A stretch of 37,551 nt of DNA from Anaerolineae bacterium (GTDB lineage: Bacteria > Chloroflexota > Anaerolineae > J102), in the NCBI GenBank assembly GCA_027002405.1, contig JALWZT010000305.1, positions 1 to 37,551 of the forward strand. The letters are read 5' to 3'. The position numbers and the translations under genes are program-made. Below, in pieces: positions 1-37,551 of this stretch. Position 1 is the first letter of the stretch. The number at the start of each line of letters is the position of its first letter. The notes beneath the pieces are model-generated. The model had not been told where the DNA came from. It did no database searches and worked only from the letters and a program-made list of their open reading frames with translations.

Positions 1-202
1 AATCTAGCGAAGCGCAAAAACCACGGCATGGCGCTCGCTTCGCTCGCTAGATGCCCTTCGATTCCTCAGGGCAGGCTTCGCTCCCTTCGGTCGCTCAGCA
101 TGACGAACATCTGCGCAAATCAGCGTTGCGAAGCATCTGCGCAAATCTGCGTTCCCATTTTCGTTGTTATGTGGTGAGCTAACGCTCATGGTGACTGTTC
201 CG
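1..202 (+). repeat. Mosaic repeat unit (family 1), left-truncated by window edge
   Basis: This is the right-hand part of a family-1 unit. It opens inside the long palindromic module (TCTAGCGAAGCGC ... GCTCGCTAGATG ... GGTCGCTCAGCATGACGA), continues with the short-period ATCTGCGCAAATC module, and ends in the conserved terminus CTCATGGTGACTG near 185-197. The same end recurs at 5493-5505, 5934-5946, 14109-14121 and 22389-22401. It lies directly upstream of pgi and carries no gene. Confidence 0.8.
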
Positions 203-274
203 AAAGTTTGCCACCTGTCACCTTTTGGTGCCTTGGTGTTTTTACTCCCCGTACATGACTCCAGGAGGCATGTG

Positions 275-1918
275 ATGCCCAACCCGACCCAACTCCCCGC
301 CTGGCACGCACTGCAACAACATTATCAAGCCATCCAAAACATCCATATGCGGGACCTCTTCGCCGCGGACCCGCAGCGTTTTCAACGATTTTCCGTTCAG
401 TTCGAAGACCTGCTTCTGGACTATTCCAAAAACCGGATCACCCAGGAGACCATGGCTCTACTTATGGACTTGGCCCGGCAGGCAGGTCTGGCCGACGCTA
501 TCGAGGCCATGTTTCAAGGGAAGAAGATCAACCTTACGGAAAATCGCGCGGTCCTGCACGTGGCATTACGCAACCGCTCCAATCGCCCTATATGGGTGGA
601 CGGCCAGGATGTGATGCCCAAAGTGAACGGGGTTCTGGCCCGGATGCGTCGTTTTAGTGAAGCCGTTCGTTCGGGCCAATGGCGAGGATTCAGCGGAAAA
701 CCCATCACCGATGTGGTGAACATTGGCATTGGAGGGTCGGACCTTGGCCCGCGGATGGTCGTACGCGCGCTGACGCCCTACCATCATCCCCGGCTGCGCG
801 TGCATTTTGTCTCCAATGTGGATGGCACGGACATCGCCGAAACCCTGGCCACCCTGAACCCCGAGACAACCCTCTTCCTTATTGCCTCCAAAACCTTTAC
901 CACTCAGGAAACCATGGCCAATGCCCACACGGCTAGGGACTGGTTCATGCTTGCCGCCCGGGACACATCGGCCATTGCCAAACATTTTGTGGCCATGTCC
1001 ACTCATCGGGAAAGGGTCATGGCCTTTGGTATTGACCCGGAAAATATGTTTGAGTTTTGGGACTGGGTGGGGGGCCGCTATTCATTGTGGTCCGCGATCG
1101 GGCTTTCCATCGCCCTGGCCGTGGGGTTTGATCGATTCGAAGCCCTGCTGGCTGGAGCCCATGCCATGGATCAGCACTTCCGCACCGCGGCCTTCGAAGA
1201 AAACATCCCTGTCATCCTGGGAATGCTGGGGGTGTGGTACAACAACTTCTTTGGCGCCGAAACCCACGCGGTGCTCCCTTATGATCAGACCCTGGAGCTG
1301 CTGCCCGCACATCTGCAGCAATTGGATATGGAAAGCAACGGCAAAAGTGTCACGCTGGATGGTCAGTGGGTCGATTATCAGACGGGCCCTATTCTTTGGG
1401 GACGGCCGGGCACCAATGGGCAACACGCGTTTTACCAGCTCATCCATCAGGGCACGAAACTCATTCCGGCCGATTTCCTTGCCCCTGCCCAAAGCCATCA
1501 TCCCATTGGTCGACATCACGACATGCTCATCGCGAACTTCCTGGCTCAGACCGAGGCCTTGATGAAGGGCAAAACCGAGGAGGAAGTGCGAGCCGAACTC
1601 CGGGCCCAAGGTGTCCCCGACGAACAACTGGCGTTTCTGGTCCCGGCCAAGACATTTCCCGGCAACCGTCCCACCAACAGCATCCTTTTCAAAAAGCTCA
1701 CCCCTCGCACCTTGGGGAGCCTTATTGCCATGTATGAGCACAAAGTCTTTGTTCAGGGCGTTATCTGGCGTATCAACTCCTTTGACCAGATGGGGGTGGA
1801 ACTGGGCAAAGTGCTGGCCAAGGCCATCCTCCCCGAGCTGGAAGGCCCTGACCCCGTGCATACCCACGATAGCTCTACCAATGGTCTGATTCAGGCATAT
1901 AAGCGTTTCCGGGGGTAG
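275..1918 (+). CDS. pgi: Glucose-6-phosphate isomerase
   Basis: Cytosolic enzyme that interconverts glucose 6-phosphate and fructose 6-phosphate in glycolysis and gluconeogenesis. The 547-residue product has the usual length of the bacterial family (E. coli about 549). It carries the substrate-phosphate loop [11 protein letters not shown], the first PGI signature [16 protein letters not shown] and the C-terminal signature [10 protein letters not shown]. The ATG at 275 is chosen because AGGAGG lies at 263-268 with a 6-nt spacer; the open frame upstream to 164 runs into repeat DNA and is not expected to be translated. A small membrane protein gene follows within about 10 nt and is probably cotranscribed. 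All conserved motifs are intact and the call is secure. Confidence 0.97.
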
Positions 1919-1928
1919 CTTGCACCTT

Positions 1929-2594
1929 ATGAGTGATTTAGACAATTCCCTGAAAAACGCGCCTCGCTCCACTTCTTTTCGCGGGCCTGCTTCCCTTTAC
2001 GTGGTGGGGCGATCCCTGCGTGGCTGGTACGAAGATTGGTTTCAACAGTTTCTTTTCAACTTTTTGACCACGTTGGGCTGGGCGACGATCCTTTTGGGTC
2101 CGCCCATGCTTTTTGCCATGTACGAAGCCGCTCATGAGCGGGTTCGAGGCCGAGGCATTGAACTGTATGATTTCTTCCGGGCCGCGCGGCACCATGCCCG
2201 GGCCAGTTGGACGTGGGCGCTTGTTAACCTCCTGGTGGGGGTGGTCATTGGTGTCAATGTGCTCTTCTATTGGCAATGGGCGCGACCGTGGTCCATCTTT
2301 CTGGCCACGCTTTTTTTCTTTGCAGGGCTTTTCTGGGCCATGATTCAGATGTATGTCATCCCTTATTACATGGCCCAAAAGACCCCTTCCTTAAAACTGG
2401 CCCATAAAAACGCGGCCCTCACTTTTTTGGCCGCGCCCGGCTATACGGGGCTTTTGTTCTTCCTGACTCTCCTTCTTTACCTCCTAAGCCTCTTCTTTAT
2501 CCTCCCCTGGATTCTGGCTTTCCCTGCCTGGGCGGTCTTGTTGGGAGCCCAGGCCGTGCAGGACCGCTTGCAGGCGTACGGTGTAGAAATGTGA
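1929..2594 (+). CDS. Small multi-pass membrane protein, DUF624/YesL-like
   Basis: About 221 residues with four or five hydrophobic segments. The first, after an amphipathic N-terminus, ends in LGPPMLFAMYEAAHERVRG, a layout like the DUF624 (YesL) family of small membrane proteins often found near carbohydrate genes. Two later segments contain VGVVIGVNVLFYW and a long run of Leu/Phe before the C-terminus. The start is uncertain: the ATG at 1929 lies ten bases after the pgi stop without a good ribosome-binding site, and a TTG at 1920 is an alternative. Close spacing suggests it is read together with pgi, perhaps by translational reinitiation. The molecular function is unknown and the family assignment is by overall look only. 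Confidence 0.75.
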   Translation: MSDLDNSLKNAPRSTSFRGPASLYVVGRSLRGWYEDWFQQFLFNFLTTLGWATILLGPPMLFAMYEAAHERVRGRGIELYDFFRAARHHARASWTWALVNLLVGVVIGVNVLFYWQWARPWSIFLATLFFFAGLFWAMIQMYVIPYYMAQKTPSLKLAHKNAALTFLAAPGYTGLLFFLTLLLYLLSLFFILPWILAFPAWAVLLGAQAVQDRLQAYGVEM

Positions 2595-3052
2595 GTATGA
2601 TTTGCAAAAATTGCAAGAACACAGAGTTTCGCAGTCGCTACGGGCGATGGCTCACCCCAGAAAATGGGAACACTGATGACACTGATACTTTGTAACGCTG
2701 ATTTGCGCAGATGATTTCTTATAATGACGAAACCTCCTATCAAAACGACTTTCTCCCACAGGGCCATGGGACCTGGTCGGAATGCCCACCATCGCGGGGA
2801 GCCATAGTTGGCCCAACATCGCAGGTTTTTGCCCGGTTCGGCGTAGTGGGGGCAATGGGTGCACAGCACGCGGATTTCGATCGCCTCGAAAAAAGCCAGG
2901 ATGAAGGCGATCCAGGGGATGAGCCACTAGGCATTTTTGCAGTGGAGCCGATTTTCATCAAATTTTCCAACGATTTTCCAGCATCGGCTCGTCCGTCTTT
3001 GTATAATAAAGAACAAAGATGTACGACAACGGTCCTCCTATAAGGTGATATC
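2595..3052. other. Intergenic region: repeat fragments, gene remnant, leader of the next gene
   Basis: No intact gene is visible. 2640-2715 holds short-period text of the mosaic family (AACGCTGATTTGCGCAGATG and a GGGAACACTGATGACACTG stretch). 2716-2926 is a minus-strand gene remnant, listed separately. A TATAAT hexamer at 3002-3007 and the purine-rich AAGGTGA at 3042-3048 could serve the downstream gene at 3053, but no convincing -35 box lies at the right distance. Confidence 0.6.
2716..2926 (-). pseudogene. Truncated remnant of a membrane protein with CTHCPHY motif
   Basis: Read on the minus strand from 2926, an open stretch of about 70 codons encodes a hydrophobic segment (LIPWIAFILAFF), then EIRVLCTHCPHYAEPGK, a Cys-Trp-Ala-Asn-Tyr-Gly stretch, RPGPMALWEKVVLIGGF, and then nonsense derived from the mosaic repeat. 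An in-frame TAG stands immediately upstream at 2927-2929. The CxxCPxY and RPGPM pieces look like a conserved membrane-associated family of unknown function, but I cannot name it. The sudden change into repeat text at about 2715 suggests repeat insertion or recombination removed the 3' part. Confidence 0.55.
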
Positions 3053-4021
3053 ATGCCAGCCGATGTCATTCAGGTTCAATACGACACCTTACAAGAAATC
3101 GCGTCGATCTGGGGACGCGCACAAGACCGCCATATCCAAACCAAACAGGCGTTGGTGCAGTGTGTGGACCAGCTACGTAATGGGGGGTGGGAAGGGCTCG
3201 GCGCAGCCGCTTTTTTTGCAGAAATGGATGAGGATGTGTTTCCCGCGCTGGAACGACTGGTTCAGGCCCTGGGCGAAGCGCAACGAGTGACGACCCAGAT
3301 CATCACCATCTTCCGTGAGGCGGAAGAGGAAGCAGCCCGCCCCTTCCGAGAATTAGCCATAAACTGGACTCGACCCAGGACTAGCGCGCCGGGCGTGTCC
3401 ACACCCACCCAAAGGCCGGGATGGTGGGATCGTCTGTTGGAAGTGGGGGAGAAGATTGCCGATTGGGTAGACAAAGTCGATACCTGGCTACCGGCCGTGG
3501 CGTTGCCCTTTGTGTTGGTTGGTTTGAAGGAAGGCATCCGTTATCCTGGCCAGATCATCGTGGATTTACCCGACTGGCTGGGACCAGCGCGGCGTTGGTT
3601 GCGGGGTATGGTGAATATGTCGGAGCATCTGACCCACATCAAGGGGTCGAACATGGCCCGGCATATTGCTGGTCAGGTGGATATCGGGCCGTTGGATTTG
3701 GCGCTTTTCGGAATCGAAGGAGCGCTCGATACCTATTATTCCTGGCAGCGTCACGCGGAGGAATATGCCTCCTACCACGATCCCACCCGTGAACTCTCGG
3801 CCCGAATTGTGGATGGCATGATCGCCTTTATGCCGGCGACGGGTGAACTTTTTGGAGGCTTTCTCGGTTGGAAGGGGGGGCGATGGCTGGTGGCTTTGTT
3901 GGAGGATTCATCGCCGGCCCGCCTGGCGCAGCTGTGGGCGCGATCATCGGCGGCGTCGCCGGTGGTATTTTTGGAGGGTGGCTTGGCCATGAGGGCGGCA
4001 AAGACCTGGGCGATTTCGTAG
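3053..4021 (+). CDS. WXG100-like (ESAT-6 superfamily) protein, zero-frame product
   Basis: The first 100 residues are predicted to form two helices joined by a Gly-Gly-Trp-Glu-Gly turn (W46, G48), the hallmark of WXG100 proteins exported by type VII-like systems. The following GAAAFFAEMDEDVFPALERLV is typical of the second helix. A linker (TSAPGVSTPTQRPGWW) and a middle domain follow, including WLPAVALPFVLVGLKEGIRYPG. After residue 276 the zero frame gives an unconvincing 46-residue tail, whereas the -1 frame gives a glycine-zipper domain (next entry), so the functional protein probably continues to 4155 (about 367 residues). The start ATG at 3053 has AAGGTGA at 3042-3048. Two membrane/PH-like genes follow at once. 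Targeting or toxin function is inference; no secretion genes are in the window. Confidence 0.75.
   Translation: MPADVIQVQYDTLQEIASIWGRAQDRHIQTKQALVQCVDQLRNGGWEGLGAAAFFAEMDEDVFPALERLVQALGEAQRVTTQIITIFREAEEEAARPFRELAINWTRPRTSAPGVSTPTQRPGWWDRLLEVGEKIADWVDKVDTWLPAVALPFVLVGLKEGIRYPGQIIVDLPDWLGPARRWLRGMVNMSEHLTHIKGSNMARHIAGQVDIGPLDLALFGIEGALDTYYSWQRHAEEYASYHDPTRELSARIVDGMIAFMPATGELFGGFLGWKGGRWLVALLEDSSPARLAQLWARSSAASPVVFLEGGLAMRAAKTWAIS
3874..3880 (+). promoter_or_regulatory. G_GGG_GGG heptamer: possible -1 frameshift site (or indel)
   Basis: Seven G residues are phased so that the zero frame reads AAG GGG GGG CGA. A slip of one base backwards reads AAG GGG GGG GCG ATG GCT and joins the WXG100-like frame to the glycine-zipper frame. 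This fits the X_XXY_YYZ arrangement of bacterial -1 slippery sites. An eighth G in the true genome, or a recent one-base deletion, would have the same effect, so programmed frameshifting is not proven. Confidence 0.45.
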
Positions 4022-4155
4022 ATAGAAAGTGGCGCAATAAAGCGATTGATTTTCTTGACAACACCATTGTACAACCCATTACCGATGGGATCAACCAGGT
4101 GATGGAAGCATTCCAATCGCAGCCATCACCGGTCGGCGCAGGCGGCGGTTGGTAG
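3883..4155 (+). CDS. Glycine-zipper C-terminal part of the WXG100-like protein (-1 frame)
   Basis: About 90 residues in the -1 frame relative to the upstream gene. It begins with a dense glycine zipper (MAGGFVGGFIAGPPG, then AVGAIIGGVAGGIFGGWLG) and continues with the charged GKDLGDFVDRKWRNKAIDF and a Gly-rich end. GxxxG-rich segments of this sort usually pack as membrane helices in pore-forming or effector proteins. The reading frame is smoothly continued by the upstream frame (GELFGGFLGWKGG) if one base is gained at 3874-3880. It ends 12 nt before the next start, with AGGAG at 4159-4163, the normal spacing of an operon, which argues that this frame rather than the zero frame is the native end. 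Independent translation from ATG 3883 is less likely. Confidence 0.6.
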   Translation: MAGGFVGGFIAGPPGAAVGAIIGGVAGGIFGGWLGHEGGKDLGDFVDRKWRNKAIDFLDNTIVQPITDGINQVMEAFQSQPSPVGAGGGW

Positions 4156-4167
4156 CAGGAGACGTCC

Positions 4168-4674
4168 ATGACTCAAGAGACTGAGTTTCCCATGGTCATC
4201 CATGGTTCCCTCAAGCGCAAGGTCGTTTTTGTGATCTTGCTGGTGATTGCCATTTCTATAGGCCTGTTTCTGCTAACTGTCACACCGCATCGTCGCGGCC
4301 TGATTAACTTAATTCTTTTCCGCGCTATGGGATTGTTGGTGTTGGGCCTGCTGCTCGCCTCTATCCCACGCATTTTCGATATCTTGTTTCGCCCTCTCAC
4401 TCGGCTGGATGTGGAGGGTGTGCAGGTAGGTAAACGCGTCATTCCCTGGGACGAGATCATAGGTATTCGTTGTGTGCATGATGCCGAGAACCAATCCATC
4501 TATCTGAGAGTGCGAGACCCCCATTCGTATCAAACCATGAATGTCTGGAACAAACGATTCGGCTATCAGCAAGAGGATGAAGTTTACCTCAATTTCTCCC
4601 CCGCGTCCCCCGAAGATTTTCGTCGAGTTTGCGCTTTCTTGCGTCAACAAATCCGGAAGAATATCCATGGTTGA
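4168..4674 (+). CDS. Two-helix membrane protein with PH-like domain (paralog 1)
   Basis: 168 residues: two transmembrane helices (about 19-37, VVFVILLVIAISIGLFLL, and 48-66, LFRAMGLLVLGLLLASIP) followed by a cytosolic domain of beta strands with VIPWDEIIGIRC. It ends in SPEDFRRVCAFLRQQI. The layout resembles the STM3941/PH-like small membrane proteins. It shares this plan and the VIPW-(D/E)-x-I and SPEDFR-x-x-C motifs with the next gene, so the two arose by tandem duplication. The start ATG follows GCAGGAGA at 4156-4163, and the stop overlaps the next start. The position behind a WXG100/glycine-zipper gene suggests a partner or immunity role, which is inference. Confidence 0.75.
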   Translation: MTQETEFPMVIHGSLKRKVVFVILLVIAISIGLFLLTVTPHRRGLINLILFRAMGLLVLGLLLASIPRIFDILFRPLTRLDVEGVQVGKRVIPWDEIIGIRCVHDAENQSIYLRVRDPHSYQTMNVWNKRFGYQQEDEVYLNFSPASPEDFRRVCAFLRQQIRKNIHG

Positions 4675-5164
4675 TATGTCTCCCCTGGTTCTTCATACCA
4701 ATCCCGAAGCCATTTTGAAAACATTAGCCATAGCGTGCTTTGCTTGGTTGGCGGGGATTACGCTGGCCCTTGCGCCTCTTTGGGAGCCTCGACTACCTGC
4801 GTATTTACGGGCTTCGCCCATCGTCATTGGTCCGAAATCCAGTGTGCTGGCAGGGATTCTCGGTTTGTTCGTGGCCATTCTTGCCACCTTTCTTCTGTGG
4901 CAGATGGTGCGTTATCCAGAAATTATTGTGGACGAGGTTGGCATCCATCGTCCTCCCTCGATGGTCATCCCTTGGGAGCAGATTGAGTCTGTCGCTTGCC
5001 TTCCTGAGGAAGAGAAAGTCGTGATCACGCTCACGGCGGATAACACCCTGGTGGGAAAGACCGAGGTGCTCACCAACCCACATATCATCTCCCCCCTCCT
5101 TTCGCCCGAAGATTTCCGCAAGTTGTGCCAACGCCTAGAGCAAGGCATGCTGTTCCGAAAATAG
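4667..5164 (+). CDS. Two-helix membrane protein with PH-like domain (paralog 2)
   Basis: 165 residues if started at ATG 4667, which overlaps the previous gene by eight bases; ATG 4676 is an alternative. GGAAGA at 4655-4660 can serve as the ribosome-binding site. Two membrane helices (KTLAIACFAWLAGITLAL and VLAGILGLFVAILATFLLW) precede a strand-rich domain with EIIVDEVGIHRPPS, MVIPWEQIESVAC and SPEDFRKLCQRLEQ. It is a diverged tandem copy of the preceding gene. The last four codons (Phe-Arg-Lys-stop) are exactly TTCCGAAAATAG, the conserved first 12 bases of the mosaic repeat that begins here, so the repeat supplies the C-terminus and stop codon. Confidence 0.75.
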   Translation: MVDMSPLVLHTNPEAILKTLAIACFAWLAGITLALAPLWEPRLPAYLRASPIVIGPKSSVLAGILGLFVAILATFLLWQMVRYPEIIVDEVGIHRPPSMVIPWEQIESVACLPEEEKVVITLTADNTLVGKTEVLTNPHIISPLLSPEDFRKLCQRLEQGMLFRK

Positions 5165-5505
5165 GATCAGGATTAGGATTGAGGATTGTTAGGCCGAGGT
5201 TAGGCGCGAGCAGGAGTAATCAGTGATCAGTCATCAGTAATCAGTAGCGCCTTGCGACGTCATTCCGAGGGAGCGAAGCGACCGAGGAATCTAGCGAAGC
5301 GCAAAAACCACGGCACGGCGCTCGCTTCGCTCGCTAGATGCTTCGCTCCCTCCGGTCGCTCAGCATGACGAACATCTGCGGCGATCTGCGTTGCGAAGCA
5401 TCGGCGCAAATCTGCGTTCCCTTCACCTGCCACTTGCTACTTGCAAACTTGCCACCTGCGTTCTATTTTCGTCGTTATGCGGTGAGCTTTCGCTCATGGT
5501 GACTG
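5153..5505 (+). repeat. Mosaic repeat unit (family 1)
   Basis: Begins TTCCGAAAATAGGATCAGG, then has GGATTAGGATT and AATCAGTGATCAGTCATCAG short-period modules, the long palindromic module at 5259-5371 (TCATTCCGAGGGAGCG ... CAGCATGACGA), ATCTGCG repeats and a TTGCCACCTGC module. It closes with TCGTTATGCGGTGAGC and CTCATGGTGACTG. It overlaps the last 12 bases of the upstream gene and abuts the next unit head-to-tail. Confidence 0.85.
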
Positions 5506-5701
5506 TTCCGTAAATAGCGTTGTGTTCGTTTGCAAAAGCAACTCGAAGCCCACGTTGGGCGAGGCAGCAATGGGCGTGATGCGTGAAACGTGAAACGTGA
5601 GAACCTTACGCATCACGCATCACGCATCACGTTTCACGGTCTGCCAGCCTGGCTGCGAGGCGTTTTCACCCGTATCGGTGGACAGTCGTCCGTGGTGACT
5701 G
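5506..5701 (+). repeat. Mosaic repeat unit (family 1), GTGAAACGTG variant
   Basis: 196 bp starting TTCCGTAAATAGCG and ending GTGGTGACTG. The interior contains GTTCGTTTGCAAAAGCAAC, GCCCACGTTGGGCGAGG, and a central palindromic array of GTGAAACGTGA and TCACGCATCACG words. It is nearly the same as 14692-14880 and matches, inverted, 28237-28439. It carries no open reading frame of interest. Confidence 0.85.
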
Positions 5702-5946
5702 TTCCGAAAATAGAGCCTCGCGACGTCATTCCGAGGGAGCGAAGCGACCGAGGCATGTCCTGAGCGCAGTCGAAGGAAATCTAGCGAAGCGCAAAAACCA
5801 CGGCATGGCGCTCGCTTCGCTCGCTAGATGCTTCGCTCCCTTCGGTCGCTCAGCATGACGAATATCTGCGTCAATCTGCGTCGCATCTGCGTCAATCTGT
5901 GTTCTATTTTCATCGTTATGTGGTGAGCTACTGCTCATGGTGACTG
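5702..5946 (+). repeat. Mosaic repeat unit (family 1), long-palindrome variant
   Basis: Starts TTCCGAAAATAGAGCC and ends CTCATGGTGACTG. It holds the long palindromic module at 5725-5861 with an extra insertion (GGCATGTCCTGAGCGCAGTC) between its arms, followed by ATCTGCGTCAATCTGCG repeats. It is the third of three head-to-tail units. A 12-base start motif of a further, truncated unit follows at 5947-5958 and runs as AACGCAGATGAACGC text to the end of the cupin gene at 6006. Confidence 0.85.
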
Positions 5947-6005
5947 TTCCGTAAATAGAGAACGCAGATGAACGCTAATAGAAACAGATTCACGCAGATA
6001 AATCT

Positions 6006-6371
6006 TTAATCAGATCCCTCATCCAGTATCTCGATTTTATCAGGCAGGTTGGGGACGATGCACAAAAATTCATAGGGCTCATCGCCGATGTTGGCATACC
6101 AGTGGGGAACCCCCGCGGGGATGAGCAACACATCGCCTGCCTGGGCCACGATCTCCTCATCGCCCAGGCCCACCAGGGCCCGACCCCGCAGCACGTATTG
6201 CTCATGCTCCACCTGGTTGGTGTGCTTGGGCATGCCCCCGCCCGGCTGCATGACGAACTTGCGCATGGCGAAATGGGGACCTTCCTCGGGCGAGATCAGC
6301 ACCTGAATCGTGGTGCCCTCGCCTGCCTGCACGACTTGCGGCTCAACGTCATCACTGTGTTTGACGAACAT
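6006..6371 (-). CDS. Single-domain cupin protein
   Basis: 121 residues, the size of a minimal cupin barrel. Motif 1 reads GGGMPKHTNQVEHEQYVLRG with putative metal ligands His50, His56 and Glu57. Motif 2 is GDVLLIPAGVPHWYANIG with His90. Such proteins bind a divalent metal and act as small isomerases, dioxygenases or sensors; nothing here fixes the substrate. The start at 6371 has GGAG nine bases upstream. It is the last gene of the minus-strand formate dehydrogenase run, about 45 bases after the small antitoxin-like gene. The stop codon lies at the very edge of repeat text (GCAGATAAATCTTTAATC), so the last residues may be repeat-derived. Confidence 0.85.
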   Translation of the reverse strand: MFVKHSDDVEPQVVQAGEGTTIQVLISPEEGPHFAMRKFVMQPGGGMPKHTNQVEHEQYVLRGRALVGLGDEEIVAQAGDVLLIPAGVPHWYANIGDEPYEFLCIVPNLPDKIEILDEGSD

Positions 6372-6416
6372 GGGTCTTTACTCCATTCGAAATGTGTGGA
6401 AAAGCACAATGGGAGT

Positions 6417-6620
6417 TCAATGCTGCTTATTATCGCCATCGGTTGAAGCCAACGCCTCCCATGGAATGCCTTTGCCCGCGCGCAGACTCTTCCGCGCGGC
6501 CATAATCCTCTCTAGAAAACGCGGATCATGCTCCAATCGAGATCCAAACTGGCCTTCATTGGATTGTGGTTGAATCGATAGTTCATTCGTGTTTTTCTCA
6601 TTCGTATCTTTCTTCTTCAT
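6417..6620 (-). CDS. Small antitoxin-like hypothetical protein
   Basis: 67 residues. The N-terminus is polar and low in complexity (MKKKDTNEKNTNE). The C-terminal half, DPRFLERIMAARKSLRAGKG followed by IPWEAL, is an amphipathic helix with the (R)FLERI-x3-R-x5-G-x-G-I-x-x-E-x-L pattern seen at the toxin-binding tails of many small antitoxins. A purine-rich AAGGGAA lies about eight bases before the ATG. No toxin gene adjoins it, although higBA stands about 850 bases upstream on the same strand. It may be an orphan antitoxin or an unrelated regulator. The coding call is moderate and the function is a guess. Confidence 0.45.
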   Translation of the reverse strand: MKKKDTNEKNTNELSIQPQSNEGQFGSRLEHDPRFLERIMAARKSLRAGKGIPWEALASTDGDNKQH

Positions 6621-6650
6621 TATCCGTGTTCCCTTTCATCCGTGTTATTT

Positions 6651-7451
6651 TCAGCCAAATCGCTCCTCCCCCGCATACACCCGGAACCCGCCCCGCCGAA
6701 TGTAACCCACCAGGGTCATGCCCCAGGCCCGGGCCAGGGCCACGGAGCGGCTGGTGGGCGAGGTGCGAGAGGCAATGAGGGGAACGCCCATCTTCGCGGC
6801 TTTGCCCAGCATCTCCGAACTGATCCGCCCCGTGGTGACGATGATCCGCCCGGCTGTTTCCATCTCCGCCTGCATGGCCTGGCCCCACAGCTTGTCCAGC
6901 GTATTGTGGCGGCCAACATCTTCGGCGAGGATCAGCACCTGGTCGGGCGTGCATAATGCGGACGCGTGCACCCCGCGGGTGATGGGGTAGAGGGTTTCCG
7001 CGGCCCGCATCTCGTAGTAGCGGGCGATGAGCTGCTCGGGTGTGAGATGGAGGTCGGGGAAGGCGGGCGCGGGGCGATGGATCAGGTCGTCGAAGGTGAC
7101 GCCCCCGCCACACCCCGCGGTGCGGATGGCGTCCGCGGCCGCGGGCGGGGTCGTGTGGCGATGCAACCACACATCCACACACGTGCCCGAGGGGCTCACC
7201 CGCACGTCGGCCACGTCCTCCGGGCCGTCGATGACGCCCTCCGCGCGCAGGAAGCCCAGGGCCAGGGCTTCCTGCTCCATGGGGGTGGCCATGAACCGGG
7301 CCAGGGTCTGGCCGTTCACCTGGATGCAGACCGCGGTCTCGGCGATCACCCCGCCTGCGACCTGGCGCCACTGGCCCCGATCATACTCGCGCCAGAGGGC
7401 CTCGCTGGCTCCCTCTGGCAGATGAGTTGTGTGGGGAAGGGACAAAGTCAT
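6651..7451 (-). CDS. fdhD: Formate dehydrogenase accessory sulfurtransferase FdhD
   Basis: 266 residues. FdhD carries sulfur from IscS to the molybdenum cofactor of formate dehydrogenase and is needed for enzyme activity. The conserved blocks ITRGVHASALC, LAEDVGRHNTLDKLWG, TTGRISSEMLGKAAKMGVPL and IASRTSPTSRSVALA are all present. The catalytic loop reads TAGCGGGVTFDDL with Cys114 alone, instead of the CxxC pair of the E. coli protein; single-Cys versions are known to occur. It lies 21 bases behind higA and downstream of fdhA on the same strand, which matches its role as a maturation factor for that enzyme. No clear ribosome-binding site precedes the ATG, so coupling to upstream translation is possible. 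Confidence 0.95.
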   Translation of the reverse strand: MTLSLPHTTHLPEGASEALWREYDRGQWRQVAGGVIAETAVCIQVNGQTLARFMATPMEQEALALGFLRAEGVIDGPEDVADVRVSPSGTCVDVWLHRHTTPPAAADAIRTAGCGGGVTFDDLIHRPAPAFPDLHLTPEQLIARYYEMRAAETLYPITRGVHASALCTPDQVLILAEDVGRHNTLDKLWGQAMQAEMETAGRIIVTTGRISSEMLGKAAKMGVPLIASRTSPTSRSVALARAWGMTLVGYIRRGGFRVYAGEERFG

Positions 7452-7472
7452 GGAATGGGACGAGAGCGGGGA

Positions 7473-7850
7473 TCATTTCGCTACGATGGCGTCCGCGTCG
7501 CGATCATGGAGACTGACTGATTGAATGCGGGGCGTGTAGCGGGTGGCCGACGCAGCTTCTGTAGACACAATGGTGTCCAGAAGCGCTTCCGGATGTTTTT
7601 CTGCGACCTGCAGTAACACGCGGGCCGGCCCATGGGGGGTGCGCCTTCCCTGTTCCCAATTCTGCAACGTACGAACGCTGATGCCCAACAAAAGGGCGAA
7701 TTTTTGTTGAGTCAGCCCCATTCGGGCGCGAATGGCTTTGACGTCCGGCACATCGATTGTGAACGTTCGGGAAGGCTCGGTTTCGCCTCGTAGAATGGCG
7801 CCGCCTTCGCGCACGCTGGCAACGAGTTCTTGAAACAGGTCCTCTTTCAT
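7473..7850 (-). CDS. higA: Antitoxin of HigB-HigA type (XRE family)
   Basis: 125 residues. An N-terminal segment (KEDLFQELVASVREGGAIL) leads into an XRE helix-turn-helix: MGLTQQKFALLLGISVRTLQ with NWEQGRRTP at about 44-72. This is the usual layout of NadS/HigA antitoxins, which neutralise the toxin and repress their own promoter. The start at 7850 overlaps the toxin stop (ATGA), typical of the toxin-first higBA order. The last 30 residues (after LLDTIVS) are beyond the usual end of the family and may be an extension acquired locally. Operator and promoter are seen at 8177-8205. Confidence 0.9.
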   Translation of the reverse strand: MKEDLFQELVASVREGGAILRGETEPSRTFTIDVPDVKAIRARMGLTQQKFALLLGISVRTLQNWEQGRRTPHGPARVLLQVAEKHPEALLDTIVSTEAASATRYTPRIQSVSLHDRDADAIVAK

Positions 7851-8164
7851 GGGTATTCCTCTTCGACAATCGCCCGCAAAATACGAATCTGTTCGGGCGT
7901 CAGGTCTGCTTGCTTCGATTTGGGATAGATAAAAAGCATAAGTAGCTGGTTGGGCTGAACGGCCCAGTAGTAGATGATCCGAACGCCGCCGCGTTTGCCT
8001 CGGCCTTTCGTCCTCCAACGGAGTTTGCGAAGACCACCGCTGTCGATTATCAACTGCCCCAGATCAGGGCGTTGGACCAAGGCATATTGCAGCTCTCGAT
8101 AGTCCTCATCAGAAAGCCACTGCTGGACTAATTTGGTGAAAATCGAGGTCTCAATGATGACCAT
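7847..8164 (-). CDS. higB: Toxin of HigB/RelE type (mRNA interferase fold)
   Basis: 105 residues. Conserved features of the RelE/HigB toxin fold are LRKLRWRTKGRGKRGGVRII, then YYWAVQPNQLLMLFIYPKSKQADLTPEQ and a C-terminal helix LRAIVEEEYP. Members cleave ribosome-bound mRNA when free of antitoxin. The gene overlaps higA by four bases and starts just behind its own sigma-70-type promoter. The pair sits inside the formate dehydrogenase gene run, between fdhA and fdhD, and looks like an insertion into it. Confidence 0.9.
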   Translation of the reverse strand: MVIIETSIFTKLVQQWLSDEDYRELQYALVQRPDLGQLIIDSGGLRKLRWRTKGRGKRGGVRIIYYWAVQPNQLLMLFIYPKSKQADLTPEQIRILRAIVEEEYP

Positions 8165-8176
8165 GATACAAAATCA

Positions 8177-8205
8177 AGTATACGCCATTGGCGTACTTTT
8201 GTCAA
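8177..8205 (-). promoter_or_regulatory. higBA promoter with operator palindrome in the spacer
   Basis: On the minus strand TTGACA (8205-8200), a 17-bp spacer and TATACT (8182-8177) form a near-consensus sigma-70 promoter. The perfect 15-base palindrome TACGCCA-A-TGGCGTA (8181-8195) fills most of the spacer and touches the -10 box. This is the expected place for HigA autorepression. The promoter stands 12 bases before the higB start and 7 bases after the fdhA stop. Confidence 0.85.
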
Positions 8206-8211
8206 TGGTTT

Positions 8212-10353
8212 TCACGCTAAAACCAGCTCCCAATTTGCCACCTCGGCCTTTTCCACAGCCACCGCGGTGTTTTTGTAGTCGGGAATCTTGGCATCGGGGT
8301 CCAGGGCGTCCAGGGTGAGCAGGTTGGCCGCGGCCTCCGCGTAGTGCATGGGCAGAAAGACCGTGCCGATGGGGGAGCGGTCGGTCACCCGCACCCGGGC
8401 CACCACCTGGCCCCGGCGGGAGCGGATTTTCGCCAGATCGCCCGAGACCAACCCCAATTTTTTCGCATCCACCGGATGGATTTCCACCACCGGTTCGGGC
8501 GCGGCGTCGTTCAGGCGGGAACGACGGGTGAGCGCGCCGCCATGCCAGTGATAAAGCAAACGGCCCGTGGACAGGTTGAAGGGATATTCCTCGTCGGGGA
8601 GCTCCACGGGCGGGCGGAAGTCCATCAGCCAGAATTTGCCCCTTCCCCGGGGCACCCCCTCCTTGTAAAGATAAAGGGTGCCGGGATCGTCCTCGGTGTA
8701 GCAGGGATACTGGACACCTTCCTCTTCGATGCGCTGGTAGGTGATGCCCGCGTATTCGGACGCGGCCTGGCCCACTTCCCGCCAGACTGCCTCCGCGCCG
8801 GCATAGTTCCAGCCCTGCGCGGTGTGCACGCCCAGGCGGGCCTCCAGCCGTCGGCCCAGGTCTTGCAAGATGTCCAGGTCGGGTCGGGCCTCGCCGGGTG
8901 GGGGCAGGGCCGCGCGCACCCGCTGCACCCGGCGCTCCGTATTGGTAAAGGTGCCTTCTTTTTCGGCCCAACTGGCCGCGGGCAGGATGACATGCGCGAA
9001 GCGGGCCGTTTCCGTGGGAAAGATGTCCTGCACCACCATGAAGTCAAGATTGGAAAAGTGTTCGTAAAGCGCGTGCAGATGGGGGTCGGAGGTGGCGGGA
9101 TTCTCGCCCATGACGTACATGGCCCGGATGCGGCCTTCACCCGCGGCCTGGGCCATTTCCACCACGGTGAGACCGGGCCGGTCGTTGAGCTCGACGCCCC
9201 ACAGCTTCTCGAATTTGGCTTTGACCGCGGGGTCACTCACGGGCTGGTAGCCGGGATAGACGTTGGGCAGGCCGCCCATGTCGGAGCAGCCCTGGACGTT
9301 ATTCTGTCCCCGCAGGGGGTTCAATCCCCCGCCATACTTGCCCAGATGCCCGGCCAGCATGGCCAGATTCACCAGGGCGCTGGCGTTGTCCGAGCCGTGG
9401 GTGCTCTGGCTGATGCCCATCCCCCAGTAAATGGCGGCCGAGGGCGCGGTGGCGTACAGCCGCGCGGCCTCCCGAATCTTCCAGGCCGGCACGCCCGATA
9501 CCTCCTCCGCCCATTCCGGAGTGAAACGCTGGATGTGCGCCGCGTACGCTTCGAAGCCCTCGGTCTGGGTGGCCACGTACGCCTTGTCGTAGAGCTCCTC
9601 GTTGACGATGACATGGGCCATGGCCTGGAATACAGCCACATCTGTGCCCGGGCGTTGTTGTAGCCATAGGGTGGCGTGTTTCGCCATGTCGATGCGCCGC
9701 GGGTCCACCACGATCAGCCGCGCGCCCTTGTCCACGGCCTTCAGCATCTTTAGGGCGATGACAGGATGGGCGTAGGTGGTGTTGGAGCCTGTCACGATAA
9801 AGGTGTGCAGGTTTTCCATCTCCTCGATGCTGTTAGACATGGCCGCGGAAGCGATGGTGCGCATGAGGCCCACCACCGATCCCGCGTGGCACAGCCGCGC
9901 GCAGTGGTCGATGTGATTCGTCTTCAGCAGGCTGCGGAAGAGCTTCTGGTAGAGGTAGTTGTCTTCGTTGGTGAGCTTGGCGCTGGCCAGGGCCGCGATC
10001 GCGTCCCCGCCCGATTCCTGTGCGATGCGCGCGAGCTGATCCGCCACCAGGGTCAGGGCTTCTTCCCAGGTGGCCTCTCGATAAGCCTCGGCCACGGAGC
10101 GCGCGGGGCGGGCCTTGCCAAAGGGTTGGCCCAGGACGATGTCCTTGCGGATGAGGGGTTGGGTGAGACGGGTGGGATGATGCACGAAGTCGGTGCCAAA
10201 ACGGCCCTTGACGCAGAGTTCGCCGTAGTTCGGGCGCTTGTCGAAATCCGCCGTCACCTGCACGATGCGATTTTCCTTGATGTGCAGGTTGATCTGGCAT
10301 CCCACGCCGCAGAAGGGGCAGGTGGTGGGGACGATGCGGTCGAAGGTGAGCAT
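8212..10353 (-). CDS. fdhA: Formate dehydrogenase catalytic (alpha) subunit, Cys type
   Basis: 713 residues of the molybdopterin oxidoreductase family; oxidises formate to CO2 at a Mo/W-bis-MGD centre. The [4Fe-4S] motif is C12-x2-C15-x3-C19-x27-C47. The active-site segment CARLCHAGSVVGL has Cys155-His156, so this is the cysteine rather than selenocysteine form. Later landmarks are GLNPLRGQNNVQGCSDMGG and the C-terminal MGD-binding domain (STGRLLYHWHGGALTRRS). The start at 10353 has no strong ribosome-binding site and lies next to a 43-base repeat remnant. The preceding gene encodes the iron-sulfur N-terminal domain that is fused to this protein in FdsA-type enzymes. Together with the NuoE/NuoF-like subunits it should make a soluble NAD(P)-linked formate dehydrogenase. 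Confidence 0.95.
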   Translation of the reverse strand: MLTFDRIVPTTCPFCGVGCQINLHIKENRIVQVTADFDKRPNYGELCVKGRFGTDFVHHPTRLTQPLIRKDIVLGQPFGKARPARSVAEAYREATWEEALTLVADQLARIAQESGGDAIAALASAKLTNEDNYLYQKLFRSLLKTNHIDHCARLCHAGSVVGLMRTIASAAMSNSIEEMENLHTFIVTGSNTTYAHPVIALKMLKAVDKGARLIVVDPRRIDMAKHATLWLQQRPGTDVAVFQAMAHVIVNEELYDKAYVATQTEGFEAYAAHIQRFTPEWAEEVSGVPAWKIREAARLYATAPSAAIYWGMGISQSTHGSDNASALVNLAMLAGHLGKYGGGLNPLRGQNNVQGCSDMGGLPNVYPGYQPVSDPAVKAKFEKLWGVELNDRPGLTVVEMAQAAGEGRIRAMYVMGENPATSDPHLHALYEHFSNLDFMVVQDIFPTETARFAHVILPAASWAEKEGTFTNTERRVQRVRAALPPPGEARPDLDILQDLGRRLEARLGVHTAQGWNYAGAEAVWREVGQAASEYAGITYQRIEEEGVQYPCYTEDDPGTLYLYKEGVPRGRGKFWLMDFRPPVELPDEEYPFNLSTGRLLYHWHGGALTRRSRLNDAAPEPVVEIHPVDAKKLGLVSGDLAKIRSRRGQVVARVRVTDRSPIGTVFLPMHYAEAAANLLTLDALDPDAKIPDYKNTAVAVEKAEVANWELVLA

Positions 10354-10358
10354 AGGGG

Positions 10359-10401
10359 TTCCGTGAGTAGAGTAATCAGTGATCAGTCATCAGTAATCAG
10401 T
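10359..10401 (+). repeat. Mosaic repeat fragment splitting two formate dehydrogenase genes
   Basis: 43 bases: TTCCGTGAGTAGAG followed by AATCAGTGATCAGTCATCAG-type words, the same order as the start of the unit at 13856. On the minus strand it supplies the last codons and a TGA TGA double stop of the upstream iron-sulfur gene and the sequence in front of the fdhA start. Confidence 0.8.
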
Positions 10402-11043
10402 TGCCATCTCCAGCTCGAAGACGCGGCGGTCTTTGAGCGCGCCTGTGGGGCAGACGCCTACGCAGTTGCCGCAGAAGACGCAGGTGGTCTCGGGCATGGG
10501 GTTCTCGAAGAAAGTGGCAATGGAGGTTTCGAACCCGCGGCCGCTGAAGCCCAGTGCGAACGCGTGCTCCATGTCCGTGCCGCAGGCTTCCACACAACGC
10601 CAGCAAAGCACACATTTGTCGTAATCCCGCACGAAGAAGCTGTTGTCGATGATTACCTCATGCTCCCGGCGGGTGAGGTCTTCGCCAAAACGTTCGGGAT
10701 GGGCGTCGTATTCGGCCAGCATGGCCCGAAGCTCGGGCGCGTCGCTGAGATCCACGGTGGTGGCCAGCATCTCCAGGATGGTGCGGCGGGCCAGGTCGAC
10801 GCGCGGGGAGCGGGTGTGGATGACCGCGTCGGCCGCGACCTGGGTGACGCACGCGGGCTGGAGGGTGCGACGGCCCTCCCATTCCACCACGCACAGGCGA
10901 CAGACCGCGGGCGGAGTGAGGTTGGGGTGATGGCATAGGGTGGGGATGGTGATGCCCGCGGCCTCCGCGGCTTGGAGCACGGTGGCATCCGCGGGGGCTT
11001 CCACGGGTTGGCCGTCGATGGTGAGGGAGATGGTTGAGGTCAT
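10390..11043 (-). CDS. Iron-sulfur subunit, NuoG/FdsA N-terminal-like
   Basis: 217 residues. The N-terminal [2Fe-2S] ferredoxin domain has C37-x10-C48-x2-C51-x13-C65, and a C-terminal 2x[4Fe-4S] domain has C144-x2-C147-x2-C150-x3-C154 and C188-x2-C191-x2-C194-x3-C198. The central His-Cys3 cluster site usual in NuoG is not recognisable. It would carry electrons between the molybdenum subunit and the flavin subunit. In many organisms this module is the N-terminus of the catalytic subunit; here the combined length with fdhA (930) matches such fused FdsA proteins. The last three residues and stop come from repeat DNA. No ribosome-binding site is evident at the start. Confidence 0.9.
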
Positions 11044-11091
11044 GGCGTTCGTTCTGTTTTAGGGAAAACGAGCTGTTCGTCTCGCAAGATC

Positions 11092-11159
11092 GATGCGTAA
11101 AACGTTATGCGTAATGCGTAAAAATTTACGTTTCACGTTTTACGTTTCACGCACCGGCA
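11092..11159. repeat. Palindromic repeat fragment between nuoF-like and iron-sulfur genes
   Basis: A run of ATGCGTAAAACGTTATGCG, then AATTTACGTTTCACG and TTTTACGTTTCACGC, composed of the same short words as the central part of the GTGAAACGTG-type mosaic units. It fills the 124-base gap between the NuoF-like and the iron-sulfur subunit genes and can fold on itself. Confidence 0.6.
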
Positions 11160-11167
11160 TAATGTGC

Positions 11168-12384
<1,217 letters not shown>

Positions 12385-12388
<4 letters not shown>

Positions 12389-12876
12389 GAGACGCCTCCC
12401 AGCAGGTCGGGGATTTGGTCGGGCGAGACCGGGCCCATGGGTTCTTCGTCGAGCATGAGGAAGGGCGCAAGCTCACAATGGCCCAGGCAGGGATGCAGTT
12501 CCAGGGTAAAGCGGCCGTCCGCGCTCGTGCCCCCTTGCTCCGGCACCCCCAGGTGGTCGGCCAATGCCCGGATGATGGCCTCATGGCCCGCCAGCATACA
12601 GGCAAGGTCGTTGCACACCCGAATGACATGCTTCCCCACAGGGCGATTGTAGAAAAGGGTGTAGAACTCAAGGACGTTGTGGACTTCGATTTCAGGAATG
12701 CCCAGGGTGTGGGCCACGGCCCGGGCGGTGGGTTCATCCACCCAGCCCGTGATGGCCTGGATGTCGTGCAACAGAGGCAACAATGCAGACTGGCCTCCTC
12801 CCTGATAGCGGCGGAGCAGGGTCTGTAAGGCCTGTTCCTGATGGGGAGTAAGCGCCAGGGTTTGGGGTGATGTCAT
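12385..12876 (-). CDS. NuoE-like thioredoxin-fold [2Fe-2S] subunit (FdsG-like)
   Basis: 163 residues of the NuoE/HoxE/FdsG family. Helical N-terminus (LLPLLHDIQAITGWV), then the thioredoxin-like domain with C88-x4-C93 and C130-x3-C134 (HPCLGHCELAP) binding one [2Fe-2S] cluster. Its partner is the NuoF-like flavoprotein encoded immediately downstream with a four-base overlap. Only a weak CGAGGC precedes the ATG. A CPBP membrane protease gene ends 27 bases upstream on the same strand, so the transcript probably starts before that gene. Confidence 0.93.
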
Positions 12877-12903
12877 GGCGCAGCCTCGAATGGAAGGGAT
12901 GGG

Positions 12904-13581
12904 TTATTGGGGCAGGTATTGGGCAAAGAAGGTGGGCAAGAGAATAAATGCGTAAGCGTCATTCAAGAGGTGCATCAGCATGGTAGCGGGCAGATTGCGG
13001 CGTTTGACGTACAGCACCGTGATAATCAAACTCCACACGCCGATCTGGACCGCGCCGCCGAGCCCCCAGAAGGGGATATGCAGCAAGACGAAAGCGACAT
13101 AGGCGATGGCTGCTCCCAAACCAAGACGCCCTGTGAGTTCACTCAGGCGTTCAATGGGATACCCGCGGAAGAGGATCTCTTCGGTAATGGCCGCGGTGAC
13201 AACGATTCCCACGCGCAACGTCAGAGGGGTTTTCGCCAATTGTCCGATCCCAGCGGCCGTGCTCTCCAGGCCAAGCATTTGGATGAGAGGGGTGGTGAAA
13301 ATAAATGCGATGATGCCGATGACGAAGCCTATCACCCCCCACAGGGCATCACGCCAGGACATGGCTTTGATGCCAATGGAGGCGAGGGATCGCTTTTCCC
13401 AGAAAAGCACGATCCCCAGCAGCACGAGGGTCAGGATCCACTCTTCTGCGATAAAGCGCGTGGCCCGTGAAGGGACTGCCAGGTCCGCGGAACGCCTGCC
13501 GGAAATCAGGTCCAGGATGAAAGGAAGGCCCAACGCAATGAACAAGCCGGTAAAGGTGGCGATTCGTTGCTTTTTGTCCAT
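12904..13581 (-). CDS. CPBP family intramembrane metalloprotease
   Basis: 225 residues with about six hydrophobic segments. The three hallmark motifs are present: EE-x3-R in TEEILFRG (E134, E135, R139), F-x3-H in FVLLHIPFW (H168), and H-x3-N/D in HLLND (H204). The family includes CAAX-type prenyl proteases and bacteriocin-immunity or self-protection proteins; the substrate here is unknown. The start follows GGAGGC. It heads the minus-strand run leading into the formate dehydrogenase genes, but a functional link is not evident. Confidence 0.9.
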   Translation of the reverse strand: MDKKQRIATFTGLFIALGLPFILDLISGRRSADLAVPSRATRFIAEEWILTLVLLGIVLFWEKRSLASIGIKAMSWRDALWGVIGFVIGIIAFIFTTPLIQMLGLESTAAGIGQLAKTPLTLRVGIVVTAAITEEILFRGYPIERLSELTGRLGLGAAIAYVAFVLLHIPFWGLGGAVQIGVWSLIITVLYVKRRNLPATMLMHLLNDAYAFILLPTFFAQYLPQ

Positions 13582-13652
13582 TTGGTTGCCTCCGCAGACG
13601 AAAACGTGAAAAGAGGAGGGAACGTCAAGGAAAGCGGATTGGCCTGCCCCTG

Positions 13653-13855
13653 CTTTGTAAATAGGATTCGGATCAGGATTAGGATTGAGATCATCAGGAC
13701 AACGTTGAGCGAGGCGACAACGGGCGTCAAACGTAAAACGTGAAACGTCAGGTCATGACGCATGACGTTTGACGCTTGACGAAATCGGCTTCCCGCGCCA
13801 ACTTGGCCGCGAGATGTTTTCTTCGGTATCGGCGAACTGCCGTTCGTGGTGACTG
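13653..13855 (+). repeat. Mosaic repeat unit (family 1)
   Basis: Begins CTTTGTAAATAGGATTCGG and ends TCGTGGTGACTG. Inside are GGATCAGGATTAGGATTGAG, ACGTTGAGCGAGG, and a palindromic array of AAACGTGAAACGTCA and ATGACGTTTGACG words, then CCGCGCCAACTTGGCCGCG. It lies between the CPBP gene and the next unit, which it joins head-to-tail. Confidence 0.85.
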
Positions 13856-14121
13856 CTTTGAAAATAGAGTAATCAGTGATCAGTTATCAGTAATCAGTGT
13901 TCAGTAGCGCCTTGCAACGTCATTCCGAGGGAGCGAAGCGACCGAGGAATCTAGCGAAGCGCAAAAAACCGCCGCATGGCGCTCGCTTCGCTCGCTAGAT
14001 GCTTCGCTCCCTCCGGTCGCTCAGCATGACGAATATCTGCGAAAATCTGCGTTGCGAAGCATCGGCGCAAATCAGCGTTCCCTTTTCCTCGGTATCGGCG
14101 AGCCGTGGCTCATGGTGACTG
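13856..14121 (+). repeat. Mosaic repeat unit (family 1), long-palindrome variant
   Basis: Begins CTTTGAAAATAGAG, then AATCAGTGATCAG words, the long palindromic module at 13920-14031 and ATCTGCG/AATCAGCG words, ending CTCATGGTGACTG. The remaining 94 bases to the mscL stop (14122-14215) contain no gene or clear terminator that I can see. Confidence 0.85.
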
Positions 14122-14215
14122 CTATCGGCGTATCAACGTGTACAACGCTTGCTCCCGGCGAGGGCTGAGCGTCTACATCTGGTCAGACATCATTCCGAGA
14201 CCTCGGTTTGCAATG

Positions 14216-14677
14216 TCAGGCGTCGGCTTCCGCCAGTTCCGTGGTGCAATAGGGGCAACGCACCGCGGGGATGGGAATTTCCATATGACAATAGGGACAT
14301 TCCTTGGTGGTAGGCTCGGCTGGTGCCGGTTCGGGCTCCTTTTGCAATTTGTTATAATAGCGCACCAGCAAAAAGACGACAAACGCCACGATGACGAAGC
14401 TGATCACGGCGTTGATGAAGGCTCCCCAGGCGATGACCACGGCCCCGGCATCTTGGGCCTGGGCCAGGGAGGCGTAGGGGCCCGGCGGATCGCCTGGCTT
14501 TAGCACCGTCATGATATTGCTGAAATCTACACCGCCTAATAGCAGACCAATGGGGGGCATGATCACATTGTTCACCAATGATTTCACCACCGCGCCAAAG
14601 GCCGCGCCGATGATAATGCCCACGGCCATGTCCATGACGTTGCCGCGCTTGAGGAAGTCTTTAAATTCTTGCCACAT
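14216..14677 (-). CDS. mscL: Large-conductance mechanosensitive channel with zinc-ribbon tail
   Basis: 153 residues. Homopentameric osmotic safety valve of the inner membrane. N-terminal helix and TM1 ([20 protein letters not shown], then [21 protein letters not shown]), periplasmic loop, and TM2 (about 84-106, [19 protein letters not shown]). In place of the usual short helical bundle it ends in a Pro-rich linker and a CPYC-x10-CPYC zinc ribbon (C127, C130, C141, C144). The ribosome-binding site AGGAGGTAAC is excellent. A mosaic unit begins one base past that site, at 14692, so the mscL promoter must lie in or beyond repeat DNA. Confidence 0.95.
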
Positions 14678-14691
14678 GATGTTACCTCCTG

Positions 14692-14880
14692 TTCCGTAAA
14701 TAGCGTTGTGTTCGTTTGCAAAAGCAACTCGAAGCCCACGTTGGGCGAGGCAGCAATGGGCGTGATGCGTGAAACGTGAAACGTGAGAACCTTACGCATC
14801 ACGCATCACGTTTCACGGCCCGCCAGCCTGACTGCGAGGCGTTTTCGTCCGTATCGGCGTGCCGCCGCGCGTGGCGCCTG
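14692..14880 (+). repeat. Mosaic repeat unit (family 1), GTGAAACGTG variant
   Basis: 189 bp, almost identical to 5506-5701: TTCCGTAAATAGCG, GCCCACGTTGGGCGAGG, GTGAAACGTGAAACGTGAG, then GCGTTTTCGTCCGTATCGGC and the end GTGGCGCCTG. A new start motif CTTTGTAAACAGG follows at 14881-14893 but the unit breaks off. Confidence 0.85.
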
Positions 14881-14984
14881 CTTTGTAAACAGGATTGGGA
14901 TTCTGACAATACCGACAGCACAATGTCAGATGAATGGGAATTGGATGACAGGAAGGGGTGGGATTATTTTGGTACACTATGGCC

Positions 14985-15170
14985 GTAAAGTCAAATACAT
15001 TTGAGAGGTGAGGGTAATTTTTGCGGTGTTGCTTTTATGAAAGGAGCGCAAGGAAAGGGTGTGTGGGAGCTTGAGATGCTCCCGCCATCTGCCAGGCAAG
15101 GGCGAGAGCCTGGCAAGGGAAGCGGTCCGGCGCCAGGGCGAGGGCGTCGGACCTGCTCTTTTTGCCAGGT
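14985..15170 (+). ncRNA. Candidate small structured RNA with three hairpins
   Basis: Three consecutive stems are visible: GGGAGC/GCTCCC (15065-15083), TGCCAGGC/GCCTGGCA (15090-15115), and GGTCCGGCGC/GCGTCGGACC (15124-15153). Hairpins two and three have loops of equal length (AAGGGCGAGA and CAGGGCGAGG) sharing AGGGCGAG. The third stem is followed by TGCTCTTTTT, which could end transcription. Upstream, an extended -10 box TGGTACACT (14970-14978) would start transcription near 14985. The stretch ends just before the separate pheST promoter. No known RNA family is recognised, and a structured fragment without its own transcript remains possible. Confidence 0.4.
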
Positions 15171-15177
15171 GCGCAAC

Positions 15178-15206
15178 TTGACAATTTGGCAGGATCCCTT
15201 GATAAT
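15178..15206 (+). promoter_or_regulatory. Sigma-70-type promoter of the T-box/pheST operon
   Basis: TTGACA at 15178-15183, a spacer of exactly 17 bases, and GATAAT at 15201-15206. Transcription would begin around 15213, placing the T-box leader directly downstream. Confidence 0.85.
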
Positions 15207-15212
15207 TCTTCA

Positions 15213-15530
15213 AAATCATTCGATAAGCCCCTGTAAAAGCGATGACGGAGGAAAGTAGGCGGGCGGAAACGCCCAGAGAGAAAGGGTCGTGGCTGGAAGC
15301 CCTTTTGCGCCGAACCCCGCTGAAGTTCCCTCCCGAGCTGGTTCGGTGAATGGTCTACAAGGCCTAGTAGTCGAACCCGGCAGCCGACCGTTACCCCGGC
15401 AGCCGTTCGGAGTGAGGATTGCACCCCTCCCGACGGAACTGAGTGCCTCGCGTGGTCGAGGAATCAGGGTGGCACCGCGGAACGCTTCAGCGCTTCGTCC
15501 CTGAATGGACGAGGCGTTTTTATTTTTGTC
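15213..15530 (+). promoter_or_regulatory. Phe-specific T-box riboswitch leader
   Basis: Typical T-box order: Stem I opening (GGAGGAAAGTAGGCGGGCGG), the AGAGAG loop E-like element near 15274, the specifier region TGAAGTTCCC with a UUC Phe codon at 15326-15328, and the invariant T-box AGGGTGGCACCGCGG at 15466-15480 whose UGGC pairs with an uncharged tRNA acceptor end. The terminator CGCTTCGTCC/GGACGAGGCG with a T tract follows. Uncharged tRNA-Phe should stabilise the antiterminator and allow transcription of pheS and pheT. The downstream genes confirm the specifier. Confidence 0.95.
15491..15527 (+). terminator. Intrinsic terminator of the T-box
   Basis: Stem CGCTTCGTCC (15491-15500) and GGACGAGGCG (15507-15516) with a six-base loop CTGAAT, one G-U pair, followed by TTTTTATTTTT. 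The 5' arm follows the T-box sequence, which competes with it to form the antiterminator. Confidence 0.93.
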
Positions 15531-15558
15531 GGAACCCCCATTATCCAGGAAGGAACTT

Positions 15559-16590
15559 ATGAGTGCATTCCCTGAGCTCTCTCAACTTCAGACCCAGGCC
15601 CAGGCCGAGCTGGCCGAGGTGAAAGATGACCGCCAGCTTGAAGCCTGGCGCATCAAGTGGTTGGGCCGTAAGGGACTGGTCCCCGCGGCTATTAAGAAAA
15701 TCGGAAGCCTGCCCAAAGAGGAACGGGCCGCTTATGGCCAGGCGGTTAATCAGCTTAAGCAAGCTGTTCAGGCCGCTTACGAAGCCCGAAAGCAAGCCCT
15801 CCGGGAAGAAGCCATGGCCGCGGAGCTGCGGGCAGAAGGGTTCGACCCTACCCTGCCCGGGCGTAGACCCCAGGTGGGCAAGCTCCATCCTGTCACGGCC
15901 ACCATGCGGGAAATTATCCGCATCTTCGCGCACATGGGCTTCCAGGTCTACACGGCCCGAGATGTGGAAACCGATGAATACAACTTTCAACTCCTGAACT
16001 TTCCCAAAGGACATCCCGCCCGGGAGATGCAGGACACCTTCCACACCACCATCCCCGATGTGCTCTTGCGGACCCACACCAGCCCGGGCCAAATCCGCGT
16101 CATGCGCGAACGTTATCCCGAGCCTATTCGGGTGGTTTTGCCTGGGAAGTGCTATCGCTACGAACAGGTCACAGCCCGATCCGAGATGATGTTTCACCAG
16201 ATCGAAGGGTTGGCCGTGGGCAAACATATCACCTTTGCAGACTTAAAAGGTACCTTACAGGCTTTTGTGGAACAGCTCTTTGGCGAAGGCCGTCGGCTCC
16301 GCTTCCGGGCTTCCCACTTCCCCTTCACCGAGCCCAGCGCAGAGGTAGATGTGGATTGCATCCTCTGTGGGGGCAAAGGCTGTCGCGTGTGCAAATACAC
16401 CGGCTGGCTGGAGATTTTGGGGTGTGGCATGGTCCATCCCAATGTATTGCGCAACGGCGGTTACGACCCCGACGAATGGACCGGATATGCCTTTGGAATG
16501 GGCCCGGAACGTATCGCCATGTTGCTGTATGGCGTGGATGATATCCGTTACTTCTACAGCAATGACGTTCGGTTCCTGGCGCAATTTTGA
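15559..16590 (+). CDS. pheS: Phenylalanine-tRNA ligase alpha subunit
   Basis: 343 residues, the usual bacterial length. N-terminal coiled-coil tRNA-binding arm (about 1-90), then the class II catalytic core: motif 1 around HPVTATMREIIRIFAHMGF, motif 2 CYRYEQVTARSEMMFHQIEG and motif 3 GMGPERIAMLLYGVDDIR. PheS forms an alpha2-beta2 enzyme with PheT. A CGGKGCRVCKYTGW insertion carries several cysteines, also common in thermophile and Chloroflexota homologs, and may bind zinc. ATG 15559 is chosen because AGGAAGGAA lies at 15547-15555; an earlier in-frame ATG sits within the T-box terminator. Expression is governed by the T-box. Confidence 0.97.
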   Translation: MSAFPELSQLQTQAQAELAEVKDDRQLEAWRIKWLGRKGLVPAAIKKIGSLPKEERAAYGQAVNQLKQAVQAAYEARKQALREEAMAAELRAEGFDPTLPGRRPQVGKLHPVTATMREIIRIFAHMGFQVYTARDVETDEYNFQLLNFPKGHPAREMQDTFHTTIPDVLLRTHTSPGQIRVMRERYPEPIRVVLPGKCYRYEQVTARSEMMFHQIEGLAVGKHITFADLKGTLQAFVEQLFGEGRRLRFRASHFPFTEPSAEVDVDCILCGGKGCRVCKYTGWLEILGCGMVHPNVLRNGGYDPDEWTGYAFGMGPERIAMLLYGVDDIRYFYSNDVRFLAQF

Positions 16591-16803
16591 CGTAACGACT
16601 AAGGTCGTTGCCACGAAGACACGAAGAAGCGTGAAGGTACGAAGTAATTTTCTCTATTTTTCTTCGTGGCTTCTTGGGGCCTAAAGTCGAGTACGTTAGC
16701 AGCTGCATTTTGACATTCAAAAATCACCTCCGCAAAGCGCCCAGCCATGCTCTCTGCTTCTTTTTTCCTCGGCGACTTTGCGTGAGACAAAAGCGAGGCA
16801 ACT
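16591..16803. other. pheS-pheT spacer with degenerate repeat
   Basis: 213 bases without a gene. 16607-16670 contains CCACGAAGACACGAAGAAG ... TTTTTCTTCGTGGC, the same inverted text as the interior of the MITE copies at 23307 and 36437. Their GTAACTAT ends are not clearly preserved. The spacer is unusually long for a pheST operon and contains TTTCTCTATTTTTC after a stem, so it may lower read-through to pheT. Only a weak GCGAGGC precedes the pheT start. Confidence 0.55.
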
Positions 16804-19374
16804 ATGCGAGTACCATTATCCTGGCTCAAAGAATATGTCGACATCCCCGTTCCCGTGGATGAACTCATCGAGCGGCTCACCCTGGCGGGGCTAGAGGTTG
16901 TCAATACCGAATACATCGGCGTGCTGCCCCCTGCATCCATCCGCCATCAGAAGCAGATGAAACCGGGCGACGTGGTCACCGGCCCGGGCCGGATTGCCTG
17001 GGATCGAGAAAAAATCTTTGTGGGCGAGGTCGTGCGGGTGGAAAAACACCCCAATGCGGATCGCCTGACCCTGGTCACCGTGGATTACGGCGCCGGGGAA
17101 CCGTTGACCGTGGTCACCGGTGCGCCCAACCTCAAGCCGGGCGACCAGGGCCAGAAGGTCGCGTTTGCCACCGCGGGCGCGGTCCTCATCGACGCGTATG
17201 CCGACACCTTTAAAACGAAAAAGCTCAAGCCCGGGAAAATCCGAGGCATCCTCTCCCAAGGCATGGTGTGTTCCGAACGAGAGCTGGGCATCTCTGACGA
17301 GCACGAAGGCATCATCATCCTTCCCCAGGATGCCCCGGTAGGCACACCCCTGGCCGATTATCTGGGGGATGTGGTGCTCGATATCGACGTCACCCCCAAC
17401 ATGATCCGTATCGCTTCCGTCATCGGCGTGGCCCGGGAGGTCGCAGCCATCTTGGAAGCCCCCCTTCATATCCCCATGCCCACCTGGCAGACCTCTCCGC
17501 CACCGGCCGAGGCCTATGCCGATGTGGAAATCATCGATGATGACCTCTGCCATCGGTACACAGCCACCATCATCCGGGATGTGCAGGTGCAGCCCGCACC
17601 TTTCTGGATGCAGCATCGCTTGAAGCTGGTGGGCCAACGCCCCATCAGTAATCTGGTGGACATCACCAACTATGTCATGTTCGAATGGGGTCAGCCTTTG
17701 CACGCGTTCGATTACGACAAACTCCTGGCCCGGGCCCGCCGCATCGGCCGGGACAAGGTCAAGATTATCGTCCGTCGGGCGGAAGAGGGCGAAAAATTCA
17801 CCACCCTGGATGGAATCGAGCGCGTACTGGATAAGGATACCCTCATGATCTGCGATGAGGCCGGGCCCATTGCCATCGGTGGTGTCATGGGCGGACTGGA
17901 AACCGAAGTTTCGGAAACCACCCGCCACGTCCTGCTGGAATCCGCCGCGTTCGAATTCATCAACGTGCGTCGCACCGCCAAAAAACTCAAGCTCCCTTCC
18001 GAAGCCGCGTACCGCTTCAGTCGTGGTGTACCCCCCGAATTGAATCCCATCGGCAACGTGCGGGGGGCCCAATTGATGGCCGAGCTGGCCGGGGGGAACA
18101 TCGCGGAGGGAATAGTGGAAGATTACCCCCGCCCGCAACCCGTGGTCGAAGTCCCGGTCACTCCCTCCGATGTGCGGCGCTGGCTGGGGATTGACCTCAC
18201 CCCAAAAGAGATAATCGGCATTCTCAAACGCCTGGAGTTCGATATTCGAATCCAGGAAGATGAGCAGAGCCCTGAGCCCATCATTTGGGCCACGGTTCCC
18301 TGGTATCGTCTGGATGTGACCATCACCGCGGACCTGCTGGAAGAAATTGCTCGCATCTATGGCTACGACCAGATTCCGGAAACCTTGATGGCGGACGAGC
18401 TTCCTCCCCAGCATCATAACTGGCCCTATGAGTTGGAAGAGAAGACTCGAGATATCCTGGTAGCCGCGGGATTGCAGGAAACCATCAACTATTCCCTGAC
18501 CTCCATCGACAATTATCGCAAGACCTTCCCCGAAAACCCCGAGGCTGCCCCTGGGCCGGAGAAGTTCATCACCCTGGCGAACCCTTTGAGCCAGGAACGC
18601 AGCGTGTTGCGTCGTTGTTTGGGGGTCAGTGCCCTGGAGAACCTGCAACGCAACCTGCGCTACACCGATCGCATGGCTGTCTTCGAGATCGGCCTGGGAT
18701 ATCGCCCGGAAGCGGGAGATGGACTCCTCCCTGGGGAAATCCGCCTCCTGGCCATCGCCCTGGCCGGTCCCCGGCGGCCGGGACACTGGCTGCCCGGGGA
18801 TGAGGAGCCCATGGACTTCTACGACGCGAAAGGGATTTTGGAGGTTCTCTTCCAGCGTCTGGGCGCGTGGGAGGATGTGACATTCCGGGCCGAAAGGGCC
18901 CATATCTTCGGCCCCAAGGCCGCGGGCATCTATCTCAAGGATGAAAAGATCGGAAATGTGGGCGAAGTGCATCCCAAAGTGCGAGAAGCCTTTGATTTGG
19001 GAGACAAGCCGGTGGTGCTGGCCGGATTGCGTCTGGACCCTCTCATCCCCTACATCCAAACCCGCAAGGCCCTCCAGCCCATCAGTGAATTCCCGCCGGT
19101 GAAAGAGGACATGGCCTTTGTTGTGGATGAAAACATCCCCGCGGGCGTGGTCGAGGGGTTGATCCGCCAGACCGGTGGCATGTATCTGAAAGCCGTTCAG
19201 CTTTTCGATGTGTACCGGGGTGACCCCATCCCACCGGGCAAAAAATCCCTGGCTTTTTCCCTGACCTTCCAATCGCCTACCAAAACCCTTACCGATAAAG
19301 ACACGGCCAAGTTGCGGAAAAAGATCATGAACCGTCTGCAACGGGAGATCGGCGCCGTTTTGCGCGAAGCATAG
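16804..19374 (+). CDS. pheT: Phenylalanine-tRNA ligase beta subunit
   Basis: 856 residues, slightly longer than the usual 790-820. Order of domains: N-terminal segment MRVPLSWLKEYVDIPV, OB-fold tRNA-binding domain (around VGEVVRVEKHPNADRLTL, near residue 75), B3/B4 editing domain (ISNLVDITNYVMFEWGQPLH), B5 DNA-binding-like fold, catalytic-like core (ETINYSLTSI) and C-terminal ferredoxin-fold anticodon-binding domain (ISEFPPVKEDMAFVVDE to the end). The extra length is mainly a linker after residue 40. The last 50 bases overlap the end of the convergent ATPase-like gene. A full-length open frame on the opposite strand is a composition artefact. Confidence 0.97.
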   Translation: MRVPLSWLKEYVDIPVPVDELIERLTLAGLEVVNTEYIGVLPPASIRHQKQMKPGDVVTGPGRIAWDREKIFVGEVVRVEKHPNADRLTLVTVDYGAGEPLTVVTGAPNLKPGDQGQKVAFATAGAVLIDAYADTFKTKKLKPGKIRGILSQGMVCSERELGISDEHEGIIILPQDAPVGTPLADYLGDVVLDIDVTPNMIRIASVIGVAREVAAILEAPLHIPMPTWQTSPPPAEAYADVEIIDDDLCHRYTATIIRDVQVQPAPFWMQHRLKLVGQRPISNLVDITNYVMFEWGQPLHAFDYDKLLARARRIGRDKVKIIVRRAEEGEKFTTLDGIERVLDKDTLMICDEAGPIAIGGVMGGLETEVSETTRHVLLESAAFEFINVRRTAKKLKLPSEAAYRFSRGVPPELNPIGNVRGAQLMAELAGGNIAEGIVEDYPRPQPVVEVPVTPSDVRRWLGIDLTPKEIIGILKRLEFDIRIQEDEQSPEPIIWATVPWYRLDVTITADLLEEIARIYGYDQIPETLMADELPPQHHNWPYELEEKTRDILVAAGLQETINYSLTSIDNYRKTFPENPEAAPGPEKFITLANPLSQERSVLRRCLGVSALENLQRNLRYTDRMAVFEIGLGYRPEAGDGLLPGEIRLLAIALAGPRRPGHWLPGDEEPMDFYDAKGILEVLFQRLGAWEDVTFRAERAHIFGPKAAGIYLKDEKIGNVGEVHPKVREAFDLGDKPVVLAGLRLDPLIPYIQTRKALQPISEFPPVKEDMAFVVDENIPAGVVEGLIRQTGGMYLKAVQLFDVYRGDPIPPGKKSLAFSLTFQSPTKTLTDKDTAKLRKKIMNRLQREIGAVLREA

Positions 19375-22174
19375 ATGCTGACAGATGAATCGCCCATAGA
19401 TATCCGCCGAAGATGGCGGCCCAGGCCAGAGAGACGCCCCCCACAAACAGATAATCCCAGAGCGTGCGCAAAGGCATGATGTAAAGGAATTTTTGCGCCA
19501 AAGGAATGTAGGTTGTCAGCAGAAAGAGCGCAGCCGAGATAATGGCCACCAGGGTCGGTAAGAAGTATTGGAATTTGAGAGGAATCAGGCGCCATCGCAG
19601 CACAAGGGGAGGACGCAATAAGAGGGACAAAAGAAGCCCCATGGCAACAAGCCCATGGACCAGAGCAATCTGGGCATAGGCGTCCTCCCCATATCGAGCC
19701 AGGAAGCGGTCGAAAAGGAAGTATCCTGTGGCCGCGAGGGAGATACCGGCGGGGAGCACGAAAAGAGCCAGGGTGCGGCCGAGATCTTTGGTTTGCAATC
19801 GTCCCGGTTGCGCGGTGAGGGTCAGGGCCAAAGCCGGGATGGAAAGGGCAAAGACCGCGATAAGACCGCCTTGGGCTCCCCGATAAGGGAAGCTATGCAA
19901 ACGCATCATCACGGCCGGAGCCAGGAGGAGCAGGTAAAACGCCTGAGTCAGGTAGAGTTTCAGCACATCCAATAACCCATTGACAATCCGCTGTCCCTTG
20001 TCGATCATCGCCCGCACGACCTGGGGAGAGGTGTCCAGCAAGATGATATCGGCCAGATTCAAAGCGCCAGAAGGGCCACTGATCCCAGTAATGGCCAGGT
20101 CAGAGACCATCATGGCTTCCAGGGCCGAAGCATCGCCCCCCAGGACCCCCACCAGGTTCCCCTGCTTCTGCAAGGCCCGTACGGTGCGAGACATCAGGTG
20201 CCCCCCTGCTTTGCCAATGAGCTGGTGTGCCATCACGGCCCTGGCCAACTCATCCTCGGATAAACGTGCCAGTTCATGACCGGAAATCCCCCCCAATTGC
20301 TGAATAAAGCTCTCTTCCGCTCCGGCTTCTTGCAAAGCGAGTCGTATGGCTTCCACCGGGCCCGGGTCAAAGAGCTTGGGGATCACGCCGTTGGCCGTGA
20401 AGGTATGCAGCGCTTCGACGGCCTGGGGATTCGCTTGCTCTTGATAATGGAGGTGGCAGAGCGGAATGAGGTCCTCTGGCAGATGGGGCAGGCCTTGCCC
20501 GTTGTGTAAAGGTTGCGGTTCGGGGCGCCAGGCGAAAAGCAAGGTGGTTGTTTCCCGACTCTCTGCTCCTTTTTCCTCCCCGGCCTGGCTTTTTTGTCCT
20601 TTCTGTCTTTCTCGCAGAAGGACCTGGGCCCGCTTGACCAGATTGAATTTTTCCCACCGGAAGAATGATTTCTCTGTGGATGACGAGGATGGCGAGGGGT
20701 CACCCAGGGAGGAGGAAGCCGTTGATGATTCGGTGGGTTTGGGCTCGGGCGCCGGGCCCGGTTTCCGGCGGAATCCTCTCCCCCAATTTTTCAGACGCTC
20801 GGACAGGTTCTGGGGTGATGCTGCTGGAGTCGCCGGGGCTGGGCCGGCCCCCACCAGGTGAGGAGCTAAAACGTCGGGCAGGCCCAGGACCCATACTCCT
20901 TGCATGGTCTCATCTTCCAGACGTATGCCGCTCCAACCATAGTGGGCAAAGAAAGGCATTTCTTCGGCAGGTGGCAGGATGGACCCTTCGAACGCGCCTT
21001 GCATGGCTCGGATGAACTGATTTGGATGGGATAAACTGCGGGCAAAGGTTCCCAGCATTTCACGCAGTTGGATTTCTGTAGGAGGGGTGGTTTCAGGAGG
21101 AGGCGGGACAGGTTCGATAGAAAGCCAGCGCCCGGTCAGAAACCCCTCTTTGCTGAGAACCACGATATCCATCTGAGCCAGGGTTTCGATGGTGCGGGCG
21201 CGCTGGACCAGGACCCGTAGTTTGGCCATATCCACCGTGGCCGTGGCATAGGTAAGGGCAATCATGAAAAACAAGCCTGCTGGCGCGATGCTAAAGATAA
21301 CCCCGATGGCATCGATGAGTTTGTCCACCGCTTTGGGAGGGAGGGGCGTGCTCAGATGGTAATAACGGATGAGTAAGAATGCGGCCATTCCCAGCACAAA
21401 GATCAAAAGCCAGCGCAGGACCCGATCCATGAGGTGTTCCAAAGGGGTCATGCTTTCTTCAGATGGGATCATCCCTTTCAGGCGTTCCACAATGAAGCGA
21501 TCGTTGCCCACGTTATGCGCCCGCAAGATACCTCGTCCTTTCACACAGAAGCTCCCCGCGTAGACAGGATCCCCCGGCTTTTTGCGACATTGATGGCCAC
21601 GCCCCATGATGAGGGATTCATCCATCACGATCCGCTGCCCTGCCAGCAGGCGCCCATCCACCAGGATTTGATCCCCGGGGCCGAACTCGACCACATCTCC
21701 GGGCACCAGGCGATCAGGGGGGATGCTGCGTACCTTGCCTTCTCGGATGACCATGGCCCGGGGTTGGGCCGCGGCCTCTACCCGACGTAATCGCGAGCGT
21801 GCAAATTCTTCTTGAAACACATTGACACCGATGGTGAAGATAAGAACCCCCACGGAAACCAGGGCATCCAGGTATTTCCCCAGCATGATTTGCACCCCAA
21901 TGATGGCCACCAGGCCGGTATTGAAAACCGTGAAGGTGTTTTTGTAGATGATGCTGCGTCGGGTCTGGAGGGGATGGAGATGGATGGCGTTGCTTTGGCC
22001 CGGTTCATAGCGGGCCGCGGCTTCGGCCTGAGAAAGTCCTGGCCATCGCGAGGCCACCTGGGAGGCCAGAGGACGATCCCCCTCCACACCTTTTCGGCCC
22101 CATAGCCTTTGCCAAAGGGTTTGCAGGGCCTGGAGCCAAGCGGTCCATACTGTGATGAGGCGCTCGCGAATCAT
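19325..22174 (-). CDS. Catalytically dead P-type ATPase-like membrane protein
   Basis: 949 residues with the P-type ATPase architecture. N-terminal GLSQAEAAARYEPGQ matches the cation-ATPase start. TM pair (about 80-120), A-domain with LVPGDVVEFGPGDQILVDG (156-174), TM3-4 with PAGL (298-301, normally PEGL), P- and N-domain-like region, and six C-terminal helices. Every catalytic motif is lost: TGES is MGRG (190-193), the phosphorylation motif DKTGTLT is SKEGFLT (341-347), so Asp is replaced by Ser, and GDGxND is GGDASA (679-684). The N-domain is replaced by a Pro/Ser-rich, charged insertion (about 440-545). The frame is intact over 949 codons, so it seems to be selected as a pseudo-enzyme. Transport by ATP hydrolysis is not expected. 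The start at 22174 follows AAAGGTC. Confidence 0.85.
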   Translation of the reverse strand: MIRERLITVWTAWLQALQTLWQRLWGRKGVEGDRPLASQVASRWPGLSQAEAAARYEPGQSNAIHLHPLQTRRSIIYKNTFTVFNTGLVAIIGVQIMLGKYLDALVSVGVLIFTIGVNVFQEEFARSRLRRVEAAAQPRAMVIREGKVRSIPPDRLVPGDVVEFGPGDQILVDGRLLAGQRIVMDESLIMGRGHQCRKKPGDPVYAGSFCVKGRGILRAHNVGNDRFIVERLKGMIPSEESMTPLEHLMDRVLRWLLIFVLGMAAFLLIRYYHLSTPLPPKAVDKLIDAIGVIFSIAPAGLFFMIALTYATATVDMAKLRVLVQRARTIETLAQMDIVVLSKEGFLTGRWLSIEPVPPPPETTPPTEIQLREMLGTFARSLSHPNQFIRAMQGAFEGSILPPAEEMPFFAHYGWSGIRLEDETMQGVWVLGLPDVLAPHLVGAGPAPATPAASPQNLSERLKNWGRGFRRKPGPAPEPKPTESSTASSSLGDPSPSSSSTEKSFFRWEKFNLVKRAQVLLRERQKGQKSQAGEEKGAESRETTTLLFAWRPEPQPLHNGQGLPHLPEDLIPLCHLHYQEQANPQAVEALHTFTANGVIPKLFDPGPVEAIRLALQEAGAEESFIQQLGGISGHELARLSEDELARAVMAHQLIGKAGGHLMSRTVRALQKQGNLVGVLGGDASALEAMMVSDLAITGISGPSGALNLADIILLDTSPQVVRAMIDKGQRIVNGLLDVLKLYLTQAFYLLLLAPAVMMRLHSFPYRGAQGGLIAVFALSIPALALTLTAQPGRLQTKDLGRTLALFVLPAGISLAATGYFLFDRFLARYGEDAYAQIALVHGLVAMGLLLSLLLRPPLVLRWRLIPLKFQYFLPTLVAIISAALFLLTTYIPLAQKFLYIMPLRTLWDYLFVGGVSLAWAAIFGGYLWAIHLSASMLRAKRRRSPVADGS

Positions 22175-22210
22175 GCTGACCTTTCGGTACGTTTGTTGTG
22201 GGGGTTACTG

Positions 22211-22401
22211 TTCCGTAAATAGAGCCTCGCGACGTCATTCCGAGGGAGCGAAGCGACCGAGGAATCTAGCGAAGCGCAAAAAACACGGCATGGCGCTCGC
22301 TTCGCTCGCTAGATGCTTCGCTCCCTTCGGTCGCTCAGCATGACGAACATCTGCGTCCCCATTTTCGTCGTTATGCGGTGAGCTATTGCTCATGGTGACT
22401 G
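22211..22401 (+). repeat. Mosaic repeat unit (family 1), long-palindrome variant
   Basis: Starts TTCCGTAAATAGAGCC and ends CTCATGGTGACTG. The long palindromic module occupies 22234-22345, followed by CATTTTCGTCGTTATGCGG. It lies immediately upstream of the ATPase-like gene (minus strand), so that gene's promoter would be inside or across the repeat. Confidence 0.85.
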
Positions 22402-22800
22402 TTCCGTAAACAGGATCAGGATTAGGATTGAGGATTGTCAGGCCGAAGTTAGGCGCGAGCAGGAGTAATCAGTGATCAGTGATCAGTCATCAGTCATCAG
22501 TCATCAGTGTTCAGTAGCACTCCCGTGGCCAGCCCGCAGGGCTTCGTATCCGTAGCTCGGAGGTTTAGCTCCGAGCAGCAGAAGAAACAACGCCGCGAGG
22601 CTAGCCGGAATTATCCGGCGCCGTTTTATAGCCCGGCGACTTCATCGCCGGGCGGGCGTGGTGGACGCCACTTCGCTCGGCTAAACCACGCCAAATGTCT
22701 GAGACGCACACCGTGACCACTTGCCACGTGCCACCTGCAAACCTGCAGACTGCGTCCCCATTTTCATCGTTATGTGGTGCGCTATCGCTCATGGTGACCG
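22402..22800 (+). repeat. Mosaic repeat unit (family 1) with three-hairpin module
   Basis: 400 bp, starting TTCCGTAAACAGGATCAGG, then GATCAGTGATCAGTCATCAG words, then three clear stem-loops: GCTCGGAGGTTTAGCTCCGAGC (near 22556), GCCGGAATTATCCGGC (near 22605) and GCCCGGCGACTTCATCGCCGGGC (near 22628). It closes with TTATGTGGTGCGC and CTCATGGTGACCG. The same hairpin module recurs in the unit at 31218. The right end supplies the stop codon of the GNAT gene. Confidence 0.85.
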
Positions 22801-23292
22801 TGAAGTCGAAACGTTTCGTTCAAACAATCTCACCCACCAATCTTCTTCCTGGACTCGTCCCATGTCTGTAAAGCCTCGCTGGCGGTAATAGGTTTTCAGG
22901 AACGTGTTGCCATCCCAGCAATCCAGTCGCAGCCGGGTCCGGCCCCGTTGCCGCGTGGCTTCTACGGCGCCATCCAGGATCTGGGTGCCCAGGTCCTGGC
23001 CCGCGGTCCAGCGGGCAACGACTAGCCCGCTCAGGTAGCAGGCGGGGGGACGTGGATCGGGCCAATAGGGGGGTGCGAGGGAGGTCAGCAGGCAGCCCCC
23101 GGCCAGCCGGCCATGCTTTTCCGCCAGGATAAGACAGCCGGCCTGGAGTTGAGCCAGCAATTTAGCCCGGGCCGCGCGATGCTCACCGGGCCGCCATTGA
23201 TAGATACCTCTGGCCCACAGCCAGTCGGCGGCCTCTTCCAGCAGGTCGATGTAAGCATCGAGCCTGGTCGCATCAACCTCGTAGATCCGCAT
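22789..23292 (-). CDS. GNAT family N-acetyltransferase
   Basis: 167 residues with the GNAT fold: beta strands CLILAEKHGRLAGGCLLTSL and ACYLSGLVVARWTAGQDLGT, where the (R/Q)-x-x-G-x-(G/A) acetyl-CoA loop appears as WTAGQDLGTQIL, then LRLDCWDGNTFLKTYYRQRGF, which is the usual C-terminal strand and YxxxGF ending. The substrate is unknown. The stop codon (22789-22791) and the last three residues are encoded by the mosaic-repeat terminus CGGTCACCATGA. A MITE is inserted seven to fifteen bases upstream of the start, so no normal ribosome-binding site remains. Confidence 0.85.
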   Translation of the reverse strand: MRIYEVDATRLDAYIDLLEEAADWLWARGIYQWRPGEHRAARAKLLAQLQAGCLILAEKHGRLAGGCLLTSLAPPYWPDPRPPACYLSGLVVARWTAGQDLGTQILDGAVEATRQRGRTRLRLDCWDGNTFLKTYYRQRGFTDMGRVQEEDWWVRLFERNVSTSRSP

Positions 23293-23306
23293 TGATAAAG
23301 ACTATC

Positions 23307-23502
23307 GTAACTATACAGCTCCTTCTGCAACACGTTTTTACCACGAAGGCACAAAGGCCCCCCTCCGGCTCCCCCCGCACGCAGGGGGAGAGGCAAAGAC
23401 ACGAAGAATTTTTTATTTTTCCCTTTGTGTCTTCGTGTCCTTCGTGTCCTTCGTGTCCTTAGTGGTTTTTGCCTTGCTATGAGAGGGTACGTGTATAGTT
23501 AC
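23307..23502. mobile_element. MITE (family 2), copy 1, with terminal inverted repeats and TSD
   Basis: Left end GTAACTATACA (23307-23317) and right end GTATAGTTAC (23493-23502) are inverted repeats. Directly outside both ends stands AGACTATC (23299-23306 and 23503-23510), a perfect 8-bp target-site duplication. The interior is a large imperfect palindrome of CCACGAAGGCACAAAGG-type and TTTGTGTCTTCGTG words, with an extra GC-rich hairpin (GGCTCCCCCCGCACGCAGGG). It encodes nothing and would need a transposase supplied elsewhere. Confidence 0.85.
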
Positions 23503-23527
23503 AGACTATCACACTTTGCAAAAGTCG

Positions 23528-23635
23528 TCCAAAGGATTGGATACTGGATATTGGATATTTTCCTGTTCCGGGGCGGTTCGAATCCCCAATATCAAATACC
23601 CAATATCAAATACCCAATATCAAAGATGGACCACG
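23528..23635. repeat. Inverted and tandem repeat GGATACTGGATATTGG / CCAATATCAAATACC
   Basis: Left half has GGATTGGATACTGGATATTGG, and the right half has three copies of the word ACCCAATATCAAAT. The two halves pair with each other around a GGGGCGGTTCGAATCCCC hairpin. It is a third repeat type in the window. The end of the TPR gene lies in it, and the TGA stop of that gene is the reverse complement of the TCA in AATATCAAAG. Confidence 0.7.
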
Positions 23636-26067
23636 CCCTTTTGGACCATCTCCCGTAATTCCATGGGAATGCTGATGACCAGGCGATCACCATCCCGGGC
23701 TTCGACGAGTAGCCCGCGGATGCGCAGCCTGCCCATGGGCGTTTGGGGTTCGTGGTATTCCCAATAGGGCGAGTCGGTGAAGTCGTTTCCATACGCGTCA
23801 TTGAACGCGTCCCAATCCATGACGCCGCCCTGCGCCAGCACATCGGCGAAGGCATGGCGCTCGTAGGGCGTCAGGGAATCGAGCAGGCGCTCCAGGGTTT
23901 CTGGCTGTTTCATGCGTTCCACCAACAGGTCCAGCAACTCTTGCTTGCGCAGTTGCGACCATCTCCCTTCAGGCGCGATATGCCAGCCCATGGCCTTGAG
24001 TTGATCTTTGGTGTAAATGCTCAGGGCTTCGGCCAGGGTGGGGTGGGGATTGGTCAGTTTTTTCTGCTGGCGCTTGCGATAACGCAGGGCGTCTCGCATC
24101 CATCCTTTTTGGAACCGTTCGGTGAGTTCAAGGCTCCAATCGGGGAACTTCCTCTTTCTCAAGCTGTTCAGGTCTTGCTGCGCCGCGATGTATCGGGGGT
24201 AGGCCTCCACGGCCTTTTCGAGCAAGGCTTCCGCCTTCACATACTCGGCTTTCTCGATGAGAATGTGGGCTTGAGCGCGAGCCAGGGCCGCGACTTCGAA
24301 GGGGTGTGAAGGGGGCTGCTGGGCGATGGGCTTCAATATGGCCTCCGCCTTGTCGATGCGCCCTTCTCTTACGAAGAGCTGGGCCAGATTGGTGCGGGCG
24401 ACCAGGTAGTTGGGATCGATTTCAAGGGCTTTGTTGAGTAAGGCCTTCGCTTCGTGGACACGGCCTTCTTGCATGGCAAAAGTCGCCAGGTTGTTGTAGG
24501 CCTCTTTGACCTGGGGATCATGTTCCAGCGCGCGCTGGAACGCTTCCCGAGCGTCCTCCCGCCGCCCTTCTTCCAGGGCCTGGTATCCTGCTTCCAGGAG
24601 GTTGAACACGGTGGTGTCATATTGTTGGAAATGACCTGGATCCAGGATCGTTTTGCGGACTTCCAGGACTTTCACACCGTCGTCGTCCCAAAACTTGAGG
24701 GTGGTCCCGGGCGGGAAGGCCTCCGCGTCTACGAGGACTTGCAAGGCATGGGCGCGGTCATCTCGACTCCCCTTTTGTCCCAGCGCGAATTCCTTCAGGA
24801 TGGCGTAGGCTTCGGGCGTGCCCAGGAGACTGAGAAAATCGATGATCTCCTCCCGGTTCTCCTGCTCCCACAAACTCCTTTTGAGTAGCAGATAGATTTG
24901 CGGAAAACGCTGGACGAATGACTCCACCCGTTCTTGAAAGGTTTCGCCGGATTCCGAGGAACTTGCGTTCAACAAATTCAGGAGTTTGGAGAACATTGAT
25001 TCCGGCAACACCTCCTCGTAGTCGAGATAATAATAGCGCTCTGCCAGCCCCAGGCCCGGCTTACCCTGCTCGAGGGCTTCGATGACCTGGTCCGCGAAGG
25101 GCATGTAGGGCTTCAGTTTCCGAAACCAGTCTATGGCTTCGGTGCGCTTGCCCAGATTGGCCGCGGCGATGGCCAGATAACGCATGGGAATCGGTGAGAT
25201 CTCCGACAGCTCATCGATATGGGGATGGAGCAGGTCGTAAACGATCTGATCTTCCTCCAACAGGGCCGCGGCTTCCGCCTTTTTCAGCAATCCAGTGGCG
25301 CTATCGGGCTCGATGGCTTGCAGTTTGCGCCAAATCTCGCGCGCCTCCTCTTCGCGGCCCGTCATGACCCTAAAACGAATCAGAATACTCAGGGCGACGA
25401 CGTTTTCAGAATCCTTTGCCAGCACCTCGCGGACCGTTGCTTCCGCTCCTTCAAGATCGCCATGGTAGAAATGAGCCATGGCGAGCTCGTTGAGCAAAGG
25501 AGGGTAATCACCCAGCAAACGCCGTGCTTTCGCATAAAGTTTGATACCTTCGAAGAAATTTTGGCGCTGGACGGCCATCCTCCCCTGTTCTAGCAGCTTT
25601 AACCCTTTTTCCGCTTGCGAGGTGGAGATGCTCAACGTATGGGCGACTTCACGGATGTACTCTCTGGATAAGGCCATCTGCTCCTGCATAACTGGATGAG
25701 CGACAACATGGGCCTCCCATTTTTGGGCTTTGCGAAACGCGTCCAGGGCCAGAGTGGGCGCACCGGCCCTGATATACAATTCGCCAAGCATGCTCGCGGC
25801 GTGAGGATTCTTTTCCAAAGCGCAGGCGGACTCGAGTTGCTCGATGGCGAGGAGTACCTGGTCCTGAAAGGTGTAGGCGATGCCCAGGAGGCTGTGGAGT
25901 CTGGCATCTTTGACACCTTGTTTGACATAGGGTTCGAGTAAGGCGATAGCCTCCTCGGTGCGCCGTTGATCCAATAAGTTGGTGGCCTTCTCCAGATCCC
26001 GTGTCAGCGAGGTGCTGGTTTTGGATTTGCGACGAAAGAGATGTCGCTTCCGACTTTTTCGTTTCAT
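23620..26067 (-). CDS. Large TPR-repeat protein
   Basis: 815 residues. A basic N-terminus (KRKSRKRHLFRRKSK) precedes an array of tetratricopeptide repeats: clear units include EEAIALLEPYVKQGVKDARL, AREAFQRALEHDPQVKEAYN, AKALLNKALEIDPNYLVART and AEALLEKAVEAYPRYIAAQ. The C-terminal 200 residues have a SAP/LEM-like helix pair (YTKDQLKAMGWHIAPEG to LVERM) and a winged-helix-like end. No signal peptide is visible, so it is probably a cytosolic scaffold. Its start overlaps the stop of the acyl-CoA-binding protein gene (ATGA), indicating coupled expression. The last residue and stop codon fall in repeat DNA. Confidence 0.85.
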   Translation of the reverse strand: MKRKSRKRHLFRRKSKTSTSLTRDLEKATNLLDQRRTEEAIALLEPYVKQGVKDARLHSLLGIAYTFQDQVLLAIEQLESACALEKNPHAASMLGELYIRAGAPTLALDAFRKAQKWEAHVVAHPVMQEQMALSREYIREVAHTLSISTSQAEKGLKLLEQGRMAVQRQNFFEGIKLYAKARRLLGDYPPLLNELAMAHFYHGDLEGAEATVREVLAKDSENVVALSILIRFRVMTGREEEAREIWRKLQAIEPDSATGLLKKAEAAALLEEDQIVYDLLHPHIDELSEISPIPMRYLAIAAANLGKRTEAIDWFRKLKPYMPFADQVIEALEQGKPGLGLAERYYYLDYEEVLPESMFSKLLNLLNASSSESGETFQERVESFVQRFPQIYLLLKRSLWEQENREEIIDFLSLLGTPEAYAILKEFALGQKGSRDDRAHALQVLVDAEAFPPGTTLKFWDDDGVKVLEVRKTILDPGHFQQYDTTVFNLLEAGYQALEEGRREDAREAFQRALEHDPQVKEAYNNLATFAMQEGRVHEAKALLNKALEIDPNYLVARTNLAQLFVREGRIDKAEAILKPIAQQPPSHPFEVAALARAQAHILIEKAEYVKAEALLEKAVEAYPRYIAAQQDLNSLRKRKFPDWSLELTERFQKGWMRDALRYRKRQQKKLTNPHPTLAEALSIYTKDQLKAMGWHIAPEGRWSQLRKQELLDLLVERMKQPETLERLLDSLTPYERHAFADVLAQGGVMDWDAFNDAYGNDFTDSPYWEYHEPQTPMGRLRIRGLLVEARDGDRLVISIPMELREMVQKGVVHL

Positions 26068-26330
26068 AGTCCTTTTAGTCTTTCTACCAGTTTGATATAG
26101 CGCTCCATGGCCATCTCTTGGGGCATTCCTTTCAACTTCTTCCAGGCGTCATACTTGGCCCGGCCCGCGAAATCGGTGAAACCGGGCCGTTTGCCCTGGA
26201 CGTCGCCCACGGTGGCCTGTTTGTAGTAGGCATAGAGCTTGAGCAGGGTGTCGTTGTCTGGACGGGAAGGCAGGCTCAGGGCATCTTTAGCCGCCTGTTC
26301 AAAACGGGTTTGGAGGTCATTGTTGGACAT
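26064..26330 (-). CDS. Acyl-CoA-binding protein (ACBP)
   Basis: 88 residues, the size of the classic four-helix ACBP. Conserved ligand-binding residues appear in order: FEQAAKDALSLPSRPDND, LLKLYAYYKQATVGDVQGKR, FAGRAKYDAWKKLKGM and AMERYIKLVERL. It binds long-chain acyl-CoA esters in the cytosol. The ATG at 26330 is preferred because AGGAGAT stands eight bases upstream; a longer frame adds 13 unlikely residues. ACBP genes are common in eukaryotes but scattered in bacteria. It is translationally coupled to the large TPR protein, an association I do not recognise. Confidence 0.93.
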   Translation of the reverse strand: MSNNDLQTRFEQAAKDALSLPSRPDNDTLLKLYAYYKQATVGDVQGKRPGFTDFAGRAKYDAWKKLKGMPQEMAMERYIKLVERLKGL

Positions 26331-26513
26331 AGGTCTATCTCCTGGCGGGGTACGTAGGAATCTCCTCATAACTTATCCTATTCCAGGCGGTTTGTCAATC
26401 CGGTTCGCAGGGTTTTGCAAATCGGGAGGAAAATCGCCTTGCCCTCTCCCCTGGTCTCTGTTACAATCCCAAGGCGGACTGATCGGACTGATCACTGGTT
26501 ACTATTTTCAAGG

Positions 26514-26860
26514 CAGTCCAACGGCTGGTTCACCTGCGCCGATACCGAGGAAAATGGGAACGCAGATTTGCGCCGATGCTTCGCAACGCAGATTGACGCA
26601 GATGTTCGTCATGCTGAGCGACCGAAGGGAGCGAAGCATCTAGCGAGCGAAGCAAGTGCCATGCGGTGGTTTTTTGCGCTTCGCTAGATTCCCTTCGACT
26701 GCGCTCAGGACATGCCTCGGTCGCTTCGCTCCCTCGGAATGACGTCGCAAGGCTCTACTGAACACTGAACACTGAATACTGAACACTCCCATTGTCGCCT
26801 CGCTCAACGTTGTCCTGACGATCCTCAATCCTAATCCTGATCCGAATCCTATTTACAAAG
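26514..26860 (-). repeat. Mosaic repeat unit (family 1), long-palindrome variant, reverse orientation
   Basis: Read on the minus strand it starts CTTTGTAAATAGGATTCGG (from 26860) and ends near 26514. It contains the ATTGAGGATCGTC and AGTGTTCAGTATTCAGTG words and the long palindromic module at 26607-26744 with the inserted GACATGTCC-type arm. A second start motif (CTATTTTCAAGG, 26502-26513) belongs to a truncated neighbour. It lies just upstream of the glycosyltransferase ribosome-binding site. Confidence 0.85.
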
Positions 26861-26885
26861 CCGCCCTGTCCCCAGGAGGTTTCCC

Positions 26886-28175
26886 ATGCCCGATCCCGCC
26901 GCCATCCCCCTGATCCACCAGATCGCGTCTGAAGCTCCCGCGCAACTCGATCTCACCATTGAATCCCATCTGCAACAGGCCACCCGGGCCGCGGACCAGC
27001 TCCGGGCCGAATTCCCTGCGGTGGCTGAGCTGACCGCGCTGGAAAAGGCGCTGGCTGCCGAAAAGGATCGCTGGCCCCTCCTCCTCCATCTCGCGGTCAA
27101 ACTGGCCAAATCAAAACAGATCCTCTCCGGCATTCGCGAGCCCGTCCATATCTCCGTGGTTTTCGCAGTGTACAAGGAACACATCCGCATCCTCACCAAG
27201 GAGGAACATCCCCTGGGCGAAAATTTCCTCTTGCGCAAGATCGGCCAGCTCAACTGGCTCATGGCTGAGTTTCCCAACTTCCAATGGGATATGCTCATCG
27301 TGGATGATGGGTGTCCCGAAGGGAGCGGGCGCATTGCCCAGCAGATTCTGGCCGAGAAATACGACGGCCACAACGTGCGCGTGCTTTTTCTGCAAGAGGC
27401 TATTGGCCAGGGTCTGCCCGTAACCCGGCCCATGACCAGCACCAATGACAGCCGCAAGGGTGGGAGCATTGCGTACGGCATGTGGGTGGCCGCGCAGCAG
27501 GACCTTCCCAACCACATTGTCCTCTTCACCGACGCAGACCTTTCCACCCACCTGGGGCAGACGGGCCTGCTGGTAGGTCCCATCATGGTGGATGGCGCGG
27601 ACGCGGCCATCGGCTCCCGCCGCGAGCCCGAATCCATCGTGGTCAAGACGGGCACCCGCAATCTGCGGGGCAAGCTCTTCATCTACTTATGGAAGCGGGT
27701 GATCACGAACCTGGATGAGATCGTGGACACCCAGGCCGGGTTCAAGGCCTTTCGGGCCGAGGTGGTGCGGGAGATCGTGGAAGACATGCTGGAGAAGCAG
27801 TTCGCGTTCGATATCGAGCTGCTGGTGAAGACCCAGCTTCGCCGGCCGGGCAGCATCGCGAAAGTGCCCATCGCCTGGATCGACAGCGACGCGCTCTCCA
27901 CCACCACGGATCTGCAACCCTATCTGGGCATGCTCAAGAGCATGGTGGCCATGTACCGCCGCTACCTGCCGCCCAATCCCCAGTCGGAAGCGTTCGCCGC
28001 TTTCATTGAATCTCTGGATGAAGACCAGTGGCAGACCCTGGTGGCCCATGTGCCCGAACCCATTGCCGCCCGCGAGCCCTACACCTTTAGCGAGTTCGAT
28101 GAGGTGACGGTGGATGACTTGCGGGCGATTTTGAAATCAGAGAACGCTGATGCCACTGATGCTTCGCAACGCTGA
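26886..28175 (+). CDS. Family 2 glycosyltransferase
   Basis: 429 residues. The GT-A core starts near residue 90 (VHISVVFAVYKEH), with the nucleotide-binding MLIVDDGCPEGSG, the metal-binding DxD in HIVLFTDADLSTH (about 216-218), and the acceptor region EIVDTQAGFKAFRAEVV. An N-terminal helical segment of about 85 residues precedes it. No membrane helix is visible, so it is soluble. The sugar donor and acceptor are not evident. AGGAGG at 26874-26879 fixes the start. The last ten residues (ENADATDASQR) and the stop codon read from mosaic-repeat text (AACGCTGATGCCACTGATGC), so the native C-terminus was probably replaced. Confidence 0.88.
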   Translation: MPDPAAIPLIHQIASEAPAQLDLTIESHLQQATRAADQLRAEFPAVAELTALEKALAAEKDRWPLLLHLAVKLAKSKQILSGIREPVHISVVFAVYKEHIRILTKEEHPLGENFLLRKIGQLNWLMAEFPNFQWDMLIVDDGCPEGSGRIAQQILAEKYDGHNVRVLFLQEAIGQGLPVTRPMTSTNDSRKGGSIAYGMWVAAQQDLPNHIVLFTDADLSTHLGQTGLLVGPIMVDGADAAIGSRREPESIVVKTGTRNLRGKLFIYLWKRVITNLDEIVDTQAGFKAFRAEVVREIVEDMLEKQFAFDIELLVKTQLRRPGSIAKVPIAWIDSDALSTTTDLQPYLGMLKSMVAMYRRYLPPNPQSEAFAAFIESLDEDQWQTLVAHVPEPIAAREPYTFSEFDEVTVDDLRAILKSENADATDASQR

Positions 28176-28236
28176 TTTGCGCAGATGGTAGTTTTAGATT
28201 TTTATTTTGATTTATCTGCGTCCTCTATTTTCAAGG
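28139..28236 (-). repeat. Mosaic repeat fragment (family 1), reverse orientation
   Basis: Contains AACGCTGATGCCACTGATGC, TTCGCAACGCTGATTTGCGC and the end CTATTTTCAAGG at 28225-28236, which is the start motif of a unit in reverse. The left part encodes the tail of the glycosyltransferase. Confidence 0.7.
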
Positions 28237-28439
28237 CAGTCCAACGGCTGGCTCGCCCGCGCCGATACCGAAGAAAACATCTCGCGGCCAAGTTGGCGCG
28301 GGAAGCCAAGCACGTAATGCGTAATGCGTGATGCGTAACGATCTCACGTTTCACGTTTTCACGCATCACGTCCGCTGCTGCCTCGCCCAACGTGGGCTTC
28401 GGGTTGCTTTCGCAGACGAACGCAACGCTATTTTCAAAG
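28237..28439 (-). repeat. Mosaic repeat unit (family 1), reverse orientation
   Basis: 203 bp. Reverse complement reads CTTTGAAAATAGCG, GTTCGTCTGCGAAAGCAAC, GCCCACGTTGGGCGAGG, then the GTGAAAACGTGAAACGTGAG array, GCCGCGAGATGTTTTCTTCGG and TATCGGCG. It closely resembles 5506-5701 and 14692-14880. Confidence 0.85.
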
Positions 28440-28633
28440 CAGTCCGACGGCGGGCCACCCCGCGCCGATACCGACGAAAATGCCTCGCGGCCAGGGCGGC
28501 GTGACTCGTATTCCGTATTGCGTATTGCGTAACGACTGGACGGAATACGGAATACGCAATACGAACCTTTGCCGACTCGCCCAACGTCGGCCTGGCGATT
28601 CCTCAGCAACCAGCGATCATTCTATTTTCATAG
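28440..28633 (-). repeat. Mosaic repeat unit (family 1), left half of inverted pair around ABC operon
   Basis: 194 bp. Its reverse complement starts CTATGAAAATAGAATGATCG and runs identical to 30929-30986 for 58 bases (through GACGTTGGGCGAG). Inside is a different central palindrome, ATTCCGTATTGCGTATTGCG paired with GGAATACGGAATACGCAATA. It stops four bases before the permease stop codon. Confidence 0.85.
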
Positions 28634-28637
28634 CAGC

Positions 28638-29966
28638 TTATTCAAAACGAAACTTCCACACAGCAAAGGCATAAAAAGTGACCGCAAATGCCAGCAACAC
28701 CCCGGTTTCGGGCAGCACGGCTTGCCACCCCAATCCTCGCACGATCACATCCTGATAGCCTTGCAAGGCCCAGTAATGAGGCGAAATTTTCGCCAATTGC
28801 TGCATAAACGGGGGCATGGCAAAGGTGGGCACCATCATCCCCCCTATGGCGGCCAGGGTCAGCGCCAGTAGCGTGGCGATGCCACTGATCTGACTTTCGG
28901 TTTTCCCTAACGCGGCCACCAGCAATCCCAATCCTGTGGCTGTGGCCGCGGTCGCCAGGGTGATCATCAGCCAGGCAGCCGGGCTGTGCCCCAAATTCAT
29001 GCCAAAAATCAACCGACCGATGGCAAACATCAATGCCACCTGGATCACATTGACCAGGTAATAAGGCAGTAACTTGCCCAACAGCAACACGCTGCGAGGC
29101 AATGGTGCAGCCATGAGGCGGCGAAATGTGCCCGTTTCCTTTTCGTTCAAAATGCTGCTGGCAAGCACGCCAACGATAAAGAACACCCCGAAAATGGCAT
29201 ATCCCGGCACATTTTGCTCCACCGCGGTGGGGAGCTGTTCCACCTGAAAAGACGCGGGAGTCTCGGTTTCAATACGGATTTCACTTTCGCCGCCGATATC
29301 CCCCAGATTGTACGTCGTGGTCAATTCCGCGATCAGTGCTTTGGCAATGGGGGCGACCCATGCCCGTTGTTCAGGGGGGAGTTCAGCGGCCGCATGTTCC
29401 AATGCAAGCCGGATGCGGTAAGGTGCCTGGGCATATGCGACGGTACGATTCATCGTGGCCGCGGAGGCAGCCAGCACAGGGGCCGTAAGCTGGGACGAGG
29501 CACCCGGGTCTGTGATAAAAGTAACCGTGATGGGGGCCGGAGGCGCGCTGCCCGAAACCGCGTCGATAACTTGCTGAGTCAAATCCGGGGGAAGCACCAG
29601 TGCCATGGCATAGGTGCCATCCGCAATGAGTGCTTCGGCACGCTCTCGGGTTAGGGGCTGACCATCGATTTCGGTAACGATATCGAGCCCATCAAAACCA
29701 TCCAGCGCATCTACGATCGCCTGCCCAAGATGCATCTCTTCCTGGTTGAGATAAAGCGCGCCCTGGTCCAGGTTCACCACGAGCAGCTTCACCGGATGAT
29801 CCGCACTGCCCACATCGAACATGCCTTGCAGAGCCACACTCATCACCAGAATAAACATGATGGGCATGGCGAACAGGACAATCATGCCTGTGCGGTCGCG
29901 AAGCAGAATTTTCAAATCTTTCTGAGTCAGAGCCCAAATTTGAGCTATGGATGCGGCTAAATTCAT
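28638..29966 (-). CDS. ABC-2 type transporter permease
   Basis: 442 residues of the ABC-2 (YhgE/NatB/YbhR-like) fold. One N-terminal membrane helix (GMIVLFAMPIMFILVMSVAL), a large extracellular region of about 190 residues, then five helices including YAIFGVFFIVGVLASSILNE, KETGTFRRLMAAPLPRS (the coupling segment after the second helix), and LGLLVAALGKTESQISGIAT. It forms the membrane channel of an exporter with the ATPase encoded nine bases upstream. The cargo is unknown; drugs, lipids or peptides are typical. Its stop codon directly adjoins the inverted repeat unit. Confidence 0.9.
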   Translation of the reverse strand: MNLAASIAQIWALTQKDLKILLRDRTGMIVLFAMPIMFILVMSVALQGMFDVGSADHPVKLLVVNLDQGALYLNQEEMHLGQAIVDALDGFDGLDIVTEIDGQPLTRERAEALIADGTYAMALVLPPDLTQQVIDAVSGSAPPAPITVTFITDPGASSQLTAPVLAASAATMNRTVAYAQAPYRIRLALEHAAAELPPEQRAWVAPIAKALIAELTTTYNLGDIGGESEIRIETETPASFQVEQLPTAVEQNVPGYAIFGVFFIVGVLASSILNEKETGTFRRLMAAPLPRSVLLLGKLLPYYLVNVIQVALMFAIGRLIFGMNLGHSPAAWLMITLATAATATGLGLLVAALGKTESQISGIATLLALTLAAIGGMMVPTFAMPPFMQQLAKISPHYWALQGYQDVIVRGLGWQAVLPETGVLLAFAVTFYAFAVWKFRFE

Positions 29967-29975
29967 CGGGATACC

Positions 29976-30917
29976 TCATTCTCGTAGCGCTTTGCCAGTG
30001 AGTTGGAGAAAAACGGTTTCCAGATCGGGTTCCAGAATTTGCAGGGTCGTAATAGGAATCCGATGGGTTGTGGCGATTTGAAAAATGGCGGGGAGGGTCC
30101 GCAAAGGCTCCTGAAGACGAACCAACAGATGACCGTCCTGTCGAATCACATCGTGGACGCCCATAAGGGGCGTGATGTGTTGGACAAAAGCCTGCTGCTG
30201 GTCCGCGGGCACCCCCACCCGGATGAAACCTTCACCCATCTCTTGAATCAGGCGCCGAGGCGTATCCAGGGCGATGATGCGTCCTTCATCCATGATAGCC
30301 ACCCGATGACACAAACGTTGGGCTTCCTCCATGTAGTGGGTGGTGTAGAGGATGGTGAGCCCTTCCCGATTTAATGCCTCCACGGCCTCGAAAATCGCGT
30401 TTCGGCTTTGGGGGTCCACACCCACGGTGGGCTCATCCAGGAAGAGGATGTCGGGCTGATGGAGTAACCCGGCAGCGATGTTGATGCGGCGCTTCATCCC
30501 GCCCGAGTAAGTTTGGATGGGGTCTCGGGCCCGGTCACGTAAGCTGACCAAATCCAGTACCGCTTCCACGCGATGGCGAAGGGTGCGGCCGCGAAGGCCA
30601 TAGATACGCCCGAAAAAGATCAGGTTATCCCAGGCGGATAGGGTGGGATAAAGGGCGAGCTCCTGGGGCACCAACCCGATGGTGGCTTTGAGCGACATGG
30701 CTTCAGGGGTAAAGAGATGCCCATTGAAAAGGATTTCGCCCTGGTCAGGGGGGATGAGGCCCGTAAGCATGTGGAGCAGGGTGGTTTTTCCTGCGCCGTT
30801 CGGGCCGAGCAGGCCGAAGATCTCCCCGCGCTGGATGTGGAGATCCACGCCACGAACGGCTTGAATGGGACCGTAAGCTTTGTGTAGGTTGAGGGCTGTG
30901 AGGATAGTTGGGGACAT
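29976..30917 (-). CDS. ABC-2 type transporter ATP-binding protein
   Basis: 313 residues. Walker A GLLGPNGAGKTTLLHML, Q-loop GLVPQELALYP, signature YSGGMKRRINIAAGL, Walker B PDILFLDEPTVGVD and H-switch TILYTTHYMEEAQ. The C-terminal 80 residues form the regulatory domain usual in multidrug/lipid exporter ATPases. The ATG at 30917 is chosen because the core homology begins right after it; the longer open frame upstream is repeat DNA. No good ribosome-binding site is present, since the repeat terminus lies eleven bases before the ATG (CTATTTTCATAGCAG). It precedes and pairs with the permease gene. Confidence 0.93.
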   Translation of the reverse strand: MSPTILTALNLHKAYGPIQAVRGVDLHIQRGEIFGLLGPNGAGKTTLLHMLTGLIPPDQGEILFNGHLFTPEAMSLKATIGLVPQELALYPTLSAWDNLIFFGRIYGLRGRTLRHRVEAVLDLVSLRDRARDPIQTYSGGMKRRINIAAGLLHQPDILFLDEPTVGVDPQSRNAIFEAVEALNREGLTILYTTHYMEEAQRLCHRVAIMDEGRIIALDTPRRLIQEMGEGFIRVGVPADQQQAFVQHITPLMGVHDVIRQDGHLLVRLQEPLRTLPAIFQIATTHRIPITTLQILEPDLETVFLQLTGKALRE

Positions 30918-30928
30918 GGGATTTTCTG

Positions 30929-31129
30929 CTATGAAAATAGAATGATCGCTGGTTGCTGAGGAATCGCCAGGCCGACGTTGGGCGAGGCGGCAACGGGCGT
31001 GATGCGTGAAAGCGTGAAACGTGAGGTCATTACGCATCACGCATTACGCATCACGTACTTGGCTTCCCGCGCCAACCTGGCCGCGAGACGTTTTCTTCGG
31101 TATCGGCGAACTGCCGTTCGTGGCGCCTG
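30929..31129 (+). repeat. Mosaic repeat unit (family 1), right half of inverted pair around ABC operon
   Basis: 201 bp, starting CTATGAAAATAGAATGATCG and ending CGTTCGTGGCGCCTG. It shares its first 58 bases exactly with the reverse complement of 28576-28633. The interior has the GTGAAAGCGTGAAACGTGAGG / ATTACGCATCACG palindromic array, and its end matches the unit at 13653. Confidence 0.85.
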
Positions 31130-31217
31130 TATGGTTCCATGCCCATTTTTGCACTTGAAAAGTCACATGAGATAGTGCCATTGGTCACTACCCGAGTCAT
31201 GAAAAGGGACCGGGGTG

Positions 31218-31540
31218 TTCCGTAAATAGGATCAGGATTAGGATTGAGGATTGGCAGGCCGAGGCCAGGCGCGAGCAGGAGTAATCAGTGATCAGTCATC
31301 AGTAATCAGTGTTCAGTAGCACTCCCGTGGCCAGCCCGCAGGCCTTCGCGTTCGTAGCTTGGAGGTTCAGATCCGAGCAGAAGAAACAGCGCGCCTGCGG
31401 GGCTAGCGCCGTCCCCTAGCCGGATTCATCCGGCGCCGTTTTATAGCCCGGCGACTTCATCGCCGGGCGGGCTCACCTGCCACTTGCGCCCCATTTTTCG
31501 TCGTCGGTGAACCATCGCTCGCCCCTCCCTCTAAAGGCAG
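31218..31540 (+). repeat. Mosaic repeat unit (family 1) with three-hairpin module
   Basis: Begins TTCCGTAAATAGGATCAGG, followed by the AATCAGTGATCAGTCATCAG words and the hairpin module also found at 22402-22800: CTTGGAGGTTCAGATCCGAG, CTAGCGCCGTCCCCTAG, GCCGGATTCATCCGGC and GCCCGGCGACTTCATCGCCGGGC. The right end (TCGTCGTCGGTGAACCATCG) is degenerate. The 88 bases between this unit and the previous one (31130-31217) hold nothing I recognise. Confidence 0.8.
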
Positions 31541-31542
31541 AT

Positions 31543-31571
31543 TTGACAAACTCGCAAAATCCCATTATCTT
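31543..31571 (+). promoter_or_regulatory. Probable promoter of the subtilase gene
   Basis: TTGACA at 31543-31548 with a 17-base spacer and TATCTT at 31566-31571. This would leave a leader of roughly 250 bases before the subtilase start, containing a short leader frame. Confidence 0.5.
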
Positions 31572-31728
31572 TTTACAGCGGAACGATGTTGTTCATGTTT
31601 TGGGTATAGCGCACAAAATTGTCATGCTCACCCCGAATACCGGCTACGTCGAAGAAACAACCGTGTAAAAAGCCTTTCTTTTGATGATGCCAATTCCCCT
31701 TCGAGTTGAGTAAACTCACATCTTATCT

Positions 31729-31830
31729 AAAGGAGGTGAATCTATCCGAGAAAATTCCTACAGCCTTTCCCCACCGTTCTATTCTTCATCAAACTTCCAT
31801 CGCGTTCGTTATCAGGAGTATTGGAGATGA
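31729..31830 (+). other. Perfect Shine-Dalgarno and 28-codon leader frame without standard start
   Basis: AAAGGAGGTGA (31729-31739) is a full match to the 16S 3' end. At the ideal distance (7 nt after AGGAGG) stands ATC (31744), opening a 28-codon frame whose TGA (31828-31830) overlaps the ATG of the subtilase gene. A normal ATG/GTG/TTG is absent at that place. It may be a leader peptide with an unusual ATC start, a mutated former start, or a ribosome standby site. Confidence 0.35.
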
Positions 31831-34800
31831 AGTTACGCACGTTTTTCAAATGGATAGCTCCCTGGATGGCTTTGGCCCTGCTCGTGGCTTTGTTGCCGGT
31901 AGGCATGGCCGCGGCCCAATCGGGGCCAACTATCAGTACCAGCAACGATGCTGCTCTCCACAAAATCGATCCCTTTCTACGGGATAAATTAGGGTTGAAA
32001 GATGGCGTGGTTTCCGCCATGGCTGCCTCTGAAGAGGTGGAAATAGGGGTACTGGTGGAAGCTGGCACAGACATCAGTCAATACATGACATGGTCCATCA
32101 CCAGGCCCTTCGTCGGCGCCATGGGGGAACAATTGGTCGTTGGCGCGGCGCCTGCTGGTGCGATCATGAAGATCGCATCGTTGGATCAAGTCATGTACAT
32201 CATGCCCAGTGAGCCCACGGTCCAGCCCCCCGAGCCTATCACCATCGACCCGGATGTGTTGAAGGCTCAGAATGCTCGGGCCCAAGGCGCGCTCCACGCC
32301 ACCGGTGCCGAAGGTTGGTGGGATGTGGGCGCTGGTCACAACGCCAAAGGCGCCTGGGACATGGGCTACACTGGCTCAGGGGTGAAAGTGCTCATCAACG
32401 ACTCGGGTATCGACTTCGCCCATCCTGACTTGCAGGGTACCTGGGCTGTGGTCGAGGATGAGGATTCCCCCTACTACGGCTGGCCCATGATGTTCGACAG
32501 CCGTTCCCTCTACCTTTATATTCTGGATACCGTCCTGGGCACCAACTACATCGCCCGTGGCTACAGCCACTATTCCGATACCAGCACCACCTGTGCCCTG
32601 GATGATTGTGTGTATCAACCCTTGTACGCCACCGAGCCTCACACCTACACCCTGCCTGCGACCAGCCAGAGCGGTGTCTATCACATTGGCTTCCATCCCG
32701 ATAGAAGCCTGGCCGACGCGGTCAACGGCGGTTGGGATGGTCAGGATACCAACGACGAACGGGTGGCGGTGTTGGTCGTCGATGAACATGAAGCGGGCGT
32801 CTATGACACAGTCTATGTGGACATGAACGGCAACTTCGACTTCACCGACGACAAGCCGGTCACCAAAGAAAGCCCTCTGGCGTATTTGGACTTCTGGGAT
32901 GCCAAGGCGGGTGATATGGGGCAAGATGGTTACCCTGATCTTTCCGGCGGTCTCCTTTACTTCATCGCGGATGGGGTCAATCATATCCCCACCGCGGACT
33001 GGATGTGGGGTAAATACGCCACACCTCCCGCCAATGGAAGCCTGATAGCCTGGATGATCAACGATTACTTCGAACCGGGCGGCGATCACGGCCAGCTCTG
33101 CGCCTCCAACGTGGCGGGTCAGGGTGTCATCGATGGCGGTGCTCCCTCCTACAAACCCGCGGGGGATGGATCACCCTTCACCGGTATCGTCCAGGGCCCT
33201 GGCCGGGATGCCAAGCTCACGGCCAATGGTAACTTCTACTATACCCCGGACTTCCTTATGTTCGATAGCTTCTACTATGCGGCCCTGGGCTATGATGGCA
33301 TCCCCGGCACCGGCGACGATGTCCAGATCATCAATAACAGTTGGGGCCTCTCGAGCGTTGACAATGACGCGTGGGACATCTACAGCCGTACCATTGACCG
33401 CATTGTGCGGCGATTCAACCCCACCCTCTCGGTGATGATCTCCACGGGCAATGGTGGCCCCGGCTACGGCACCATCACCAGCCCGAATCCTCCCTCCTCG
33501 GTAGGTGTCGGTGCTTCCACCGAATTCGGTAGCACGGGCATTTTCGAAACCATCATGGATGTGGATCAGATCACCTGGGGGGATGTCATTCCCTTCTCCA
33601 ATCGTGGCCCCTCCGCCAATGGCGACAATGGCGTCAATGTCACCGCGGATGGCGCCTTTGGTTCGGGTGACCTTTCCTTGAACGAGATCGGGGACGGTTG
33701 GAATGCCTGGACCGCGTGGGGCGGCACCAGCCGCTCGGCCCCGGTCGCCTCGGGCATCATGGCTCTGGTCTACGATGCCTACAAGCAGGCCAATGGCACC
33801 TGGCCCACCTGGGATGAAGCCCGAGCCATCCTCATGGCCGGCGCCACCCATCAGAAGTACGATGCGCTGGTTCAAGGTGCGGGCTCGGTCAATGGTGGCA
33901 TGTCTGCTTCCATCGCCGGTGGCAACGGCGGCTTCTACGTCATGCCTGACAACTGGAGCGCGGGCAACTATCGTGGAAAGCGCTACCACTCCTTCGCCAA
34001 TATCATCCATCCTGGTGATGTCGTCACCCAGACCTTCACCATCCGCAATCCCTCCAGCGAAGATGCCTCTGTCCGCATCAAGAGCCTGCATATGGTGAAG
34101 ATCGGGGAATACAGCTTCCCCTTCACCACGAAGGATCAATCCCTGGAAGATGGCGCCTTCCGCAAACCGGATTATCTCTTCCCGCTCACGGACCTGATCC
34201 CCGCGGGCACGGACTTGATCCGGGTCCAAATCGCCTTCCCCTCCAGCCAATTCGACGCGGATGGCGATTACAACTACGATAATCGCTGGCGCGTGCATAT
34301 CCAGGACTGGAAAGACCTGGACGGCGATGGCAAACTGTGGGAGGACACGAACGGGGATGGCGTGGTCAATGCCGATGAGATCGACACGGGCGAATACATC
34401 CGGGTGGCCTATGGCTATAACTCCGGGCCCACCACCGAAGTCCGCATGGGGGATCCCTTCAACCGCATGCATGATGGGCTCTTCATCTCGCTCCGTCACA
34501 AGAGCAAGACCCCGGATATCCCCACGACCAACCTCACCATCAAGGTTACCTTCTACGACATCCAGCGCAACGACTGGGTAGCCGTCGAACCCGACACCAT
34601 CACCGTGCCCGCCCAAGGGGAAGCAACCTTCGTGGCCACCATGTCGGTGCCTGAGGGCGCGCCTTACGGCGTCTATAGCAGCTTCCTGCTGGCCCGCAGC
34701 AGCCCCGAAATGAAAGCCGTCATCCCCGTGGTGGCCAACGTGGCAGCCAGCGGTGCCAACTTTGAATTCGGTGGCGGTCGCCCAGCCAACACCCCTTACG

Positions 34801-36362
34801 ACAACGGTCGCATGTTCGGCTACAACGATTGGTCGTGGCGGGCCGAAGCTGGCGATTGGCGCTTCTACTTCACCGATCTCTCCGACGTGCCTGCAAATGC
34901 CAATCTCTTTGTGGACACTCGGTGGGATAATCCCAATGTCGACATCGATACGATTGTGCTAGGTCCCTCCGAGGATAAATTCAGCAACGACCCCGAGAGA
35001 GGCGAGCCTGACGTTTACGGGCCGTATACCCTGGCTCCTCTCCCGGGCAGCAGCGCGAATACCTACATGGGCAGTGGTAAGTGGAGAAAATACACCAATA
35101 CCGGCGGCCCTCGCGAAATGGTCGCGGTCCCTGCTCGTGATGGGCTTCATGCCATCCTCCTACACGAGGTCTACACCAGCGGTGAATACAACGATGTGAG
35201 TGTCCGGGGCAAGGTAGGCATGCTCCAGGTGAATCCCTCACCCATGGACCTGGATGCTCCTACCGATACTGTCGAGGCCACCATCACCATCACTCCTTCG
35301 GTGAACCTGGATGATCTCGTGGCAGAGGGCTTTGGCCTGGGGCTGCCTCATGAGTATAAGGATCTGCCCATCCAGCAGGATGATCCCAACGATCCCTCCA
35401 CTGCCAGCTACACCCAGACCGTCACCATCGATCATGCCGCCTCGTTGCGGGTGGATATCCAGGGGCAGTCCAGCGATGACCTGGATCTCTATCTGGTCGA
35501 CCCCAATGGCATGGTTGTGGCCTCCTCCACCTCACCTACCGCGGAGGAACATGTCTCCGTCAAATTCCCCAAGAACGGGAAGTGGACCATTATGGTTCAT
35601 GGCTGGAGCGTGCCCGATGGTGAGAGCACCTTCGACATGACCGTCAACGCGGTTCAGGGGTACGACATCACCGTGGTCAATATCCCCAAGGGTCCCTTCG
35701 CCGCGGGCCAACCCATCCCCGTCACCCTCCGCATCACCCACGATATGAACCTGGGCGATGTGCTCTATGGTTCCGTCCTGCTGGGGCCTGCCATGGCTCC
35801 GGGCCTGGTGGAAGTGCCCGTCACCGTGACCGCGGTGGCACCTGCCCCTGTGACTGTCACCCTGCCGTTGGTCCAAGACACCTGGGTAAACGGCGGCAGC
35901 CAGGCAACGAACTACGTGTGGGATACCAAGCTTATCGTACGTCCCACGGGGCTGGACAACGTCCTCCTCACCTTTGATCGCAGCGCTTTGCCTGCTGGAG
36001 CCAATATCACCCGGGCCCAGCTTTCTCTGAAAGCGACGCTGGAATCCGGCGCCCACGGCAAGAAGCTGAAGGTCATGAACGTGGATCCCTTCGATCCCAT
36101 GACGGTCACCTTTGAGGATGGCCTCAACTACTTCAATCCCGGCCCGGCTGTCGATGTGGCCATGGGGACCATCGTCCTCGATGCCACCGAACAGGTGAAG
36201 GCCTGGGATATCCCCGGTGGTGCAGGGAACTGGCAATTGGCGGTGGCCGCAGAGGGCCCGGCGGGCCGTGTGGTCTTCAACAGCATGGAAGCCGCTCACG
36301 CGAATCCTGATAAAGCCACGGCTCCTGTGCTGACCGTCACCTACATCCCCGAGCGTGACTGA
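31827..36362 (+). CDS. Large secreted subtilisin-like serine protease (S8) with PPC and DNRLRE-like domains
   Basis: 1511 residues. A signal peptide (KLRTFFKWIAPWMALALLVA ... MAAAQS) directs export. The S8 catalytic domain is split by a large insertion: Asp192 in VLINDSGIDFAHPD, His421 in GGDHGQLCAS, oxyanion Asn region STGNGGPGYG, and Ser635 in GGTSRSAPVASGI. A Ca-binding, dockerin-like loop pair DLDGDGKLWEDTNGDGVVNA lies near 831-850. A pre-peptidase C-terminal (PPC) domain covers about 1195-1275 (SDDLDLYLVDPNGMVV), and a DNRLRE-like carbohydrate/cell-surface domain about 1341-1507 ends the protein. This predicts an extracellular, possibly surface-attached protease that degrades proteins for nutrition. 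The start ATG 31827 follows AGGAG at 31814-31818. Confidence 0.92.
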   Translation: MKLRTFFKWIAPWMALALLVALLPVGMAAAQSGPTISTSNDAALHKIDPFLRDKLGLKDGVVSAMAASEEVEIGVLVEAGTDISQYMTWSITRPFVGAMGEQLVVGAAPAGAIMKIASLDQVMYIMPSEPTVQPPEPITIDPDVLKAQNARAQGALHATGAEGWWDVGAGHNAKGAWDMGYTGSGVKVLINDSGIDFAHPDLQGTWAVVEDEDSPYYGWPMMFDSRSLYLYILDTVLGTNYIARGYSHYSDTSTTCALDDCVYQPLYATEPHTYTLPATSQSGVYHIGFHPDRSLADAVNGGWDGQDTNDERVAVLVVDEHEAGVYDTVYVDMNGNFDFTDDKPVTKESPLAYLDFWDAKAGDMGQDGYPDLSGGLLYFIADGVNHIPTADWMWGKYATPPANGSLIAWMINDYFEPGGDHGQLCASNVAGQGVIDGGAPSYKPAGDGSPFTGIVQGPGRDAKLTANGNFYYTPDFLMFDSFYYAALGYDGIPGTGDDVQIINNSWGLSSVDNDAWDIYSRTIDRIVRRFNPTLSVMISTGNGGPGYGTITSPNPPSSVGVGASTEFGSTGIFETIMDVDQITWGDVIPFSNRGPSANGDNGVNVTADGAFGSGDLSLNEIGDGWNAWTAWGGTSRSAPVASGIMALVYDAYKQANGTWPTWDEARAILMAGATHQKYDALVQGAGSVNGGMSASIAGGNGGFYVMPDNWSAGNYRGKRYHSFANIIHPGDVVTQTFTIRNPSSEDASVRIKSLHMVKIGEYSFPFTTKDQSLEDGAFRKPDYLFPLTDLIPAGTDLIRVQIAFPSSQFDADGDYNYDNRWRVHIQDWKDLDGDGKLWEDTNGDGVVNADEIDTGEYIRVAYGYNSGPTTEVRMGDPFNRMHDGLFISLRHKSKTPDIPTTNLTIKVTFYDIQRNDWVAVEPDTITVPAQGEATFVATMSVPEGAPYGVYSSFLLARSSPEMKAVIPVVANVAASGANFEFGGGRPANTPYDNGRMFGYNDWSWRAEAGDWRFYFTDLSDVPANANLFVDTRWDNPNVDIDTIVLGPSEDKFSNDPERGEPDVYGPYTLAPLPGSSANTYMGSGKWRKYTNTGGPREMVAVPARDGLHAILLHEVYTSGEYNDVSVRGKVGMLQVNPSPMDLDAPTDTVEATITITPSVNLDDLVAEGFGLGLPHEYKDLPIQQDDPNDPSTASYTQTVTIDHAASLRVDIQGQSSDDLDLYLVDPNGMVVASSTSPTAEEHVSVKFPKNGKWTIMVHGWSVPDGESTFDMTVNAVQGYDITVVNIPKGPFAAGQPIPVTLRITHDMNLGDVLYGSVLLGPAMAPGLVEVPVTVTAVAPAPVTVTLPLVQDTWVNGGSQATNYVWDTKLIVRPTGLDNVLLTFDRSALPAGANITRAQLSLKATLESGAHGKKLKVMNVDPFDPMTVTFEDGLNYFNPGPAVDVAMGTIVLDATEQVKAWDIPGGAGNWQLAVAAEGPAGRVVFNSMEAAHANPDKATAPVLTVTYIPERD

Positions 36363-36393
36363 CCTTCAGGCGCTACCTTCCCATGCATCTTAC

Positions 36394-36427
36394 AGGCCCC
36401 GAATTCCCCCTTCGGGGCCTTTTCCTT
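36394..36427 (+). terminator. Intrinsic terminator of the subtilase gene
   Basis: Perfect 10-bp stem AGGCCCCGAA (36394-36403) / TTCGGGGCCT (36411-36420) with a 7-base loop, followed by TTTCCTT, 32 bases after the subtilase stop codon. The MITE copy 2 is inserted about 16 bases downstream. Confidence 0.9.
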
Positions 36428-36436
36428 AACTTTTTG

Positions 36437-36590
36437 GTAACTATAATACAGGTATCCCATACAACGCTTTGCCACGAAGGCTCGAAGCTTTTCGAAGACA
36501 CGAAGAAAACCTTCTATTTTTTCCTTCGTGCCTTGGTGCTTTCGTGTCTTCGTGGTTTTTGTCTTGCTGTGAGAGTACCTGGATAGTTAC
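36437..36590. mobile_element. MITE (family 2), copy 2, with terminal inverted repeats and TSD
   Basis: Left end GTAACTATAATACAGG (36437-) and right end CCTGGATAGTTAC (-36590) form inverted repeats. The interior is CCACGAAGGCTCGAAGC ... TTTCGTGTCTTCGTGG, as in copy 1. It is flanked by AACTTTTTG (36428-36436) and AACTTTTG (36591-36598), a target-site duplication differing by one T in a T run. It is non-coding. Confidence 0.8.
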
Positions 36591-36659
36591 AACTTTTGTG
36601 CCTTTTGTGGTTTGTTAACCGGGGTACGTTGGCAGTTATCTCCTCCGCTCCTGTTGCGC

Positions 36660-36665
36660 TATAAT
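36660..36665 (+). promoter_or_regulatory. -10 box for a leaderless mevalonate kinase mRNA
   Basis: TATAAT lies six bases before the ATG at 36672, so transcription would begin at or next to the A of the start codon. No ribosome-binding site is present. A -35 box is not clear (TTATCT at 36636-36641 is a weak candidate with an 18-base spacer). Confidence 0.55.
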
Positions 36666-36671
36666 GGCTTC

Positions 36672-37551
36672 ATGACGGATCTCCTCCCTGCCCGGGGCGA
36701 AGCCCCTGGCAAGATCATCCTCTTCGGCGAGCACGCGGTGGTCTATGGCCGGCCGGCCATTGCCGCGCCCGTGACCCAGGTCCGGGCCCGGGCCGAAATC
36801 TACCCCGCGACCACCTGCACTGTCGAGGCCGTGGACCTGCACCGCCGCGTCGAGGTCGCCCGCGCCCCCGGGGATGACCCCTTCGCCCGTATGGTGCGGC
36901 TGGTGTGCCAGGCCTTGGACGAACCTCTGCCCCCCTGGCGCATCGTCGTCACCTCCGAGATCCCCATTGCCGCGGGGTTGGGCAGCGGCGCGGCCATCTC
37001 CGCGGCCATTGGTCGGGCCATGTTGGCCGCGTTTGCCGCGGCCATGCCCCTTGCCGAGCTCTCCGCCCTGGTTTACGAAGTGGAAAAACTCCATCACGGC
37101 ACGCCCAGCGGCATCGATAACACGGTGGTCGTGTACGAGCGGCCCGTGTGGTTCGTACGTGGCCAGCCGCCCCAACCTTTTGCGGTCGCCCGTCCCATCC
37201 ATCTCCTCATCGCGGATACCGGCGTGCCCAGCCCCACCAAAATCGCAGTGAGGGACGTGCGCCGGGCCTGGGAGCAGGACCCTGCCCGGTTCGAGGCCCT
37301 GTTCGACAATGTGGGCGATATCGCCCGCCAGGCCCGCGCGGCCATCGAAGCGGGCGACATCCCCGCGCTGGGGCCCCTCATGGACGCCAACCAGGCCCTG
37401 CTGGCCCAGATGGGCGTCTCCTCCCCCGAGCTGGATCGTTTGATCCAGGCTGCGCGTCGCGCGGGCGCGTTGGGCGCGAAACTGAGCGGCGCGGGCCGCG
37501 GGGGCAACATGATTGCGCTGGTCAGGGAGGGGGACGCGGCCCGGGTGGCGC
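36672..37551 (+). CDS. Mevalonate kinase (3' end cut by window)
   Basis: The visible 293 residues cover almost the entire GHMP kinase. ATP-binding N-terminal motif APGKIILFGEHAVVYGRPAI, the phosphate loop PIAAGLGSGAAISAA, the substrate motif EKLHHGTPSGIDNTVVVYE and the C-terminal motif GAKLSGAGRGGNMIAL are all intact. It phosphorylates mevalonate in isoprenoid synthesis, so this organism probably uses a mevalonate pathway as some other Chloroflexota do. The ATG at 36672 is preferred because homology begins right after it; an out-of-frame ATG at 36664 overlaps the -10 box. The transcript seems leaderless. The last few dozen codons lie outside the window. Confidence 0.93.
   Translation, partial: MTDLLPARGEAPGKIILFGEHAVVYGRPAIAAPVTQVRARAEIYPATTCTVEAVDLHRRVEVARAPGDDPFARMVRLVCQALDEPLPPWRIVVTSEIPIAAGLGSGAAISAAIGRAMLAAFAAAMPLAELSALVYEVEKLHHGTPSGIDNTVVVYERPVWFVRGQPPQPFAVARPIHLLIADTGVPSPTKIAVRDVRRAWEQDPARFEALFDNVGDIARQARAAIEAGDIPALGPLMDANQALLAQMGVSSPELDRLIQAARRAGALGAKLSGAGRGGNMIALVREGDAARVA

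Follow-up and report, generated by a model that had tools for sequence, protein, structure and literature searches.

P-type ATPases rank among the best-understood primary transporters. Among them, the proposed P6 family was founded on CtpE (PMC10654040) and is linked to the uptake of Ca2+ by Mycobacterium smegmatis (PMC5615198, PMC10654040); the M4 motif reported for CtpE is VPEGL (PMC5615198). The sole well-discussed candidate found for a non-catalytic P-type ATPase is TMEM94, which keeps the phosphorylatable Asp and is disputed. The open literature covered here (subscription papers fell outside the scope) yielded neither a paper in which a P-type ATPase is named as a pseudo-enzyme nor a published bacterial counterpart of a dead-pump family.

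The window, the whole 37,551-nucleotide stretch of Anaerolineae DNA that was analysed, contains a gene whose product appears to be a pump body kept by evolution for another job. The reading favoured here, with somewhat better than even confidence, is that the protein is one of a family of Chloroflexota pseudo-P-type ATPases with a single origin in a P6 pump, and that the membrane core of these proteins would act independently of ATP and still bind a substrate.

Fold and active site of the window protein

The first-pass annotation described a full-length P-type ATPase fold on an intact 949-codon frame, and both descriptions are borne out. The minus-strand frame is open from the ATG at 22174 to 19325 (949 amino acids), and the plus strand at the same coordinates is stop-rich. 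The gene is convergent with pheT on the plus strand, the two 3' ends overlapping by 50 bases (19325-19374). The only Pfam match is E1-E2_ATPase, an actuator-domain model (E=2e-32); matches to NCBIfam P-type models fall far under their cut-offs, except for the general ATPase_P-type model, which is passed. In phmmer searches, residues 88-353 and 586-759 align with SPCA1 and further P-type pumps. An AlphaFold2 model built with 13 family sequences (pLDDT 72, pTM 0.67) has ten transmembrane helices, A, P and N domains, and disorder at residues 443-540, and Foldseek matches it along its whole length to solved structures of P-type ATPases (best E=2.7e-33). With A, P and N domains set among ten transmembrane helices and recognisable homology, the protein belongs to the P-type ATPase superfamily by fold and descent. 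Automatic annotation, for which E1-E2_ATPase is the strongest Pfam domain, would mislabel such genes as cation pumps. The features of the gene are as follows.

19325..22174, minus strand: candidate pseudo-P-type ATPase gene, 949 codons, ATG start at 22174
22100..22159, minus strand: extra N-terminal helix (TM0), residues 6-25, weakly hydrophobic in the window copy (KD 0.61)
21440..21769, minus strand: actuator (A) domain, residues 136-245, fold and GDQxxVDG kept
21596..21607, minus strand: TGES position, MGRG, residues 190-193, from alignment with intact relatives
21272..21283, minus strand: M4 helix break PAGL, residues 298-301, inside the strongly conserved FSIAPAGLFFM
21134..21154, minus strand: DKTGTLT position, SKEGFLT, residues 341-347, phosphorylatable Asp absent
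20936..20938, minus strand: position of the ATP-binding Lys of the N domain, Gly413 (Gly in 12/12 members, Lys/Arg in 29/29 intact relatives)
20555..20848 (approximate), minus strand: N-domain insertion, residues 443-540, disordered and Pro/Ser-rich, with two basic amphipathic blocks
20360..20371, minus strand: SGDN loop position, FDPG, residues 602-605, from alignment with intact relatives
20123..20140, minus strand: GDGVND position, GGDASA, residues 679-684, from alignment with intact relatives
19817..20026, minus strand: M5 stalk, M5 and M6, residues 717-786, conserved above intact pumps

The motif readings of the first pass (SKEGFLT, MGRG, PAGL and GGDASA) hold at residues 341-347, 190-193, 298-301 and 679-684. 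Its conclusion that every catalytic motif is lost stands for DKTGTLT, TGES and GDGVND and fails for the change of PEGL to PAGL: in DKTGT-bearing Chloroflexota relatives the Glu position holds Asn (17), Ala (9), Tyr (2) or Ser (1), and because 9 of these 29 intact relatives share the Ala, this change is no part of the loss. Further losses were found beyond that list, namely the N-domain Lys (K to G413), the SGDN loop (FDPG) and the P-domain Lys (TPEQK to AGGHL). Within the N-domain ATP-binding motif (F..x.K), Phe408 is kept and the Lys is Gly413.

These losses extend to the degenerate homologues of the protein, which form a clade described below. In the 12 clade members covering the Asp site, compared with 29 intact pumps, position 341 is Gly in five, Ala in three, Asn in two, Ser in one and Met in one, and Asp in none. 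The Arg adjacent to the N-domain Lys is also lost, the SGDN loop and P-domain Lys are mostly lost, and TGE and GDGVND are lost to varying degree. Two members (L028 and L032) retain TGEA and have GTTGTLT, L045 retains GDGVND and L031 has GDGVSD, whereas few copies are as eroded as that of the window. The Asp and Lys were thus the first to be lost, and the remaining motifs then drifted. SKEG is the window copy's own version; other members carry NKAG, NKSG, GKSG, GKEG, AKEG, AGTG or GTTG, and a conserved meaning of SKEG itself was rejected on account of this drift.

The window protein thus fails the features that define the enzyme class of P-type ATPases: the Asp of DKTGT, TGE, GDGxND and the N-domain Lys. 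The predicted consequence is that no aspartyl phosphate can form, and hence that no Post-Albers cycle can run; productive ATP binding is probably absent as well. It is very unlikely that the protein is nevertheless an ATP-driven pump working by non-canonical chemistry, with another nucleophile or nucleotide site. TMEM94/ERMA, which is without TGES and GDGVND, has been reported to move Mg2+ with ATP (PMC13322241), and the motif remnants in L028, L045 and L031 would suit such a view. However, ERMA retains the essential Asp (D427), and a second group describes TMEM94 as being without ATPase activity (PMC12134183). The clade, on the other hand, has unphosphorylatable Gly or Ala at position 341 in 8 of 12 members, on which ground an alternative nucleophile at that site was rejected, and its N-domain Lys, neighbouring Arg and SGD loop are gone too.

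Origin of the family and selection on it

Degenerate homologues, 25-60% identical to the window protein, occur in about 12 further Chloroflexota genomes, some of them as contig-end fragments; the searches covered the taxonomic class, the taxonomic family and 84,980 species. A contig scan of these 84,980 species found no degenerate homologue outside the Chloroflexota, and among 400 sampled genomes of the phylum the source genome was the sole match at E<=1e-110. Within the taxonomic family, 7 of 20 genomes carry the gene, and because of this patchy presence it is taken to be dispensable. A sequencing or assembly artefact was rejected, given about 13 genomes from independent assemblies and constraint at the codon level. 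One metagenome-assembled genome (G173) holds two pseudo-ATPase copies (L032 and L034) on separate contigs, about 74% identical where they overlap, which reflects either a duplication or a mixed bin.

The nearest relative inside the window's own genome is an intact pump (L002) of 843 amino acids with DKTGTLT, TGES and GDGVND, at about 31% identity. In a maximum-likelihood tree the degenerate copies form one clade (100/100) nested among intact pumps and sister to the intact L041 and L076. A second tree groups this clade and intact Chloroflexota pumps with a VPEGL-containing homologue from Tsukamurella (Mycobacteriales), apart from the P1B-, P2- and P3-like pumps of the window's own genome; this places the group with P6 (CtpE), the Tsukamurella homologue standing proxy for CtpE. 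The best explanation of these trees would be that the family arose once, from a CtpE/P6-type cation pump.

Pairwise dN/dS (Nei-Gojobori, custom script) is 0.18-0.27 between family members at synonymous distances of 0.4-2, compared with 0.14-0.25 in two intact P6 pairs; relaxed selection confined to parts of the headpiece would be compatible with these pairwise values. Since the family resembles intact pumps in this measure, a decaying pseudogene is not expected. Such a pseudogene, or a protein whose function was lost recently under relaxed selection while the frame stayed open, would account for the free variation of motif positions between members, the patchy distribution, the eroded TM0 of the window copy and the early stop of a relative (L024/G260), which has a TGA near its C terminus. 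This explanation is nonetheless largely refuted, and is highly improbable, given the low dN/dS between intact members, frames that stay open beyond 900 codons in nine or more divergent members, residues newly fixed in the clade and membrane helices conserved above those of intact pumps.

The distribution of constraint along the protein has also shifted. Mean identity in the P domain is 0.37 in the clade and 0.66 in intact pumps, and in the phosphorylation loop 0.50 and 0.76, whereas M4 stands at 0.65 against 0.52, with overall identity at 0.42 against 0.51. Expressed as clade minus intact, the shift is -0.30 for P2 and -0.26 for the P1 loop, with gains for M4 (+0.12), M6 (+0.08), M1-M2 (+0.07) and M5 (+0.06); the two groups compared are unequal in size and in their overall divergence. 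Positions that do not vary among intact pumps are kept in the clade at a rate of 0.41 if catalytic, 0.57 overall and 0.68 in the transmembrane helices; retention as low as 0.41 occurred in 109 of 5000 random sets of equally invariant sites. Membrane constraint that is kept while catalytic sites go is what repurposing would be expected to leave; under neutral decay, loss would be expected everywhere.

Several features have been retained or gained in the clade as a whole. Among those retained are the membrane helices, a large part of the A domain and Gly344 in what was once the DKTGT loop; the M4 helix break IAPA[GS]L is nearly fixed. Seven residues are newly fixed in the clade and not in intact pumps (A206, R226, D315, A333, G413, E579 and Q744), a count from which the far diverged L033 was excluded. 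The N domain was thought at first to have been replaced by a Pro/Ser-rich stretch; instead, both of its halves align with intact relatives and a loop has been inserted between them, 82-140 residues long in the clade and 20-30 in intact pumps. Its amphipathic blocks are of the types GRLGRLLRR and FRRLxxRxxxxLRR. Eleven other members have sequence extending to the N terminus, and in all of them TM0 is a clear transmembrane helix (KD 1.5-2.7).

In combination, a single clade, loss of the Asp in 12/12 members, dN/dS of 0.18-0.27 and shared new features support a pseudo-enzyme family under purifying selection, with monophyly, open frames and dN/dS well below 1. The expectation that the same substitutions recur across species is borne out for the Asp and Lys losses and the other newly fixed residues, and not for the exact motifs, which drift. 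A lone degenerate copy under relaxed selection, the alternative named in the first-pass annotation, does not describe a loss of the Asp that is clade-wide at such dN/dS.

Neighbouring genes and possible partners

A regulatory subunit that forms a heteromer with an intact P-type paralogue and modulates it would suit a retained fold with new surface modules, and the window's own genome does carry the intact P6 pump L002. However, an intact P6 pump (E<=1e-120) occurs in only one of nine carrier genomes, the chance level (about 1.1 expected from 36/298 genomes overall, P6 pumps alone considered), and in none of the loci read do the pseudo-ATPase and P6 pump genes stand side by side. Such a subunit is therefore improbable. 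An obligate partnership with the P6 pump is not supported, nor, as regards the nearest pump, is the initial suggestion that the protein regulates a real one.

In the neighbourhoods of the carriers examined, no conserved partner gene was found beyond the genus. The one weak candidate is a small membrane protein.

1920..2594, plus strand: small membrane protein with a weak DUF2189 match under the cut-off, a weak possible partner of the pseudo-ATPase

In three congeners (L023, L029 and L030) a homologue of it sits immediately upstream of the pseudo-ATPase; in L023 and L030, where pgi is on the same contig, the order is pgi, small membrane protein, pseudo-ATPase. In the window, pgi and the small membrane protein (164-2594) lie about 17 kb from the pseudo-ATPase; given this distance and the absence of the protein from carriers G050, G286, G100 and G173, it was rejected as an obligate operon partner. 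The intergenic segment 22175-22790, upstream of the pseudo-ATPase, contains palindromic repeat-like DNA (CGACCGAAGGGAGCGAAGC.../GCTTCGCTAGATTCCTCGGTCGCTTCGCTCCC) and a run of direct repeats (tgatgactgatgactgatcactgatcactgat); it resembles a mobile or REP-type element and may account for the shift of the gene away from pgi.

Other neighbours vary from genome to genome (TauE, DUF389, a response regulator, SDR and EamA). In two genomes of another family, a gene for a pentameric ligand-gated ion-channel-like protein (L028:6285-8243 and L032:3854-5875; Pfam Neur_chan_LBD, E=2.5e-12) sits a few genes upstream of the pseudo-ATPase. Additionally, the window carries a T-box leader on the plus strand (15233-15505; Rfam RF00230, 108.6 bits, above the gathering score) directly upstream of pheS/pheT (15505-19374), plausibly a case of tRNA-Phe-sensing control in a Chloroflexota genome.

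Possible function and comparison with known systems

In P-type ATPases the transport path is formed by helices M1-M2, M4, M5 and M6. The sequences show that the phospho-acceptor Asp and the ATP-binding Lys of the N domain were lost in the common ancestor of the clade or earlier, and that the remaining active-site motifs then decayed to different extents from lineage to lineage. They also show the gain of a membrane helix at the N terminus and of an extended N-domain loop that carries two basic amphipathic helices, with purifying selection acting on the protein throughout. Without an aspartyl phosphate, pumping would be impossible. The selected function may then reside in the membrane core (M1-M2, the M4 break and M5-M6), which would still bind a substrate, probably a cation or lipid, and would act without ATP as a receptor or regulator or as a passive gated conduit. 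The headpiece would now serve as a rigid docking platform, with the loop helices touching the membrane surface or a partner.

On the best reading, a P6 pump gave rise to a substrate-binding membrane protein that operates without dependence on ATP, as a sensor or as a passive conduit. A sensor or regulator is tentatively proposed. A passive conduit, that is, an ATP-independent channel, carrier or lipid scramblase along the old transport path, is possible and rather less probable; it would explain why M1-M2, M4, M5 and M6 are conserved above intact pumps and why the M4 break is nearly fixed. However, no mid-helix acidic residue was found in M4-M6, and the conservation may be structural: folding or oligomerisation, instead of substrate binding, could explain the raised M4-M6 values. 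A pure scaffold is unlikely, as is any other role. On present data the sensor or regulator and the passive conduit appear inseparable.

If the family is what it seems, its natural series from GTTGTLT with TGEA to SKEGFLT with MGRG would show the stepwise dismantling of a pump engine. As a selected clade without the Asp, with intact sisters in the same class, it would also make a phosphorylation-free membrane core testable for leak, sensing or scaffolding. The chances seem about even that the clade is the first true pseudo-P-type ATPase family from bacteria, its pump fold having become a receptor or channel that needs no ATP, in which Gly stands in the ATP site and a pair of amphipathic helices binds lipid or a partner.

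With the P6 ATPases of the CtpE family, the clade shares its phylogenetic origin and the same architecture of ten transmembrane helices and A, P and N domains. Unlike them, it lacks the Asp, the N-domain Lys and the SGD/GDGVND/TGES set, and it has an extra N-terminal helix, an N-domain loop of 80-140 residues and a shifted pattern of selection. By descent, then, the window protein is placed as a P6-type member of the superfamily; by function, as judged from its residues, it fails the tests that define the enzyme class.

The closest analogue appears to be eukaryotic TMEM94/ERMA, which was absent among the first 50 structural matches listed by Foldseek. Like the clade, it retains the P-type fold and has lost TGES and GDGVND; it also has an occluded or altered nucleotide site and a long insertion in its N-like domain, and is conserved and physiologically important (PMC12134183, PMC13322241). 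It differs in retaining the Asp (DKQGI), in being eukaryotic and in that its pump activity is disputed (PMC12134183, PMC13322241). Pseudokinases and other pseudo-enzymes, though built on another fold, resemble the clade in their conserved fold, dead active site, drifting catalytic residues and added modules.

What the first reader, a model, noticed from the sequence alone, without database searches (positions are those of the whole stretch)
23299..23510. MITE with intact terminal inverted repeats and perfect 8-bp target duplication
GTAACTATAC/GTATAGTTAC ends are flanked on both sides by AGACTATC. A second copy at 36437-36590 has the same ends and interior and is flanked by AACTTTTTG/AACTTTTG. 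This is direct evidence of transposition of a non-coding element, and a degenerate interior remains between pheS and pheT. Copy 1 landed within about 15 bases of the GNAT start and has displaced its ribosome-binding region.
Basis: seen in the sequence. Interest (0 to 1): 0.55.

Follow-up and report, generated by a model that had tools for sequence, protein, structure and literature searches.

The report
IS66-driven miniature mobile element family
A short non-coding DNA element in an uncultured Anaerolineae bacterium is a genuine jumping element that most likely hitch-hikes on a known kind of transposase (IS66 type), and its catalogued copies carry a hairpin core that also occurs inside a second, differently ended family.

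Summary
Window 23307-23502 is a 196-bp non-coding element with GTAACTATACA inverted ends and an exact 8-bp duplication AGACTATC. In this genome and two congeners I catalogued 71 TIR-bounded elements; 41 have an exact 8-bp duplication, 49 at least 7 of 8, against 0.58 exact expected by shuffling. The likely mobiliser was found: an IS66-family insertion sequence, apparently single-ORF (ISBst12-like), with the same 14-bp ends. In the window's genome its middle is missing from the assembly, but five left and five right ends are present and four pairs share an 8-bp duplication. A complete, more distant relative in a Geobacteraceae MAG has GTAACTAT(T/A)CAG ends, one large tnpC ORF and an exact 8-bp duplication. 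Two side claims need correction: the pheS-pheT 'remnant' (16592-16706) is a separate MITE of a sister family (GTAACTACTAAGG/GTAACTGCTAACG ends) with its own exact duplication ATTTTGAC, and copy 1 displaced no recognisable ribosome-binding site. All 71 elements carry CACGAAG or CTTCGTG in a strongly folding interior; the same core occurs in the sister family and, mostly without such ends, in 11 other genomes of 400 sampled in the phylum. A new member of a known kind.

The parts
23299..23306 (.). target-site duplication AGACTATC, left copy
   Evidence: exact match to 23503-23510
23307..23502 (.). MITE copy 1 (family 1, 196 bp), left end GTAACTATACAGCT, right end ACGTGTATAGTTAC, CACGAAG/CTTCGTG hairpin core with a nested GC-rich palindrome; no coding capacity recognised
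   Evidence: (fold z -6.7)
23503..23510 (.). target-site duplication AGACTATC, right copy
36428..36436 (.). left flank of copy 2, AACTTTTTG (imperfect duplication)
36437..36590 (.). MITE copy 2 (family 1, 154 bp), one mismatch in each 10-bp end
   Evidence: fold z -6.4
36591..36598 (.). right flank of copy 2, AACTTTTG (duplication differing from the left by one T)
36594..36639 (.). remnant of the right half of a family-2 MITE (...GGTTTGTTAACCGGGGTACGTTGGCAGTTAT) abutting copy 2
   Evidence: about 44 nt of it recur at 87-95% identity in the capped list, in 7 of the 9 genus genomes; full family-2 copies seen
16584..16591 (.). target-site duplication ATTTTGAC (contains the TGA stop of pheS)
16592..16706 (.). 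family-2 MITE between pheS and pheT (115 bp; GTAACGACTAAGGT...TACGTTAGCAGCTGC), same type of CACGAAG core
   Evidence: (fold z -1.9, 9 of 200 shuffles as stable)
16707..16714 (.). target-site duplication ATTTTGAC, right copy
22789..23292 (-). GNAT acetyltransferase gene (167 aa) whose ATG lies 14 bp from copy 1
   Evidence: Pfam PF00583, 40.7 bits

Best explanation
The element is a non-autonomous miniature inverted-repeat transposable element (MITE) moved in trans by the TnpC transposase of a co-resident IS66-family, apparently single-ORF (ISBst12-like) insertion sequence. Proposed steps. (1) The transposase recognises the 14-bp end GTAACTATACASST at both ends; shared ends are shown, recognition is inferred. 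(2) It inserts the element with an 8-bp staggered cut, leaving 8-bp duplications; shown as footprints for MITE and IS. (3) Insertions accumulate mostly between genes, with fixed ends and a drifting interior; partly shown. (4) The interior, an imperfect CACGAAG...CTTCGTG palindrome that would fold into a strong hairpin in RNA or single-stranded DNA, is present in every copy catalogued. It probably helps the element survive (for example as a transcript hairpin or a fold-back DNA form), but no function was shown.
For: 8-bp duplications: exact in 41 of 71 TIR-bounded elements (24 of 48 own genome, 8 of 10 G011, 9 of 13 G013), at least 7 of 8 in 49 of 71; none has an exact 7-, 9- or 10-bp one (one has an exact 6-bp one); shuffled pairing of flanks gives mean 0.58, maximum 4 in 1000. 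Ends: positions 1-9 were part of the selection, but positions 10, 11 and 14, which were not, are also 0.96-0.97 constant over 142 ends; positions 15-40 range 0.36-0.77. IS partner: five contigs end inside a left IS end and five inside a right IS end. The left end encodes MNLLQENRRLKQENAELRERLQ; the right end encodes an IS66 TnpC C-terminus (40 aa; NF033517 positions 357-385, E 4e-4, 19.5 bits, a fragment far below the family cut-off of 180) whose TAG stop lies inside the inverted repeat. Four left/right pairs share an 8-mer (CCAGCAGG, GACTGATT, CACTGATC, TAGTCTTT), plus two pairs in G011 (TTGCGAAA, AAAGGATT). G011 TnpC: PF03050 155.8 bits, NF033517 283.9 bits. Complete IS in Geobacteraceae CAIMXI010000171.1: 1701 bp, one large ORF (480 aa), GTAACTATTCAG/GTAACTATACAG ends, GAATTTTT on both sides; 38% identical to G011 TnpC. 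Insertion against an empty paralogous site: in L177 a 459-bp family-1 element (CTTTATTT duplicated) sits inside a family-2 element; with the flanks joined, a 154-bp family-2 element with a single CTTTATTT remains, as in L255 and L248. Distribution: 14-mer ends in 7 of 9 genus genomes, 0 of 11 others of the family. Position: a mechanical ORF of 110 aa or more spans 9 of the 71 elements.
Against: No IS66 DDE domain (PF03050) was found in the window's own assembly, so the transposase there is inferred from the two IS ends; the middle is presumably lost to collapsed repeats. Three of the four own-genome IS pairs have flanks in repetitive sequence (ACTGAT- and TAGTCTTT-type runs), so their 8-mer matches are weaker evidence than CCAGCAGG; C107 and C141 stay unpaired. 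MITE and IS resemble each other only at the ends: the longest local match of either own-genome IS end to any of the 71 elements is 23-27 bp, and of the partial G011 IS 34 bp at 76%, so descent by internal deletion is not shown. 22 of 71 elements have duplications below 7 of 8, some being probable mispairings or decayed copies. G013 has many copies but neither IS end was detected there at DNA level. A precise orthologous empty site was not obtained: five relatives examined lack the element at the L040 site and G010 at the L017 site, but the junctions align poorly. No movement was observed directly.
Confidence: 0.93

Rival explanations
1. The element is an internal-deletion derivative (type I MITE) of this IS66 element and merely carries leftover IS sequence.
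For: Identical 14-bp ends and identical duplication length; similarity reaches 23-27 bp at some ends.
Against: No further similarity between the sampled IS sequence and the 71 elements. The CACGAAG core is absent from the own-genome left and right IS ends tested and from the Geobacteraceae IS copies L105 and L106, with one isolated 7-mer in the partial G011 IS. The middle of the own IS is unseen.
Confidence: 0.12
2. It is primarily a functional RNA or regulatory hairpin repeat (REP- or ERIC-like) spread mainly by recombination; the duplications are incidental.
For: Very stable fold: z below -3 in all 64 of the 71 elements that were tested (up to 260 bp), median -7.2; window controls median -0.3, 10 of 60 below -2. 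All three window insertions are intergenic between co-directional genes.
Against: Exact 8-bp duplications in 41 of 71 and an IS with the same ends and duplication length. No Rfam match up to E 1 in 23200-23600. Fold strength follows from the palindrome and does not show an RNA function.
Confidence: 0.05
3. The ends belong to another 8-bp-duplicating transposase (for example IS1595-, ISL3- or IS6-type) and the match to IS66 ends is coincidence.
For: Several IS families make 8-bp duplications (recalled; an IS6 element with 8 is in PMC3281130, passage); the own-genome transposase domain is not assembled.
Against: Identical 14-bp ends on an element whose own coding ends are IS66 TnpC, in two species, and similar ends on a complete IS66 element in another phylum.
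Confidence: 0.02

Closest known systems
ISDge4, ISBst12 group of the IS66 family (Deinococcus geothermalis; PMC12898284, passages seen)
   Same: Ends GTGACTACTCAGCA / GTAACTGCTCAGCA, one 449-aa transposase ORF, 8-bp duplication CCTCGATG; active transposition reported.
   Different: An autonomous IS, other organism, other end variant; no MITE is described in the passages seen.
MITEAba12 with ISAba12 (Acinetobacter; PMC6382973, passages seen)
   Same: 113-bp non-coding element whose identity with its IS is confined to the inverted repeats; same duplication length as the IS.
   Different: 9-bp duplications, 16-bp GGCTTTGTTG-type ends, another IS family; movement seen in the laboratory.
MITEPsy1/MITEPsy2 (Pseudomonas syringae; PMC3189936, passages seen)
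   Same: Bacterial MITEs paired with IS or transposon ends; mobilisation of MITEPsy1 shown.
   Different: 4-bp duplication (MITEPsy1, listed as 'IS5?') or ends like a Tn3-family element (MITEPsy2); not IS66.
REP and other small palindromic repeats (PMC3733652, passages seen)
   Same: Palindromes in many copies, MITEs often next to coding sequences.
   Different: The element here has IS66-type ends and 8-bp duplications; only its interior resembles that class.

Membership tests
Bacterial MITE | short, non-coding, terminal inverted repeats, multiple copies | tested here: met
   137-459 bp, 71 elements in three genomes, conserved ends; coding potential judged from ORF lists and Pfam only in the window
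Bacterial MITE | target-site duplications of constant length | tested here: met
   8 bp: 41 of 71 exact, 49 of 71 at least 7 of 8
Bacterial MITE | ends and duplication length shared with a co-resident autonomous element | tested here: met
   IS66 ends in the same genome, 4 pairs of ends sharing an 8-mer out of 5 left and 5 right; its interior is not assembled there
Bacterial MITE | mobilised in trans by that element | not testable with these tools
   needs a transposition assay
IS66 family / ISBst12 group (the partner IS) | TnpC transposase of the IS66 type | tested here: met
   G011 NF033517 283.9 bits (cut-off 180), PF03050 155.8 bits; L105 274.9 bits; own genome only the C-terminal 40 aa, 19.5 bits, E 4e-4
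IS66 family / ISBst12 group (the partner IS) | ends beginning GTAA and 8-bp duplication | tested here: met
   compared with ISDge4 in PMC12898284 and two Paracoccus IS66 elements with 8-bp repeats in PMC3281130
IS66 family / ISBst12 group (the partner IS) | single ORF, no tnpA/tnpB | tested here: inconclusive
   in the complete Geobacteraceae copy (2220-3920) the only long ORF is 2474-3916; other ORFs of 100 aa or more inside it overlap it. No tnpA/tnpB profile search was run; the own-genome and G011 copies are incomplete
Type I MITE (internal deletion of its IS) | homology to the IS beyond the inverted repeats | tested here: inconclusive
   longest match 23-27 bp for the own IS ends, 34 bp at 76% for the partial G011 IS; no core in the own-genome IS ends; the middle of the own IS is unseen

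The most novel reading that the evidence does not exclude
One interior module, a CACGAAG...CTTCGTG palindrome, has repeatedly become cargo of different IS66 end families in Anaerolineae: GTAACTATACA, GTAACTACTAA/GTAACTGCTAA, and a GTAAC-type frame in another family of the class. The hairpin would then be a selected part of these MITEs, and ends and cores would be exchanged between transposase partners.
Probability: 0.35. Interest if true: 0.6.

Novelty: new member of a known kind. Interest (0 to 1): 0.42.

Why it matters
It gives a concrete MITE/transposase pair for the IS66 (ISBst12-like) group. Two library searches for papers naming IS66 together with MITE(s) (8 and 13 papers) listed none that, from titles, abstract starts and the passages I opened in three of them, describes an IS66-dependent MITE; the rest were not opened. 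It also explains a share of the intergenic repeats of this genus, separates two MITE families by their ends, and makes a testable case that a hairpin core travels between end families.

Tried and rejected
Plasmid collection for copy 1: no match. IS66 DDE domain in the own genome: none, explained by assembly breaks inside the IS. Precise orthologous empty sites: joined flanks of 7 copies were searched in the genus; only absence at orthologous places could be shown for two of them, so I used the nested paralogous site in L177. Copy 1 empty site: upstream regions of the GNAT gene in G013, G014 and G015 do not align with it. Rfam on 23200-23600: no match. Literature search for the core letters: one irrelevant paper. 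Chloroflexi/MITE searches: 2 papers (passages of one opened) and the top 10 of 260 (listing only); nothing seen describing this element. Considered and rejected: a degenerate family-1 copy between pheS and pheT (it has other ends and its own duplication). The G013 IS66 gene (C180) has a GTAACTACTAAGGTAG end upstream and is the likely family-2 partner, but its other end was not found.

Full report
Observation. The window holds a 196-bp sequence at 23307-23502 with 10-bp perfect inverted ends and AGACTATC on both sides. Copy 2 at 36437-36590 has one mismatch in each 10-mer and flanks that differ by one T. Four matches to the end sequence (up to one mismatch) were found against 0.36 expected in shuffles. 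A de novo scan of the window for exact 8-bp duplications around inverted ends returned copy 1, a second element at 16592-16706 and one chance-like pair.

Copy number and duplications. The window is contig C305 of a 4.32-Mb, 363-contig genome. GTAACTATA occurs 60+60 times against 18+11 for the reversed control, and GTAACTATACASST 54+48 times against 0+0. From loci L001-L099 and L146-L183 I catalogued TIR-bounded elements: both 9-bp ends starting GTAA, at most two mismatches in total, 90-480 bp. Loci L100-L145 and elements too near a contig end were left out. The result is 71 elements (48 own genome, 10 G011, 13 G013), of which 41 have an exact 8-bp duplication and 49 at least 7 of 8. Shuffled flank pairing gives 0.58 on average, at most 4. 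The 22 others include decayed copies and a few probable mispairings (for example those of 278, 308 and 385 bp); I kept them in the denominator. The G011 and G013 elements were located by the end pattern, mostly as facing pairs, not by interior similarity and before their flanks were seen.

The transposase. Seven fetched contigs stop about 125 bp inside an element that starts with the same 14 bp but then differs from the MITE; further searches brought the total to five contigs with left and five with right ends. Left ends encode MNLLQENRRLKQENAELRERLQ. Right ends encode an IS66 TnpC C-terminus (NF033517, E 4e-4, 19.5 bits for 40 aa) whose stop codon lies in the inverted repeat. Matching the flanking 8-mers pairs four of five left with four of five right ends (CCAGCAGG, GACTGATT, CACTGATC, TAGTCTTT), and two pairs in congener G011. 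Three of the four own-genome pairs lie in repetitive flanks, so they weigh less than CCAGCAGG. The two unpaired ends are C107 and C141. C107 carries a second copy of the first 71 bp of the IS, possibly a nested insertion. The DDE domain itself is not in the own assembly. G011 corresponds to MAG WGCR01 (Anaerolineae bacterium S145_12; identical TnpC), which is why I call the genus Anaerolineae. It has a contig carrying an end and a 465-aa TnpC open to the contig edge. Among 10 related loci in genome contigs, L105 (Geobacteraceae) is a complete 1701-bp IS with GTAACTATTCAG/GTAACTATACAG ends, one large ORF (480 aa) and GAATTTTT on both sides. The published ISDge4 of the ISBst12 group has closely similar ends and an 8-bp duplication (PMC12898284, passages). 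Between IS and MITE only the ends are alike: the longest local match of an own-genome IS end to any of the 71 elements is 23-27 bp.

Distribution and empty sites. The 14-mer occurs in 7 of 9 genomes of the genus and 0 of 11 others of the family. At the orthologue of one insertion (L040) five relatives examined lack the element; at another (L017) G010, the one relative aligned across the junction, lacks it; alignments at the junctions are poor. A clean test came from nesting: in G013 (L177) a family-1 element lies inside a family-2 element. Removing it and one CTTTATTT in a script leaves a 154-bp family-2 element that aligns with uninterrupted ones (L255, L248).

Sister family. The sequence between pheS and pheT (16592-16706) starts GTAACGACTAAGGT, ends TACGTTAGCAGCTGC and is flanked by ATTTTGAC on both sides; the left duplication contains the TGA of pheS. 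Similar elements (GTAACTACTAAGG / GTAACTGCTAACG ends) with exact 8-bp duplications were found at eight other places in the held sequence; a scan of the shuffled sequence gave 1 hit of any kind against 55 elements. A G013 IS66 gene has a GTAACTACTAAGGTAG end upstream, so this family probably has its own IS66 partner. Copy 2 abuts a remnant of this family (36594-36639).

Interior. All 71 catalogued elements contain CACGAAG or CTTCGTG; the 23 of G011 and G013 were not selected by interior. The fold of copy 1 has z -6.7 and of copy 2 z -6.4; the pheS-pheT element is weak at z -1.9, 9 of 200 shuffles folding as well. All 64 elements up to 260 bp have z below -3, median -7.2; controls from the window have median -0.3, with 10 of 60 below -2. 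The 16-mer CCACGAAGRCACGAAG occurs in 12 of 400 genomes sampled in the phylum (the own one included), with no reversed-control hit in the rows shown. Of 26 loci read from 11 other genomes, 10 have a simple inverted ...GTGG arm within 134 nt; their position relative to genes was not tested. One (L240, G244) sits in a GTAAC-type frame with an exact 8-bp duplication, ATCGGTTA. Of the 10 own-genome sites listed, two lie in family-1 and three in family-2 sequence, four follow a GAAAATAG repeat of another kind, and one is in neither (by eye). A GC-rich palindrome is nested in the core of 17 of 71 elements. So the core is wider than this MITE. Whether it is selected cargo or a passive passenger is open.

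Effect on genes. Copy 1 ends 14 bp before the ATG of a GNAT gene (PF00583). The joined flanks show no Shine-Dalgarno-like motif near that ATG by eye; the MITE end itself brings AAGGAG, 26 nt away. The claim of a displaced ribosome-binding site is therefore not supported. The three window insertions lie between co-directional genes: TPR protein and GNAT, pheS and pheT, subtilase-like protein and GHMP kinase. Over the 71 elements a mechanical ORF of at least 110 aa spans 9.

Verdict. An ordinary kind of element with an unusually complete case: MITE, matching IS66 ends, matching duplications, nested empty site. The modular core is the part worth pursuing.

Noticed in passing
window 5151-5954, 13646-14901, 22203-22808, 26502-26861, 28142-28636, 30926-31472: Large clusters of other repeats (ATCAGTGATCAGT runs, GAAAATAG/CTATTTTC-bounded units, CATTCCGAGGGAGCG units) recurring in both orientations; elsewhere in the genome the CACGAAG core follows GAAAATAG units.
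   Followed up: partly
L092 (G000:C107), contig start: The first 71 bp of the IS66 left end are followed directly by another left end, possibly an IS inserted into an IS with TTTACTGC as target.
   Followed up: no
L177 381-839 and L179 392-850 (G013): 459-bp family-1 elements, much longer than typical; the one in L177 is nested inside a family-2 MITE. The content of the extra length was not examined.
   Followed up: partly
family-1 elements, end positions 12-13: These two positions are GC, CG, GG or CC (S S) in most ends and usually differ between the two ends of one MITE (AGCT...ACGT, AGGT...AGGT), whereas the IS has AGGT at both ends as read inward.
   Followed up: no
L240/L259 (G244, same class, other family): A CACGAAG core inside a frame GTAACAGTTTAC...CTGAATAGATAC with duplication ATCGGTTA, suggesting a related MITE family outside the genus.
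   Followed up: partly
L251, L252, L248, window 23358-23393: A GC-rich palindrome (CCGGCTCCCCC...GGGGGAGAGG type) is nested in the core at a similar place in family 1, family 2 and a third repeat frame, looking like a separate small mobile palindrome.
   Followed up: no
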